Source: Candidatus Jettenia sp.
GTDB taxonomy: Bacteria > Planctomycetota > Brocadiia > Brocadiales > Brocadiaceae
Reading direction: 5' to 3'
DNA: 64,000 nt
Assembly (NCBI GenBank): GCA_021650895.1
Contig: CP091278.1
Coordinates: 2,509,659-2,573,658 of the forward strand
The translations under genes and the position numbers were made by a program. Below are positions 1-64,000 of this stretch, piece after piece. Numbering within the stretch: position 1 is the stretch's first letter; every line of letters starts with the position of its first letter. The notes beneath the pieces are model-generated. The model had not been told where the DNA came from. It saw only the letters and a list, made by a program, of their open reading frames with translations, and ran no database searches.

Positions 1-838
1 AGATGAATCGCTAGAGATAATTCATAACGTCGATAAAGTTGCATTAATAGAGGCTTCCATTGCTTCAAAAAATAATGTATTACCAGCAAACGTAGTTCCT
101 AATATTATTATTGATCATCATCAAACAGACTTTAGCCTTGTAAAAGGTGAGTTTGTTGAAATATTGCCGAAGATTGGTGCTGCTTCTACTATTATGACAA
201 GGTACCTACGGCAATTAGACATTGTGCCGGACCCGCCACTTGCCACAGCTCTTCGCTATGGAATCAGGGTTGATACAAGCGGGTTCACCAGGAATACTAC
301 TACAGAAGACCTTGATGCTGCAGCCTACCTCTCATCGCTAGTTGATGTAGGATTGTTAAATCAAATAGAGAACCCTCCTATGAGCGCAGAAACGCTCGAT
401 ATTATTGGAAGAGCTATAAGAAACCGAGAGGTGAGGGGATCGTATCTTATATCTTTTGTAGAGTTTATAACTGACCGTGATGCATTACCACAGGCGGCAG
501 AATTAATGTTACAGATGGAAGGAGTATCTACGGTACTTGTATTCGGAATTGATAAAGACAAGGTGCAATTGTCAGCTCGAAGTATGGACTCAAGAATCAA
601 TCTGGCATCACTATTGCAAAAAGCATTTGGGTTTATGAATGCGGGCGGACATGCAACGATGGCAGCCGGTACTATAGATCTAGGTATTTTTGGAGATGTG
701 AATGATAAAAAATCGCTATCAAGGATTACTTTTGATGCTGTACGAAAAAAGTTTTTTTCTGCAGCAGGAATAGATACAGAAAAAAAAGAAATACCCGATG
801 AATTAGAACTAATGATTAACAACGGTGTTAGGAATTAA
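1..838 (+). CDS. DHH/DHHA1 phosphoesterase (NrnA-like), 5' truncated by window edge
   Basis: The reading frame is open from base 2 without a start, so the gene begins before the window. The visible part contains a DHH motif (IIIDHHQ, encoded near base 110-120) and a C-terminal DHHA1 signature (GGHATMAAG, near 646-670). Both are hallmarks of the DHH phosphoesterase family that includes nanoRNase/pAp-phosphatase NrnA and RecJ. Family members hydrolyse short oligoribonucleotides or 3'-phosphoadenosine 5'-phosphate using Mn ions in the cytoplasm. The short spacing of DHH to DHHA1 fits NrnA better than RecJ, but the missing N-terminus prevents a firm choice. A lipoprotein gene follows after about 45 bases. 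Confidence 0.85.
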   Translation, partial: DESLEIIHNVDKVALIEASIASKNNVLPANVVPNIIIDHHQTDFSLVKGEFVEILPKIGAASTIMTRYLRQLDIVPDPPLATALRYGIRVDTSGFTRNTTTEDLDAAAYLSSLVDVGLLNQIENPPMSAETLDIIGRAIRNREVRGSYLISFVEFITDRDALPQAAELMLQMEGVSTVLVFGIDKDKVQLSARSMDSRINLASLLQKAFGFMNAGGHATMAAGTIDLGIFGDVNDKKSLSRITFDAVRKKFFSAAGIDTEKKEIPDELELMINNGVRN

Positions 839-883
839 TTGTATTGGCTATCTTTATAGGTGATGGAAAATAGGAGAAATATT

Positions 884-2182
884 ATGGGAAAAGGATTTTT
901 AGGTGTAGTATTAGTAAGTCTTGCAATCTTTTTGAACTCTTGTGTTACTACCCAAAGGCAAGTAAAGGAGGCAGAAGAGCACGAGTTAAGGCAGAAAGAG
1001 ACATCTGCACCTGTAGAACCTGTACCTGCACAGCCAGAAGCTGTTGCCCCCGTTGAACCCGCTCCAGAAGCTGTTATTCCTTCACTGCCAGAAGAAGAGG
1101 TTGGGGAAGAAACACCTGCCGAAGAGGAAGACCTTGAAGAAGCGCCAATAACAGAACCTGCACAGCCAGAAGCTGCTGCCCCCGTTGAACCCGCTCCAGA
1201 AGCTGTTATTCCTTCACTGCCAGAAGAAGAGGTTGGGGAAGAAACACCTGCCGAAGAGGAAGACCTTGAAGAAGCGCCAATAACAGAACCTGCACAGCCA
1301 GAAGCTGCTGCCCCCGTTGAACCCGCTCCAGAAGCTGTTATTCCTTCACTGCCAGAAGAAGAGGTTGGGGAAGAAACACCTGCCGAAGAGGAAGACCTTG
1401 AAGAAGCACCAATAACAGAACCTGCACAGCCAGAAGCTGCTGCCCCCGTTGAACCCGCTCCAGAAGCTGTTATTCCTTCACTGCCAGAAGAAGAGGTTGG
1501 GGAAGAAACACCTGCCGAAGAGGAAGACCTTGAAGAAGCACCAATAACAGAACCTGCACAGCCAGAAGCTGCTGCCCCCGTTGAACCCGCTCCAGAAGCT
1601 GTTATTCCTTCACTGCCAGAAGAAGAGGTTGGGGAAGAAACACCTGCCGAAGAGGAAGACCTTGAAGAAGCACCAATAACAGAACCTGCACAGCCAGAAG
1701 CTGCTGCCCCCGTTGAACCCGCTCCTGAGGCTGCCACTTCTACAGAACAAACGGAATCTATGGGAAAGTCTATAAATCAGTGTACCACCTGTAATAAAGC
1801 AGCTGGAGAAGGACATGTCTGCGGCCTTACTACATATTGCCAACAATGCTCAGAAGAAGTTGGACCTGGCCATATCTGCGATTTAACCTTCTTTTGCTCT
1901 GATTGTAAAAAAGAAGTTGGAGACGGTCATATTTGTAATGTGACAACATTCTGCACAAAATGTGAAGAAGAAGTTGGATCTGGCCACATCTGCGATATAA
2001 CATACTTTTGTTATGATTGTGAGAAAGAAGTTGGAGATGAACATATCTGTGGTGTTACCCATTTTTGTTCTACATGCAACAAAGAAGCCGGAGAAAGACA
2101 TGAATGCGGCAAGACTTATTTCTGCTTTAATTGTGAAAAAGAGGTCCCCGCCGAACATCAGCACGAAAGCCTAGCAAAGTAA
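884..2182 (+). CDS. Lipoprotein with 44-residue P/E-rich tandem repeats and cysteine/histidine repeat tail
   Basis: ATG 884 is chosen because AGGAG lies 7 bases upstream; a GTG further upstream has no such site. The protein starts with a hydrophobic signal and a lipobox-like LNSC with Cys at residue 20, so it is probably a lipid-anchored envelope protein. Next come five near-identical 44-residue repeats rich in Glu, Pro and Ala, likely an extended acidic stalk. The last ~130 residues contain seven ~20-residue units with CxxC, then Gly, then HxC (for example FCSDCKKEVGDGHIC). Each unit offers three Cys and one His, as in a metal-binding finger. It is not a haem c motif because CxxC is not followed by His. 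Function unknown; metal binding is inference. Confidence 0.8.
   Translation: MGKGFLGVVLVSLAIFLNSCVTTQRQVKEAEEHELRQKETSAPVEPVPAQPEAVAPVEPAPEAVIPSLPEEEVGEETPAEEEDLEEAPITEPAQPEAAAPVEPAPEAVIPSLPEEEVGEETPAEEEDLEEAPITEPAQPEAAAPVEPAPEAVIPSLPEEEVGEETPAEEEDLEEAPITEPAQPEAAAPVEPAPEAVIPSLPEEEVGEETPAEEEDLEEAPITEPAQPEAAAPVEPAPEAVIPSLPEEEVGEETPAEEEDLEEAPITEPAQPEAAAPVEPAPEAATSTEQTESMGKSINQCTTCNKAAGEGHVCGLTTYCQQCSEEVGPGHICDLTFFCSDCKKEVGDGHICNVTTFCTKCEEEVGSGHICDITYFCYDCEKEVGDEHICGVTHFCSTCNKEAGERHECGKTYFCFNCEKEVPAEHQHESLAK
1067..1726 (+). repeat. Five tandem 132-bp coding repeats
   Basis: Five head-to-tail units of 132 bp encode the same 44 residues. Copies are almost identical at DNA level: the visible difference is a synonymous GCG/GCA switch in the EEAP segment, GCG in copies 1-2 and GCA in copies 3-5. 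The sixth, partial unit diverges after PEA. Such identity implies recent expansion or homogenisation, and copy number is likely to vary between strains. Confidence 0.95.
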
Positions 2183-2208
2183 TCTTGTAAAGAAATTACA
2201 TTCAATAG

Positions 2209-2242
2209 AAAAAGGCATGTTTACTGGTAAACATGCCTTTTT
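2209..2242. terminator. Bidirectional intrinsic terminator
   Basis: A perfect 16-bp stem with a 2-base loop: AAAAAGGCATGTTTAC, TG, GTAAACATGCCTTTTT. The A-run on one side and T-run on the other let it serve both the plus-strand lipoprotein gene and the convergent minus-strand gene ending at 2284. Confidence 0.85.
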
Positions 2243-2283
2243 CATTTTTAGTTTATTTTAAGAATCTTTTTGATCAATTTTTT

Positions 2284-2808
2284 CTATTCAGTTGTCTTGA
2301 TTACGTACTTATTAATAAGACCTGTTTCTATACCTATAAGCATAGCCTCAAAGGGTTTTGTACTATCTTTAGGGATATCAGGTATAGTAAACTCTTCTTT
2401 TTTAACCAGTAAGTCACGTTCATCATAGATCTCCAATGTAAATTTTGCAAAGCGATAATTCTTTTCAGATCTGTTAGCTATCTCACCCGTAAAAAGAACA
2501 TTTGAACCAAATTGATCAAAACGCACATTTCTTACAAAAAATCCACTACCAATATCTTCGAATCCATCCTTTAAAGGAGGTTTTAAAAGCTCTTTATTCG
2601 CAGGAATGCCCTTTGGTGCTTTTGAAACACCCGGTGTAAGGTTTTTTTCTAATGCATTTACCCGTTTTTCTAAGGCTTCAACTCTTGAAACAAGATTTGA
2701 AATAACAATCTCTAACATATTTAACTTATTTGATGTGTCTTGTGCAAATAATACTGTATGGCCAAATATTGTAAAAATTATTACTATAGATATAAAAGAC
2801 TTTTTCAT
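2284..2808 (-). CDS. Periplasmic coiled-coil protein with FxLYD-like C-terminal domain
   Basis: The start at 2808 gives MKKSFISIVIIF..., and GAGGGTGGG lies just upstream; an in-frame GTG at 2820 overlaps that ribosome-binding site. The N-terminus is a signal peptide ending near LFAQ. A short heptad stretch (LVSRVEALEKRVNALEKN) predicts a coiled coil, perhaps for oligomerisation. The C-terminal ~85 residues have the pattern of an FxLYD-type beta-sandwich: a conserved FTGEIANRS segment followed by FTLEIYDERDLLVKKEEF and a proline-rich turn. Such domains occur in secreted proteins of unknown role. It converges on the cysteine-repeat lipoprotein; no functional link is visible. Confidence 0.7.
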   Translation of the reverse strand: MKKSFISIVIIFTIFGHTVLFAQDTSNKLNMLEIVISNLVSRVEALEKRVNALEKNLTPGVSKAPKGIPANKELLKPPLKDGFEDIGSGFFVRNVRFDQFGSNVLFTGEIANRSEKNYRFAKFTLEIYDERDLLVKKEEFTIPDIPKDSTKPFEAMLIGIETGLINKYVIKTTE

Positions 2809-2934
2809 TCCCACCCTCACATTTAATATCTAAAAGATATATCACAAGAGATATGTTTAAAATAGTATCATATAAATAATTAATACAAATATAAATCTTC
2901 GAAGCTATTATATACAACTAAAAAATGTAATATC

Positions 2935-2963
2935 TTGACAAAATATAATCTAATTGTTATCTT
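2935..2963 (+). promoter_or_regulatory. Putative sigma70 promoter for ricT-metG
   Basis: TTGACA at 2935-2940, a 17-bp spacer and TATCTT at 2958-2963, about 50 bases before the ricT start. The -35 is consensus and the -10 matches 4 of 6 positions. Surrounding DNA is AT-rich. Confidence 0.5.
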
Positions 2964-3014
2964 AAATAAATATTTTTTTATATAAATAATTATATCATCT
3001 CCTCAAACACCTTC

Positions 3015-3887
3015 ATGCGGCACATTCTAACTATTCGATACGGTGTCTTAAAGAATACATCTGATTTTTTTACCAATATTACTTCATTAAAAAAAGGTGA
3101 TCAAGTTATAATTCGTTCTAATCGTGGTATAGAATTTGGCGAAGTTATTACCAAGGTTAGCGAGATAGCGGATGATACTCCCATTGAAAATCTTGGAGAA
3201 ATTTTACGTAAAGCTACGGCTGATGATAAAGAAAAACAAAGAAAGATAAACAATGAAATGATACCTGTTGAGTTTAAGTTTTGTCAAAAAAAGATAAAAG
3301 AGCATAATCTCCTCATGAAACTGGCCAGCGTCGAACATTTATATGGAACTAAAAAAATTATCTTTTATTATCTTGCCAATGGGCGCGTTGATTTCAGAGA
3401 ACTGGTAAAAGACCTGGCAAAAGAATATCAGGCGCGTATAGAAATGAAACAAATCGGTGTTCGGGACGAAGCCAGGCTTTTAGCTGATTATGAACACTGT
3501 GGGAGGGAATTATGTTGTAGATTGTTCCTCAAAAACCTTGAACCCGTTACTATGAAAATGGCAAAAAATCAAAAGGCAACGCTAGATCCTTCTAAAATAT
3601 CAGGGAGATGTGGCCGTCTTATGTGTTGCTTGCGTTACGAGGATAAAGTATATGAGGATTTAAAACACAGCTTGCCAAGAAAGGGTTCTATTGTCAAGAC
3701 GACAGAAGGAATCGGAGAAGTTGTTAATTGCGATGTATTACAACAGCAAGTTACTATTGAACTGAATAACGGAAATAAAATTTGCGTGTCAACTCGTGAT
3801 ATTATAGATAAAGTAAGAGGATCTTTGAGACAACAGGAAACAGCACCCTGCGATCAAATGTGTGGGAAAGATTATGACCTTGAATAA
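3015..3887 (+). CDS. ricT: PSP1-domain protein, RicT/YaaT family
   Basis: The 290-residue product matches the PSP1/YaaT (RicT) family. The sequence shows the typical cysteine set: HCGRELCCRLF, then GRCGRLMCCLRYED. In Bacillus the RicA-RicF-RicT complex carries Fe-S clusters and promotes RNA maturation; in other bacteria the role is poorly known. No clear Shine-Dalgarno is visible before ATG 3015. The stop overlaps the start region of metG by a few codons, so the two are probably translationally coupled. The yaaT-metG neighbourhood is common in bacteria, which supports the call. Confidence 0.85.
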   Translation: MRHILTIRYGVLKNTSDFFTNITSLKKGDQVIIRSNRGIEFGEVITKVSEIADDTPIENLGEILRKATADDKEKQRKINNEMIPVEFKFCQKKIKEHNLLMKLASVEHLYGTKKIIFYYLANGRVDFRELVKDLAKEYQARIEMKQIGVRDEARLLADYEHCGRELCCRLFLKNLEPVTMKMAKNQKATLDPSKISGRCGRLMCCLRYEDKVYEDLKHSLPRKGSIVKTTEGIGEVVNCDVLQQQVTIELNNGNKICVSTRDIIDKVRGSLRQQETAPCDQMCGKDYDLE

Positions 3888-5421
3888 GTATACGTTTTAT
3901 GTTACCACGCCTATTTATTATGTCAATGATATACCACACATTGGACATTCTTATACAACTATTGCCGCTGATGTATTGGCTCGGTATAAAAAAGCAAAGG
4001 GGCTAGATGTCTTTTTTTTGACCGGAACAGACGAACACGGACAAAAAATACAAAAAGCGGCTCAAATCTGTAATAAAACGCCTATAGAATTTGTGAACAC
4101 AGTGGTCGATAAATTTAAAACTCTGTGGAATGACCTTTGTATTTCCAATGATGATTTTATACGAACAACGGATGAACGGCATTGTCGGCGAGTAAGGAGA
4201 ATTTTTCAACAAATCTTTGAGAATGGAGATATCTATCTGGGAGAATATGAGGGATGGTATTGTGTTCCCTGCGAAAGCTTCTGGGTTGAATCACAGCTTG
4301 AAGAGAATAAATGCCCGGAATGTAAACGAATTGTAGAAAAAGTAAAGGAGAAGAACTATTTTTTCAAGCTCTCAAAATATAAAAATCATCTGCTGGAATA
4401 TTATGATAAACACCCTGATTTTATACAACCTGAATCAAGAAGAAACGAATTATTACAGAGAATTAAATCCCAAGTCGAAGATATCAGCGTAAGCCGTTCA
4501 GCAGTAGAGTGGGGTATTCAAGTTCCCATGGATCCAACTCATACTATTTATGTTTGGATTGATGCACTTCTCAACTATATTACGGCTTTAGGGTATGATG
4601 ATGATATGCAGAAATTCCAAAAATACTGGCCGGCAAGTGTTCATATTATAGGAAAAGAAATCTTATGGTTCCATGGTGTTATTTGGCCTGCCATACTTAT
4701 GTCCTTAAAAATAGACTTGCCACATAAGGTTTTTGCGCATGGCTGGTGGACCGTTGAAGGTCAGAAGATCTCAAAATCCTTAGGGAACGCAATAAATCCA
4801 ATTCATATTATCCAATCTTATGGCACAGATGCCTATAGATATTTTTTACTGAGAGAAGTTCCTTTTGGTTTGGATGGAAACTTTTCTTACCATGCACTTA
4901 TTCACAGAATAAATTCCGACCTGGGCAATGACTTGGGCAATTTATTACAACGCACATTAACCATGATTGAGAAGTATTTTCATGGAGTAATTCCCGAAGT
5001 TATAGATGAAGATGATGAATTAAAAAGGGAGTCCCAAATCACCTGCGATAAAATAGATCAGGAGATAAATCAACTCCAATTTAGCAAGGCCCTTGAGGTT
5101 ATTTGGGAGTTTATACGACGCAGCAATAAATTTATCGAAGATAAAAAACCCTGGTCATTAGCTAAGACAGATATTACAAGACCTCAACTCGCTTTGGTTA
5201 TTAGTTCATTAGCTATGGCTATCAGAAATATTTCTGTATTTATTTATCCATTTATGCCGACAACTACTGTCGAAATTCAACAGCAACTTGGTATCCTGCA
5301 AGATACTTGTTACCCTAGTTTGGAATTTCAACAGAAATTCAAGAAAGGTACCGTAGTACAAAAGGGTAAGCCCTTATTTCCGAAGATAGAACTTACGGAA
5401 CCAAAAACTGCTTCACTATAA
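3874..5421 (+). CDS. metG: Methionyl-tRNA synthetase
   Basis: Class Ia aminoacyl-tRNA synthetase charging tRNA-Met in the cytoplasm. HIGH is at residues 22-25 (PHIGHSY) and the KMSKS-type loop reads KISKSLGN near residue 300. A zinc knuckle is present as CVPCESFW...CPEC. At ~515 residues it lacks the C-terminal EMAP/tRNA-binding domain seen in longer forms. ATG 3874 is preferred over GTG 3862 because GGGAAAG precedes it. It overlaps the 3' end of ricT by 14 bases and is followed 47 bases later by the Minf_1886 gene. Confidence 0.95.
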   Translation: MTLNKYTFYVTTPIYYVNDIPHIGHSYTTIAADVLARYKKAKGLDVFFLTGTDEHGQKIQKAAQICNKTPIEFVNTVVDKFKTLWNDLCISNDDFIRTTDERHCRRVRRIFQQIFENGDIYLGEYEGWYCVPCESFWVESQLEENKCPECKRIVEKVKEKNYFFKLSKYKNHLLEYYDKHPDFIQPESRRNELLQRIKSQVEDISVSRSAVEWGIQVPMDPTHTIYVWIDALLNYITALGYDDDMQKFQKYWPASVHIIGKEILWFHGVIWPAILMSLKIDLPHKVFAHGWWTVEGQKISKSLGNAINPIHIIQSYGTDAYRYFLLREVPFGLDGNFSYHALIHRINSDLGNDLGNLLQRTLTMIEKYFHGVIPEVIDEDDELKRESQITCDKIDQEINQLQFSKALEVIWEFIRRSNKFIEDKKPWSLAKTDITRPQLALVISSLAMAIRNISVFIYPFMPTTTVEIQQQLGILQDTCYPSLEFQQKFKKGTVVQKGKPLFPKIELTEPKTASL

Positions 5422-5468
5422 TTTGTAAATTCATTACAAAAATTTTTCTTAATGGTTGGAGAATGTAT

Positions 5469-5906
5469 ATGACAAAAGCATGGAATAAGATAAAGGAAAT
5501 TATCAAAAAAGATCCCCGCTATTCCCCTACTGCTTATCAGTTTGTGTTTGAGGCGCTTGACTATACTACAAATATGTTAGGTAAAGACCAGCACAAGACA
5601 TCTGATAAGGATCGCCATGTAACGGGAAAACAACTTATGGAGGGCATTAGACAATATGCATTAAAGCAATTCGGTTTTATGGCATTAACCGTATTTGGAC
5701 AATGGGGTATAAAACAAGATACAGACTTTGGAAACGTCGTTTTTAATTTAGTAGAAAGTGGTCTTATGGGAAAGACAGAAACAGATTCTAAAGATGATTT
5801 TAAAAATACTTATGATCTCAAGAAAGTTTTTGATGAAGAATTCAAGTTAGATGGAAAATATGATATTCGGTTATCATTAAATGCCTTAGGAATCAAGAAA
5901 AGATAA
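5469..5906 (+). CDS. Minf_1886 family protein
   Basis: A 145-residue protein resembling the Minf_1886 family, known mainly from planctomycetes and verrucomicrobia. The recognisable core is DPRYSPTAYQFVFEALDYT, then RHVTGKQLMEGIRQYAL, then DFGNVVFNLVESGLM. Function is unknown. ATG 5469 is chosen because GGAG (5458-5461) sits 7 bases upstream; the earlier ATG 5463 would be only 1 base from it. It is probably cotranscribed with metG. The stop directly abuts the stop of the convergent SUMF1-like gene with no room for a separate terminator. Confidence 0.8.
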   Translation: MTKAWNKIKEIIKKDPRYSPTAYQFVFEALDYTTNMLGKDQHKTSDKDRHVTGKQLMEGIRQYALKQFGFMALTVFGQWGIKQDTDFGNVVFNLVESGLMGKTETDSKDDFKNTYDLKKVFDEEFKLDGKYDIRLSLNALGIKKR

Positions 5907-6548
5907 CTATTTCGCATCTTTAACACACCGGAATCCAACATTGTTATCTCTTCCCTCAGGATAACTACAACTTCTATACGCACTTCTTAGGATATAGTGG
6001 TGATTTACCCATGATCCGCCTCTAACTACGCGGAATTTCCCTTCCTCATACCAATCTTCGCACCACTCCCACACATTTCCTGCCATATCAAAACAATCAT
6101 AAGGGCTTGCGCCTCCCTTTCGATTCTCAATAGGAGCTGGAGCGCCTGTATTTGGGTCTAAGTTATACACAGCTTTCGTGCTATCAGGTTGTACATTTCC
6201 CCATGGATACTCTCTGCCATCAACACCTCGTGCTGCTTTTTCCCATTCTATTTCTCTCGGAAGCCGTTTACAGGCCCATTTTGCATAAGCAACAGCATCA
6301 TTCCAGCTAACACCAACAACAGGCTGTAACGGGCTATTGAATCTTTTATTATTCCAAAAGAAAGGTTCTCTAGCCCCTGTCGCATCGACAAACTTCTTAT
6401 ATTGATAATTAGTTATTGGAAATTTATCGATATAAAAGGCATCGACATATACCGTCTTTCGTTCTTCACCCATAATAAAATTGCCTTCCGGAATAAGAAC
6501 CATCTGAGAGCTATCTTTCTCATTCATAATGTTACCCAACAGCGACAT
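5907..6548 (-). CDS. SUMF1/FGE-like domain protein without formylglycine-enzyme cysteines
   Basis: The 213 residues are a single formylglycine-generating-enzyme (SUMF1) fold. Visible family motifs are IPEGNFIMG, FPITNYQYKKF, GVSWNDAVAYAKW, RLPREIEWEKAARG, DMAGNVWEWCEDW, RVVRGGSW and VGFRCV. In true FGE two active-site cysteines lie shortly after RGGS; here that segment reads RGGSWVNHHYILRSAYRSC and lacks the pair. It is therefore better called a SUMF1-fold protein of unknown activity, as in EgtB/PvdO-type relatives. No signal peptide is visible. Start 6548 has a weak GGATGG upstream; ATG 6527 is an alternative. Confidence 0.8.
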   Translation of the reverse strand: MSLLGNIMNEKDSSQMVLIPEGNFIMGEERKTVYVDAFYIDKFPITNYQYKKFVDATGAREPFFWNNKRFNSPLQPVVGVSWNDAVAYAKWACKRLPREIEWEKAARGVDGREYPWGNVQPDSTKAVYNLDPNTGAPAPIENRKGGASPYDCFDMAGNVWEWCEDWYEEGKFRVVRGGSWVNHHYILRSAYRSCSYPEGRDNNVGFRCVKDAK

Positions 6549-6591
6549 AACTATCCATCCATATTATCAAATTATCAAAGATAAGGCTTGT

Positions 6592-7101
6592 CTATTTTCC
6601 AATTTCTGCCTTTCGTCCTACAGCTAACGGTATCCTTACTATATCTCCCTCTTTTATATTATGCAGCCGAAACCACCCCTCTTTCATCTCTAATGCATAC
6701 TGAACTTTTTCCCTTGAGACATGAGTATCTAAACTATGCGGACTCATAGTGTCTATTTGTATAATCCTTCCGTCGGCCTTAATAAAGGCTATCGAAATAG
6801 GTATGCGGGTATCTTTCATCCAAAACGAGAGAATCTCCTCTTTTGGAAAAACAAATAGCATGCCCTCATTATCCTCCAGTTTATTTCGGTACATTAAACC
6901 TACAATTCGCTCTTCAGGCGTAATTGCCAGTTCTACTTCTAATTCAATTCCGCCTACATTTATTGGTGCTACCCTATTTCTTTTCACCTCACTATAACAA
7001 ATTGCGCAAGAACCGCTATATACTATACCTCCAGAAATACAGAGCATAATAATAATAAAATAGTTCCATTCTTTTACCCACATAAAACTGTGTTTATTCA
7101 T
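6592..7101 (-). CDS. DUF192 family secreted/anchored protein
   Basis: About 169 residues from ATG 7101; a TTG at 7116 is in frame but less likely. An N-terminal hydrophobic segment (WNYFIIIMLCISGGIVYS) predicts a signal peptide or anchor. The rest is DUF192: ELAITPEERIVGLMYRNKL, EGMLFVFP, SFWMKDTRIPISIAFI, then YALEMKEGWF. The family is widespread and of unknown function. It lies 42 bases upstream of the SUMF1-like gene on the same strand and may be cotranscribed with it. A divergent promoter region separates it from tilS. Confidence 0.85.
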   Translation of the reverse strand: MNKHSFMWVKEWNYFIIIMLCISGGIVYSGSCAICYSEVKRNRVAPINVGGIELEVELAITPEERIVGLMYRNKLEDNEGMLFVFPKEEILSFWMKDTRIPISIAFIKADGRIIQIDTMSPHSLDTHVSREKVQYALEMKEGWFRLHNIKEGDIVRIPLAVGRKAEIGK

Positions 7102-7149
7102 GGAAGTTTTATCCAAAATTTAGAACTCTAGTCGTTTACCACACGGAAT

Positions 7150-7177
7150 ATTTTACGAGCACAAAAACTAAAGTCAA
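7150..7177 (-). promoter_or_regulatory. Putative sigma70 promoter for the DUF192 gene
   Basis: On the minus strand: TTGACT at 7177-7172, a 16-bp spacer and TAAAAT at 7155-7150, about 50 bases before ATG 7101. It is arranged divergently to the tilS promoter. Confidence 0.5.
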
Positions 7178-7190
7178 ATTATTTCTAAAC

Positions 7191-7219
7191 TTGACTTGCT
7201 TAAACCAAAGAGATATAGT
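7191..7219 (+). promoter_or_regulatory. Putative sigma70 promoter for tilS
   Basis: TTGACT at 7191-7196, 17-bp spacer, TATAGT at 7214-7219. The -10 ends only 6 bases before ATG 7226, so the transcript would begin at or next to the start codon. Confidence 0.6.
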
Positions 7220-7225
7220 GCAACG

Positions 7226-8692
7226 ATGCGCTTACACAAACTATCTTTTGAAATCTTCAATATGATAAATAAATATCAGCTTATTCAATCACATGCTACT
7301 ATTATTGTAGGGGTATCAGGTGGACCCGATTCTGTTGCCCTCTTAAAAATTCTCCATTCCATTAATACCGTTAAGAATCTCAATTTACGTATTCTCGTTG
7401 CTCATCTTAATCATCAGCTTCGTGGAGAGTCTTCAGAAAAAGATGCACAATTTGTTCAAAACTTATCCAAAGACCTTTCTCTGCCTTTCATTTTAAAAAG
7501 CGTTAATATTCAAGAAATATCAAACCAAACAAAAAATTCAATTGAAGAAACAGCCCGCAAAGAAAGATATGCGTTTTTCATGGAATTAGCACAAGAATAT
7601 AATGTCCTTACCGTATCAACCGGGCACACAGCAGATGACAATGCAGAAACGCTCCTTCATCGTATAATCAGGGGAACCGGCCTTCCTGGACTTGGAGGAA
7701 TTCCTATAAAACGCCCACTCACCAGAGATTCCACAATACAACTCGTTCGTCCGCTCCTCTTCACCTGGAGAAGAGAAATTATTGAATATCTTAAAAAAGA
7801 ACGGCAAAATTACAGAATAGATATGTCCAACTATGAAACGATATACTCCCGGAACAAGATAAGACTCGAATTAATTCCATTACTAGAAAATCAATATAAT
7901 AAAAATATCAAAAATTCTCTCATACAATTATGCCAAATCCTCGCCGCTAATAACGAATACTTAGAATTAGAAGCAAAAAAAATATTAAAAGATTCTACCA
8001 GAGAAAGAACTCATGATTCATACAGCATTGATACCCGTTTTTTAACAAAACAACCTAAAATATTACAGTATTTGGTGCTTCAAGAGATATTCATTATCAT
8101 GAGGGCGTCACTAAAAGAAATTAAATATAAGCATTATATAAAGATATTTGATGAAATAATCAAAACGGGAAAAAGACGGCATTTCCAGTTACCTGGCAAA
8201 CTCTATGTATGGCATGAACATGGTATACTCTCTGTTAAAAAAGAACTCTTACACAAATCATGCATACCGCAAATGTCAAAAACTGCTCTACAAGTACCCG
8301 GAATGACATCGATTTATCCTTTAGGATATTTGGTATCTGAGATATTAGATATTCAAGATCTCTCGTTAGAAGTATATAAAAAAACGAAAACAAGAGACGA
8401 AGAAGTTTTTGACTTACAAAACCTTACGATGCCACTCATAGTAAGATTGCGGAAAAAAGGCGATACGATCTCCCCCTTAGGTACACATGGATATAAAAAG
8501 CTTAAAGATCTGTTCATTGATAAAAAAATTCCGGTAAAAGAACGTGATGCCATTCCAATAGTTGTAATGAACAATCAGCCTATTTGGGTTATTGGTATAT
8601 GTATTGATAATACCGTAAAGGTTACATCTGCCACGAAAAAAATTTTAAAATTAACCTTTATCAGATCAAATAACGAGCGAGATAACAAGTAA
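7226..8692 (+). CDS. tilS: tRNA(Ile)-lysidine synthetase
   Basis: TilS converts C34 of the tRNA-Ile CAU anticodon to lysidine using ATP and lysine, preventing misreading of AUG. The PP-loop motif GVSGGPDSVALL lies near residue 30; HLNHQLRG and STGHTADDNAETLLHRIIRGTGLPGL follow. The C-terminal portion (IVRLRKKGDTISPLG, KKLKDLFIDKKIP) is the TilS C-terminal substrate-binding domain. About 488 residues is normal for the long form. ATG 7226 is chosen because the TTG at 7196 falls inside the -35 box. No Shine-Dalgarno is seen, consistent with leaderless translation. Confidence 0.92.
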   Translation: MRLHKLSFEIFNMINKYQLIQSHATIIVGVSGGPDSVALLKILHSINTVKNLNLRILVAHLNHQLRGESSEKDAQFVQNLSKDLSLPFILKSVNIQEISNQTKNSIEETARKERYAFFMELAQEYNVLTVSTGHTADDNAETLLHRIIRGTGLPGLGGIPIKRPLTRDSTIQLVRPLLFTWRREIIEYLKKERQNYRIDMSNYETIYSRNKIRLELIPLLENQYNKNIKNSLIQLCQILAANNEYLELEAKKILKDSTRERTHDSYSIDTRFLTKQPKILQYLVLQEIFIIMRASLKEIKYKHYIKIFDEIIKTGKRRHFQLPGKLYVWHEHGILSVKKELLHKSCIPQMSKTALQVPGMTSIYPLGYLVSEILDIQDLSLEVYKKTKTRDEEVFDLQNLTMPLIVRLRKKGDTISPLGTHGYKKLKDLFIDKKIPVKERDAIPIVVMNNQPIWVIGICIDNTVKVTSATKKILKLTFIRSNNERDNK

Positions 8693-8753
8693 GAGGTATT
8701 CTCCTGCTAAATCTTTTCACCAGCTACTCACCCTATATTTAAAATATTAATTC

Positions 8754-10583
8754 CTATTCACCAACAATCTTCTCAAAACCAGCGTCCCCTTTAAGCCTTA
8801 AAAGATCCGGATTGCTTTTTGCTATATTCTTATATCCCGGATTTAACTCAATTGCCTTCTTCAGCGAATCCAGAGCGTCTTCCTTATGCAAAAGCAAAGC
8901 TTGTGCGCAGGCCTTGTTGAACCATGCTGCATCAAAATCTGGCTTTATCCTTAAAGCCTGGTTATAGGCATCTATAGCTTCCTTATGGCTTCCCATACCA
9001 TCTAGCAGGAGGCCTTTATTATTTAAGGCTCCAAAAAAATCTGGTTTTGTCTTGATTGCTTTATCATAAGCATCAAGCGCCTCTTGCTGTTTTCCTATTT
9101 CCTCAAATACATAACCTTTATAATTCCATGCCTCATGTACATTTCCACTCAGCGTTGTTGCTTTATCAAAGGCATTCAATGCCTCTTCATATTTTTTTAA
9201 CTGTACAAGACATAGCCCTTTATTTATCCATAAACTAAAGACATCTGGTTTTAAGCTAAGCGCCTTTCCAAATACCTTAACGGCCTCTTCATAGTTTTGG
9301 AGTTGTATAAGAGCAAGACCTTTATTACTAAGGGCCTCATATTTAATCTTTGCCAGACGCGGTATATTCGTAGCTTCTTCATCTGTAATTATCTGCGCTA
9401 CTTTATCAAAAGATTTCATGGCCTCCATAAATCTTCCTAATCGTAAGAGAGCCCATCCTTTGCTATTCCATACTTGCGGATAATCCGGCCTTAGTTTTAT
9501 CGCATTATCAAGTACTTTTATCGCATCTTCATAGCGTCCTATGTGGAATAGTTCACCGCCCTTATTTGTCATAGTCTCGTAAGAATCAGGCTGAATCTGC
9601 AACGCTTTCTCATATGCTAAGATAGCATCCTCATGTTTTCCGGTGCGTGATAAGGCCAGGCCCTTATTCGTCCATGCACCGTAAGAATTTGGTTGAATCT
9701 CTATGGTTTTTTCGTATGCAGCAAGCGCTTCCTCATATCGCCCTAAGGCATCCAAGGCAAGCCCTTTCCCATTCCAGGCTCCATAAGAATCAGGCTTCAA
9801 CTCAATGGCCTTATTAAAGGCATAAACGGCATCCTCATATTTCCCAAGATCTGCAAGAGTAAATCCCTTATCAGCCCATGCTGCATGCTCAGAAGGCTTT
9901 ATTTCAATAGCCTGATCGTAAGCATGGACAGCTTCTTTGTATTTGCGCAATCTTACAAAACAATTACCCTTATTAATCCATGCTTCATAATATTTTGGGT
10001 TAATTGCAATAGCCTTATCGTATGCATCTAACGCTTCATTTCTTCTCTCAGGGAGTTTTGCCAAAGCCAAGCCCTTATTATTCCACGCCTCATATGCATC
10101 AGATTTTATCTTTATAATACGATCGTAGGTATCAATTGCCATATCGATACTTCCAATATGATCAAGGACATTTCCTTTATTGTATAATGCGGTAACATAG
10201 TCAGGTTTGATCTCCAAAGCCTTATCAAACGCCTTAATAGCCTCCTCATATCTCCCAGCATGATCCAAGACTCTTCCCTTCATATACCAGGCCTCATAGT
10301 AGTCCGGCTTATATTGAATTGCTTTTTCAAATGATTCTATGGCATCTGCATACTTACCAAAGTAATCGAGGATGATTGCTTTATTGTACCAGGCCTCAAA
10401 AGCGTCAGGTTTTATCTGAAGGGCATTTTCATAAGCATCAAATGCTTCTTGATACATCTGATTGCGAACAAAATTATTTCCTTTATGAATAAATGCCTCG
10501 TAATTTTCCGCAGCAAGTAATATACCCTCTAACCAGAAGAGTATAACAATAAAAACCTGTATACCTATCATTCTTCTCGCCAT
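8754..10583 (-). CDS. Secreted protein made of about 16 TPR repeats
   Basis: 609 residues. The N-terminus (IQVFIVILFWLEGILLAAENY) is a signal peptide or anchor, and GGGAGG lies just upstream of ATG 10583. The rest is a nearly uninterrupted array of about sixteen 34-residue TPRs with the pattern AWxNKGxxLxxLGRYEEAxxAYDKAIxIKPD. Many units have Asn-Lys-Gly at the helix A end, a subtype common in planctomycete and cyanobacterial proteins. TPR arrays scaffold protein-protein contacts; here probably in the periplasm or paryphoplasm. A PLD-like gene lies 59 bases upstream on the same strand and may form a two-gene unit with it. Confidence 0.85.
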   Translation of the reverse strand: MARRMIGIQVFIVILFWLEGILLAAENYEAFIHKGNNFVRNQMYQEAFDAYENALQIKPDAFEAWYNKAIILDYFGKYADAIESFEKAIQYKPDYYEAWYMKGRVLDHAGRYEEAIKAFDKALEIKPDYVTALYNKGNVLDHIGSIDMAIDTYDRIIKIKSDAYEAWNNKGLALAKLPERRNEALDAYDKAIAINPKYYEAWINKGNCFVRLRKYKEAVHAYDQAIEIKPSEHAAWADKGFTLADLGKYEDAVYAFNKAIELKPDSYGAWNGKGLALDALGRYEEALAAYEKTIEIQPNSYGAWTNKGLALSRTGKHEDAILAYEKALQIQPDSYETMTNKGGELFHIGRYEDAIKVLDNAIKLRPDYPQVWNSKGWALLRLGRFMEAMKSFDKVAQIITDEEATNIPRLAKIKYEALSNKGLALIQLQNYEEAVKVFGKALSLKPDVFSLWINKGLCLVQLKKYEEALNAFDKATTLSGNVHEAWNYKGYVFEEIGKQQEALDAYDKAIKTKPDFFGALNNKGLLLDGMGSHKEAIDAYNQALRIKPDFDAAWFNKACAQALLLHKEDALDSLKKAIELNPGYKNIAKSNPDLLRLKGDAGFEKIVGE

Positions 10584-10642
10584 GATGACCTCCCTCGCCT
10601 TTAAGCGAAAATGGCATTAACCCACACATGAGCTATGGGTGG

Positions 10643-12058
10643 CTATTTAATAGTTGTGATATCACCATCTTCCAGGATATAGGGAAAATTATTTCCGCAT
10701 CGTGTTGTTAATCTTCCCGTATAGACCACAGTCTCACCATCCTGAAATTTTAATATCTTATTCTTTTTTGATAAACTGATTTTTAACTCTACAGATTCGT
10801 TTTCTTTTTGCATCATTCCTATTCGTAAACCAGACGCAACATTTAAATTTTTATAAACAATCTGGCCTGTCCAACTGACATATTTACCCTGATATTTTCT
10901 CCATGCTTCATCCTTTTGTATCTCCGATAAACTACTTTCACTGCCAAACAGAGCGTTTAAGTCTTCAAAAGATTCTACAAGAAATATCTTTTTGGGTCCT
11001 TGGGAAATAGGCATTACATCAGGATTTTCAATTAACTCCTGCCTGCTTAAAGGTTTTGGCTCTGTATTCTCAATTCCAAGCACATCTCCATCTTCGAGCT
11101 TATAGGGGAATATCCTTGTCACTCGTGAATCGAGTTTCCCCGTATATGTCACGGTATTTCCGTATTTTACCGGAGAAAAATGCCCTTTATTGGCAGGGTT
11201 TAGCTTTACTTCAACACTGGTGTCACCATGAGTTACTCCCATCATCCACCCCGTTACCAAACCCCATCCAATGTAATTCACCTTTCCATTCCATCGAACT
11301 TTTTTACCTATACATCGACTCCATAAATTCTCTTTTTGCTCATCTGACAAATCACTCGCCATTCCAAAGATATCATTAAATTCTTCAAAACCCATATCAA
11401 TATAACCGTCGCCAGTTTCCACGATAACAACACCATATTTTGATACGATAACCTGTTTCCCGCTCATGGCAAAGGTATCTGGAACAGCTCCTGGCGACTT
11501 ACCTTCTGCCTTTTTAAACTCTTCTTCTCCGCCAGCAGCAATATTTTCAACCTCTGGCGCTGTTCCTTCATGAAATAGGCGATCAAATTCTTTTTGATAT
11601 TTTATTACTATCTTCGCTTCTTCGGTAAAAAACGCGTTGCCATGATTAAACTTACTCACCTTTTCTTTCCAATTATACGATCCAATCATCAGCAATTTAC
11701 AATCGAAAATGGCAAAATTATTATGCATAATTCCCTTTTGAATTACTATCTTCGTTGCACGTTGCTTATCCTTGTAAAGGTTCAACATCAGTCTGTTTGT
11801 TAAAGTACGCCTCCTGTCTGCTACAATCCTAACCTGTACCCCCCGCTGTTGCGCTTTACTAAGGGCATTTAAAATATCTTTTGAGGTTATGTCGGATACT
11901 GCAATGTCGATAGATTCCTTAGATTCTTCAACTGCACGTAACATTCTCTTCTTGATATCCTGATGTGTAAAATATACATCCGATGAAAATACGGTATGTT
12001 GTGTATAGAGGATAACTGCTACAACAGCGAATAGTATAGAGGTCTTCTTCCAATCCAT
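10643..12058 (-). CDS. PLD-like protein with degenerate HKD motif and two tandem C-terminal beta domains
   Basis: 471 residues. A signal peptide/anchor (ILFAVVAVILYTQHTVFS) is followed by one phospholipase D-like domain (~30-165). Its catalytic region reads MHNNFAIFD...GSYNW, where families usually have HxK: the Lys is Asn. Only one HKD copy is present, so an active enzyme would need to dimerise. Two tandem ~110-residue domains follow. Both contain an acidic FEE/FED...LFG start, a Trp-x-Gly strand (VRWNGKV; VSWTGQI), a YTGKL/YTGRL strand and an end FPYKLEDGD/FPYILEDGD, suggesting duplicated OB-like folds. Function unknown. GAAGGGGAA precedes ATG 12058. Confidence 0.75.
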   Translation of the reverse strand: MDWKKTSILFAVVAVILYTQHTVFSSDVYFTHQDIKKRMLRAVEESKESIDIAVSDITSKDILNALSKAQQRGVQVRIVADRRRTLTNRLMLNLYKDKQRATKIVIQKGIMHNNFAIFDCKLLMIGSYNWKEKVSKFNHGNAFFTEEAKIVIKYQKEFDRLFHEGTAPEVENIAAGGEEEFKKAEGKSPGAVPDTFAMSGKQVIVSKYGVVIVETGDGYIDMGFEEFNDIFGMASDLSDEQKENLWSRCIGKKVRWNGKVNYIGWGLVTGWMMGVTHGDTSVEVKLNPANKGHFSPVKYGNTVTYTGKLDSRVTRIFPYKLEDGDVLGIENTEPKPLSRQELIENPDVMPISQGPKKIFLVESFEDLNALFGSESSLSEIQKDEAWRKYQGKYVSWTGQIVYKNLNVASGLRIGMMQKENESVELKISLSKKNKILKFQDGETVVYTGRLTTRCGNNFPYILEDGDITTIK

Positions 12059-12482
12059 AAATTCCCCTTCTCTTGTTATTTCATTGGAACAAAATAGGTA
12101 TTAATTCCTGTTTCATAAGGGTAATTGTATAAACCCCGTATTTTTAGCTTCAGGATATTCGCGATGAGGTCAATAATGAGAATTATCTGTCAAAACTGAT
12201 TAAAATATGCGGATAAATCTCATACATCAACGTATGTATTAAGATTAAGGTAGCCCTTATGAATTTCGGGAAACGAAGCTTGCTCCTGTAAAATCAAGGG
12301 TTACCCAAGATATTTTTCATAAGATTCAACAGTGAAGATATATTCTATCAATGCGGAATAGAGATTGCAAGCACTATAGAAGTATCCCTGAGTTTTGATT
12401 TGACAAAAAAATATATCTTGCATAGAATTCATTTAAAGAAAGGCCGTTTAGGATTTAAACTTTTATTTTGAAGGAGGTCTTC
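12059..12482. other. Intergenic region between PLD-like gene and htrA
   Basis: 424 bases without a gene. Besides the htrA promoter at 12400-12428, a possible long stem pairs GGTAGCCCTTA (about 12249) with CAAGGGTTACC (about 12296), one mismatch. It lies upstream of the mapped promoter and matches no riboswitch class I recognise. Nothing else is evident. Confidence 0.4.
12400..12428 (+). promoter_or_regulatory. Near-consensus sigma70 promoter for htrA
   Basis: TTGACA at 12400-12405, 17-bp spacer, TAGAAT at 12423-12428. It predicts a leader of about 48 bases before ATG 12483. The strong housekeeping match suggests constitutive expression; a stress-sigma site is not evident. Confidence 0.65.
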
Positions 12483-14057
12483 ATGGGTAACAAATTAGGA
12501 AAATTTTATCTTCGTCCTCTTTTCGTAGTGGCTTTTAGTCTTTGCTTCGGAATCGGTATGTATCTGTCAACCGTAGTATGCGCTGCAAATAAACAGACAC
12601 ACGAAGCTGATGCAGATGCGCTTGCCACAGCCGTACATCTTGAACATGTATTCCAAAATGTGGTTAATCAGGTTAAACCCGCAGTAGTCTCAATCACTTC
12701 TGTAAAAACCTTTAAACATAGTCAACAGCAAAGACAGCGGCAAATGCCAAATGATCGGTTTCATTCACCTTCACCCAGATCAGAGCCTGACCAAGAGGAT
12801 GAAGGCGACCCATTCCGTCAATTCAGAGATTTTTTTGGCGATGATTTTTTTGACAGGTTCTTTAAACCACGATTTCCTGAAGGCGACTTTAAAATACAAG
12901 GGCTTGGTTCAGGGGTAATTATAGACAGTGAAAAAGGATACATTATAACGAATAACCATGTAGTAGAAGATGCCGATGAGCTGAAGGTTACCTTGGGAGA
13001 CAAAAGGGAATTTGATGGGAAGGTTATCGGCACCGATCCTCAAACAGATATTGCCGTAGTAAAGATAGAAGGAGATAATTTGCCTTTAGCGAAGCTTGGT
13101 GATTCTGATACCATTCAGGTCGGACAATGGGCGATTGCTATTGGGAATCCTTTCGGTTTATCACAAACAGTTTCTATCGGTGTCATTAGCGCTACGGGAA
13201 GAGCCAACGTCGGTGTTGCACAATATGAAGATATGATTCAAACGGACGCAGCTATCAACCCCGGTAATAGCGGTGGTCCTCTTGTCAGTATACGAGGCGA
13301 GGTAATGGGTATCAATACCGCCATATTTACCAGAAGTGGTGGTTATCAGGGTATCGGATTCGCCATACCCGTGAATATGGTAAAAATTGTTATGAAGGAT
13401 CTTATAGAAAAAGGCAAAGTTACCCGGGGATGGCTGGGCGTTGTTATCCAGGATATTGACCCCGCTCTGGCAAAGTCGTTTAATGTTACCGTTACAGAAG
13501 GTGTTCTGGTAAGTGATGTTCAGGAAAATTCCCCTGCAAAGGAAGCCGGACTTGAGCGTGGAGATATCATCACAGAATATGAAGGAAAGCCTATTCGGGA
13601 TGTAAATCATCTCCGTAATACCGTTGCTCAAACAGAAGTCGGAAAAAAAGTAAAAATGAAAGTCCTGAGAGACGGCAAAGAAAAAGAATTGTCCATCAAG
13701 ATTGGCGAACAACCAGCAGAATTATTTGCTCTTGGGCCAGGCGGTACACCTCCTCTTGAAAAGGAACAGAAAGAGCTTGGAATGACGGTGCAAAATCTTA
13801 CAAAAGAGATTGCCAAAAATCTGGGTATTGAAGATGAGAGCGGTGTAATAGTCTCAAATATCCAACCAGGAAGCCCTGCCGGCATGTCAGATATAAGAGA
13901 AGGTGATATTATTAAGGAAGTAAACAGAAAGAAGATCAGCAATGTTACAGAATTTAAAAAGGCATTAAATGAGGCAGATAAGGAAAAAGGTATCCTTATG
14001 CTGGTAAAACGAGGTGAATTTTCCCGGTATGTTATTATTAAGCTAAAGGGAAAATAA
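12483..14057 (+). CDS. Periplasmic serine protease, HtrA/DegP (Do) family
   Basis: 524 residues from ATG 12483, which has AAGGAGG five bases upstream. The signal peptide spans about residues 1-35 (ending near VVCAA). The trypsin-like domain shows the triad His159 (NNHVV), Asp189 (QTDIAVV) and Ser263 (GNSGGPL). Two PDZ domains follow (GWLGVVIQDID..., and GMTVQNLTKEI...). The linker before the protease is rich in Gln, Asp and Phe, like the LA loop of DegP/DegQ. Such enzymes degrade or hold misfolded envelope proteins. The gene is flanked by its own promoter and terminator, so it is probably monocistronic. Confidence 0.93.
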   Translation: MGNKLGKFYLRPLFVVAFSLCFGIGMYLSTVVCAANKQTHEADADALATAVHLEHVFQNVVNQVKPAVVSITSVKTFKHSQQQRQRQMPNDRFHSPSPRSEPDQEDEGDPFRQFRDFFGDDFFDRFFKPRFPEGDFKIQGLGSGVIIDSEKGYIITNNHVVEDADELKVTLGDKREFDGKVIGTDPQTDIAVVKIEGDNLPLAKLGDSDTIQVGQWAIAIGNPFGLSQTVSIGVISATGRANVGVAQYEDMIQTDAAINPGNSGGPLVSIRGEVMGINTAIFTRSGGYQGIGFAIPVNMVKIVMKDLIEKGKVTRGWLGVVIQDIDPALAKSFNVTVTEGVLVSDVQENSPAKEAGLERGDIITEYEGKPIRDVNHLRNTVAQTEVGKKVKMKVLRDGKEKELSIKIGEQPAELFALGPGGTPPLEKEQKELGMTVQNLTKEIAKNLGIEDESGVIVSNIQPGSPAGMSDIREGDIIKEVNRKKISNVTEFKKALNEADKEKGILMLVKRGEFSRYVIIKLKGK

Positions 14058-14094
14058 ATTTCTACTCTGGAAATTTACAGGTATAAAAAACAAA

Positions 14095-14140
14095 AACCCC
14101 CTTAACCTCCTTTTATGAAAAAGGAAAGTTAAGGGGGTTT
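14095..14140 (+). terminator. Intrinsic terminator after htrA
   Basis: Stem AACCCCCTTAAC (14095-14106) pairs with GTTAAGGGGGTT (14128-14139), with an inner CCTCCTTTT/AAAAAGG extension and a short T-run. It can also serve the convergent nifS gene. Confidence 0.75.
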
Positions 14141-14186
14141 ATTATCTCTCAGACAAGAAAACAGACTAAGCCGAGCTTTACCCCTC

Positions 14187-15389
14187 CTACGGCCTTGCTG
14201 ATACTTGAGTAACAACTTGTCCTTTTACTTTTGTATCCCTGCCATAAGGCGATATTTCTCTTAATCTTCTAATAATGGGCGGAAGATGTTCGATAATGAA
14301 ATCAACGTCTTCCATCGTGCTATATCGGCTTAAGCTTAACCGTACTGAGCCATGCACCGCAGTAAAAGGAACACCCATAGCCCTTAGTACATGGGAAGGT
14401 TCCAGAGAACCAGAAGTACAAGCAGACCCGGATGAAGCGCAAATTCCTTTCTCATTGAGCAATAGCAAAATCGCCTCACCTTCTACAAACTCAAAACTCA
14501 AATTTGTAGTATTGGGAAGACGGTGTATTTTATGCCCGTTTAATCTGGCATCTGGCGCCTTTTCGAGGATTTCGTTCTCCAGCTTATCCCTTAATAATTT
14601 TACACCATTCTGTTCCTCCACCAGGTACTTTTTTGCCAATTCACATGCCTTGCCAAGGCCTATGATTGACGGAACATTCTCCGTGCCGCCACGACGATTT
14701 TTTTCCTGATGTCCACCAATGATAAAAGGAGCAAAGGTAATTCCCTTTCTGATAAAAAGCGCGCCTACTCCCTTTGGGGCATGCAATTTATGCCCGGAGA
14801 GTGTTAAGAGATCTATCGTACTCTTTGAAAGATTTATCGGTATCTTGCCCACGGCCTGCACGGCATCTGTATGCAATAAAGAGCCTTTCTGCTTCACAAT
14901 ATTGCCGATCTCCTCTATAGGGAAAATCACTCCTGTTTCATTGTTTGCATACATAATCGATACAACTGCCGTATCTTCTTTTATTGCATCTGCTAATTCA
15001 TTGAGGTTAAGCATCCCATGCGTATCTACACCTAACTCTGTTACATGATAACCATTCTGAGCCAGATACTTGCATAAGTTATAGACAGCGGAATGCTCTA
15101 CTCTTGAAGTTACAATATGCCTCTTGTGCGGGTTTGCCTTAAGTATTCCCAAAATGGCTGCATTATCGCTTTCTGTGCCACAGCTTGTAAATATAACTTC
15201 TCCAGGATCGGCGCCAATAAGCTCTGCTACTTGTTGTCTTGCGTTATCAATTTTTTTTGCTACCTGGCCGCCAAAGGTATGCATACTTGAAGGATTCCCA
15301 TAATATTCTGTAAAATAAGGCAGCATGGTTTCTACAACCTCAGGAGCAACCATTGTCGTAGCATTATTGTCTGCATATACAAATTTCAT
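14187..15389 (-). CDS. nifS: Cysteine desulfurase, NifS/IscS family
   Basis: 400 residues from ATG 15389, preceded by GAGGAGGTG at ideal distance; the frame stays open further upstream inside nifU, but that is not the start. PLP enzyme delivering sulfur from cysteine for Fe-S cluster assembly. Visible motifs are YADNNATT at the N-terminus, SGHKLHAPKGVGAL with the PLP lysine and SSGSACTSGS with the active cysteine. The start codon overlaps the nifU stop by four bases (ATGA), so the pair is coupled. It is the catalytic partner of the NifU scaffold. Fe-S demand would be high in a cytochrome-rich anaerobe (inference). Confidence 0.93.
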   Translation of the reverse strand: MKFVYADNNATTMVAPEVVETMLPYFTEYYGNPSSMHTFGGQVAKKIDNARQQVAELIGADPGEVIFTSCGTESDNAAILGILKANPHKRHIVTSRVEHSAVYNLCKYLAQNGYHVTELGVDTHGMLNLNELADAIKEDTAVVSIMYANNETGVIFPIEEIGNIVKQKGSLLHTDAVQAVGKIPINLSKSTIDLLTLSGHKLHAPKGVGALFIRKGITFAPFIIGGHQEKNRRGGTENVPSIIGLGKACELAKKYLVEEQNGVKLLRDKLENEILEKAPDARLNGHKIHRLPNTTNLSFEFVEGEAILLLLNEKGICASSGSACTSGSLEPSHVLRAMGVPFTAVHGSVRLSLSRYSTMEDVDFIIEHLPPIIRRLREISPYGRDTKVKGQVVTQVSARP

Positions 15390-16234
15390 GAGGACACCTC
15401 CTCGACGATAAGCGAATCTGTTACAAATTCCCTTAATTTTGCCTCTACGGTTGATTTCAACGTAACCTTTGAGCTGGGGCATTCTACACAGCTTTTCCGA
15501 AAAGAGACCGTAACACGATCGCCATCTATATCGATCAGTTCAATATCGCCTCCATCAGCCTGAAGAGTAGGACGAATGTCCCTTTCAATAACCTCTTGTA
15601 CCATTTTCATCTTTTGAATATTTGTCAATCTTTTAGCAGGACTCTTCGCAATCATTACCTTCTCCTTTTCTTTTTGCCAGACTTCATCTATAATGGCCTG
15701 AATTTGGGGATGGCATGAGCGGCACCCACCTCCCGCCTTGCAGAAATTAGTAACCTGCTCAATGGTGGTTAATTTATGTTCTCTAACCTCATGGGCAATT
15801 TTATTATCTGTCACACCAAAACATTTACAAACAATAGTCCCTTCATCAACGGGTTTCTCTATTTTTAATCCCCGATAATTGGCAATAGCCGCTTCCAGAG
15901 CTTCGCGTCCCATTACAGAACAATGCATCTTTTGCTCAGGCAGCCCATCCAAATACTCAGCAATATCATTATCAGTAATTTTTGCAGCCTCGCTTAACGT
16001 CTTTCCCTTGACCATTTCTGTCAAGGCACTGGCAGAGGCAATGGCGCTTCCACATCCAAATGTTTTAAACTTTGCATCGGTAATACGGCCAGATCCATCC
16101 AGTTTTAACATCAACTTTAATGCATCACCGCAGGCAAGACTTCCAACTTCACCAACAGCATCCGGGTCTTCAATATCGCCCACATTCCTTGGACGGAAAA
16201 AATGGTCTTTAACCTTTTCAGAATAATCCCACAC
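15386..16234 (-). CDS. nifU: Three-domain Fe-S scaffold protein NifU
   Basis: 282 residues with the full NifU layout. Residues 1-125 are an IscU-like scaffold with cysteines in SLACGDAL, TFGCGSAIA and KMHCSVM. Residues ~130-185 are a BFD-like [2Fe-2S] domain (IVCKCFGVT...FCKAGGGCRSCHP). Residues ~205-280 are the NifU C-terminal domain with CVECPSS. It assembles clusters using sulfur from NifS. The full three-domain form is typical of NIF-type systems, also used by some anaerobes for general Fe-S assembly; no nitrogenase gene is visible here. A consensus promoter lies upstream. Confidence 0.93.
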   Translation of the reverse strand: MWDYSEKVKDHFFRPRNVGDIEDPDAVGEVGSLACGDALKLMLKLDGSGRITDAKFKTFGCGSAIASASALTEMVKGKTLSEAAKITDNDIAEYLDGLPEQKMHCSVMGREALEAAIANYRGLKIEKPVDEGTIVCKCFGVTDNKIAHEVREHKLTTIEQVTNFCKAGGGCRSCHPQIQAIIDEVWQKEKEKVMIAKSPAKRLTNIQKMKMVQEVIERDIRPTLQADGGDIELIDIDGDRVTVSFRKSCVECPSSKVTLKSTVEAKLREFVTDSLIVEEVSS

Positions 16235-16279
16235 CTCTTATTCCTTTCCCATTAAATTATTTTATTAAACTATAGTATA

Positions 16280-16308
16280 ACTATATTCTTTTATACCAAC
16301 AATGTCAA
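16280..16308 (-). promoter_or_regulatory. Near-consensus sigma70 promoter for nifU-nifS
   Basis: On the minus strand: TTGACA at 16308-16303, 17-bp spacer, TATAGT at 16285-16280, about 45 bases before the nifU ATG. No IscR-like operator is evident to me. Confidence 0.7.
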
Positions 16309-16410
16309 GTTTACCCTCCCTCGTCTAATTCAAACTTATACATCTCTCTCTTATTCGCTAACATAATACACAGAAAGTAAAGGTATCAAGCTCCTTGATA
16401 CAAAGATAGC

Positions 16411-16439
16411 TTGACATTCGTAAATAAGGGCTTTATAAT
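16411..16439 (+). promoter_or_regulatory. Perfect sigma70 promoter for pepA
   Basis: TTGACA at 16411-16416, exactly 17 bp, TATAAT at 16434-16439: a full consensus match about 60 bases before the pepA start. It diverges from the nifU promoter 100 bases away. Confidence 0.75.
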
Positions 16440-16498
16440 CGTAAGATGCCTGGAATTTTATAATTAGAACATAGTATAGCATGATTTGGGGTAAACTT

Positions 16499-18001
16499 AT
16501 GAACATTCGTATAAAAATTGGCACGGTTGAAAAAGAATCTGCAGAGATACTTACTTTTTACCTATATGAAGATCTACCGATAGCGGGTGATATGCTCACG
16601 TATTGTGATAATGCCTTACATAACATTATATCTGAATTAATAAAGAAAAAGGAATTTGTTGCTAAACTTAATAAGACACTCATTCTGCCAACGTATGGGA
16701 AAATACCTGCTAAGCGTATCATGTTGGTAGGCCTTGGCAAAAAAAAAGAGGTAACTTTAGATAAAATAAGACAAGCTGCGGGTACTACGGCCAGTATAGT
16801 ATACGATATAGGAATTGGGGAAGTTACCAGCGTAATCGATTCAATCGATATGCCTGCTTCTCCTGAGTGGTATCAGGCTTACACGGAAGGATGCCTGCTT
16901 GCCCTCTATAAATTTCAAAAATATAAATATGTACTACCAGAAGAGAAAAAAGAGCTCAAAACAATTACCCTCCTTTTATCTCATAAAGAAACATCAAAAC
17001 CTGCCCAAGAAGGTGTTAAACATGGACAAATTATTGCAGATGCTGTCTGTTTTACCCGTGATTTGATCAATACACCAGCGCAGGATAAGACTCCAACCAT
17101 TTTAGCCAATACTGCAAAAAAATTGGCCGGAGAGATAGGCGTTCATTGTAAAATAGTATCAACGCCGGAATTAAAAAAATTAGGTATGGGTGGTATATTG
17201 GGTATTTCACAAGGTAGTAATCAACCACCAAAACTTATTATCCTTGAATATAATATACACGCTAAGAATCAAGATACGATTATATTCGTTGGAAAAGGAA
17301 TTACTTTCGACTCGGGTGGAATTTGTATAAAACCAGCAAAAGATATGGATCAAATGAAAAGTGACATGTCCGGCGCTGCTGCAGTTATGGGCGCTATGAA
17401 AGCTATATCCAAAATGAGACTACCTCAACGTATCATTGGCCTTATTCCCTGCACAGAGAATATGCCTGGCAGTTCAGCAATAAAGCCCGGTGATATTGTA
17501 AAATTTTATTCTGGCAAGACTGCAGAAGTTGTAAATACTGACGCAGAGGGACGCCTTATTCTCGCTGATGCATTGGGATATGCGGAAAACTATAAACCCG
17601 ATGCTGTTATTGATTTAGCCACCCTTACCGGATCTTGCGTAGTTGCCTTAGGCACAATTGCCACAGGTATGGCAGGAAATAATGAAGAGCTGAAAAAAAG
17701 GATTAGGATTGCCGGAGAAAAATCCTGGGAAAGGGTTTGGGAACTGCCTCTCTGGGATGAATATCAAGAGTACATCAAGAGTGATATTGCGGATATTAAA
17801 AATACAGGAGGCCCTCATGCAGGCGCAATTACAGCGGCGTGCTTTTTAAGCAAATTTACCGAAAAATACCCCTGGGCGCATCTTGATATTGCTGGTACCT
17901 CCTGGTGCGATAAAAATACTGCTTACACCCGGAAAGGGGCTTCAGGTGTTGGCGTCAGACTGCTCATTCAACTCATCCAAGACTGGACCCGATTCTCATA
18001 G
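16499..18001 (+). CDS. pepA: Leucyl aminopeptidase, M17 family (PepA)
   Basis: 500 residues from ATG 16499, with GGGG shortly upstream; ATG 16481 is also in frame. Two-metal cytosolic aminopeptidase removing N-terminal residues from peptides. Metal-binding and catalytic motifs are clear: VGKGITFDSGGICIKP, DMSGAAAVMG, and the signature NTDAEGRLILADAL. The N-terminal ~160 residues form the less conserved macro-like domain (KLNKTLILPTYGKIPAKRIMLVGLG). The gene is preceded by a consensus promoter and followed 134 bases later by uvrA in the same direction. Confidence 0.94.
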   Translation: MNIRIKIGTVEKESAEILTFYLYEDLPIAGDMLTYCDNALHNIISELIKKKEFVAKLNKTLILPTYGKIPAKRIMLVGLGKKKEVTLDKIRQAAGTTASIVYDIGIGEVTSVIDSIDMPASPEWYQAYTEGCLLALYKFQKYKYVLPEEKKELKTITLLLSHKETSKPAQEGVKHGQIIADAVCFTRDLINTPAQDKTPTILANTAKKLAGEIGVHCKIVSTPELKKLGMGGILGISQGSNQPPKLIILEYNIHAKNQDTIIFVGKGITFDSGGICIKPAKDMDQMKSDMSGAAAVMGAMKAISKMRLPQRIIGLIPCTENMPGSSAIKPGDIVKFYSGKTAEVVNTDAEGRLILADALGYAENYKPDAVIDLATLTGSCVVALGTIATGMAGNNEELKKRIRIAGEKSWERVWELPLWDEYQEYIKSDIADIKNTGGPHAGAITAACFLSKFTEKYPWAHLDIAGTSWCDKNTAYTRKGASGVGVRLLIQLIQDWTRFS

Positions 18002-18135
18002 GAAAAAAATCCCTCGTTACATTTACCTCCTGTTTACTTTTGCAGATATCTTTTGTATTGATACACATCGGTATAAATTTTTGAAAATTTTATTTCATAA
18101 AACAGGTCTGGTTTATCCATCCTGTATAGATCATA

Positions 18136-20955
18136 ATGACGAAAGAAAATAATAATTCAAATAATATCATCGCTATCCGTGGCGCCAGAGAACACAATCT
18201 CAAAGGAATTAATATCGATATCCCACGGGACCGGCTTGTTGTTATTACCGGTATCAGTGGTTCTGGAAAATCATCCCTTGCTTTTGACACAATTTACGCA
18301 GAAGGTCAACGCCGGTATATTGAGAGCCTTTCCTCTTACGCACGGCAATTTTTAGATCAAATACAAAAACCTGACGTAGAACTTATCGAGGGTCTTCCGC
18401 CCACCATTGCCATTGAACAACGTACCTGCCCACCGAGTCCGCGCTCAACAGTGGCAACTGTTACTGAAATTTATGATTATTTGCGTTTATTGTATGCAAA
18501 AATTGGCACTCCTTATTGTTATCATTGTAAATGTATTATTTCCCGTCAAAGTATTGATCAGATGGTCCAAAGGATAATGGAAATTCCTCAAGGAACCAAG
18601 GTTATGCTTCTTGCACCACTTATCAAAGGTAAAAAAGGCGAACACCGGGAGGTATTTCAGTCAATAATACAAAAGGGTTATGTACGTGCCCGTGTTAATA
18701 ATGCCATTATGGATCTTAAGGCCATCCCAAAATTAGCAAGGTATAAATCCCACGAGATTGATGTAATTGTGGACCGGTTGATCATAAAAGACGATATACA
18801 GGCACGCCTGTATGATTCAATAGAAATTTGTCTTCAATTAGGCGAAGGAGTTATGTTGGTAAGCCAGGAACATGAGAAAACCTGGATAGATTCTATCCTG
18901 AGTGAACGTTATGCCTGTCCTGAGTGTGGAAGGGGTTACGAGGAATTAACGCCACGCATGTTTTCATTTAATAGTCCTTATGGTATATGCCCTGGTTGTG
19001 ATGGACTTGGGAATACCCTTGATTTCGACCCGGAACTAGTCGTCCCTAATAAACAACTTAACATCAAAGAAGGGGCTGTTGATGCCTGGCAAAACTGGGG
19101 ATCGCTAACTCAAACTCATTACGATAACCAAATTACGGCATTCTCAAAAATTTTTCCAAACTCTCTGAACGTACCCTTTGAAAAATTAAGCAAAGAAGTT
19201 ACCAACGCTTTGTTCTTTGGTATACAAGATTTTGAAGGAGTAATTCCCAACCTCAGACGCATCTATGAAAAAACAACCAGCGAGCGCATTATCAAGCGCC
19301 TTTCCAGCTATAGGGGTTATAGAACCTGCGCATCTTGCAATGGAGCCAGGTTGCGTCCTGAGTCCCTTTCGGTGAAAATTCATGAGAAATCGATTCATGA
19401 AATTATGGATCTAACCACAGAAGAAGCCTTCCATTTCTTTAAGACTTTGAAGTTAAATAACCAACAAATAATTCTTTCTCAGCAAATTCTCAAAGAAATT
19501 CAAAACAGGCTTTCCTTTATGATAGATGTAGGACTACATTATTTAACTCTGGGGCGTAGCAGTGATACTCTTTCCGGGGGGGAAGCACAAAGAACACAGC
19601 TTGCCAAACAGATAGGATCAGGTCTTGTCGGAATTTGTTATGTACTCGATGAGCCAACAATAGGACTTCATCCGAGGGATAATGAACAACTTCTGCAAAC
19701 CTTATATGCGTTACGAGATAAGGGAAATACCGTTATCCTTGTGGAACATGATGAAGATACCATTCGCCACTCAGATTACATTATCGACCTCGGTCCTGGC
19801 GCAGGTGAAAAAGGCGGCAGTATTGTTGCCCAGGGTACCCTGAAAGAAATCACTCATAATCATACATCATTAACCGGGCAATATCTCAACCAAACATTCA
19901 AAATTGAACTTCCCGATAAAAGAAGAAACATCCAGTTAGAAAACTCTATCGAAATAAAAGGAGCCCGTGCTCATAATCTAAAATCCATCCATGTAAAAAT
20001 TCCCTTAAAAACCTTTTGCTGTGTCACGGGTGTATCCGGCTCCGGAAAAAGTACGCTCGTTAACGATATTCTCCTTCGTTCCCTTAAGAAACTGTTATAC
20101 AACAGTCATGATCTTCCAGGAGAACATGATGAGATTCTTGGTATTGAGCGCATTGACAAAGTTATAGAAATTGACCAATCTCCAATAGGACATACTCCGC
20201 GCTCGAATCCCGCAACCTATACAAGGGCATTTGATTTGATTCGTTCTCTCTTTGCGCAAATTCCGGAAGCGAAGATCCGTGGTTACACAGCAGGAAGGTA
20301 TAGCTTTAATATCAGTGGCGGACGATGTGAAGTCTGCAAAGGACAGGGAATTAAAAAAGTAGAGATGCATTTTCTCCCTGATATGTACGTTACATGCGAG
20401 GAATGTGGAGGAAAAAGATACAACAAAGCAACATTGGAGGTTACTTACAAAGACAAAAGCATTTCAGATGTTCTCGATATGCGCATCGAAGACGCCTATC
20501 TTTTTTTCAAAAATATTCCTAAGATTGAACGCATTGTTAGAACGCTTAAAAACGTTGGGCTGGGATATATTAAACTGGGACAGTCCAGCACATCTCTCTC
20601 TGGAGGAGAGTCACAGAGAATTAAACTTGCCACTGAACTCTCTAAACAAGCGACGGGAAAAACACTCTATATTCTCGATGAGCCGACAACAGGACTACAC
20701 TTTGCTGACATACAACAGCTTCTTAAGATATTACACCAACTTGTCGATTTGGGCAATACGGTTCTCGTGATAGAGCATAACCTGGACGTGATTAAAACAG
20801 CAGATTACCTTATTGATTTAGGTCCAGAGGGTGGCGCAAACGGAGGTGAGATAGTTGCAGCAGGCACACCGGAACAGATCGCAAAGATTGAAAGATCCTA
20901 TACAGGAAAATTTTTAAAAAAAGCCCTTTCCGAGCCCTTTTTATGCATCGGATGA
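18136..20955 (+). CDS. uvrA: Excinuclease ABC subunit A
   Basis: 939 residues, the usual UvrA length. It finds bulky DNA lesions and loads UvrB. Two ABC ATPase modules are visible: Walker [15 protein letters not shown] near residue 40 and [15 protein letters not shown] near 635, with [12 protein letters not shown] and [12 protein letters not shown] signatures. Zinc modules CPECGRGY...CPGCDG and CEVCKGQG...CEECGGKRY are intact. The start ATG 18136 has no strong Shine-Dalgarno. Its last 15 bases overlap the convergent gspE stop region. uvrB and uvrC are not in the window. Confidence 0.96.
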
Positions 20956-22602
20956 TACCCGTAGCAATTCATCCAGCGTCGTTTCACCTTTTCGTACAGC
21001 TTCAAGACCATCCTCCCATAATGTCTTTGTTCCTCTTTTTACCGCTTCCTTCATGATCTCATTAGAATCCTTATGAGATATGATAAGCCGCCGGATGGCA
21101 TCATCAACATATAAAAACTCGGCAATACACTTTCTTCCCTTAAACCCCAAATTGTTACATGCATCGCAACCCCTGGATTTGTATAAAGGCTCTCCCTCTT
21201 TCAACCCTGCTGTTTTACGTAAATCTTCTCCTGGTATATAGGACTCACGGCATTGCGTACATATCTTCCGTACTAATCGCTGCGCAAGGATACCAATAAT
21301 ACACGAAGAGATCAAATAGTCTTCCATTCCCATATCAATTAAACGAGTAAAGGCTGAAGCTGAATCGTTTGTATGCAATGTCGAAAAAACAAGATGCCCG
21401 GTTAAGGCAGCCTGAATGGCAATAGAAGCTGTCTCCCGATCCCGGATTTCACCAATGAGAATAATATCAGGATCGTGCCTCAAAATAGATCGCAGTCCGG
21501 AAGCAAAAGTCAAATCAATCTGTGGATTTACCTGTATCTGATTTACATCTTCCATACTATATTCGACGGGGTCTTCTACCGTTACAATCTTTATCTCGGG
21601 AGAAACTAGCTCTTTAAGAACCGCATATAAAGTCGTTGTCTTTCCGCTTCCTGTTGGTCCGGTTACCAGCAACATACCCTCAGGTTTATTCACCATACGC
21701 CGAAACTTACCCAAAAATTCCTGACTAAATCCCAGGGCTTCCAGATCAAGCGTTACTGCTGTTCTATCCAGGATTCTCATGACAACTCCCTCGCCATGAC
21801 TCATCGGGATAATAGAGACCCTCAAATCTATCTCCTTCCCGGCTACCTTCATCTTGATTCGGCCATCTTGCGGGAGCCGCTTCTCAGCAATATTTAACTT
21901 AGCCATAATCTTAATACGTGAAATTATAGCGTTATAAATTTCCCGGGGAGGCGGCGTAAGCTCTCGTAAGACACCATCTACACGATATCGCAGTCGCGCA
22001 TTCTTCTCAAAAACTTCTAAATGGACATCGCTTGCCCCTATCTCGATAGCTTTCGTCAAGGTATTATTCACTAAGCGTATAACCGGCGCCTCAGATGCCA
22101 TATCCCTTAATTGTTCTACATCTTCCATCACCTCAATATTGGAGGTGACTGCATCCTCTTCTTTAATCTCACCCTCATAAAGGGTCTCAAGAGAAGCCAG
22201 GATATCCTTCTCACAACCAACAAACACGTTAACCTGCTTGTTAGTAGACAATGCAATTGTCTCTATAAGGAGTGAATCCTGCGGATCTGCAAGAGCAACA
22301 TCCAGTATTCCATTGTGCAGATTGAGCGGAAGCACACGGTTTGATACCAAAAATACCTTTGGCACATTTTCCACCAATGGATAACGATCCTCTTTTTTCT
22401 TTTCCCAAATTGGCAACAGGAGCAATTTACTGTGGGCAAGCCGAAGATCTTCTTCTGAAATAGTTCCTAAATCGATTAGGATACGCCCCAACTTCTGTCC
22501 TGTCTGTTTTTGGACTTCAATGGCACGGTCCAGATCAGCTCTTGTTACCTTGCCAATTTCGAGTAACACATCACCAATAGTATACGTTGCTGTTAGATCC
22601 AT
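20941..22602 (-). CDS. gspE: Type II secretion/type IV pilus assembly ATPase GspE
   Basis: 553 residues. The N-terminal ~150 residues are a MshE-type domain (IGDVLLEIGKVTRADLDRAI, repeated GRILIDLGTISEEDL). The C-terminal ATPase carries Walker A GPTGSGKTTTLYAVL near residue 317, an Asp-box VEDPVEY, Walker B ILIGEIRDRET and His-box TGHLVFSTLHTND. A tetracysteine zinc site (CTQC...CDAC) is present as in GspE/PilB. It energises pseudopilus assembly at the inner membrane. It follows gspH and gspG on the same strand. The other secretion genes (gspC, D, F, L, M) are not in the window. Confidence 0.93.
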   Translation of the reverse strand: MDLTATYTIGDVLLEIGKVTRADLDRAIEVQKQTGQKLGRILIDLGTISEEDLRLAHSKLLLLPIWEKKKEDRYPLVENVPKVFLVSNRVLPLNLHNGILDVALADPQDSLLIETIALSTNKQVNVFVGCEKDILASLETLYEGEIKEEDAVTSNIEVMEDVEQLRDMASEAPVIRLVNNTLTKAIEIGASDVHLEVFEKNARLRYRVDGVLRELTPPPREIYNAIISRIKIMAKLNIAEKRLPQDGRIKMKVAGKEIDLRVSIIPMSHGEGVVMRILDRTAVTLDLEALGFSQEFLGKFRRMVNKPEGMLLVTGPTGSGKTTTLYAVLKELVSPEIKIVTVEDPVEYSMEDVNQIQVNPQIDLTFASGLRSILRHDPDIILIGEIRDRETASIAIQAALTGHLVFSTLHTNDSASAFTRLIDMGMEDYLISSCIIGILAQRLVRKICTQCRESYIPGEDLRKTAGLKEGEPLYKSRGCDACNNLGFKGRKCIAEFLYVDDAIRRLIISHKDSNEIMKEAVKRGTKTLWEDGLEAVRKGETTLDELLRVSSDA

Positions 22603-22698
22603 AGGTTACATAACACATGCTTTATAAAGGTAAAAAATGTATAGTATGTACAAAGACACTTACCAAAAGCGCCATTAATCTATCTGAAGAATACCTGC

Positions 22699-23136
22699 TT
22701 ATTCCCAGCTTGCTACGTCCTTATCTTCACCTTCTCCTCCGGGGTTACCATCTGCACCATGCGAAACGATATCGTAATCTCCATGCTCACCTGGATAGAG
22801 ATAGGCATAATTGTTTCCCCAGGGGTCTTTCGGGACAAATTTCTTTTTTAAATACGGACCTTTCCAATTAACGACACCTTGTGGTTGGGTAACCAGGGCA
22901 TCTAAACCCTGTTCCTGCGTCGGGTATTTTGTGGTATCAAGTTTATACATCTCTAAAGCACTTGAAAAACCCTCGATCTGCTGTTTAGCAACCGTTTGGC
23001 GTGATTCACCAACACGACCGATCATTTTAGGTCCAATCAATGCGGCAAGCAGCCCAATAATAATCATTACAATCAACAACTCAAGCAAAGTAAAACCGTC
23101 TTTTTTTAATACCCGCAGTACAAGTTTCTTTCTCAT
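22699..23136 (-). CDS. gspG: Major pseudopilin GspG
   Basis: 145 residues. Type III prepilin signal: a short basic leader, then cleavage before the N-methyl Phe of G/FTLLELLIVMIIIGLLAAL. The C-terminal half has the GspG signature KYPTQEQGLDALV, WKGPYLKK, VPKDPWGNNYAYLYPG and HGADGNPGGEGEDKD, the last forming the calcium-binding loop. It is the main subunit of the type II secretion pseudopilus. GGAGTGATG precedes the ATG. A stem-loop stands in the 113-base gap after gspH. Confidence 0.95.
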   Translation of the reverse strand: MRKKLVLRVLKKDGFTLLELLIVMIIIGLLAALIGPKMIGRVGESRQTVAKQQIEGFSSALEMYKLDTTKYPTQEQGLDALVTQPQGVVNWKGPYLKKKFVPKDPWGNNYAYLYPGEHGDYDIVSHGADGNPGGEGEDKDVASWE

Positions 23137-23179
23137 TTTTACATCACTCCATATAATTTGAAGAATCTAGAAATTTTGT

Positions 23180-23203
23180 TGTTTCTCTGATAGGAGAAAC
23201 AAT
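23180..23203 (-). other. Stem-loop between gspH and gspG
   Basis: TTGTTTCTC and GAGAAACAA form a perfect 9-bp stem around a 6-base loop, about 45 bases before the gspG start. No T-run follows on the minus strand, so it is unlikely to terminate. It could be an RNA-processing or stabilising hairpin that raises gspG over gspH; that role is inference. Confidence 0.5.
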
Positions 23204-23249
23204 GAAACACATAAGATCTCATACCTGGACAAATCGAACATGTTCATAT

Positions 23250-23894
23250 TTATTCATTTCCTCTCTCCTCATAAGAAAATTCTTTTTCTTCATATAACGT
23301 GTCATCCTCATAAAAATCGTTATCTAAGGTTTCTTCATCAGATACAACTTCCGCTAACGTGTCAAAATTCTCTTTTTTATCAACAGGTATACGTTGTAGT
23401 ATTTCCTCTTCGCTCAATACATCACTGTTCCTTGCATAGCGCACAATCTGATCCATTTCTTCATTCATTCTGAAATAGACCAACCCACCTAATGGTTCTA
23501 CGTGTAATATGGCTATTGTTTTATCGCAAACAAACCCTACTATTTCTTCTTGCGCAGTTCCATTCGGATAAAATTCAAATGTCTTTGTTTTTTCATTCCG
23601 GGCCTCAATTTTGTTAGTAAAAATCTGTATCTCGGGAGGTAACTGAAGCACCCTTTTATCCTCGTTCCAAAAGTATCCATTATGGAGGTCAAGGGCAACA
23701 TATGTTGTTCCGGCAGTTGATATCGCCTTAATACGTGCTTCTCTGAAAAAGAATACGATATCCGACATTTTTTTCTTAAAATTAAGGGATTCGAGAGAGC
23801 CTGCATATCTGGGCAAGGCTACACCAGCAACAATTCCTATAACAACTAAAACAACAATTAATTCAATTATCGTAAAGCCCCGGTTATTTTTCAC
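23250..23894 (-). CDS. Minor pseudopilin, GspH-like
   Basis: 214 residues from a GTG codon. A prepilin N-terminus (NNRGFTIIELIVVLVVIGIVAGVALPRY) predicts cleavage after Gly and N-methylation. The middle (YVALDLHNGYFWNEDKRVLQLP, FEFYPNGTAQEE) fits GspH-type pseudopilins. An unusual acidic tail of about 45 residues, rich in Glu and Asp (DEETLDNDFYEDDTLYEEKEF), extends the C-terminus. It is the first gene of the gspH-gspG-gspE set. Confidence 0.8.
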   Translation of the reverse strand: MKNNRGFTIIELIVVLVVIGIVAGVALPRYAGSLESLNFKKKMSDIVFFFREARIKAISTAGTTYVALDLHNGYFWNEDKRVLQLPPEIQIFTNKIEARNEKTKTFEFYPNGTAQEEIVGFVCDKTIAILHVEPLGGLVYFRMNEEMDQIVRYARNSDVLSEEEILQRIPVDKKENFDTLAEVVSDEETLDNDFYEDDTLYEEKEFSYEERGNE

Positions 23895-24042
23895 GGCATC
23901 TATTTCTCTTTACCATGTATTTTCAGCATGTTTATGGGTAAATCTCATGTAGCTATTTCCAATAAATATCCGGTAGATTGCCGTATGTATATGAAATGTT
24001 ACAGGACAGAAATTATAAGTTATTCGTGTAAATTCTCGCGGC

Positions 24043-25572
24043 TTAACTGTCACTATGCGGAACACTGCTTTCCAGAATGGCGTTTACTAACCCGGGGATG
24101 GTGTATTCCCTGGCTTTGATAGTAATACGAAATCCCAATTCTTCTGCGGTTTGGGTAGTAATAGGGCCGATGCTGGCATACTGAACTTTTCCATTCAACG
24201 AAGCGATGTTTTTCTCGCCAATGATTTGAACAAAGTTCCTTACCGTAGAAGAGCTTGTGAAGGTAATGAAGTTGATTTCGCCATTTTTGATTTTGTCAAC
24301 AAGATTTATGTCCTTAGGTTGTGCCATTACGGTTTTATAAGCTACCACATCGGCAACCTTTCCCCCTAATTTCTCAAGTTCTTCGGGTAGAAAGCTTCTG
24401 GCAATATCTGCCCTTGGCAGCAAGAATTTCTTACCTTTTATAACCGTTACCTTCTTTAGTTCCTCTACGACAGATTCTGCAACGAATTTAGGCGGTCTGC
24501 AATCTACCCTTATATGATATTTTCTGATTCCTTCCTCTGTTGCAGGACCGATAGCACAAAACTTAATGCCTTTAAGGTCACGAATATCTTTCCCCAATTC
24601 AAACAGACGCTGAAAAAAACTATCAACGCCATTAATACTCGTAAACACAAGCCAATCGTAAGCGTGAATATTGTTGATAGCATCATCCAGGGGTTGAATG
24701 GTATCCGGCTTTGCAATCTCAATAGTTGGGAATTCAATGACACGGGCGCCGTATTCGTATAATTGATCAGCAAATTCACTTGCCTGTTCCCTTGAACGTG
24801 TTACGACAACGGTTTTCCCAAACAATGGTTTCGTCTCAAACCAGTTCAGTTGATTGCGGAGTTTTACGACTTCGCCAACGATGGTAATTGCCGGCGGACG
24901 GATGTCCCTGGCTTTTTGTACAATTGTCTCCAGCGTTCCTACAACGGTTTTTTGCTGGGCAGTAGTTCCCCATCGAATTACAGCAACCGGGGTATCTTTC
25001 GAACGGCCATGTTTCATGAGTTGTTCCGTGATATAAGGGAGATTCTTAATTCCCATGTAAAAGGCCAATGTACCAATTCCCGTGCTGATTTTGCTCCAAT
25101 CGATTGAGCTTTCATCTTTCGTAGGATCTTCATGTCCGGTAATAAGCCCAAAGGTGGAGGTAAAATCGCGATGGGTAACTGGTATTCCTGCATAATTAGG
25201 AGTAGCAATGGCGGCAGTAATCCCAGGAACTACTTCAAATGGTATACGGTTCTCATAGAGTACTATCGCTTCTTCCCCGCCTCGCCCAAATACATATGGA
25301 TCACCACCCTTTAACCGGGTTACTATTCTATCCTCTTGCGCCTTTTTTACGAGAAGGTTATTAATCTCATCCTGCTCAAGGGTATGCGCTCCTCCCTGCT
25401 TACCCACGTAGATAAATTCTGCATTCGGCTTAGCAACCTTGAGGAGATCGACATTTACCAGGTAATCGTAAATAAGTACATCGGCTTTTTTAATACATTC
25501 CAGACCTTTTACGGTGATCAAACGTGGGTCACCGGGGCCTGCGCCTACAAGATATACCATACTGCGCTTCAT
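24043..25572 (-). CDS. Fused uroporphyrinogen-III C-methyltransferase and uroporphyrinogen-III synthase
   Basis: About 509 residues in two domains. Residues 1-250 are SUMT (CobA): VYLVGAGPGDPRLITVKG, VTRLKGGDPYVFGRGGEEA, VVPGITAAIATPNYAGIPVTHR and AVIRWGTTAQQKTVVGTL. Residues ~255-505 are HemD: KTVVVTRSREQASEFADQL, WLVFTSINGVDSFF, KFCAIGPATEEG and INFITFTSSSTVRNF. Together they cyclise hydroxymethylbilane and methylate uroporphyrinogen III to precorrin-2, the branch point to sirohaem, haem d1 and cobalamin. ATG 25572 has AAAGG upstream; ATG 25590 is possible. The fusion is common in Firmicutes, planctomycetes and relatives. Confidence 0.93.
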   Translation of the reverse strand: MKRSMVYLVGAGPGDPRLITVKGLECIKKADVLIYDYLVNVDLLKVAKPNAEFIYVGKQGGAHTLEQDEINNLLVKKAQEDRIVTRLKGGDPYVFGRGGEEAIVLYENRIPFEVVPGITAAIATPNYAGIPVTHRDFTSTFGLITGHEDPTKDESSIDWSKISTGIGTLAFYMGIKNLPYITEQLMKHGRSKDTPVAVIRWGTTAQQKTVVGTLETIVQKARDIRPPAITIVGEVVKLRNQLNWFETKPLFGKTVVVTRSREQASEFADQLYEYGARVIEFPTIEIAKPDTIQPLDDAINNIHAYDWLVFTSINGVDSFFQRLFELGKDIRDLKGIKFCAIGPATEEGIRKYHIRVDCRPPKFVAESVVEELKKVTVIKGKKFLLPRADIARSFLPEELEKLGGKVADVVAYKTVMAQPKDINLVDKIKNGEINFITFTSSSTVRNFVQIIGEKNIASLNGKVQYASIGPITTQTAEELGFRITIKAREYTIPGLVNAILESSVPHSDS

Positions 25573-25652
25573 CAAAATCGTACCTTTCATGAATGGAATT
25601 GAAAATTTAAATATGTATGATATTGAAAATTTATGTATTAATCAACTATGTT

Positions 25653-27560
25653 TTACGGTTTTTGCAGAGACTTTTTGTAATAAACCATATTTTCTTTCTT
25701 TGCCAGTATTCTTTCAACAGACTCATTCGCATTTTCCCGTATATCACTATTTTTATGATTCATAAGGGATTGTAAGGCTGAAAGCGCTTTTGGGTCGCCA
25801 ATCTTACCCAGTGCCCATACAGCAGTGCATACAACAGATGGTTCTGTATCCTTCAATGCCCATATGAGTGCAGTAACCGTGCTTTTGTCCTCAATCCAAC
25901 CCAGGGCTTGTGCTCCACGCTCTCTTGCAAATTTATTAGGTTCATGCAAGGCATGAACCAAAGACCTTACTGCTGGCAGGCCGATCTTTACCAGCGCCCA
26001 TTCTGCCCTGCGCCTTGTTACCTCTTCGTTATCACTCAGGGCACGGATTAATTGAGGGATAGATTCCTTGCCCATGGCGGCTAGCGCCCATGCAGCCTTT
26101 GTGCGTGTCCATGCAGCATCTTCTCCCGCATCGGTGATAAGGATATCGGCAAGGACATGTACAGCTTTATCGGTATAAATATGGCTTAACGCCTCAACTG
26201 CGGCGCTTTTGACATACCAGTCTTTTTCATTCGTGAGAATAGTAAGTAATGGAAAAGCTGAGCCGGGGTCTTTCAATATCCCTAATGTTCTTGCTATATC
26301 ATATTTAACCCCACGGTTGGTTTCTGTCTTTAATGTTTCAATAAGAACAGGAACTGATTGCATACTGCCCAATCTCCCCAACGCAAGTACTGCTTCCCTG
26401 CGCACCTCTGGATTTTTATCGCTGAGGAGGGACTGAATATATACGGCTATATCCTCATTGCCGCAGAATCCAAGCGCCCAGGCGGCATCCTGCTTTACCT
26501 GGGGGTGTTTGTTTTTAAGGAGTTTTACGAGAGGTGGTATGGTATGTCTTTGCGGTAACACCATCAATGCCATAGCGGCGGTTCTTGCCTTATCCGGATC
26601 CGGGCCTTTTATTGTTTTCACAAGTGTTTTTACCTTTTCCCGGACGTACGTTTTGTTATCAATTTCTTCCTGTTGAGGATGATTCGTTTTTCTGCTTTTA
26701 AACGGTCTTTGCCTTGCAGGTATTTGATCTTGAATACCCAGGATGTCTTGGGCAACACAGGGATAATCCATCAGGATGACATCCACTCCCATGTTAATCT
26801 GATCTTTTATCATTTTTCTATCATCACTATTGAGTATAATTGAAAATGCATATTTTTTCTCCTCGTGTATGCGAACAATTTTCTCTTCTGTCATTTCTTC
26901 AGGAGATACAAGTACGAGTTCCTTTACAAATTGTTCTGCTTCCTCCGTATTGAGATTTCTTAACGTTCCCCATAAGTATACTTGAGGATACATATCGTAC
27001 GACTGGACGAGATCCAATACCTGTTTTTCTATACAAACTTGTCTGGCGTTCAGAATGAGCTTGAGGTTGTTGATTTTACAAAATTCCAGTACATCAGAAA
27101 GCAGGGGGATTGGTTCGTTCTTAAACTCAGGGCCACGCCACGAACCGGCATCATACTGCTGGATTTCAGCATACAATAACTGATCAACGCGTCCCTTCCC
27201 ATTGGTTGTTCTATCGATCGTTTCATCGCACATTAAAATAAGCTGATGATCTTTTGTTTGCCGAATATCAATTTCAATCCCATCTATACCCAATTCAACG
27301 ACTCTTCTTAATGCGGCAAATGTATTTTCCGGAACGTCCTCCAACACACCATGATGGGCTATAATCTCCGCCTTATGAACGTTTTCTGCAAAAGCAAGCA
27401 ATGATGAGGCAGGTATCAAAAGTAATGCAAAGATTTGAATAGAGAATAACTTTTGCCCATATTTTTTAAGATATTCCAGCAATACAGGCATGCGAACGCA
27501 AAGTTCATAGAGAAAACCCCTTGATCTCTTCTTTTTTATTACACAGGTAAAAAAATACAT
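25653..27560 (-). CDS. Glycerophosphodiester phosphodiesterase-like domain fused to HEAT repeats
   Basis: About 635 residues. An N-terminal hydrophobic stretch (IQIFALLLIPASSLLAFAEN) is a signal peptide; the exact start (27560, 27491 or other) is unclear. The next ~230 residues are GDPD-like: EIIAHHG, PENTFAALRRVVELG, IEIDIRQTKD, CDETIDRTTNGKG. Active enzymes have AHRG and an HD pair before ETLDRT; here the Arg is His and the second catalytic His is Cys, so activity is doubtful. From about residue 320 a run of HEAT/PBS-lyase repeats (AAWALGFCGNEDIAVYI and similar, ~31 residues each) continues to the end. Probably an envelope scaffold or sensor; substrate unknown. Confidence 0.8.
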   Translation of the reverse strand: MYFFTCVIKKKRSRGFLYELCVRMPVLLEYLKKYGQKLFSIQIFALLLIPASSLLAFAENVHKAEIIAHHGVLEDVPENTFAALRRVVELGIDGIEIDIRQTKDHQLILMCDETIDRTTNGKGRVDQLLYAEIQQYDAGSWRGPEFKNEPIPLLSDVLEFCKINNLKLILNARQVCIEKQVLDLVQSYDMYPQVYLWGTLRNLNTEEAEQFVKELVLVSPEEMTEEKIVRIHEEKKYAFSIILNSDDRKMIKDQINMGVDVILMDYPCVAQDILGIQDQIPARQRPFKSRKTNHPQQEEIDNKTYVREKVKTLVKTIKGPDPDKARTAAMALMVLPQRHTIPPLVKLLKNKHPQVKQDAAWALGFCGNEDIAVYIQSLLSDKNPEVRREAVLALGRLGSMQSVPVLIETLKTETNRGVKYDIARTLGILKDPGSAFPLLTILTNEKDWYVKSAAVEALSHIYTDKAVHVLADILITDAGEDAAWTRTKAAWALAAMGKESIPQLIRALSDNEEVTRRRAEWALVKIGLPAVRSLVHALHEPNKFARERGAQALGWIEDKSTVTALIWALKDTEPSVVCTAVWALGKIGDPKALSALQSLMNHKNSDIRENANESVERILAKKENMVYYKKSLQKP

Positions 27561-27667
27561 AATCAAATTGGCCCTAAGGATAAAGAAAATTCATAATATA
27601 AAGATAAATTCATCAGAATTATGGTATATCCTGGTTTACAATCTCATGGAATGTAGAGGAATTTCAA

Positions 27668-27850
27668 TTCTGTAGGGCAACCCTTTAGGGTTGCCATCCC
27701 CGTGCACATATTCAGACGGGGGAGGCAAGGCTGAAGCCTTGCCCTACGCCTTTTACGAAGAGATAAAAGTCGCCTAAGGCCTAATGAAACGTAAATAGTA
27801 AAAGAATAACAACGGAGCATTTCTCCTTAAGTTATCTATAGGATACATGG
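27668..27850. repeat. Dispersed repeat family A, copy 1
   Basis: The element contains two small palindromes, TAGGGCAACCC...GGGTTGCC and GGCAAGGCTGAAGCCTTGCC, then a tail ending with GGAGCATTTCTCCTTAAG. The same unit recurs at 35521-35645 (inverted), 44809-44985 and split at 49232-49570, with half copies elsewhere. Here it lies between the LptC/OstA stop and the downstream GDPD-HEAT gene. Confidence 0.85.
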
Positions 27851-27861
27851 CAGCGTTGGTT

Positions 27862-29838
27862 TTATTTATTGGTAATGAGCTGCCAGTGAGGTCTGCCTTC
27901 CCATGTTATATGGTTTCCATCTATATCAAAATAGATCTTTTCCGAGAATGTCCTTGCCCCTTCCCTTCGTAATTCTGCTTTTGGATTCCCTGTCAACAAG
28001 GCTACATTCTGGATTAAGTCCCAAATGAGAAGTGTTCCTAGTCCCTCGCTATTATTCAAATTCTTACTGAAAAAGTAGACGTTATCTGTAGCAACGATTT
28101 TAGATACACTCTTCTCGTCGTTCATATACGCATCAATTTGGTCGCCGTTCAACTTTTGTTCGCCTCTTGTGGCTTGTACCTGTTCAAAAAAACTTGCTTT
28201 TTTCAGCTTACTATTATACACCATTTTTTTAACCCAATTGACCTTTATATCAGCATCCTCTGTGCCTTTATGAGAAGGCGCTTCGTCTCCTTTTTCATAG
28301 AATGTTCCTTTCCCCTCGCAGAGGATATTATTCTCATTTCCATAAAACAAAACTTTGGGAGAGTGAATCTGCCTCTTATCTCCCTCTCTTAATAGTGCAA
28401 AGGGACGCCCTTTTAAGACGGTAATTTTACTTTTTACATTCCAGGTAACCACATCTCCTATGGCTTCGCTATACAAGTTACTCTTTTTGTCTATGATATG
28501 GATATTTTCTGTGGCCTTCAAGGTATTCAGATGAAAATCCCGATCGCTGAATGTTACGTTAAGATTGTTGCAAAACAAGATAGAATTTTCCTTTCTGACC
28601 TCAATATTCTTTTCAAAATTAGCCTCCCGCGTTTCTTCCAGAAAGTTCATTTTGCCTTCCCATTTTACGGTAATAGTATCATCAGTTTTATCTGCGTGAC
28701 CTGGCGTATTCTTTTTATCAGATTTCCTCTTTGTGTTTGCCTTTAAGTTGCCAGAACCCGGTATATCTATTTTACCGGCATCTTTATAAAAGATCATTTT
28801 CTGCGCATCTATATGAAGGTCATCTTTAATGAATTCTGCCTTATAAGCATCTTCCAAAGTGGCAGTTTGGGTACTGACATCCCAGGTCAGGGAACTTCCT
28901 TTGGCGATTGTTGTTTCCTGTGATGCAAGCACATTACCGCTTGCTATGGCTTGTTTTGTTTTTTTTGTTTCTGAATCAACGAATATAACTAATTCATCTG
29001 AAAAAACAGTCGAGCTGCCTTTCTTAACTTCAACACTGTTATGGAAAACCATAACGTGTGTATCTGAATGCCTGTTAAAGACAAGCTGGCCGCTGGACCG
29101 GATAAAGGTTTTTTCGTGTAAAATTTCCCCTTCGCTTGTTTCATTTACCGATGGTGTATCTCCCGGAAAGGTTTGTGCGGCTTGAGAGGCATCCTCTTCC
29201 GATAGAAAGAAGAGGTCATTGTTAGCGCCATCCATTTCCATTTCTGCATCCTTTTTTATCCACATCTTCTTATTAATCAGGTCTATCTCGCAGCCTTGTC
29301 CTTTAATCATTATACCTTTTCCCGTGATGGTAACAAAATCATCTGTATATACCGATTTCTTTTCCGGTGAATACCTTAAATAATTCGTATTGAGTTTGGT
29401 TTCCTGATCCAGATTAACAATAACATTATCGGAAAGATATCCTTCGTTCGAAATGTTATTCATTTCTCCATTATCGGATGTGATAAAAATAGATTGGGTT
29501 CCCTGTTCAGGATTTGCAGAATCAAGGAATTCGATCTCCGGCTCGACGATTTTGTAAACATTATTGTTGAGCAGGAAGGTGTTTTTGCCGCGCATTATTA
29601 AAGTCTCATTTCCCTGCTCATCATACTTTGGTATGGACAAGCCTTCCACCGTTTGGATTAACTTATCGTTGCTGTTTATATTCTGCGCCTCTTTACGCGC
29701 AGAGAAATCTTCCTTTGAAGCAGGATCTGCCCTTTGATTCTTCTTCTCCTTTCTCGGTTGGGATATAACAAGCGATACGATAATACAGGCTATGCAAGCC
29801 AAAGGAATGCTAAGGAGTATGTATCTTCGTTTGGTCAT
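27862..29838 (-). CDS. Large LptC/OstA-type LPS-export periplasmic protein
   Basis: 658 residues, over three times a normal LptC (~190). One N-terminal transmembrane helix (YILLSIPLACIACIIVSLVI) anchors it in the inner membrane. Residues ~60-200 resemble LptC (LSIPKYDEQGNETLIMRGKNTFLLNN..., then MNNISNEGYLSDNVIVNL). The remainder has several beta-rich OstA/LptA-like segments with recurring phrases such as ASGNVLASQETTIAKGSSLTW, LKATENIHIIDKKSNLYSEA and VATDNVYFFSKNLNNSEG. It could be a one-protein LptC plus LptA periplasmic bridge. kdsC and kdsD lie directly upstream on the same strand, which supports an LPS role. Confidence 0.8.
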   Translation of the reverse strand: MTKRRYILLSIPLACIACIIVSLVISQPRKEKKNQRADPASKEDFSARKEAQNINSNDKLIQTVEGLSIPKYDEQGNETLIMRGKNTFLLNNNVYKIVEPEIEFLDSANPEQGTQSIFITSDNGEMNNISNEGYLSDNVIVNLDQETKLNTNYLRYSPEKKSVYTDDFVTITGKGIMIKGQGCEIDLINKKMWIKKDAEMEMDGANNDLFFLSEEDASQAAQTFPGDTPSVNETSEGEILHEKTFIRSSGQLVFNRHSDTHVMVFHNSVEVKKGSSTVFSDELVIFVDSETKKTKQAIASGNVLASQETTIAKGSSLTWDVSTQTATLEDAYKAEFIKDDLHIDAQKMIFYKDAGKIDIPGSGNLKANTKRKSDKKNTPGHADKTDDTITVKWEGKMNFLEETREANFEKNIEVRKENSILFCNNLNVTFSDRDFHLNTLKATENIHIIDKKSNLYSEAIGDVVTWNVKSKITVLKGRPFALLREGDKRQIHSPKVLFYGNENNILCEGKGTFYEKGDEAPSHKGTEDADIKVNWVKKMVYNSKLKKASFFEQVQATRGEQKLNGDQIDAYMNDEKSVSKIVATDNVYFFSKNLNNSEGLGTLLIWDLIQNVALLTGNPKAELRREGARTFSEKIYFDIDGNHITWEGRPHWQLITNK

Positions 29839-30096
29839 AATGATGTAAAAATAAGAAAAATTCCTCTTTTATTCAATGTATGCGTTATGGATGTTTTCCG
29901 GTCTTCCGTAAGTATACTGAATTTGAACGTAAAAAAAAATTTAAAAACGATAGAGCTTTGCGAATACTCTTCTTCAGAAAAAATACGGAGCTTGTTCTAA
30001 AAAGATGATCATGTATGCTTTTGCTGGGTATAAGCTACGAAGCGTATGCTTTATAAAAGAAGAGAGCAATTCAGGTTATGGTCTCACTACGCTGGA

Positions 30097-30627
30097 TTAT
30101 CCATGAGGATTCTGATACCGTTCCATGATTATATGCCATTTATCCTGGAATTTGATTATCTTCTCTGCCACTTCTCTTACCGCTCCGGTACCGCCTTTCG
30201 CCTTTGTAACATACAGCGATTGCTGCTTAACGATTGGCGAAGCATTGGCAACAGCAACAGGGAGTCCGACACGATAGAATATGGGGAGATCTATAAGGTC
30301 ATCACCGATATAACATATTTCTTCATCCCGGAAATCATATTTCTCTTGTATCGCCTTATAAGCTTCTAATTTGTTTTTAAAACCTTGATATACATCTTCA
30401 ATACTTAACTCTTTTGCCCTGTGAATAACAGCCTTACTGGTTCTTCCACTAATAATGGCAGTTTTAATGCCAACACGATGAAGATATGAGATACCTGTGC
30501 CATCAAGGACGTGGAATGCCTTGATCTCATATCCATTAACATCGATGTAAATACTGCCATCCGTTAAAACACCATCAACATCGATAATGACAAGTTTTAT
30601 ATTCTTCACTGCAGATTTAAAATCCAA
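30097..30627 (-). CDS. kdsC: 3-deoxy-D-manno-octulosonate 8-phosphate phosphatase KdsC
   Basis: 176 residues, a cap-less HAD phosphatase of the KdsC subfamily. DVDGVLTDG carries the nucleophile and acid/base Asp; AIISGRTS, YQGFKNKL, YIGDDLIDLP and VANA complete the motifs. It releases phosphate from Kdo-8-P in Kdo synthesis for LPS. The start is TTG 30627 or GTG 30609; TTG gives the usual family N-terminal length. It overlaps the end of kdsD by 11 bases, implying coupling. Confidence 0.93.
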   Translation of the reverse strand: MDFKSAVKNIKLVIIDVDGVLTDGSIYIDVNGYEIKAFHVLDGTGISYLHRVGIKTAIISGRTSKAVIHRAKELSIEDVYQGFKNKLEAYKAIQEKYDFRDEEICYIGDDLIDLPIFYRVGLPVAVANASPIVKQQSLYVTKAKGGTGAVREVAEKIIKFQDKWHIIMERYQNPHG

Positions 30628-31591
30628 CCTCTAATAAATCCTGCACATCTATAATACCTATGGGCGTATTGGAACCATCAACCACGGGGAGCTGATCGAT
30701 CTTATAATCCTTCAATATCTTATATGCCTCAGCGGCCAGGCATCGGGCATTTATAACCTTGGGAGACCGGGTCATAACCTCTTTTACCCTGTATTGTAAA
30801 AATGATACACCATTTTTCAGATGTCTTCTCAAATCACCATCAGTAAAAAACCCTACCAGTTTATTCTGTTTATCGACAATACTCACAGCTCCAGGCTTAC
30901 CTGCTGTTTCTGTCATAATGGTAAGAACATCCAATAAGATCATATCCTCATCTGCTACAGGATTTCCTTCGTTCTTGCGCATAACCATTTCTACCGTAAG
31001 TAATTTCCTTCCCAGCTCTCCGCCAGGGTGATAGAAGGCATAGTCCTCTTTGCTGAGATTTCGTTTTTTAAATATGGTAAGGGCTAAAGCATCACCCAGA
31101 GCAAGCATTGCAGTTGAGCTTGCTGACGGCGCAAGGCCCAAAGGACATGGCTCCTTAATCTTCCCGATATCAAGCACAACATCACTGTGAGAAGCCAGGG
31201 AAGATTTATTATTTCCGGTAATGGCTATCACCTTTGCCCCGATTTGTTTAACAAAAGGCAGGAGGGTAACAACTTCTGTTTCACCACTGTTAGAGAGCGC
31301 AAGGATAATGTCATTGGCCACGATGCGCCCAAGGTCGCCATGTCTTGCTTCAGATGAATGAATCCAATATGATGGAGTACCTGTACTGGCCAATGTTGCA
31401 GAAATTTTCTGACCAATAATCCCTGCCTTTCCAATACCAGTAACTATCACCCGTCCTTTACAGGTAAAGATTAAATCGACGGCCTTTTGAAAACTATGAT
31501 CTAGCCGGTCGATCAAATTCCTTACTGCTTCCGATTCCATGAATAATATTTCTTTTGCATATGCAGTGTCGGACAGAGATTTTTCTTTCAT
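30617..31591 (-). CDS. kdsD: D-arabinose-5-phosphate isomerase KdsD/KpsF (SIS-CBS-CBS)
   Basis: 324 residues. The SIS domain (VTGIGKAGIIGQKISATLASTGTPS, HGDLGR, LSNSGETEV) is followed by the family motif YHPGGELGRKL and two CBS domains to the C-terminus. It converts ribulose-5-P to arabinose-5-P, the first committed precursor of Kdo. With kdsC and the LptC/OstA gene it forms a minus-strand LPS cluster. No strong Shine-Dalgarno is seen at ATG 31591. The ~300 bases upstream hold no gene apart from the divergent M50 promoter. Confidence 0.93.
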   Translation of the reverse strand: MKEKSLSDTAYAKEILFMESEAVRNLIDRLDHSFQKAVDLIFTCKGRVIVTGIGKAGIIGQKISATLASTGTPSYWIHSSEARHGDLGRIVANDIILALSNSGETEVVTLLPFVKQIGAKVIAITGNNKSSLASHSDVVLDIGKIKEPCPLGLAPSASSTAMLALGDALALTIFKKRNLSKEDYAFYHPGGELGRKLLTVEMVMRKNEGNPVADEDMILLDVLTIMTETAGKPGAVSIVDKQNKLVGFFTDGDLRRHLKNGVSFLQYRVKEVMTRSPKVINARCLAAEAYKILKDYKIDQLPVVDGSNTPIGIIDVQDLLEVGF

Positions 31592-31825
31592 AAAATTTTT
31601 TTCATCTGGTTAGCGGGGATAAAGACTCATGGAGATTTGTTTTTAAAACAACCGTAGTGAGAGGTTTTTGTCTGTCCAAGTCCGGGCTACAAGAATAAGA
31701 GATTCTGACAGCGTTGTGTAGTCTCATGAGAAAATAAGATAAATTTTGAGAATTATTATAGTGTTCATTTCTTTAATATTCAAGAGAAAAGAGTGCTAGG
31801 AAAGGGTTGATTAAGTGTTCTTTGC

Positions 31826-31854
31826 TTGACAACTTATTTCTCATGTGTTACGAT
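31826..31854 (+). promoter_or_regulatory. Putative sigma70 promoter for M50 protease gene
   Basis: TTGACA at 31826-31831, 17-bp spacer, TACGAT at 31849-31854, followed by an AGAGGAGG ribosome-binding site before GTG 31891. Confidence 0.6.
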
Positions 31855-31890
31855 GCTAAAATATAAAAAGAGAGGAGGATTTATTTATTT

Positions 31891-32520
31891 GTGGATCTTA
31901 ATAACTTAATTATATCAATTCCTGCGATACTCTATGCACTAACAATTCATGAGTACTTTCATGGTTGGGCAGCTAACAGGCTTGGCGACCCCACAGCAAG
32001 GCTACAGGGGAGGTTGACGCTAAATCCATTAGCGCATATCGATATTCTCGGCGCATTATGTTTTGTCTTTGCCCATTTTGGATGGGGCAAGCCTGTCCCT
32101 ATTAATCCCTACAATTTTAAAAATCCCCGCCGGGATAATATGATCGTATCCTTTGCAGGACCTGCTTCTAATTTTGCTTCTGCATTTTTATTTGGCGTAA
32201 TTTTTCAACTCTTAAGGAAAATGCCATTTATACCGGCGAATATGTCTGCCCTTTTTTATAATTTACTCATATCAGGAATTATCATGAACCTGTCGCTGGC
32301 ATTTTTTAATATGATTCCTTTATTCCCTTTAGATGGTTCCCATATTATGGAAAGTCTATTACCTTATGAGATGTCTCAAAAATACAAACAAATCGAACGC
32401 TACAGTCCGTTTATCCTGCTGGGACTAATCATCCTGGGAAACTACGGGGGTATCTCGATTTTAGGCATGATAATTGGACCGCCTATCCAGTATTTTTTAA
32501 GATTATTTACGGGTTTATAA
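31891..32520 (+). CDS. Site-2-protease family membrane metalloprotease (M50)
   Basis: 209 residues from GTG 31891, preceded by GAGAGGAGG. A compact M50 protease: HEYFHGW gives HExxH in the first transmembrane helix and IPLFPLDGSHI gives the second zinc ligand region (LDG). At least five hydrophobic helices are visible (for example ALCFVFAHFGW and LLISGIIMNLSLAFFNM). There is no PDZ or CBS domain. It belongs to the short YwhC-like subgroup, often encoded next to scpA, as here. The substrate is unknown. Confidence 0.92.
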   Translation: MDLNNLIISIPAILYALTIHEYFHGWAANRLGDPTARLQGRLTLNPLAHIDILGALCFVFAHFGWGKPVPINPYNFKNPRRDNMIVSFAGPASNFASAFLFGVIFQLLRKMPFIPANMSALFYNLLISGIIMNLSLAFFNMIPLFPLDGSHIMESLLPYEMSQKYKQIERYSPFILLGLIILGNYGGISILGMIIGPPIQYFLRLFTGL

Positions 32521-32750
32521 TTGAACACAAAATAGTTTTTTGTCCCCTTGTTTATTTCCTGTAAAGTAAAAGATGAAGGGATATTACACTATTACACCCC
32601 TTGTGGCATACCGAAGAGTTAGGGACGTACTCTCCCGTATACTTGTATACGTTGCTCATCGCATAATTCCAGCCAAAAACACCGGTACTGTTGATATCGC
32701 TTCCTGGAATAACGCTTATGATGGTTGAATAAGTTAAAAGCAAATAAGAA

Positions 32751-33506
32751 ATGACGGACGGATATAAAATAGAATTGGATATATATAATGGACCGGTCGA
32801 TTTACTCCTTTATTTAATCCAAAGAGAGGAAGTAAATATCTATGATATTCCCATTGCGCGGATTACAGATCAATATTTACAACACGTGGAAGCGCTGCAA
32901 ACCCTGGATATGAATATTGCAGGAGATTTTTTGGTAATGGCGGCAACGCTCATGTATATCAAATCCTATATGCTTCTTCCACGCACAGAGGCACAAGGGG
33001 ATGAAGAAGAGAATATAGACCCGCGCTTATCCCTTGTAAAGCAATTACTGGAATACAAACGGTATAAAGAAAGCACTTTTATCCTGGAACGAAGGGCTGC
33101 CGAATGGGAAAAGAGATTAGCGCGGCCGTACAAAGAACTCCCTGCCGAGACATCCGATAAAGAAGAAGAGATAGCCCTGGAAGGGATAGGCATATGGGAT
33201 CTTTTGCAAAGGTTTTCTCAACTGATGAAGCAAACATTATCTGATGTGTCTGCGAAAGTCACCTATGATGATACGCCAATACAGGAATATATGGATATGG
33301 TTGTGAAAAAGGTTCATACTCACACCTCAATAGCCTTTGCAGACCTTTTTACCGGAATACAGGAAAGGATCCGGATTATTGGATTCTTTTTAGCTTTATT
33401 GGAATTAGTCCGTTTACATAAAATAAGGATTGAACAACCAGAAAACTATGCGGATATTCAGATATCTCTCCATAGTTCTCCTTTAGACGAAGGTTTACAT
33501 TATTAA
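32751..33506 (+). CDS. scpA: Segregation and condensation protein A
   Basis: 251 residues with the kleisin N-terminal signature IELDIYNGPVDLLLYLIQREEVNIYDIPIARITDQYL, the DFLVMAATLMYIKSYMLLPR segment and a winged-helix C-terminus ending LVRLHKIRIEQPENYADIQI. It bridges SMC heads in the bacterial condensin. It lies 230 bases after the M50 gene. No scpB follows; a Trm112-like gene and yidC come next. Confidence 0.94.
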   Translation: MTDGYKIELDIYNGPVDLLLYLIQREEVNIYDIPIARITDQYLQHVEALQTLDMNIAGDFLVMAATLMYIKSYMLLPRTEAQGDEEENIDPRLSLVKQLLEYKRYKESTFILERRAAEWEKRLARPYKELPAETSDKEEEIALEGIGIWDLLQRFSQLMKQTLSDVSAKVTYDDTPIQEYMDMVVKKVHTHTSIAFADLFTGIQERIRIIGFFLALLELVRLHKIRIEQPENYADIQISLHSSPLDEGLHY

Positions 33507-33644
33507 AACCATTACAATTTTAATTTGAAATTGTGAAGGTAGTTTGTTACCATCTTAACTTTATCAATAATTTTAGCTATAAAGTAATCATCTTTAGGTT
33601 AAAATGAAATTTTTTATTGCCTTATCACTTAATCTTTACTTGTT

Positions 33645-33824
33645 ATGATTACCAGGGAATTACTGGATATTCTCGCCTGTCCGCTCTGCAAAACTGATGT
33701 CAGGCTGGAAGGGGACAGGATTGTTTGTACCAATTGCGGACGACGATATCCTATAAGAGATGATATTCCTGTAATGCTTATCGATGAGGCTGAGCTACCG
33801 GAGAAACCGAAAAAGGAAAGGTAA
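33645..33824 (+). CDS. Trm112-like (UPF0434/YcaR) zinc-ribbon protein
   Basis: A 59-residue protein starting MITRELLDILACPLCK, with CPLC and CTNC pairs forming a zinc ribbon and the family ending RRYPIRDDIPVML. Bacterial UPF0434 members resemble Trm112, the activator of several methyltransferases in eukaryotes and archaea; the bacterial role is less clear. The stop codon overlaps the ATG of the yidC N-terminal segment (TAATG), so the two are translationally coupled. Confidence 0.88.
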   Translation: MITRELLDILACPLCKTDVRLEGDRIVCTNCGRRYPIRDDIPVMLIDEAELPEKPKKER

Positions 33825-35520
33825 TGGATAAAAAGGCGCTTATTGCAATGATTATTTGTGGGGTAATTATGTTGTTATATTACCCTTTTATATTACCCCT
33901 TCTTTCTAAAAAGCCGGAATCACCTCAGGGGTGGTAGAACCTATTTCAGAAAAGACCCAGGAACAAGAGAAAAAGGTTATTGGCAAACCTGGGCAGTCAG
34001 CAATAATGCCTGTGGAATCGATTAAACCTCAGACGGAAATTCCCCGAAAAGAGATTATCATAGAAAATGAACTGGTAAAGATGGTATGGACAAATGAAGG
34101 GGCAGCACTGAAGTCTGTAAAACTCAAGCGTTTTAAGGATCCGGAGGCAAAAGAAACCCTTGAGTTGCTAAAAGAAGATACTACGGAATACCGTCCACTC
34201 GCTATTGATACTATCCTTGGAAAATCCGACTTTCGGGAATGGCGATATACCATTGCTGAGCATAGTAAGGATAAAATCGTATTTACGTGCAGCCTGGAAG
34301 AGGGAATCAATATTATGAAAACCATTAGTCTGCCCCCGGATAAATACCATGTAAATGTGGACGTTGTCTTGGAGAATAAGACCGATGATGATGTTTCGCT
34401 CGCATACAGCGTTATTGCATCCTCCATGATCATGCACGAGGGAGAACCTTCGACTGATATGGCTGCAGTCGCTGGTGTGGATATGGGAAATAAACGGATT
34501 AAATTAGTCAGCACATCGCCAAAGAACTTGCCTCTCAAAAATGAATCTGTAGGTATTTCCTGGGCTGGATCGATGAATAAGTATTTTGCTACGATCTTAA
34601 AACCTGCATCCAGTGATTGGGTTGGGGCAGTGAATGCACAGGCATTTGATGCTCAGGGTATTCCTATAAATGAAAAGGCAGAACATGGGGATTTCATGGT
34701 TAGTATACAAACCAATAAACTTCGTATCCTTCCCCATGATATGGTTAAACACAACTATTTATATTTTGTAGGACCCAAAAAAGAGGAGATTCTTCAACAC
34801 TATGAGACTTTGGATGCACTTCTCACGTATGGCTGGTTAAACGCAATCAGCAAGGCGCTTTTAGCTTTTTTAAATGCTGTTCACCGTGTGCTTCCTAATT
34901 ATGGCCTCTCCATTATTGTGTTGACTATCCTTATTAAAATAATCCTTTTTCCGCTCACAAAAAAAAGTCAGGTTTCCATGTTTAGAATGCAGCAGTTGCA
35001 GCCTATGATTAATCAGCTAAAGGAAAAGTATAAGCATGATAAGCAACGGATGGGCAAGGAACAGATGTTGTTATTTAAAAAGTATGGCGCTAACCCAATG
35101 AGCGGCTGCTTACCGATGTTGTTACAACTTCCGGTATTTTTCGCACTCTTCCGTACCTTACAACTTTCTTTTGAAATGAGACAAGCCCCATTTGTCCTGT
35201 GGATCAATGATCTCTCAAGGCCTGACACTTTAATGACCCTTCCGTTTACTATCCCTTTTATAGGGAATGCCCTCAATATTTTACCATTAGTTATGACAGG
35301 CGCTTCATTTGTTCAAATGAAGACGACGCCGAAAGCCCCTGCGGCAGACCCCCAGGCGCAGGCCCAACAAAAGATGATGTCGTTTATGCCCATTATGTTT
35401 GCTTTCATTTTGTATAACATGCCATCAGGCCTTACCCTTTACTGGACAGTAAGTACGGTATTTAGTATTATTGAAGGTATTATAATCAGGAAATCTATTA
35501 AAAAGATAAAAATAAAATAG
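33824..35520 (+). CDS. yidC: Membrane protein insertase YidC, with apparent frameshift near residue 30
   Basis: The N-terminal anchor (MDKKALIAMIICGVIMLLYYPF) is read from ATG 33824, preceded by AAGGAAAGG, and stops at TAG 33935. The rest (VEPISEKTQEQ... to KKIKIK) continues in another frame, open from 33910 to 35520. It contains the periplasmic P1 domain, then the five-helix insertase core with GLSIIVLTILIKIILFPLT, MSGCLPMLLQLPVFFALF and MPSGLTLYWTVSTVF. The GTG 33931 in the second frame has no usable ribosome site and would lack the anchor. The overlap 33910-33937 contains AAAAAG and GGGG runs, so either a sequencing indel or a -1 frameshift joins the parts. YidC inserts inner-membrane proteins with or without Sec. 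Confidence 0.9.
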
Positions 35521-35645
35521 GCCTTCGGTGACTTTTATCTCTTCGTCAGATGTAGGGCAAGGCTTCAGCCTTGCCTCCCCGCCAGAATATATGCGCACGG
35601 GGATAGCAACCCTAAAGGGTTACCCTACAGAATTGAAGTTCCTAT
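35521..35645. repeat. Dispersed repeat family A, copy 2 (inverted)
   Basis: Reverse complement of the element at 27668-27850: the GACTTTTATCTCTTCGT tail comes first, then GGCAAGGCTTCAGCCTTGCC and the GGGG-TAGCAACCC/AGGGTTACCCTAC palindrome. It fills the whole yidC-mnmE gap and its hairpins could act as a terminator for yidC. Confidence 0.85.
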
Positions 35646-35664
35646 ACATGAAAATAACTGCTCT

Positions 35665-37071
35665 ATGTTCCCCGAAACTCAAGATACCATCGTGGCAGCT
35701 TCCACACCATCGGGGAGGTCTCTTTGCGCAATCATAAAGATCAGCGGTCCTGAAGCCATTCAGTGTATTAAAGATATTTTTATACCAACCCCTCAGGTTA
35801 ATTTGGAACATATCCCCACCTACACCTCACTATGCGGGCATATTCATCTTCCGGCTGAACATGTTACTATTCCCGTAGTTTTATATATCATGAAACAACC
35901 CTATTCTTACACAAGAGAGGATGTCGTGGAAATTCATACCCCCGGTTCTCCGGTAATCGTCGAAATGCTCTTGTATTTCATCCTATCAAACGGGATCCAG
36001 ACAAAAAAAAGTATTCGTCTTTCGCAGCCTGGCGAATTTACCAAACGCGCTTTCCTGCACGGGAGAATAGATCTTACCCAGGCAGAGGGTGTACTTCACA
36101 TAATCCGTGCACAAACAGATCGTGAACTAAACAGAGCGGTTGCGCAACTGGAAGGAGATGTATCGAAGAAGATGAAACACATTCAAAATGATATAGTTTC
36201 CCTCTGTTCATATATAGAAGCTGCAATTGATTTCTCTGATCAGGATATCGAATTAATATCTACAGCAGAAATACGGAACAGGATAGAAATACTTGAAAAA
36301 AACATATTACAGTTTCTGAATCAACCGGAAACTATGAAAGTTACATCAGAAGGAATTGATACCATTTTATATGGTAATCCTAATGTTGGTAAATCGAGCC
36401 TGATCAACGCTTTACTAGGCAGAAAAAGATCTATAGTTTGTGAAATACCAGGAACAACACGGGATGTTATTACCAGTACTTTAGAAATTGAGGGTATTTG
36501 TTTCAAATTAATAGATACGGCAGGAATAGATAATACGGAAGATGTTATTATGTCCGGAGCGATGAAAATGGCACAGGCCAGTCTGAAAAGGGCGCAGATT
36601 GTCGTTTTGGTTTTCGATGGCAGTATTGATATAAGCAAACAGGTAAAGGAAATGGAATTAGAAGGTCTGACCGTCAATGTAATTGTGATTATAAATAAAT
36701 GCGATCTGCAAAAAAATAAACAGATTGTCGAGATGCCGGATATGTTAAAAAAGTACCCTCTGATACATACTTCTGCTTTAACCGGGGAAGGTCTGGAAAG
36801 GCTTAAGGAACTATTAAAAGAGAGTGTTTTGGGGGGAAGAGTCAATCTGTCTGGCGACTCCACATGCTTTACCGTGCGCCAAAGAGAAGCGATACAGCGC
36901 TCCCTTCAATCAATACATCGGGCTATGGAATCAGCAGAAAATGATGAAAGCCATGAATTTATAGCATTAAGCTTGCATGAGGCAATAGATATCCTTGGCG
37001 AGATTGCCGGGGAGGTTACAACAGAAGATATTTTGGATAAGGTGTTCTCTGAATTCTGTATTGGCAAATAA
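35665..37071 (+). CDS. mnmE: tRNA uridine-5-carboxymethylaminomethyl modification GTPase MnmE
   Basis: 468 residues. The N-terminal folate-binding domain starts [22 protein letters not shown]. The G domain has [16 protein letters not shown], the K-loop switch [16 protein letters not shown] and NKCD. The protein ends in the invariant FCIGK, whose cysteine is needed for catalysis. With MnmG it modifies U34 of certain tRNAs. The preceding repeat leaves no clear Shine-Dalgarno. The dCMP deaminase gene begins 2 bases after the stop. Confidence 0.95.
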
Positions 37072-37072
37072 C

Positions 37073-37540
37073 ATGAACAAAAGACCATCATGGGATGAAT
37101 ATTTTTTACGAATCACCAGGGAAGTAGCACAGAGGTCTACTTGTTTGCGAAGACAGGTAGGCGCCCTTCTGGTTATCGATAAACATATCCTGACGACAGG
37201 CTATAACGGCGCACCAAGCGGAATCCAACATTGTCTGGACATTGGCTGTTTACGGGAACAACTCAAGATACCGCCAGGGGAGAGACATGAGCTGTGTCGT
37301 GGTCTTCATGCCGAGATGAATGCCCTGCTTCAGGCGGCAAATTATGGTATAAAGATTTCCGGAGCAACTCTCTACAGCACAACCCATCCATGCTCTCTCT
37401 GTGCAAAAATGCTCGTTAATGTAGGAATCAAACGTATTGTTACCCTTACTGATTACCCTGATGCCCTTGCCAAAGAGATACTTTCAATGGCAAATATTAA
37501 AGTAGAGATTGTAACATTAGACAACCCTCCTAAGGAATAG
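37073..37540 (+). CDS. dCMP deaminase (ComEB family)
   Basis: 155 residues from ATG 37073. Zinc deaminase motifs are GLHAEMNAL (HAE) and THPCSLC (PCxxC). The [12 protein letters not shown] segment is typical of dCMP deaminase. It produces dUMP from dCMP for thymidylate synthesis. It starts right after mnmE and is probably in the same transcript. The reading frame also extends upstream within mnmE, but that part does not resemble the family. Confidence 0.9.
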
Positions 37541-37917
37541 GTTCTGAAGGAAAAAAGGAGCTATTCTTTTCTTGCATCTCTTTTTCAATCGTTGATCACT
37601 ATAGATACCTTTATGAGAATATAGTTACTCAAAATACTGTTGGATCGTAAGGATGGTATGGATAAGGGCAGTCCAAAAGGGTAGTAAATGGGTAATATCA
37701 TAATCCCCCTTGATCCCCCTTTAAAAAAGGGGGAAATGTGCAAGTAATTTAAGAAGGGGGGAAATGTATGAGTATTGAGAAAGTAGGAAATAATGAGGTT
37801 ATTTCTTTTGTTTCGGAAAGAGGAAAGAGAATTAACAATTCCTGTATTTCCCCTTTAATAGAACTTCCCAAGCCCTTCCTTTTCAAAACACTCACCTATC
37901 TCCTCCTTTTCTAAAGC

Positions 37918-38085
37918 TTATCCTTACCCACAAGTTAGGTAGGGAGCGAAGGTAGAAGCAAGGTAAACCACGAAGTACACGAAGAAAGAAGAACGTAGAG
38001 AAGCAAGATTTTGCGCCTTTACAATTGAGGTAGGGGTGTGTTGCTTCGCCTCAAGAAGGGATCGATCATAAAAGGAATTTATTGA
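37918..38085. repeat. Dispersed repeat family E, copy 1
   Basis: Shares with 51125-51290 an ordered series of phrases: TAGGGAGCGAAGGTA, CACGAAGTACACGAAGAAAG, GTAGAGA-GCAA...TTACAAT, GGGGTGT-TTGCTT and GGGATCGATCATAAAA. No reading frame spans it. Confidence 0.8.
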
Positions 38086-38323
38086 GATTTGGAACTCTCT
38101 TATTCTTCGTGTACTTCGTGTTCTTTGTGGTATTTAAGGTAGGATTGAAATGATACAGGATTTTGGATACGCCAAAATGCCTGGTTCAGGCTACAATACT
38201 AAACCGGCGATATTTTTGGCTAGAGGTCATCCCAAAACCTCAATTTAGTATCGAGAATTATTTGAGACATAGTAGGTATAAGGAGAGAATTTTTCATACT
38301 CTGTAAGCCGGTACCTGGGGTGG

Positions 38324-38348
38324 CACTGACAAACTTTGTTTGTCAGTG
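38324..38348. repeat. Palindromic repeat family D, copy 1
   Basis: CACTGACAAAC-TTTGTTTGTCAGTG forms a near-perfect hairpin after GGTGG. Related copies lie at 51001-51060, 53955-54079 and 56199-56256 (inverted). Confidence 0.75.
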
Positions 38349-38569
38349 TTTTGTAATCCATATCCATGTATGCGGGTAAATAAGCATGGTCTGGGAAGTT
38401 ATCTAAAAACCTCACTGTTAGTATTGAGAATCATTTGAAGATAGAGAGGTTCCCGTACAGAAATAGGTTTTGAGATAGCTTCTAAGAAGCCGTAACTTAA
38501 AAGCTACTATCTTAGCATTCAGGTTTTCATTCCTCATAGACGAGGCAATCGTTTCCTTACTATTAGATA

Positions 38570-38812
38570 TTACATTACTTGGAATGATTTTCCTAATGGT
38601 TGAAAGTCTACTGTATCTTGATGTTCGAGTTTAACCCTGATTTCTTCAAATTTTCTGACAGTTTCCTGGGAGTAAAGGCGTTCACCGCAACGAAGACAGA
38701 CTTCTGCATGTACTTTTAGAACGGCAGTGTTATTGCCCCCGCGTAAAAGTTTTTCTACCTCTTTTTCGATCATTTTACCCCCACAAATGGGGCATTTTTC
38801 AAATGGCATCAT
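38570..38812 (-). CDS. YgiT/MqsA-type zinc-finger protein (putative antitoxin)
   Basis: About 80 residues with CPICGG and CLRCGE pairs flanking ~25 residues, then YSQETVRKFEEIR. This is the YgiT-type zinc-finger N-terminal half of MqsA-like antitoxins, without a DNA-binding HTH. The family is usually paired with a DUF4258 toxin-like protein, which is exactly the upstream neighbour. AAGGAGAG precedes ATG 38812; GTG 38818 overlaps the ancestral stop of the partner (GTGA), showing they were coupled. Confidence 0.75.
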   Translation of the reverse strand: MMPFEKCPICGGKMIEKEVEKLLRGGNNTAVLKVHAEVCLRCGERLYSQETVRKFEEIRVKLEHQDTVDFQPLGKSFQVM

Positions 38813-38814
38813 TG

Positions 38815-39126
38815 TCACTCTCTCCTTTCTCTCCCATTAATCCATAGATTAGGATTTGGACGATAAACAGTAATAAGCACAGCCTAAAGATTTATTTCAT
38901 TGTATGCCCACACACTGTGAACAGGACAACCGCTAAAAGTCTGGCCATATATCAAACAACTTGGATACGGTTTGTCGTTCGGGTAATCCTCAATAATTTC
39001 ACCATGAAAGACTGAAAAATAAACTTCATCAAATGTGAGCTTATCAGCTTCGGCTTCTTCGTCAGCATGGTCAGAGATTCTGACCCGGTTTGCTTGAATT
39101 GCTTCAATAATGTTCACAATGTTCAT
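38815..39126 (-). pseudogene. DUF4258 toxin-like gene interrupted by an amber codon
   Basis: The first 80 residues (IIEAIQANRVRISDHADEEAEADKL, FHGEIIEDYPNDKPYPSCL, VHSVWAYNE) are a clear DUF4258. A TAG at 38886-38884 ends the frame. The same frame continues for 22 more codons with the normal family ending, AVLITVYRPNPNLWINGRERRE, and stops at TGA 38817-38815, overlapping the antitoxin gene by 4 bases. The amber likely replaced a Trp TGG by one G-to-A change. Loss of toxin function is inference; suppression cannot be excluded. Confidence 0.8.
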
Positions 39127-39945
39127 TCAGTTTCCATTTGTATGAAAAGATCCAATTTTTGGCTTCTATCCTCTAACAGAAGCAGGAAGTCGGAATTTAT
39201 TCTTTCATTTGTGCAGAGCATTAATTAATATTTCATTCTTAAATATACTACAGATAATATCAAAATAAAATTGATTTCTGTGTTTCTTTACCATTTAAAT
39301 TAATGCTATCTATTGATAAATAACACATATAGCATACGATAAATGAAGCCGAACAGAATATGGTGCAAGTTGAGTCTTTAGGTGTATGCTGATATAGGGA
39401 ACGTACGGAATAATTAACACTGTCATTGCGAGGAGTGAAGCGGTTGCGAGGCGAAAGCTGAAGCAAACCCGGAGATTCCTTACTGATATGCTCGGGACAG
39501 ACTTCAGAATCTCTGTCTTTAGGATTGCTTCGGACAATACCCTCGCAATGACCGGCGAGGTAGTCTTTCCTTAATAAGTTTTTCCTGAACGGATTCGGGC
39601 GTATAGTGAAACAGTATATGTGAGAGTAAGGGAATTGAGAATGGTTTTTCTATGATAACCACAGATGAACACAAATAAACAACGAAAAGGCAAGCCCCAA
39701 AATACCTTTCTCCCCCTTCACCTTTCACTTACATACATTTGCGTCCCAATAAAATCTTAATATCATGAGAATCAGACCTTCAAAATAAAAGAGAGATTTA
39801 TGGAGATCCAAAAATAAAGAGGTTTCAAAAGGAAGCTTGTCCTTAATTTAAAATCTGGCTATAGATAAAGAAAACTCCTTTACAATTGGATTTATCCGGG
39901 TATGATAATACCGAATAGTTTTTAACATAAGTCAAGGAGGTATAT
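39127..39945. other. Intergenic region with repeat fragments
   Basis: About 800 bases. A segment beginning TGTCATTGCGAGG (39420-39560) is the kind of dispersed genomic repeat often seen in intergenic DNA. 39655-39760 contains ACCACAGATGAACACA...GCGTCCCAATAA, shared with 41265-41300 and 41710-41890. Short open frames here show no family resemblance. Confidence 0.6.
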
Positions 39946-40134
39946 ATGGAATTTCATGCTATTTATGAGCAGGATGGTGAGTGAGTGACTAAACCCCCGG
40001 TATTATCAGGAGACAAACTCATTAAGCTTCTTAAAAAGGCTGGATTTCACATAGTACAGCAGGCAGCATCCGTCGAACAACAAGCGACATGGATCAAGCT
40101 GTTTGCAGACTTAAGCAGGTCAACAAGATTATAG
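39946..40134 (+). pseudogene. hicB-hicA remnant
   Basis: AAGGAGG at 39934-39940 precedes ATG 39946, which encodes MEFHAIYEQDGE and stops: only the first strand of a HicB antitoxin. From GTG 39985 a HicA-like start follows (VTKPPVLSGDKLIKLLKKAGFHIVQQ), but it loses the family sequence after about 26 residues, and the usual GSH histidine region is shifted out of frame; the frame ends at 40134. This looks like a module with the interior of hicB deleted and hicA frameshifted. Confidence 0.65.
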
Positions 40135-40253
40135 GAGTTGCAGCAGCTGTGTTAGACTTGCTGCTGCAGTTGCTACAAGCAATGCCAGTGCCATTGCTAC
40201 AGCACTGGATGAGGCAGCAACTGCTGTCTCCTAATTTGAATTCTTATATCATC

Positions 40254-40544
40254 TTATTTACCTCTAAAAACCTCAAAACCTTTCAGATACTCATCGAATT
40301 CTATCGGTGCTTCTATTCCAAGTTTGGCCAATAAATCTATTGCTTCGCTTATTGAAATATCAAGCTTTCTGGATAATCCCTCTAAGGATAGTTTTCCCTC
40401 CTTGTAATATCTGATCATCAAAAATTCCCAGCCATATTCAAGAAGCTCCCTGGCTATTGTTGACTTATCCTTATGTTCAAGTTTGGAAAGTCCTTCAATC
40501 CTCTCCAAATCTTTATCTTTTAATATTAAATTTCTTCCCAGCAT
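40254..40544 (-). CDS. UPF0175 family protein (putative antitoxin)
   Basis: 96 residues. The pattern STIARELLEYGWEFLMIRYYKEGKLSLEGLSRKLDISISEAIDLLAKLGIEAPI is characteristic of UPF0175, small helix-turn-helix-like proteins frequently encoded beside PIN/DUF3368 proteins. It lies 16 bases downstream of the PIN gene on the same strand, so toxin precedes antitoxin. Function as an antitoxin is inferred from pairing. Confidence 0.8.
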   Translation of the reverse strand: MLGRNLILKDKDLERIEGLSKLEHKDKSTIARELLEYGWEFLMIRYYKEGKLSLEGLSRKLDISISEAIDLLAKLGIEAPIEFDEYLKGFEVFRGK

Positions 40545-40560
40545 AGCTCCTCTTCAGATG

Positions 40561-41034
40561 TTAATAGCGGTCCTCAATTATTTTTTTACTGTATCTACCA
40601 TAGACAGATAGTTTCTCAAGCTTGGTCAAAGCCATGGATTTTTCTAACCTATTCTGTGCTGCAAGACTTAAAAGAAGATGAATTGCAGTTGTAAATCGCT
40701 GGCCGATAACCTTACATGCCTTTATTGTTGGTCCATCATCTACTGCTATTGCACAATCAAGCCTTCTAGCCAACCAAAGGGCTTCAGCTTCCCCAGCTTC
40801 TATTCTGAAATCACGTCGAATCTTTTTCATTGCCTCTACATTTCCTGCCTTTTTCACACGAATCTTTTTTTCGTTGATAAGGGTTGAAATCAGTGTACCA
40901 TCTATACTTTCTTTTAAAAGGCACTCAGACTTCACCTTCTCTGGAATAATAACTTCTACCTCTTCTGTTATTTCCCGTAACAGTTCTATTTTTGCAAGCA
41001 GAATAAGCGTTGAGGCATCAAAGACGGTTTCCAT
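40561..41034 (-). CDS. PIN-like DUF3368 protein (putative toxin nuclease)
   Basis: 157 residues beginning VFDASTLILLAKIELL, which places the first PIN acidic residue. Further acidic positions follow in IEAGEAEALWLARRL and AIAVDDGPTIKACKVIG. DUF3368 is a PIN-like subgroup usually paired with UPF0175 or similar antitoxins; PIN toxins cut RNA using Mg/Mn. The gene appears intact. Start at ATG 41034. Confidence 0.82.
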   Translation of the reverse strand: METVFDASTLILLAKIELLREITEEVEVIIPEKVKSECLLKESIDGTLISTLINEKKIRVKKAGNVEAMKKIRRDFRIEAGEAEALWLARRLDCAIAVDDGPTIKACKVIGQRFTTAIHLLLSLAAQNRLEKSMALTKLEKLSVYGRYSKKIIEDRY

Positions 41035-41301
41035 GTTTACAATATACTACATTCGTAATCGCTTATCAAGTAAAACAAAGAATCCAAACTTAATTTCCTG
41101 CAGGATGATGTTACTGAGCACCGGAGAAATGAGTGAGATTAAGTTCTTTTTCTTTCCCTCATGCCTATTGAAGAGTCAAGACCATCAGCTATGCTGGTAG
41201 GTCAATCGTATCAAATTTAACCGAGTTTTTTCAAAACTAAAATGTTACTTTTATCTTATTCATCTGCGCAAATCTGTGTCCCAACAAGATCTTAATCTCA
41301 T

Positions 41302-41484
41302 TATGAGCGGGATGGTGAATGGTGGAATTGTCCTGAGGTTCCTGGAGCTAATGGACAAGGGGAAACGCTTGAAGGATGCCGGGCAAACCTAATTGAGGCC
41401 ATCAAATTAATCATGGAAGATTCTTTTGAGGATGCTATAAAGACTGCTCCACCTGATGCTATCAAAGAGACAATCTCAGTCTAA
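41302..41484 (+). pseudogene. hicB remnant lacking its N-terminus
   Basis: In frame before hicA, the sequence encodes YERDGEWWNCPEVPG, GETLEGCRANLIEAI and ends with PPDAIKETISV then TAA directly before ATG 41485. This is a HicB antitoxin body, but the first ~7 residues and start are replaced by a repeat fragment (GCGCAAATCTGTGTCCC...), with a TAA in frame at 41293. Without a start it is probably not translated normally. Confidence 0.75.
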
Positions 41485-41682
41485 ATGAAAAGAGAAAAAT
41501 TACTCCAATATCGCAAAAAACATGGATGTGTTTTAAAGAGAGAATGCGCAAGGCATTCACTCTGGGTAAATTCGGAAAATAACCGAATTGAAGCCATTCC
41601 CCGCCACAAAGAGATTCCAAACAACTTGGTATTAAAAATAATCAAAAGAATGAAGTTGCCACAACCAGAAGGCTTAGGGTAA
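41485..41682 (+). CDS. hicA: HicA-family mRNA interferase toxin
   Basis: 65 residues: KREKLLQYRKKHGCVLKRECARHSLWVN, then IEAIPRHKEIPNNLVLKIIKRMKLP. The fold is a dsRBD-like HicA (YcfA) toxin; the conserved His is in RHSLW. ATG follows the hicB stop with no gap. Its partner hicB is truncated, so the toxin may be unexpressed, weak or controlled elsewhere. Confidence 0.82.
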   Translation: MKREKLLQYRKKHGCVLKRECARHSLWVNSENNRIEAIPRHKEIPNNLVLKIIKRMKLPQPEGLG

Positions 41683-42205
41683 AAATGTGGGAAAATTTTT
41701 ATCGGCTGATTAATTTAACCACACATAAGCACGCATAAACAACGAAAGTATAAACTAAAAATATCTTCCCCCTTTTTGCTTTTCACCTTTCACTTTTTAC
41801 CTTCCCCTCTCCCTGTTCACCTTTAATATCGGAACTAGGCCTAAGATTTTATCCTGTTTATCTGTGTGCATCCGCGTCCCAATAATATTCTTGAGCACAA
41901 CTGCGGCAAACAATACCACCCCCTGAGGCAAATTCTCCTCACCCCTCTTTCCCTTGTATTTTCAGCAATTTCCGGGAATTGGCCTAAAAACCCCTGCGGC
42001 AAAAAAACCGCACTTACTCAATAATTATAAGATCTTGAAAAGAAAAAAAATAATTATTTGGTTTTTATTACGGTAAAAAAATTTTTTTAAACATTCAGTG
42101 CCGAGAAAATCGTTGCATGTAATCTAACCCATTATCATACAAAAACTTCCTCTTTATCTGTTTCTCTCTTTATAAAAAACTCCACGCCCTCTGTGTCCTC
42201 TGCTT
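41683..42205. other. Intergenic region with repeat fragments
   Basis: No gene. Contains a copy of the ACACATAAGCACGCATAAACAACGA...CTGTGTGCATCCGCGTCCC repeat and an AT-rich tract (42030-42100). Near 42160-42205 the phrase CCTCTGTGTCCTCTGC marks the 5' flank of the group II intron. Confidence 0.5.
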
Positions 42206-42743
42206 GTGCCGTGAAGTTAAGGAATACCGAAGTTCTTTAACATGCTGCAATAAAGATGATACAACAATGGGAGTGCTAACCATTGCGAAGTATCGGCAAT
42301 GCCATACAGGTGGGGTTGCCAAACCGCTCTACGCTGCAAAAGCTGTAAAGCCGATGTGGTGAACGGATAGAGAAAAGGTGGAAAAAAAAATCCATCAGGT
42401 ATGACTTTGAGAGATGAATGCAAATGAATCGCTGAAGAAGTAACGAAATCGCATAAGTAGTCGGGCAAAATCGCATTGTGCGAAGGATGCAGAGAAACAA
42501 GCATAGCGGAGACCTGTTTACTGGCTATGTGCCCACCGTTATACAGGCGACATGACTTAAAGTTAGGCTCTATTGTGGAACACGGGATCTCCGTTTCAGG
42601 GTAACGGCTGCAAAAGGCGTGAAACGGAAGTCGGACTAAGCCATACGAGTGAAGATAGTCCGTGAAAACGGAAAGGAGCAAAGGGCTTAGGTTATTCACT
42701 ACAACAACCTATAGGGGGAAACCCTTCTGGGGAGGATTAACAA

Positions 42744-43982
42744 ATGAATACCCACGTATGCAAAACAGTGCCGATTGAGTACAGCCAGGTGGTAAATGCA
42801 TACCGCAAGGTAAAGCAAGGTGGAAAAGCAACAGGGATAGACAATGAAAGCTGGATTGAGTTCGATAAGGAAGTCGAGGGCAATCTCTATGTAGTCTGGA
42901 ACAGGCTTGCCTCTGGAAGTTATCACCCTCAAGCCGTAAGGGAGGTAGAAATACCGAAGAAAGACGGTAAAATGCGTAAATTAGGGATACCGACCCTACG
43001 AGACAGGATAGCACAGCAAGTAGTGAAGGACTACATGGAAAAGAGAATAGACCGACTTTTCCATGAGAATTCGTATGGGTACAGACCATGAAAGAGTGCC
43101 CGTCAGGCCATAGAACAAGTGAGGCAGAACTGTTATAGGTATGACTGGGTGATCGATATGGATATAAGCAAGTTCTTTGATGAGATAGACCATGAGCTGA
43201 TGATAAAAGCAGTGGAACACGTCATGGAGGAGAAATGGGTGAAGATGTATGTGGAGAGATGGCTGCGGATGCCAGTGCAGAAACAAGATGGCACGCTGCA
43301 AGAAAGAGCAGGAAAAGGGACGCCCCAGGGCGGAGTAATCAGCCCTTTCCTGGCAAACCTCTATTTGCACTTCAGTCTTGATGTGTGGCTAAGCAAACAC
43401 TATCCGCAGGTAAGCTTTGTGAGATATGCGGATGACGTAGTGGTACACTGCACAAGGAAAGCAGAGGCGGAAGAAGTGCTGGAAGCGATAAAGCGGCGGC
43501 TGGCAGAAGTAAAGTTGCGAATCAAGGAGAAAAAGACACGGATAGCTTACTGTAGGGATTATAGACGGAAAGAAAAGCATGAAGTAGTCAAATTTGAATT
43601 TCTCGGATTCAGCTATCAGCCCAGAGCAAGAAAGAGCACCAGAGATGGCAAGAGTTTTACAGCATTTGCAGCCGAGATAAGCCAAACCAATCAGAAGCGA
43701 ATACGGGAAGTAATCAGGGAAGTAAAACTCTGGAGAAACACGCAGGTAGAAATCCAGGAAATCGCAAAACTCCTCAATGCCAAACTTCGGGGATGGATAG
43801 CGTATTATGGTAAATACAGCATAAGAAGCCTCAGAAACACCGTGATGATGATAGAGGGGCGACTCATCAAGTGGCTGAGGAAAAAGCACAAGATTGGCTA
43901 TAGAAAATCAGTGGAAAAACTCAATTCGATAAAACGAGCAAACCCAGAGCTGTTTTATCACTGGAAAATGGGATATTGTTGA
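42744..43982 (+). pseudogene. Group II intron reverse transcriptase/maturase with in-frame UGA
   Basis: Two frame segments (42744-43091 and 43092-43982) are one RT gene, split by TGA at 43089-43091. The motif around the stop is YGYRP-stop-KSARQAI, normally YGYRPGKSA, so a Gly GGA codon probably became TGA. RT motifs include GKATGIDNESW, FDEIDHELM, GTPQGGVISPFLANLYL and the catalytic FVRYADDVVV; the maturase X domain is in the last ~130 residues. No HNH endonuclease domain is visible. GGAGG precedes ATG 42744. Other genes here end normally with TGA, so recoding is unlikely. Confidence 0.88.
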
Positions 43983-44001
43983 AGCGTATCAAGAATAACA
44001 C

Positions 44002-44072
44002 GAGCCGTATGACCGGAGACTGTCACGTACGGTTCTATGAGAGGCTTGGGGGTGAAACTCCCCCTTGCCTAC
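44002..44072 (+). ncRNA. Group II intron domains V and VI
   Basis: GAGCCGTATGACCGG...CACGTACGGTTC folds as the 34-nt domain V with the catalytic AGC-like base and GNRA-type tip region. It is followed by domain VI GCTTGGGGGTGAAACTCCCCC with a candidate branch adenosine near the 3' end. Confidence 0.75.
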
Positions 44073-44555
44073 TCGGCGGCCAAATTCGCCGAAGCCTAAT
44101 TTATACCAAATGTTTACTCCTATTTACCCTGGGCGGGTTCAGGTTTATAACCTGAACCCTCAATTTGGAATATTTCCCTGTGTGTTTAACCATTTTTCTG
44201 ATTTGGTAAACGATTCCATAAGGAAAGCGCCTTATTTGACATCTTCAGTGCCCCCTATATTTTTCAAGAATCTTTTCCAAAAAAATATCCTGAAAATTTT
44301 GTATCATTTTCCACAAAATCAAAGGTAGAATAGGTAATCTTTTGTGGAGAATTAACCAGAAACGATTTTCTAAAAGACGGATTTGCATCTGCTTAATCCA
44401 CCTGCATAAATCTGTATTCTCAATGGTACCATCTTATGATTCTTCGGGAGAGACGTAAAATCCTACGGTCTCTCCTTATAAAAGAACGGAGTTGGTGTAG
44501 GGCAAGGCTTTAGCCTTGCTTCCCCCGTTTGAACATGCACGGGGGGTAGCAACCT
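44073..44555. other. Intergenic region after the intron
   Basis: No gene. Directly after the intron a hairpin CGGCG...CGCCG (44074-44092) is present. GGTTCAGGTTTATAACCTGAACC (~44138-44160) is a small palindrome. A half copy of repeat family A lies at 44490-44554. Confidence 0.5.
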
Positions 44556-44808
44556 ATATGCATCAAGCTAAGAATAGTGTTCCATAAAAAAGGAGGTATT
44601 CCCTTTGGGAAAAGAGCAAGGACGTGTCCATGTTCCCCCTAATCCCCCCTAACCCCCCTTTAAAAAAGGGGGAAAGAGGGATTTCTCCCTTTTCTAAAGG
44701 GGGACTAAGGAGGATTATGCATTTCCCCTTTTTTTTAAAGGGGGATCAAGGGGGATTACGGGTGGTTTGTTATTCTTCACTGTTTCCACATTTTAGCTTG
44801 ATGCATAT
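44556..44808. mobile_element. MITE-like element B, copy 1 (253 bp, 16-bp terminal inverted repeats)
   Basis: Left end ATATGCATCAAGCTAA (44556-44571) and right end TTAGCTTGATGCATAT (44793-44808) are perfect inverted repeats. The interior has no gene and is built of several CCCCCTTT/AAAGGGGG units. Copy 2 is at 49295-49541 and an end fragment at 51289-51320. On both sides lie family A repeat pieces. No target-site duplication was confirmed. Confidence 0.75.
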
Positions 44809-44985
44809 GGGGTAGCAACCCTTTCGGGTGCTATCCTCGTGTATATATTCAGGCGGAGGCAGCAAGGCTAAAGCCTTGCCCTACATCCGACGAAGAGAGA
44901 AAAGTCGTCGAAGGCCTGATTAAACGTAAATAATAAAAAAATAACAATGGAGCATTTCTCCTTAAGTTATCCATAACTATAGGAG
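44809..44985. repeat. Dispersed repeat family A, copy 3
   Basis: Same order of motifs as 27668-27850, including the tail GGAGCATTTCTCCTTAAGTTAT. It ends immediately at the AGGAG that serves as ribosome-binding site for the hydrolase gene at 44995. Confidence 0.8.
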
Positions 44986-44994
44986 CACAGGTAT

Positions 44995-46182
44995 ATGGAA
45001 GGTCCCTCTCTTGTATTTTGTGCTTTGTTCGTCGTTACTTTATTTGGTTTTGCTTATACTACCAGGGCGGGTTTTCTATCTCAGGAGTATACCAATGCCC
45101 CTCCCACTACCCCTTATACTCATGTCACATTCTACGAGATAGTTCCTTTTAATAAAAAATCATCTCAACCTACATGGGAAGATCAATCTCGGGAATGGCA
45201 GGAGAAAATGAGTGAATTGGGACAGCGAATGGTACACGCAAAAGTTGGCCTCGTCTATTTTGTACATGGTACTTTTGCCGGCGATGACCCTTTTGGTATT
45301 GTCCATGCTATCAGAACTGCCTATCCTAAGTTAAGTTCAAAGCTGAAGAAAGTGAATGATTATATCAAGAGAAGGACTGATGCAGTACTTGCTGATAAAG
45401 GTAATTACTTGCCTGAATATGTTGAGCTTTTCGAAAAGGCTATCGGCGGCAATATTCCTTGTGAACGATTTATCTGGTCTTCAGAAAATCACCACTGGGG
45501 GAGATTGAAAGAGGCCATGAAATTTGCTGAAAATCTGGCAGCAAATGTTAAGGAGAAAAAACTATCCCGGGGAGAACGAATATTGTTGATTGGACACAGC
45601 CACGCTGGTCAATTGTTTGCTCTGCTGACAAACTTTTTGGCTCGGTCGCAGGGGGTACATGAGCTTCTTAAGGTTTTAGTTCTCAGCGGGGTAGATGTTG
45701 CTCAATTTGATAAGACGCTGGAGGTAATTCGCGAGGTTCAACTGGATATTGTTACCTTTGGCACACCACCTCGCTATAGTTGGGGAAAAGGAAATTACCG
45801 TTTATTAAATATTATTAACCACCGTGGACACGGATACCTTGGTGGCTGCATGGAAGGATTTTTGAGAACAAAAGATGGAGATTACATACAGCAATGGGGA
45901 ATAGCCGGAACAGATATTCCAGCTCTTGCCGATAACAGGTTTAATAAGCAGCTTGATCAATATTTGGGTACAGGTTTTGATATAAACACCTGGCTGAAAA
46001 ATATACGGACAAGGATGAGAGTTCCTCATTATGGCGAAACCATGTTAGTTGATTATAAAGACGCTAGCTTATTTTTCCCCAATTGTAAGAAAACCCTCTT
46101 TGGACATGGGGTATACACTAAATTTGAAAAAATGCTTTTCAATACACAGCTTATCGTAGATACATGGTATCGTAAATTATAA
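44995..46182 (+). CDS. Secreted alpha/beta-hydrolase (lipase-like) protein
   Basis: 395 residues, AGGAG 9 bases upstream. An N-terminal hydrophobic segment (SLVFCALFVVTLFGFAYTT) is a signal peptide or anchor. VGLVYFVHGTFAG supplies the oxyanion-hole HG, and RILLIGHSHAGQLFALL the nucleophile elbow (G-H-S-H-A, so the last Gly is Ala). A later HRGHGYLGG may give the catalytic His. It resembles lipases/esterases but has no closer family I recognise. It lies in repeat-rich DNA with no operon partner. Confidence 0.7.
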   Translation: MEGPSLVFCALFVVTLFGFAYTTRAGFLSQEYTNAPPTTPYTHVTFYEIVPFNKKSSQPTWEDQSREWQEKMSELGQRMVHAKVGLVYFVHGTFAGDDPFGIVHAIRTAYPKLSSKLKKVNDYIKRRTDAVLADKGNYLPEYVELFEKAIGGNIPCERFIWSSENHHWGRLKEAMKFAENLAANVKEKKLSRGERILLIGHSHAGQLFALLTNFLARSQGVHELLKVLVLSGVDVAQFDKTLEVIREVQLDIVTFGTPPRYSWGKGNYRLLNIINHRGHGYLGGCMEGFLRTKDGDYIQQWGIAGTDIPALADNRFNKQLDQYLGTGFDINTWLKNIRTRMRVPHYGETMLVDYKDASLFFPNCKKTLFGHGVYTKFEKMLFNTQLIVDTWYRKL

Positions 46183-46558
46183 ACCTGGGCCTATACTCTT
46201 GTTGCAGAAACAATTATGGGAAAGTCCTGAAGAGCGGGTGTGGTTGTCTGAAAGTCAGGAAGAATAAATTAAGCTGTCTTCGGCGACTTTTTTATAACAC
46301 CGGCATAGGGGCGAACTTTGTGTTCGCCCAAACGGAAAACAAATACAAGCGTTTTTAATTTACAAGATAAGAGTAAACACAAGTAGGGACAGGTTTTAAA
46401 CCTGTCCCTACGGAATTGCTAGCCAGTTTCAATCGTTGATCACGATAGAATTACCGTTGAACCAGTGTTATAATACATGAGGTTCAGGTTGCAAATCTGA
46501 ACCTGCGATGGTGCTTTATAGAAGTTATTTCAGGTTTAGGAAAGAAGGAGGAATTGCT
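46183..46558. other. Intergenic region with three palindromes
   Basis: Contains GGGCGAACTTTGTGTTCGCCC (46308-46330), TAGGGACAGGTTTTAAACCTGTCCCTA (46384-46411) and a GGTTCAGGTTGC...AACC-type repeat near 46480-46505. TTTCAATCGTTGATCAC (46428-46444) recurs at 37585 and, inverted, at 55870. The M36 gene starts after them. Confidence 0.6.
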
Positions 46559-49222
46559 ATGAGCCGAGAAATTGATCGTAGGAATTTTAGTGTCAATAAA
46601 GTTACACCTGCACGGGAAGCGGAACTGAAATCACACGCATCAGAGATTTCAGATCGCCTCCCCGGATCACAACGGATCAAGATCAAACGCTTCGATACTA
46701 CCACCGGTAATCCCGCGGTAATTACATCGGAAGATGGACCTGCCGAGACGGGTAATTATATTCAACGCGCCCTGGATCATGTGCGGAATATTAGCAAGGC
46801 TTTGGGTCTGACAGCGACCCAGCCGAATGAGTTTGTGGCAGACCCTCATATTCAACGTGCCAGCAGCGGTGCAGTTGCTGTTCACTTGCAGCAACAGTAT
46901 AAAGGCATATCTATCTTTCAGGCAGCAGAAACGGTGCGTTTTGCGCCAGATGGCAGATTGGAAGAGACTGTTGGCAGCAGTGTCGCAGTTGATCATGATA
47001 GGGAAGTTATTCCTAAGCTCTCTGTACAAGAGGCCGTGTTAAAGACGGCTCAGCATGTAGCTACGCCTGATAGAGATGAATACAAAATGACAGATCAATT
47101 TGGGGAACAACTTACTCCAAAAAGTGTAGATTTGAGTGGTTTTGTACCGAAGATTATTGCAATCCTTTCTGATAAGGCTGACCAACCTGCTATTTTTGAA
47201 CCTGGCCCCTTTGGCGATAAAATTAAGGCCGCTTTGATCTGGTTTCCCCTGGATGGTGGCCTCCGGCTAGCATGGGAAGTGATCATAACAATGCCAAATT
47301 ACGAGGGTCAGTACCGTACTATGGCAGATGCTGAAACCGGGGAGATACTCTATTGTAAACAGCTCGTACAATCTGCCAAAGCGCGAGGAAATGTGTATTA
47401 TGTAGATGGTGGAAGTGCTAGCCAAATGACTCATTTCCCAAGGCCTTTAACAGATTATGGTCTGCCTCTGCCGAATAATTTACCCTCCAATTTTCCCGAT
47501 GACTGGGTTGAGGCGAATGCTACAACAGGCAATAGTGTATATGCGCACCTGGGAGATGCTGGTCCGGCGATTCAGGCTGTTGTTCAGGATGGTGTCCTTA
47601 CCTTCAATCCTGCTGACCCAAAAGGTGATGATCAGAAGGTTCTTAATATCTTCTATTATAACTGTTACATGCACGACTTCTTTTACCTGCTTGGCTTTCG
47701 GGAGGGGGATGGGAACTTTCAGCATAATAATTTTGGCCGGGGCGGTGTGGCAACCGACCGGGTTGATGCGCGAGCCCACAGTGGCGCGGTATGGGGAACT
47801 GCTAATATGTATACCCCTATTGACGGTTCAAACCCTGTTATGAATATGGGATTGGTAACATCAACAGACCGCCATACGGCTTTTGACTCCAGCGTGGTGT
47901 TTCATGAGTTTATGCATGGCGTGACGAATCGTCTTGTCGGAGGACCCATGAATGTTAGCGCATTAGAAGCTCCTCAGAGTAGCGGTATGGGGGAAGGCTG
48001 GGGAGACTATATAGCATGTACTATCAATAATACTACGGTTGTTGGCGCATGGGTTGTCAAAAAAGCTGGCGGCATACGGGGATTCCCTTACGATAGCAAT
48101 TTTCCTGATACTTTTGCTGATGTGGGAAAAGGCCGTTATACCGAAGAACATAATATCGGCGAAATCTGGTGTGCCACAATCATGGAAATGAACAGAAAGA
48201 TTGGCGCTATTCTGGCTGTTCAACTGGTTGTAGATGCCTTAAAGTTATCACCTGCTAATCCCAGTTTCCTTGATATGCGCGACTCCATACTGGCAGCTCT
48301 CGATAAAAAGCATGCAGCAGGCCAGTTGAGTTCGGGTGAACACTCTACCGCCAAAAACGGTATTTGGTCTGTATTTGCAAAGTTTGGAATGGGACCCAAT
48401 GCAAAGTCTTATGGCGCGTCGCTGTCGGGTATTGTTGCTGATTTCAAAACTCCATCAGATACGACGGGACAAAATATACGTGTTGAGACAGAGCCAAATA
48501 TAGCTATTCCTGATAACAATTCATCCGGCTTAACCAGCATACTGACGATCTCACAAGCTGGGAAAATTAAACGGCTGGTTATCTCAATCAATATCGAGCA
48601 TACCTATATTGGTGATCTCAAAGTAAGCCTGACAACGCCGGGAAACGGTACGGCTGTTCTACATAACCGTACTGGCGCAAGTGCGGATAATCTGGTTAGA
48701 TCATATACGAGTGAAGATACTCCAGCCCTGGCATCCCTTATAGGTGCACAAACACAAGGCAACTGGGTACTCAAGGTGGCTGACCTGGCCGGATTAGATG
48801 TCGGTACACTGCGAAGTTGGGGTATTGAAATAGACCTCGAAGCAGTATCTCAGGTTATTCGGGGAGAAGCAGCGCCAGCCCTAACAATTCCCGATAATAA
48901 TCCTGCCGGGACACAGAGTGTTATTGGGATTACCCAATCGGGTGTAGCAAAAGGAATTAAGGTCAGTGTCGATATAACTCATACCTATATTGGAGATCTG
49001 CGCGTTGAGCTTGTAGCCCCATCAGGTCAACAGGTAATTCTTCATAACCGTACAGGCGGCAGTAAGGATAATTTAATTACGGCCTATGATTCGATATCTA
49101 CTTCGTCTCTGGCGGCTCTCATTGGGCAGCAAATAGAGGGAAATTGGATTTTACGGGCTACCGATATGGCCGGACAAGATATTGGTAAATTGAACAAATG
49201 GAGTTTGGAGTTTACTTTATAG
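46559..49222 (+). CDS. Fungalysin-type (M36) metalloprotease with two P-domains
   Basis: 887 residues from ATG 46559 (AAGGAGG upstream). The N-terminal ~270 residues are the FTP/PepSY-like propeptide (VAVHLQQQYKGISIFQAAETVRF). The M36 core has HEFMH at 449-453 and GMGEGWGDYIA with the third zinc ligand. Two C-terminal proprotein-convertase P-domains follow, each with a PDNN start, HTYIGDL and GNWxLxxxDxAGxDxG. M36 enzymes are secreted and self-process. No classical Sec signal peptide is visible after MSREIDRRNFSVNK, so the export route is unclear. Confidence 0.88.
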   Translation: MSREIDRRNFSVNKVTPAREAELKSHASEISDRLPGSQRIKIKRFDTTTGNPAVITSEDGPAETGNYIQRALDHVRNISKALGLTATQPNEFVADPHIQRASSGAVAVHLQQQYKGISIFQAAETVRFAPDGRLEETVGSSVAVDHDREVIPKLSVQEAVLKTAQHVATPDRDEYKMTDQFGEQLTPKSVDLSGFVPKIIAILSDKADQPAIFEPGPFGDKIKAALIWFPLDGGLRLAWEVIITMPNYEGQYRTMADAETGEILYCKQLVQSAKARGNVYYVDGGSASQMTHFPRPLTDYGLPLPNNLPSNFPDDWVEANATTGNSVYAHLGDAGPAIQAVVQDGVLTFNPADPKGDDQKVLNIFYYNCYMHDFFYLLGFREGDGNFQHNNFGRGGVATDRVDARAHSGAVWGTANMYTPIDGSNPVMNMGLVTSTDRHTAFDSSVVFHEFMHGVTNRLVGGPMNVSALEAPQSSGMGEGWGDYIACTINNTTVVGAWVVKKAGGIRGFPYDSNFPDTFADVGKGRYTEEHNIGEIWCATIMEMNRKIGAILAVQLVVDALKLSPANPSFLDMRDSILAALDKKHAAGQLSSGEHSTAKNGIWSVFAKFGMGPNAKSYGASLSGIVADFKTPSDTTGQNIRVETEPNIAIPDNNSSGLTSILTISQAGKIKRLVISINIEHTYIGDLKVSLTTPGNGTAVLHNRTGASADNLVRSYTSEDTPALASLIGAQTQGNWVLKVADLAGLDVGTLRSWGIEIDLEAVSQVIRGEAAPALTIPDNNPAGTQSVIGITQSGVAKGIKVSVDITHTYIGDLRVELVAPSGQQVILHNRTGGSKDNLITAYDSISTSSLAALIGQQIEGNWILRATDMAGQDIGKLNKWSLEFTL

Positions 49223-49231
49223 AAGTAGCGA

Positions 49232-49570
49232 TCTGTAGGACAACCCTTCAGGGTTGCTTCTCCGATAATGCGTATTCGGGCGGGGATCAAGACCATATGC
49301 ATCAAGCTAAGAATCGTGTTCCATAAAAAAGAGCAATGTGTGTCCATGTTCCCCTCTAATCTCTCTAACCCCCTTTAAAAAAGGGGAAAGAAGGATAAAT
49401 TTAGAAAAGGGAGGAAGGAAGAATTTTCTCTTTCGTAAAGGAGAGAATGAGGAATTTTCCCCCTTTTCTAAAGGGGGATCAAGGGGGATTACGGGTGATT
49501 TGTTATTCTTCACCGTTTACACGTTTTCGCTTGATGCATATGGGGGCAAGGCTGAAGCCTTGCCCTACAT
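49232..49570. repeat. Repeat family A copy 4, split by element B
   Basis: The left half (TGTAGGACAACCC...GGGTTGC...GGGCGGGG) ends near 49294 and the right half (GGCAAGGCTGAAGCCTTGCCCTAC) resumes at 49542. Between them sits a complete element B. The intact copies at 27668 and 35521 show these halves are normally adjacent. Confidence 0.8.
49295..49541. mobile_element. MITE-like element B, copy 2 (247 bp)
   Basis: Ends ATATGCATCAAGCTAA and TTCGCTTGATGCATAT match as inverted repeats at 15 of 16 positions. The interior is collinear with copy 1: AGAATCGTGTTCCATAAAA, CCATGTTCCC, three G-rich units, then GTTATTCTTCACCGTTT. It interrupts a family A repeat, which indicates actual insertion. Confidence 0.8.
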
Positions 49571-49615
49571 TTTCTTCAAAAATACTTACGATACCTTGTG
49601 AAAGGAGGGTGGCTG

Positions 49616-50944
49616 GTGGTTGATGTATTGGCACGGGATATACTCCTCATTGTTTATGGTCTTTGGTTAATCATAACCGGAATATTGGTCTTTCTTATGC
49701 AGGCAGGTTTTGCTTTTCTGGAGAGCGGACAGGTTCGCTCGAAAAATGCTACCCATGTCTATATGAAGATATGCGCAAACATTGGTATTGGCACCTTGGT
49801 CTGGTGGTTATTCGGGTTTGCTATTTTTTGCGGCAACTGGAATTATTGCCTTCTCGGAGTACTCGACCCGGCAAATATCGATATGTTAAATGTCTACGGG
49901 CACTGGTTCACGATGTGGGGGTTCTGCCTTGTTTCGTGCGCTATTACATCGGGGTCTATAGCAGAGAGGTTTAGCTTTAAGGCATACCTTATTTATGTTG
50001 TTCTCTATTGTGGTTTTATGTATCCGTTTTTTGGATGGATGGCATGGTCTGCCGGGCCTCTGACCAGATGGGGTTATGTGGATTATGCAGGTTCCGTCGT
50101 GGTACATTTCCAGGGTGGTTTGACAGCCCTTATTGCTGCAATGATTGTTGGGCCGCGGATAGAAAAATATGCCCGCACGAGTAAAAAATCGTGGTTATTT
50201 GAGTTTGGCCGCGGGGAATGCTATACCATTCCGGGGCACAATGTTTCACAGATGATACTTGGTGTATTCCTCCTGTGTGTATCTTTTTATGGCTTTAATG
50301 TAGGTTCTGTGGTACTGAGCGCATTATGCGAACCAACCGTTCATGCAACGGCACGCGGGATGATTACTGTTCTTGTTAATGATTTACCTACGACCACGAT
50401 CAATGTTACGATGAGCATGGCAGGCGGTATCCTTGGTGCACTGTTTGGCGGATGGCTGATAAATAAAAAGCCAGATCCTCTTACCACGGGAAACGGAGCA
50501 ATAGCAGGGATGGTTTCTGTCTGTGCTGGCGCTGGTTTTTTTCATCCGGGTTTTGCTATTATTGTAGGTATTGTGAGTGGAGCAATTATTCCACTGGTGG
50601 TAAAATCACTCGATAAGATAGGGATTGATGACACCGTAGGGACATGTGGAGTACATTGTACGGCCGGAGCTATTGGAGGTATTGCGACAGGGGTTATGGG
50701 GCTTATACGCCCTGCGTATCATGGAATTACTTGTGATATCGGTATACAGGCACTGGGCTTTATTATCTGTATCGGCTATGCATGTTTGTGTGCTATTATC
50801 ATATTTGGCGGGCTGAAAGCGGTAGGCTTATGCCGGGTGAGTGAAGAGGAAGAGACTATAGGTCTCGATATTTCGGAACATATGACGCCGACATATCCGG
50901 AATTTGTATCAGGTGGTGTAATGGGTGGAATGAGGGGATTTTAA
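49616..50944 (+). CDS. amtB: Ammonium transporter AmtB
   Basis: 442 residues from GTG 49616, which has AAAGGAGGG six bases upstream; GTG 49598 lies before that site. About eleven hydrophobic helices. Family motifs are AGFAFLESGQVRSKN, DYAGSVVVHFQGGLTAL (first pore His), PTTTINVTMSMAGGILG and DDTVGTCGVHCTAGAIGG (second pore His). It conducts ammonium/ammonia across the inner membrane. No glnK lies next to it here. In an anammox-type organism ammonium is the energy substrate (inference). The upstream 60 bases belong to an interrupted repeat. Confidence 0.93.
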   Translation: MVDVLARDILLIVYGLWLIITGILVFLMQAGFAFLESGQVRSKNATHVYMKICANIGIGTLVWWLFGFAIFCGNWNYCLLGVLDPANIDMLNVYGHWFTMWGFCLVSCAITSGSIAERFSFKAYLIYVVLYCGFMYPFFGWMAWSAGPLTRWGYVDYAGSVVVHFQGGLTALIAAMIVGPRIEKYARTSKKSWLFEFGRGECYTIPGHNVSQMILGVFLLCVSFYGFNVGSVVLSALCEPTVHATARGMITVLVNDLPTTTINVTMSMAGGILGALFGGWLINKKPDPLTTGNGAIAGMVSVCAGAGFFHPGFAIIVGIVSGAIIPLVVKSLDKIGIDDTVGTCGVHCTAGAIGGIATGVMGLIRPAYHGITCDIGIQALGFIICIGYACLCAIIIFGGLKAVGLCRVSEEEETIGLDISEHMTPTYPEFVSGGVMGGMRGF

Positions 50945-51634
50945 GCTAGGGAAACAAGCAAGGCAATCGTATCAAGATGAGAATTGCTCAGCCCGTTTCG
51001 GGTGGTACTGACAAACTCTGTTTGTCAGTGTTCAACCTGAGAGATGCGGTTATAGTTATGAGTAGGGTAGATTAAGGCGTTGGTTTTTACGCTAAATCCA
51101 CCAATACTATTTCCAGAAAAGGCTCATCCTTACTCACGCGTTGGATAGGGAGCGAAGGTAAAGGCAAGGTAAAAGCACGAAGTACACGAAGAAAGAAGGA
51201 TGTAGAGACGCAACATCTTGTGTCTCTACGATTAGGTTGGGGGTGTATTGCTTTCTCTCGAGAGGGGATCGATCATAAAAAGAATTTATGGAACACTATT
51301 CTTAGCTTGATGTATGTGGCACCTGGAGGAGCAAGGCTAAAGCCTTACCCTACATTTGATTAATAAGCGGGCAAACATATAGACAACTTAAACAGAAACA
51401 CTCCTGGCTATTGTTCTCTCATTTATGGCCTCTTCTCATGAAAAAACAGGAGCCGATGTAGGGCGAGGCTTTAGCCTTGCCAGGTATGCCCTACGGAATT
51501 GAAATTTCTCAACGTTAAACGAGGATATACCATAATTCTGATAAAGGTATCTATAGGTTCTTCCCTATAAGACATGCTAAAATTTTATAGCTATTCTCCC
51601 GCTAAAAGTAATGTCAGGAAAAGGTATTAAAAAC
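50945..51634. other. Intergenic repeat mosaic between amtB and TPR gene
   Basis: Contains in order: palindrome family D (51001-51060), family E long repeat (51125-51290), an inverted end fragment of element B (51289-51320), a half family A unit (51330-51352) and a unit GATGTAGGGCGAGGCTTTAGCC...ACGTTAAACG (51455-51521) shared with 55978-56044. No gene supported. Confidence 0.8.
51125..51290. repeat. Dispersed repeat family E, copy 2
   Basis: Collinear with 37918-38085. Includes the hairpin GTAGAGACGCAACATCTTGTGTCTCTAC, whose core recurs alone at 56069-56097. Confidence 0.8.
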
Positions 51635-53812
51635 ATGATATCTATTTTAAAATTAATACTCTGTATTCCAATAATAACCCTTGCACAGCAAGGGTTGTTT
51701 TTCTCTCTTCAGGCATCAGAAGATACAAAGGGCAGGATTTCTACCACTACTGATAGTGAAGCATTCGTGAGTTCTTTATTTACAAACACGAGCACGAATC
51801 CCCCCATCCCTCCCTTTACTAAAGGGGGGATTAGGAGCGGGGAGCCAGGGGGGATTAGCAAAGAGGGAAGGGGGGAGATTAGGAAAAAGATGCCCGGGAG
51901 TGTTGGTGGAGAAAGTAACGGGGGGACTGAAAAAGGAAAGGTGTTTTCAGATAAGAGGGTATATGCGATGCAATATGCGGAAATGGGATTGGTCGACCTG
52001 GCTATACCTGAATTAAAAAAAATGAAAGAGCTTTATCCTGACGATATAAAAGTCCATGCATATCTTGGGTGGGCGTATAGTCAGAAATGTCAAATCTTGG
52101 AGGCCGTTGAAGAATTTCAAAAAGCATTAGAAATTAATCCTGATCTGCAACGAGTACCATTTGATTATCCCATGGCAAAAGATATTCCTGCTATTATAAA
52201 AGAATTTACTACAACCTTTGAAGGTCTGATTGACCAGATAGACAGTTTTTCTGGCGCACATGAGGTACTCGGTTTATGCTACGTATTGCAGGGAAGGTTA
52301 GGTGATGCTTTCCGTCAATACAGAAAGGTGTTACAACAGAAACCTGCGTATGAAAAACGGGATCTCATAGTATATGGGAAAACGCTGGTTCCTGCAATTG
52401 ATCAGGCAATAACGGAATATGAAGAGATAGTAAAATCACAACCTGACTGTGTGGAAGCCCTTATTCCATTAGCTTGCGCCTATGCAGAGAAGGGAATGCT
52501 GGACAAAGCTATGGTGACTATGAAGAAGGCGATATCCGCAGCGCCTGATCGAACAGACACGCATATGTATCTGGGTTGTTTTTACGCAAAGAGGTGGATG
52601 ATGGATAAAGCCCTGGAAGAATTGTATAAGGCAAAAAATATAAGAACTCATATTCTTGAGAGGCTTCTTATAGATGGAGAACACTTTATTCGAAACGGTC
52701 TGTTTGATAAGGCAATAGGTACGGCAAGGGATGCCGTTCAGGTAAACCACAACGATAAAAGAGCGTATGAACTGCTTGCACTCGCATACAGTAAAAGCGG
52801 CATGATAGATAAAGCTATTGAAACATGTAAAGAAACTATCCGTTTATATCCGGATAATCTCCCTGCTTACCTGTTACTGGGATGGATATATCTGCAAGGT
52901 AATTTACCAGAGGAAGCAAAGGATTTGATTAAACAGGCAACTCTTGTTGAGCCTGAAAATACTGAGCTGAAAGCGCTCATGGCTTTTATGTATGCAGCTC
53001 AGAATCAGATACATCAGGCAATAGAGATGTGTGCTATGATTATGAATAAACTACGATCACACGACGGTGCTTTAAAGGATTATAGCTGGATTAAGGGTAA
53101 TGTGCCATCAATTGAACAAAAGCTTAGAGAGGTAATGGATGTTTTAGAATTGAAGCCTGATTATCAAGAGGCCTATATATGTTTGGGCTGGCTATATGCA
53201 AAAAACGGCGAAGCGGAGAAGGCTATTGCTTCGTACAGAAAGGCGCTTGAATTGATCTCGGCTTCCTATCGCCGTGAGCCATCATCAAACGCTCCTAACG
53301 ATAATCCCTCTGCATCTTCCGCCCCTAACCACCTTAATCCCTCCTCTCCTAATCCCCCCATTCCCCCCTTTACTAAAGGAGGGTTAGGGGAGATTAGGAG
53401 AGGGGAAAAAGGATTGGGCAGGACTCCCCGGGAAGAGCAGATGGCCAGTTTAGGAGAAAGGGCTAGTGGAATAGGAAGCCACACAGGGAAAATAGATTTT
53501 TATGATCTACTCTATACTACCCATGTACATTTGGGAAATATCTATGTGCAAAAAGGGGATATACAGGCTGCACTGAATGAGTACAATAAGGCCCAGGAGA
53601 TTCTATCAGGCAAGGCTCAGGATGATATAGTACAGGGATTGGCATGCCTTGATGAGGGAGATGCAGAACAGGCCATACAATACTTCAATGCTGCGTTGAA
53701 GATCAATCCTCAATATAAAGAGGTATATTTTTTTCTTGCAGATGCCTATGAGAAAAAGGGATTGTATAGTGTAGGGATGATTTTAAGGTTACAGGGGGAA
53801 AAGGTTAAATAA
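51635..53812 (+). CDS. Secreted TPR protein with two repeat-derived insertions
   Basis: 725 residues from ATG 51635 (AGGAAAAGG upstream). The signal peptide is about residues 1-28 (ISILKLILCIPIITLAQQG). TPR units with the pattern AYxxLGWxYxxxGxxxEAIxxYxKALELxP run through most of the rest. Two low-complexity inserts, near residues 50-105 and 560-610, read PPIPPFTKGG and are encoded by the CCCCCATCCC...AAAGGGGGG family C repeat. They lie between TPR blocks, and the frame remains open through both. Likely an envelope scaffold; specific partners unknown. Confidence 0.8.
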   Translation: MISILKLILCIPIITLAQQGLFFSLQASEDTKGRISTTTDSEAFVSSLFTNTSTNPPIPPFTKGGIRSGEPGGISKEGRGEIRKKMPGSVGGESNGGTEKGKVFSDKRVYAMQYAEMGLVDLAIPELKKMKELYPDDIKVHAYLGWAYSQKCQILEAVEEFQKALEINPDLQRVPFDYPMAKDIPAIIKEFTTTFEGLIDQIDSFSGAHEVLGLCYVLQGRLGDAFRQYRKVLQQKPAYEKRDLIVYGKTLVPAIDQAITEYEEIVKSQPDCVEALIPLACAYAEKGMLDKAMVTMKKAISAAPDRTDTHMYLGCFYAKRWMMDKALEELYKAKNIRTHILERLLIDGEHFIRNGLFDKAIGTARDAVQVNHNDKRAYELLALAYSKSGMIDKAIETCKETIRLYPDNLPAYLLLGWIYLQGNLPEEAKDLIKQATLVEPENTELKALMAFMYAAQNQIHQAIEMCAMIMNKLRSHDGALKDYSWIKGNVPSIEQKLREVMDVLELKPDYQEAYICLGWLYAKNGEAEKAIASYRKALELISASYRREPSSNAPNDNPSASSAPNHLNPSSPNPPIPPFTKGGLGEIRRGEKGLGRTPREEQMASLGERASGIGSHTGKIDFYDLLYTTHVHLGNIYVQKGDIQAALNEYNKAQEILSGKAQDDIVQGLACLDEGDAEQAIQYFNAALKINPQYKEVYFFLADAYEKKGLYSVGMILRLQGEKVK
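51796..51885 (+). repeat. G/C-rich family C repeat inside the TPR gene, first insertion
   Basis: AATCCCCCCATCCCTCCC, TTTACTAAAGGGGGGATTAG and further GGGGGGATTAG units. The same element is seen outside genes at 37698, 44630-44755, 49350-49495 and 54356. It codes for PPIPPFTKGG in frame here. Confidence 0.85.
53327..53405 (+). repeat. G/C-rich family C repeat inside the TPR gene, second insertion
   Basis: CCCCTAACC...AATCCCCCCATTCCCCCC, TTTACTAAAGGAGGGTTAGG. Again translated as NPPIPPFTKGG, between two TPR blocks. Confidence 0.85.
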
Positions 53813-54543
53813 AGGAAAAAATAATGAAGGAACTTAGAGTGCTCTCCTTTATGTCCGTGTGCACGTTGTTTCGAGATGGGGGAGCAAGGCTAAAGCCTTG
53901 CCCTACGTACTCTTTATAGCATTCAAAGGATGAAATCGTATAGTATCATGATAGGGTGGCACGGACAAACCGTGCCCCTGTATGTCTTGAACGGGGACAT
54001 GGTTTGTCCGTGTTGTTCGAATACACCCGTGGATACGGAATATACCACACTGACAAACAGAGTTTGTCAATGCCACCCAGGAATAGGCTTACAGAGAATA
54101 AAAATTTCTCTAGAGTGCCCCGGCCAGACATCTCTTCATGGTATTCTAAAGATGTGGGTAAGGATAAGCTTTAGAAGAGGAGGAAAAACGTAGGACAAGA
54201 CTTTAACCTTGCAAAGGTGCAAACCGAGAGGAAAGAGAATTAACAATTCCTGTATTTCCCCTTTGATAGGGCTTCCCAAGTCCTTCCTTTTCAAAACACT
54301 CATATGTCTCTCCCTTTTCTCAATCATTCACACGTCTTCCTCTTTTTTAAATCATACACACATTTTCCCCCTTTTTTAAAGGGGGATTAAGATGCTTCAG
54401 CATTTTTATTAAGGGAATGGTAAAAATGCTAAGAGGTTGTCTGCAAAGTTCATATTCATGTTTAGAATTTATCCCTTTGGTGGATTCGCTCCGCTTAATC
54501 CACCCTTATAACTTGAAGAGGCTGGAAAGTTGGAAAGCTGAGC
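53813..54543. other. Intergenic repeat mosaic
   Basis: Holds a half family A unit (53880-53907), a family D palindrome cluster with three GACAAAC/GTTTGTC arms (53955-54079), a segment shared with 37821-37905 (54227-54325) and a CCCCCTTTTTTAAAGGGGG hairpin (54366-54386) that may act as a terminator. No gene supported. Confidence 0.75.
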
Positions 54544-54963
54544 CTAACACAGCCTTGTCAAATACCGGATCAAGTCTGTACTCGTAATAATTCCAACAAG
54601 ATTATTATCTTTGTCAACGACAGGAAGTGAATGGAATACTCCATCGCTGAGGAGATGGGCAGCTTTTCGCACCGTGCTATTTATATCAATGGTAACAAGA
54701 TTCCTTTGCATGACCTGTTCAATCGTAAATTGCTGATCAAGCATCGCATCAATCGACCAACTGTTTGTGCCCGATGTGGCAAGGTTTAACCTTAGCATAT
54801 CGGTAGTACTGATAAGACCGACAAGTTTGCGATCATGTACTACCGGAACGTGATGAAGCTGATTTTCAATAAATATTCTCCGGACTTCACTCAGCTTCTG
54901 ATGTATCTGTACCGTCTTCAGGCTGGCAGTCATGACATGAGATATAGGGTCGAGCTGTTTCAT
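54544..54963 (-). CDS. CBS-domain pair protein
   Basis: 139 residues, two CBS motifs: SHVMTASLKTVQIHQKLSEVRRIF...HHVPVVHDRKLVGLISTTDML, and VMQRNLVTIDINSTVRKAAHLL...HSLPVVDKDNNLVGIITSTDLI. CBS pairs bind adenine nucleotides and act as energy or ligand sensors; no effector domain is fused. AAGGTAAGGA lies right before ATG 54963. It stands alone with its own promoter. Confidence 0.88.
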   Translation of the reverse strand: MKQLDPISHVMTASLKTVQIHQKLSEVRRIFIENQLHHVPVVHDRKLVGLISTTDMLRLNLATSGTNSWSIDAMLDQQFTIEQVMQRNLVTIDINSTVRKAAHLLSDGVFHSLPVVDKDNNLVGIITSTDLIRYLTRLC

Positions 54964-55052
54964 AATCCTTACCTTTCGTTATTGTGAGTCTTTATGTAAA
55001 ATCACTTTCCACTTGTGTACAGAGTTTGTATATGTATTCGTGGGTTAAGTAT

Positions 55053-55080
55053 ATTATCATAGCATTTCCTGTGCAGTCAA
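55053..55080 (-). promoter_or_regulatory. Putative sigma70 promoter for the CBS gene
   Basis: On the minus strand: TTGACT at 55080-55075, 16-bp spacer, GATAAT at 55058-55053, giving a leader of roughly 80 bases. Confidence 0.55.
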
Positions 55081-55168
55081 ATTGGAACTTAATTCCGCAC
55101 AAGACTTATTGTACAGGAATACTGTATAATAAAAAAATCTAAAAGATACCTATACGTGAAATTTGATC

Positions 55169-55837
55169 ATGAAAAATTTATCAAGACATTTCAAGGCTGT
55201 ACTCTTTGATCTTGATGGGACATTGCTTGATACCCTGGAAGATCTTAGTAATGCGACAAATCATGTCCTGGCAAGAAATGGTTTTCCCACTCATACGCTG
55301 GACATTTACCGTTACTTCGTGGGTGATGGAGCAGCTATGCTTATGAACCGTGCACTACCGGAAGACAAGCGAAATGATGATATCATCCGTGTTTGTGTGC
55401 AGGCATTTCGGGAAGAATACGGCCGAAATTGGAATAGAAAGACAAAGCCTTACGATGGCGTGGCAGAAATGCTCGATGCGCTGACAGCACATGGCCTGAA
55501 AATGGCAATTCTGTCTAACAAACCAGATGATTTTACAAAACTATGCGTGGCAGAATTTCTGCAGGATTGGGCCTTTGATATAGTTCTAGGCCAACGCAAC
55601 TCATTCCCGCTCAAACCAAATCCCGCAAGTGCACGAGAGATAGCTAAATGTCTGAATGTTCATCCTTCAGAATTTATCTATCTTGGTGATACTGCTATTG
55701 ATATGAAGACTGCTGTAGCAGCCGGCATGTTTCCTGTAGGGGCGCTTTGGGGGTTCCGTACGGAAAAAGAGCTCCTGGAAAATGGTGCACAGATGCTGAT
55801 TAAAAAGCCACAGGAAATCTTAGATCTCCTTGATTAA
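55169..55837 (+). CDS. HAD-superfamily hydrolase, phosphoglycolate phosphatase-like
   Basis: 222 residues from ATG 55169. Motif I is VLFDLDGTLLDT, motif II AILSNK, motif III KPNP with upstream Lys, and motif IV YLGDTAIDMKTAVAAGM. The alpha-helical cap after motif I and the WGFRTEKEL ending fit Gph/PGPase-type enzymes that dephosphorylate 2-phosphoglycolate, but other small phosphates are possible. It diverges from the CBS gene. Confidence 0.88.
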   Translation: MKNLSRHFKAVLFDLDGTLLDTLEDLSNATNHVLARNGFPTHTLDIYRYFVGDGAAMLMNRALPEDKRNDDIIRVCVQAFREEYGRNWNRKTKPYDGVAEMLDALTAHGLKMAILSNKPDDFTKLCVAEFLQDWAFDIVLGQRNSFPLKPNPASAREIAKCLNVHPSEFIYLGDTAIDMKTAVAAGMFPVGALWGFRTEKELLENGAQMLIKKPQEILDLLD

Positions 55838-56355
55838 AAACACATGTAGCAATGGTATTGGGTTGTTATAGTGATCAACGATTGAAACCAGACAGCATAT
55901 GGCGGATACGAAGCTTTGTAAACCAAACGCTCTCCGGTATCGTGATCAATGTTTACCATGGAAACACTCACGGAGTCGATGTAGGGCGAGGCTTTAGCCT
56001 TGCCAGGTATGGCCTACGGAATTGAAATTTCTCAACGTTAAACGCAGAGATACATGATGTTGCAATTGTAGAGACGCAAGATGTTGCGTCTCTACCTAAT
56101 CCCGTAGGGATGTCATGATTATAGAAAAAGTAAAAAAAGCCCTAAACCCCGAAGTGGCATGTGCATTAACTTAAGAAGTAAAATAAATCTTACCTTGTAA
56201 CTATAACCGCATCTCTCAGGTTGAACACGGACAAACAAGTTTGTCCGTGCCACCCCAAATACTGCTTAAGTATCTAGAATCATTTCACCCCTTCGGGGCT
56301 GAATGCGGTATATTCGGTTTCATACAGGGGGTACTATAGGTTCCTGGTTCAAAGC
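55838..56355. other. Intergenic repeat mosaic
   Basis: Contains GTGATCAACGATTGAAACC (55872), the unit 55978-56044 shared with 51455-51521, the hairpin GTAGAGACGCAAGATGTTGCGTCTCTAC (56069-56097) and an inverted family D copy (56199-56256). No gene supported. Confidence 0.75.
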
Positions 56356-57912
56356 TTAATAAGGACCTGCAACCCGATTCCTGCCACCTTCTTTAGCCTG
56401 GTAGAGTGCTTTGTTTGCAAGCTTTATTAGGGTTTCTTGTTCCGTGCCATGCTCTGGAAAAGATGCAATCCCGATACTTACCGTTAACTTAATGGTTTGC
56501 CCCGGTATGATATCGTCAAAATCGGTATATTCAATAATTCGGCGAATTTCATCTGCCTTTACCAGCGCCCTCGTTATAAACAATGTAGGCATGATAATGG
56601 CGATTTCCTCATGATCGTATCTGGCAATAATATCTGATTTGTTTACGAAATCACTGATAATCCTTGTCATTTGTTGCAATATACGATCTCCCGCTCCATA
56701 AGTATCATGTAAATTCTTAAAGTGGTCCGGGTCTAAAATGAGAAGGCTTAAATGCTCATTACGTCTCTTTGCCAGAAATATCTGCTTGCTCAGTATCTCA
56801 TTAAAGAATCTTTTATTATATACTCCTGTGAGTTCGTCGGTTATGTTTGTATGTTTGGCGATATCCAAAAGTTCAAGCCTGTGTAAAGCCAATGCTGTCA
56901 GTCCAACATAGTTTGACATAAGCCTGCGTATTTTTTCATCATTCCAACAAGCAATCTCTTTTTTTATCATCACGACCATTCCAAACAGAATTCCTCCAGC
57001 TATCAGAGGAAGGCATATATATCCACCCCTTTCAATTTTATAAAGAATGCATTTACAGGATAAGTCTTTATTGGTATTCATTACGATACATTCCCGGCGC
57101 GTTTTTATTACATTACATAACAAAGGGTCAAGGATAACCTCATTTTTTATAAACTCACTTACTGGCATGGAAGGTTCTATAAGGGGTACGTAAAGCATGT
57201 TTCTCTCCCTGTCCAGCATTATTATTGCCATAATATCCGGGTTAAAATGTTCCTGTATAGCCGAACTCATGTGCCTCAGTAACGTTTCTTCGTGTACCTC
57301 TTCGTTCATAATAGTAGAATAGGACATGAGATCCTCTAATTCCTTAATGTGCTTATTTCTCTCGTCCTCTGCCCGTTTACGTTCTGTAATGTCTTCCTTA
57401 ACGGCGATGAAATGGGTGATGTCGCCTTTATGGTTTCTTACCCCTGAGATAGAGGCGTACTCCCAATAGCACCCACCATCCTTTCTCTTATTACAGAACT
57501 CTCCCCGCCATTCTCCTCCGGAAGTGATCGTTTTCCATAACTGACGGTATTCTTCCGATGGTATCGTATCAGATTTTAAGATGCGTGGGTTTTTCCCCAG
57601 GACTTCTTCAGGGGTGTAGCCTGTTACTTGAGTAAACTTGGGATTAACATATTCAATATTGCCCTTACTATTGGTAATCATAACCGTGCTTGGACTTTGC
57701 TCTATGGCGCGGGATAATTTACGAAGCTCATCCTCCATCTGGATGTCGTCGGAAGCTTTTCTATGAGATTCTTCGTCATTCTTTATTAGATCCGTTTCTG
57801 TATGAAGGATTGTATGTTTTTCCGGCAATTCATTATCTCTATTCAAATTTTTTCCCATTCTTTTTTGTATTATCGAATTTCTGAGATTAATCACTCTTCT
57901 CCGTTGATACAT
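56356..57912 (-). CDS. PAS-GAF-GGDEF protein with degenerate GGDEF motif
   Basis: 518 residues. A PAS/PAC domain spans about 65-185 (IEQSPSTVMITNSKGNIEYVN, then FIAVKEDITERKRAE), a GAF-like domain ~200-355, and a GGDEF-type domain ~360-518 (DELTGVYNKRFFNEIL, LLILDPDHFKNLHDTYGAGDRIL, SIGIASFPEHG, LANKALYQAKEGGRNRV). The signature that should read GGDEF is DHEEI (ARYDHEEIAIIMP), so cyclic di-GMP synthesis is unlikely; a regulatory or binding role is possible. No transmembrane helix is seen. Start 57912 is weakly supported. Confidence 0.85.
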   Translation of the reverse strand: MYQRRRVINLRNSIIQKRMGKNLNRDNELPEKHTILHTETDLIKNDEESHRKASDDIQMEDELRKLSRAIEQSPSTVMITNSKGNIEYVNPKFTQVTGYTPEEVLGKNPRILKSDTIPSEEYRQLWKTITSGGEWRGEFCNKRKDGGCYWEYASISGVRNHKGDITHFIAVKEDITERKRAEDERNKHIKELEDLMSYSTIMNEEVHEETLLRHMSSAIQEHFNPDIMAIIMLDRERNMLYVPLIEPSMPVSEFIKNEVILDPLLCNVIKTRRECIVMNTNKDLSCKCILYKIERGGYICLPLIAGGILFGMVVMIKKEIACWNDEKIRRLMSNYVGLTALALHRLELLDIAKHTNITDELTGVYNKRFFNEILSKQIFLAKRRNEHLSLLILDPDHFKNLHDTYGAGDRILQQMTRIISDFVNKSDIIARYDHEEIAIIMPTLFITRALVKADEIRRIIEYTDFDDIIPGQTIKLTVSIGIASFPEHGTEQETLIKLANKALYQAKEGGRNRVAGPY

Positions 57913-58027
57913 GGATTTCTTTCTCTTTATTACCTATATAGTATATTACAATTTTCTGTAGAATTTAAAAGTGAAAAACCATCTGTTTTCAAGGACATCC
58001 AGGCGGATAGGTATAAACACAGCCATA

Positions 58028-59023
58028 CTACTGGCATTTGATAGGAATGTTGTAAAGATACTTGTGAATCATTTCTGGATGAAAGACCATATGATCAGGG
58101 CGATCATAATGCCATTGATCTCCGTCAGGGACATGATAATCCAGATAAGGCCATTTACGAAAGGGATCTATCCCCAACGCCTCGATAAGTTTCCTATTAC
58201 TCATAGTAACGTTCCCTGCCCGGGGGGGCATTGGCCCTGCCTCTTTACGCATACATCCTTTCAATAGGTGTGGGGCGTAACCTCCTACCTTATTTACGAT
58301 CTGCCCTATTTGATAAAGGCTAAGGTGCCGATGTGAGCCGAGATGATAAATACCCCGTATCTTTTCTCCCAGGGTAAGTTCTACAATCTTATTGAAGTCT
58401 TCGCAGTAGAAAGGCGATCTTAATTCATCGAAGTATAATGTAGCCGGATTATTTTTTTTAAAGCGAGATAATATCCAATCAATGGCGCCCGCATGTCCAT
58501 TTACGCTGATTCCCATGGGGAGCGATATGCGAAAAATTGCTGCAGAAGGATATTGGAGCATAATAATTTCTTCCGCCAAAGCCATAGTCTTACCATACAT
58601 AGTAACGGGAGATATTGGACTTTCTTCTGTGTACAGGCCCGACGGTTTTCCCGGAAACACGAGATCTGTAGAAAGATGAATAAGCCTGATCTCTTGGCCC
58701 CCAATCATTTCAAGCACATTCAAAACCGATTGCACATTCACACGATAGGCTAGTATAGAGTTCATCTCGCAGGACTTTAAGGCGCATGATCCTGCCCCAT
58801 TCAGAACAGACTTGAAATTCTTCTGCTTCATTAACCTTACCAGTCCTTTGCGGTCTTCTATATCTAAAGGAATAATACCTTCATCGCGTAATGGCCAATA
58901 ACGAACAGGGCGGATGGCTGTAACGTGTTTTGGGTATTTTGCATGAAGATATTTGAAGACGCTGTAGCCGGGTACACCTGTTACACCGGTAATTAAAAGA
59001 GGTAAGAAAGATGGTAAAGACAT
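58028..59023 (-). CDS. SDR-family sugar reductase (RmlD-like)
   Basis: 331 residues. Extended SDR with the nucleotide-binding glycine motif LLITGVTGVPGYSVFKYL and YGKTMALAE supplying the Tyr-x-x-x-Lys pair; LSTDLVFPG resembles the RmlD STDYVFDG segment. RmlD reduces dTDP-4-dehydrorhamnose; related enzymes act on other nucleotide sugars. No other rml genes are nearby, so substrate is open. The AMP-ligase gene lies 83 bases upstream on the same strand. Confidence 0.8.
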   Translation of the reverse strand: MSLPSFLPLLITGVTGVPGYSVFKYLHAKYPKHVTAIRPVRYWPLRDEGIIPLDIEDRKGLVRLMKQKNFKSVLNGAGSCALKSCEMNSILAYRVNVQSVLNVLEMIGGQEIRLIHLSTDLVFPGKPSGLYTEESPISPVTMYGKTMALAEEIIMLQYPSAAIFRISLPMGISVNGHAGAIDWILSRFKKNNPATLYFDELRSPFYCEDFNKIVELTLGEKIRGIYHLGSHRHLSLYQIGQIVNKVGGYAPHLLKGCMRKEAGPMPPRAGNVTMSNRKLIEALGIDPFRKWPYLDYHVPDGDQWHYDRPDHMVFHPEMIHKYLYNIPIKCQ

Positions 59024-59106
59024 AGTAACGGTAGGTTGGACTCGGTATGTTTAAAGATAGATGTAAAAAAATTTCTCTCAGAAAACGGGGACAAGCAAAA
59101 AATTTA

Positions 59107-60555
59107 TTACCTCAGAACCCTTTTCAATATCTTACCTGTGGGACTATGCGGCAGCTCTTTAAGAAATTCAAAATATTTAGGAACTTTATAGTTTGGTAAT
59201 CGTTGCATACAGTGGTCCCTGATTTCCTCCTCGTTACATACTGCATGCTCATGCAATACTATACAGGCCTTGGGAACTTCACCTCGAACCTTATCAGGCA
59301 CACCAATAACGGCCACTTCAAGTACCTTTTTATGTTCACCGATAACCTGTTCAATTTCCCGAGGAGAGACATTTTCTCCGCTGATAATAATCAGGTCTTT
59401 TTTTCTACCGGTAATCCATAAAAATCCCTCTGTGTCTACCTTGCCATAATCTCCTGTTTTAAGCCAACCGTCGGATGTAATTGTTTTTTCGGTTTCTTTT
59501 GGGAGTTTATAATATCCCTTCATGATATTCGGCCCCTTTACCCAAATCTCACCTTCTTTATTTGCTGGCAGACATTGCCCACTTTCACCTACGATTTTCA
59601 CTTCAAGGTTATCCAATGGAACACCAACGCTATTTGGCTTATATTTTTCAGGGGTATTTACAGAGACAACGGCTGTTGCTTCGGTTAGTCCATATCCTTC
59701 CATTAACCGGACAGGAAATGCCTTATTGAATGCTGCCAGTATCTCTCCGGGTAAGTACTCTCCTCCTGATGTACAAAGTCTTAAAGAGCTCAAATTATGT
59801 TTTGTTGACGTCACGGCTCGTACGAGCATCCTATACATGGATGGAATAGCGCTTATACAAGTAATCTTATATTTTTCAATCATCTCAAGAACTTTCGGCC
59901 CTGAAAACCGTTCAAGATAAATTACTGTTGCGCCTACACAGGTTGGTAATATCAATGTAGTAGTCAATGCGTAGGTATGAAAAAGCGGAAGTATACCTAA
60001 TAGTATATCCTTATCCGTGAATTTAAATGCATGTATACAGCCATCGAGGTTACTCAAGAAATTTTTATGTGTTAACATAACCCCTTTTGGATTAGCATCA
60101 GTACCCGATGTGTATAATATGGCAGCCAAATCCTCTGCATCTCCACGTTTTATTTTCTCTTCTCCTATCAATGCATAAGGATTTTTTTCTTCACAAGAAA
60201 AGATACGTCTTATGTGATTTTCCAGAAGTGGTTTAAATAAACTATTGGTAAAGACAGTATTTATACCCGCATTCTGGATTACAAATAATAGCTGGGATGA
60301 TGAAAGCAGGTAATTTAAAGGAACCGGAGTCTTTCCTGCTATCAAGATTCCATAGAATGTCGTTACAAATTTTTTACCAGCAGGAAGAAGAATTCCGATA
60401 GTATTACCTGTATCTTCTGCTAATAATTGTGCCGCAATTTCTCTAGCTTCTTGATAAATAGTATCATATGTAGCAGACCCGGTTTGATCAATAACGGCTA
60501 TTGCCCCGGCGTGTTTTTTACAGGTATTGAGAAAGGTTTCGATGAGTGTTGTCAA
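59107..60555 (-). CDS. AMP-forming acyl-CoA/acyl-ACP synthetase family protein
   Basis: 482 residues. ANL superfamily: AILYTSGTDANPKGVMLTHKN (P-loop), YGLTEATAVVSVNTPE, WLKTGDYGKVDTEGFLWITGRKKDLIIISGENVSPREIEQVI and the terminal PTGKILKR lysine. It activates a carboxylate through an acyl-adenylate. The compact length suggests a fatty-acid or small-acid ligase; the substrate is not evident. The gene follows the DksA-type gene by 35 bases. Confidence 0.88.
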   Translation of the reverse strand: MTTLIETFLNTCKKHAGAIAVIDQTGSATYDTIYQEAREIAAQLLAEDTGNTIGILLPAGKKFVTTFYGILIAGKTPVPLNYLLSSSQLLFVIQNAGINTVFTNSLFKPLLENHIRRIFSCEEKNPYALIGEEKIKRGDAEDLAAILYTSGTDANPKGVMLTHKNFLSNLDGCIHAFKFTDKDILLGILPLFHTYALTTTLILPTCVGATVIYLERFSGPKVLEMIEKYKITCISAIPSMYRMLVRAVTSTKHNLSSLRLCTSGGEYLPGEILAAFNKAFPVRLMEGYGLTEATAVVSVNTPEKYKPNSVGVPLDNLEVKIVGESGQCLPANKEGEIWVKGPNIMKGYYKLPKETEKTITSDGWLKTGDYGKVDTEGFLWITGRKKDLIIISGENVSPREIEQVIGEHKKVLEVAVIGVPDKVRGEVPKACIVLHEHAVCNEEEIRDHCMQRLPNYKVPKYFEFLKELPHSPTGKILKRVLR

Positions 60556-60590
60556 GCTGACGTCCTTGTATATTTTCCACCTTTCGGATA

Positions 60591-61079
60591 TTAATTTTTG
60601 TTATCATCATATTCAAATTCCATGATTTTATTTCCCAGCTTTCTCTTATCGATATCGTCTAATTCACTGGTCTCAGAACTCCCTATGTTTTCTTCCCATT
60701 CGTACTTAACCTGCGCTGTTTTCTCATTATAATATTCCCTCTCCTCTTCCTCTTTACAGCTTACGCAAAGGGTTGCGAACGGAATAGCTTTTAGACGTGC
60801 TTTCTTTATCGGCTGACCGCACTGTTCACATACTCCATAATGACCTGCTTTAATTCGGGCAAGGGCATCTTCAATCTGTTTCAACTCTCTAACGTCTTCC
60901 ACCGCAACCAGCATTTCCAGATCGCCATTGAGAACACTGGAAGCAATTTCTGCAATATCCGTTAATTTTCCATTATTTGCATCCCGATACTTCTTGAAAC
61001 GCTCTTCAACTTCCCGTAATAAAATATTCTTTTTGTTCAAAAGAATATTTTCCATTTGTTTTAATTCTTTCTTTTGCAT
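60591..61079 (-). CDS. DksA/TraR-type zinc-finger transcription factor
   Basis: 162 residues. The C-terminal C4 zinc finger reads CEQCGQPIKKARLKAIPFATLCVSC, the DksA/TraR signature. The N-terminal part is coiled-coil (LNKKNILLREVEERFKKY...). DksA proteins bind RNA polymerase in the secondary channel with ppGpp. The acidic coiled-coil tip residues of true DksA are not clearly present, so the exact role is uncertain. It lies 29 bases after gyrB on the same strand. Confidence 0.85.
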   Translation of the reverse strand: MQKKELKQMENILLNKKNILLREVEERFKKYRDANNGKLTDIAEIASSVLNGDLEMLVAVEDVRELKQIEDALARIKAGHYGVCEQCGQPIKKARLKAIPFATLCVSCKEEEEREYYNEKTAQVKYEWEENIGSSETSELDDIDKRKLGNKIMEFEYDDNKN

Positions 61080-61108
61080 GAAATCACTGTAACTCCCATT
61101 ATAAGAGA

Positions 61109-63896
<2,788 letters not shown>

Positions 63897-63911
63897 ACTA
63901 AGATCTCCCAG

Positions 63912-64000
63912 CTACTTTAACTCAACGGGCATAATAACATTTAACTGCTCATAGCCAGTCTTAAGTATTGCAGCATCACTAGCGTCTTTTAATTCCATAG
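63912..64000 (-). CDS. dnaN: DNA polymerase III beta clamp, 3' end only
   Basis: The last 28 codons before TAG 63914-63912 encode a frame ending YEQLNVIMPVELK, preceded by MELKDASDAAIL. The terminal MP-[VM]-x-L motif and the position before dciA-gyrB match the C-terminus of DnaN. The rest lies beyond the window. The identification rests on this short tail and gene order. Confidence 0.75.
   Translation of the reverse strand, partial: MELKDASDAAILKTGYEQLNVIMPVELK

Follow-up and report, generated by a model that had tools for sequence, protein, structure and literature searches.

The open reading frame at positions 884-2182 (+) of the window (the whole 64,000-nucleotide stretch that was analysed, positions 2,509,659-2,573,658 of a 3.82-Mb single-contig Candidatus Jettenia genome) very probably encodes a metal-finger lipoprotein, in which seven tandem CCHC/CCHH units follow a lipobox and a long acidic stalk. 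It is translated without a break into 432 aa. The array is conserved unit by unit throughout Brocadiaceae, and its distant planctomycete homologues exchange Cys and His at the putative ligand positions.

Gene and protein anatomy

The gene is preceded by a Shine–Dalgarno sequence, and an AGGAG-type motif occupies the equivalent site in most homologues. The encoded N-terminus carries a short basic n-region, then a hydrophobic run and the lipobox L17-N-S-C20; by pattern, this is the signal peptide with lipobox cysteine of a bacterial lipoprotein, and it bears out the lipobox-like LNSC reported in a preliminary description of this DNA. A lipobox of the same form, L[SNCATV]SC, was found by pattern in all Brocadiaceae homologues with the N-terminus present. 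The predicted lipid-bearing C20 and the finger cysteines account for all 21 Cys of the protein. A terminator-like hairpin closes the transcription unit, as judged by a consensus scan whose site count for the region did not exceed that of the shuffles. The features of the locus are:

1..838, +, 3′ part of a TrkA_N-DHH-DHHA1 gene (490 aa; start outside the window), from Pfam TrkA_N, DHHA1 and a sub-threshold DHH
872..876, +, Shine–Dalgarno AGGAG, 7 nt 5′ of the ATG at 884, from the sequence
884..943, +, lipoprotein signal peptide and putative lipidation Cys20 (LNSC), from the translation, lipobox judged by pattern
944..1780, +, acidic Pro/Glu/Ala stalk, residues 21-299, by composition; net charge −81, no Cys
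1024..1733, +, tandem 132-bp (44-aa) repeats inside the stalk, from Tandem Repeats Finder; 5.4 copies, 99% match
1781..1822, +, finger 1, CTTCNKAAGEGHVC
1838..1879, +, finger 2, CQQCSEEVGPGHIC
1895..1936, +, finger 3, CSDCKKEVGDGHIC, highly conserved
1952..1993, +, finger 4, CTKCEEEVGSGHIC
2009..2050, +, finger 5, CYDCEKEVGDEHIC, the most conserved finger, with a mean interspecies identity of 97%
2066..2107, +, finger 6, CSTCNKEAGERHEC
2123..2164, +, finger 7, CFNCEKEVPAEHQH, terminal CCHH unit; all complete Brocadiaceae arrays end in HXH
2208..2243, +, intrinsic terminator-like hairpin, 16-bp stem and T-rich tail, from the consensus scan

The preliminary description had listed seven CxxC/Gly/HxC units of about 20 residues. 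The number holds, but the period is exactly 19 (starts at residues 300, 319, 338, 357, 376, 395 and 414; span 300-427), and whereas units 1-6 read C-x2-C-x7-H-x-C, unit 7 reads C-x2-C-x7-H-x-H and is without the Gly. Seven motif matches were counted in the real array; 100,000 shuffles of the array gave at most two and never two in the 19-residue register, which excludes chance as the origin of the pattern.

Distribution and conservation in Brocadiaceae

The survey of homologues in Brocadiales, proposed earlier as a check, found the finger array in 31 of 33 Brocadiaceae genomes (the window's own included) at 69-98% identity, and in none of the sister families f2, f4 and f5 of the order, also by profile search. 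The count comes from a family search, repeated by profile across the whole order; many of the genomes are MAGs, and completeness is 83% and 58% for the two Brocadiaceae genomes without the array. Most genomes of f2, f4 and f5 carry the hydrazine synthase alpha domain (HZS_alpha), and the array, found within the order in Brocadiaceae (f1) only, is therefore a core gene of the family that is not required for anammox; it is not shared by all hydrazine-synthase-bearing families, as anammox core machinery would be. Two copies of the hydrazine synthase alpha domain were also noted in the genome, at G000:C1:582143 and 1877131, one open frame being of only 549 aa versus 826.

The ligands, the spacing of 14 and the linker of 5 residues had no exception among 33 distinct Brocadiaceae arrays, a set in which loci from the contig scan and from the genome set share species. 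The unit count was seven, with eight in Kuenenia and one other genus; a fusion and a fragment at a contig end had six. The array is under purifying selection, with a pairwise dN/dS of about 0.02-0.10. Between species, a unit was 77-97% identical to its counterpart at the same position and 34-77% identical to units elsewhere in the array, and fingers 3 and 5 were the most conserved. The array is acidic in every family member, with a net charge of −11 to −20. In Candidatus Jettenia ecosi it is 97-98% identical to that of the window, and the neighbouring proteins are at least 96% identical.

Distant homologues and the putative metal site

A phylum-wide profile search of 392 genomes recovered nine further genomes from six other planctomycete families, and a second profile, made from the distant double units, recovered the identical genome set. 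The profile searches covered Planctomycetota; the contig scan, which reaches close relatives only, gave anammox and planctomycete records and nothing else. By eye, nearly all the distant array proteins, one of them truncated at a contig end and others with uncertain starts, have a lipobox-like motif near the N-terminus. Their arrays mostly retain the 14+5 period; they open with CxxC, and nearly all close with HxH. The fourth ligand was Cys in 26 and His in 21 of the distant motif-defined units. When distant frames were anchored only on [TS]x[FYWLP]C (n=57), with no constraint on ligands 2-4, ligand 2 was Cys in 53 and His in three, ligand 3 was His in 43, and ligand 4 was His in 24 and Cys in 18. 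The second Cys is replaced by His in three units of one distant subgroup, and in one unit of each of two distant members the His is separated by 8 residues, rather than 1, from the last Cys, which is still present.

The ligand swaps, the 8-residue spacing with its retained Cys, and the CxxC start and HxH end of the arrays point to one four-ligand metal site inside each unit. Four invariant ligands at fixed spacing in the family and Cys/His interchange in the homologues are the marks of tandem CCHC/CCHH fingers, and the residue pattern argues for a tetrahedral site, most likely for Zn, within each unit. Zinc is the ordinary metal for four-ligand Cys/His sites of this type. An inter-unit site, built from the HxC of one unit and the CxxC of the next, was rejected, since it would orphan the first CxxC and the last HxH and, in the distant members, would place the two halves of a site on either side of a long gap. 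Haem attachment of the c-type cytochrome kind was also discarded, in line with the preliminary description: there is no CxxCH, none of the seven CxxC preceding a His. The central idea of that description, an envelope-anchored metal-binding array on a stalk, gains support from the family-wide lipobox and from the Cys/His swaps in the distant homologues. Kuenenia encodes signal peptidase II and the thiol-handling proteins DsbD and ResA, making lipidation and reduced thiols outside the cytoplasm plausible (PMC2881027).

Predicted fold and comparison with known families

AlphaFold2 with the family alignment modelled each unit of the array as one short beta-hairpin around the CxxC turn, after which comes the HxC loop (mean pLDDT 91.4; pTM 0.70, moderate), the five models ranging from 61.8 to 91.4. 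The same hairpins appeared when three fingers were modelled as a fragment, but at a pLDDT of only 63, too poor for a fold search; given this value and the spread of the models, the overall shape of the array is put forward as a hypothesis. Foldseek against the PDB gave a best E of 0.2 and none ≤0.001. Among viral models, the only match below 0.001 was the poly(ADP-ribose) polymerase of Bodo saltans virus (TM 0.23), and RING/CHY zinc-finger proteins recurred below significance. The PDB sequence and profile search gave nothing significant: the full-array profile reached a single PDB sequence, at the best E of 0.055 and with CxxC aligned, namely the anti-sigma-G factor Gin (PDB 5n7y), a soluble regulator without the HxC tandem. 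NCBIfam profiles gave no match and PHROGs only weak ones. Plasmid-borne spread was considered and set aside, a plasmid search being without match.

The commonest curated profile for the array was Zn_ribbon_6 (PF07191), a double zinc ribbon that hit 32 of 33 members at E≤0.1. The window's array scored 19.3-19.5 bits, below the 25-bit cut-off; eight of ten scanned members, those at E≤0.001, scored 21.0-25.8 bits (the other two are not listed), and three of the ten individually scanned lay slightly above the cut-off. The likeness lies in the CxxC knuckles. However, the array score is a sum of weak stretches, none of which passes alone in the ten members, and the array is a 19-residue CX2CX7HXC tandem in a lipoprotein. 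The earlier statement that no standard zinc ribbon fits was thus nearly right, this profile being borderline at about 19-26 bits. Zinc knuckles, UBZ, KIN17 and TRAF-type fingers each hold one CCHC/CCHH site on a small hairpin. UBZ and KIN17 gave sub-threshold profile scores only and the TRAF-type finger a non-significant Foldseek match, and all these finger types differ from the array in spacing and tandem architecture. The N-terminal CHY domain of the eukaryotic E3 ligase Pirh2/RCHY1 shares with the array its successive zinc sites, which form a peptide-binding surface in Pirh2 (PMC10148881), but there was no significant sequence or structural match, and it is a ubiquitin ligase domain rather than a lipoprotein. 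Published work joining anammox, lipoprotein and zinc finger or zinc-binding was not found, and other combinations gave nothing directly relevant; we could find no described family or publication covering the protein. The preliminary description knew of no named family and held that a clear match to a characterised one, or cysteines forming structural disulfides only, would overturn its reading. Pfam, NCBIfam, PHROGs and the PDB returned nothing clear, nor did Foldseek of the AlphaFold model, and the ligand swaps and the Cys/His pattern argue strongly against cysteines that form disulfides only.

Genomic neighbourhood and a fused copy

All Brocadiaceae loci with enough contig sequence on that side, except the fusion described below, have a TrkA_N (RCK)-DHH-DHHA1 gene directly upstream and in the same orientation. 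The two genes, usually 32-69 bp apart and 45 bp apart in the window, are probably co-transcribed, and the upstream gene is a probable operon partner. Its 490-aa product (window 1-838 and L101:9025-10497) has only weak similarity to Mn-dependent pyrophosphatase models. A Pab1020-type RNA ligase with a Lig_C domain is encoded further upstream in most Brocadiaceae loci (L101:7510-8649 (−)). Among the loci checked, the window's downstream genes are conserved only in Jettenia and Loosdrechtia, one of them (2284-2820 (−)) encoding a 178-aa predicted secreted protein with no Pfam match. Three distant members have a phosphogluco/phosphomannomutase gene upstream and two a convergent pilus-type ATPase gene; with neighbours differing in this way, context does not reveal function.

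One MAG (G007:C51, L053/L098:1536-3290) encodes a 584-aa protein in which fingers 2-7 follow a TM segment, HEAT repeats and a Big_5 Ig domain; by eye, its gene is preceded by vWA-like and DnaJ-like genes. No other copy seen, the two in the same genome among them, exceeds 85% identity to its finger DNA, which therefore was not copied from those, and mis-assembly as the source of the fusion is unlikely.

Proposed function and alternatives

We propose that the protein is a lipid-tethered zinc-finger rod that works as an adaptor, and give this full mechanism an even chance. The exported lipoprotein would be anchored by its lipidated Cys20 in a membrane facing the extracytoplasmic space, either of the cell envelope or of the anammoxosome, and its long acidic Pro/Glu/Ala tether, probably disordered, would bear a C-terminal rod of seven tandem CCHC zinc fingers (eight in Kuenenia and one other genus). 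Each 14-residue unit would hold one metal ion, most likely Zn(II), by its own CxxC and HxC/HxH, the fixed 5-residue linker would stack the beta-hairpins into a rigid repeat, and the role of zinc would be structural. On fingers 2-5, the nearly invariant faces may then make up a binding surface by which another envelope component is recruited or held. Pirh2, whose multi-zinc N-terminal domain serves to recognise peptides, illustrates, by analogy rather than by kinship, that successive zinc sites can form a recognition surface (PMC10148881). The array on a second membrane carrier, the TM-HEAT-Big_5 protein, counts for an extracytoplasmic adaptor. Against the adaptor rod count the moderate pTM, the wide spread of the models and the poor three-finger fragment, the gene context, which showed no partner gene and whose conserved member encodes a predicted cytoplasmic enzyme, and the acidity of the array, which makes looser cation binding possible. 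It also counts against it that zinc fingers are unusual on the extracytoplasmic side.

An envelope store or scavenger of zinc or another metal, buffering for the haem- and metal-rich anammox cell, seems rather unlikely. Such a role would suit a Cys/His-rich, lipid-anchored protein with an acidic tether and seven or eight sites per molecule, and capture of Zn, Cu or Fe had been suggested in the preliminary description. However, closed four-ligand CCHC sites are normally structural, the neighbouring genes read include no metal transporter, chaperone or haem gene, and the array is absent from sister anammox families with hydrazine synthase. The adaptor rod is favoured over storage because the units are conserved position by position and their number is nearly fixed; a store would tolerate degenerate units in variable number, and the array rather resembles those presenting a binding surface. 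Surface adhesion or tethering to the wall or S-layer, a narrower form of the adaptor with a polysaccharide or a surface-layer component as the partner of the array, could draw on the long tether, the mutase and pilus-type ATPase genes adjoining distant members and the fusion with the Ig-like Big_5 domain, but such neighbours were not seen in Brocadiaceae and no carbohydrate-binding signature was found, and we hold this version to be improbable.

A misread N-terminus would turn the product into a cytoplasmic zinc-finger protein binding nucleic acid or protein, in line with the usual location of zinc fingers, the DHH phosphoesterase-like operon partner and the nearby Pab1020-type RNA ligase; this is very unlikely given that the lipobox signal peptide is kept family-wide, that lipobox-like motifs recur in distant homologues with other gene contexts and that the array is acidic in every family member. 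Slighter still is the chance of a thiol-redox or disulfide-stabilised repeat whose cysteines cycle or cross-link. Extracytoplasmic CxxC motifs do resemble thioredoxin-type pairs, and a redox role had been suggested earlier, but a thiol-disulfide oxidoreductase would have paired Cys without a conserved His ligand, whereas each unit in the family has three Cys and an invariant His, and there is no other Cys for such a role. Homologues with His in place of Cys at ligand 4 or 2, and the HxH terminal unit of all complete family arrays, also oppose it, and a disulfide array is further disfavoured by the odd number of Cys.

More broadly, it is possible, if doubtful, that these proteins represent a planctomycete-specific class (the profile searches being within Planctomycetota) of extracytoplasmic zinc-finger rods, which would be lipid-tethered, serve in recognition and be used by Brocadiaceae to organise the envelope or anammoxosome. 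Outside the cytoplasm, tandem structural zinc fingers are uncommon, and if this were true, lipid-tethered rods would do there what cytosolic finger arrays do inside. The architecture of anammox cells is still poorly understood, and a strongly constrained, family-wide lipoprotein is a specific candidate organiser of their envelope or organelle. The 19-residue CX2CX7HX[CH] tandem behind a lipobox provides a sequence definition for an uncharacterised family across Planctomycetota.

The acidic stalk

The stalks of homologues, as cut for this comparison, measure 92-275 aa and are always free of Cys, and their sequence is not conserved. In the window, the five 44-residue P/E/A repeats noticed in the preliminary description were recovered as 5.4 copies of a 132-bp period, with 0-1 of 132 bases differing between the full copies that were compared. 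The repeat varies in number and sequence among Jettenia species and is a fast-evolving minisatellite within the coding stalk.
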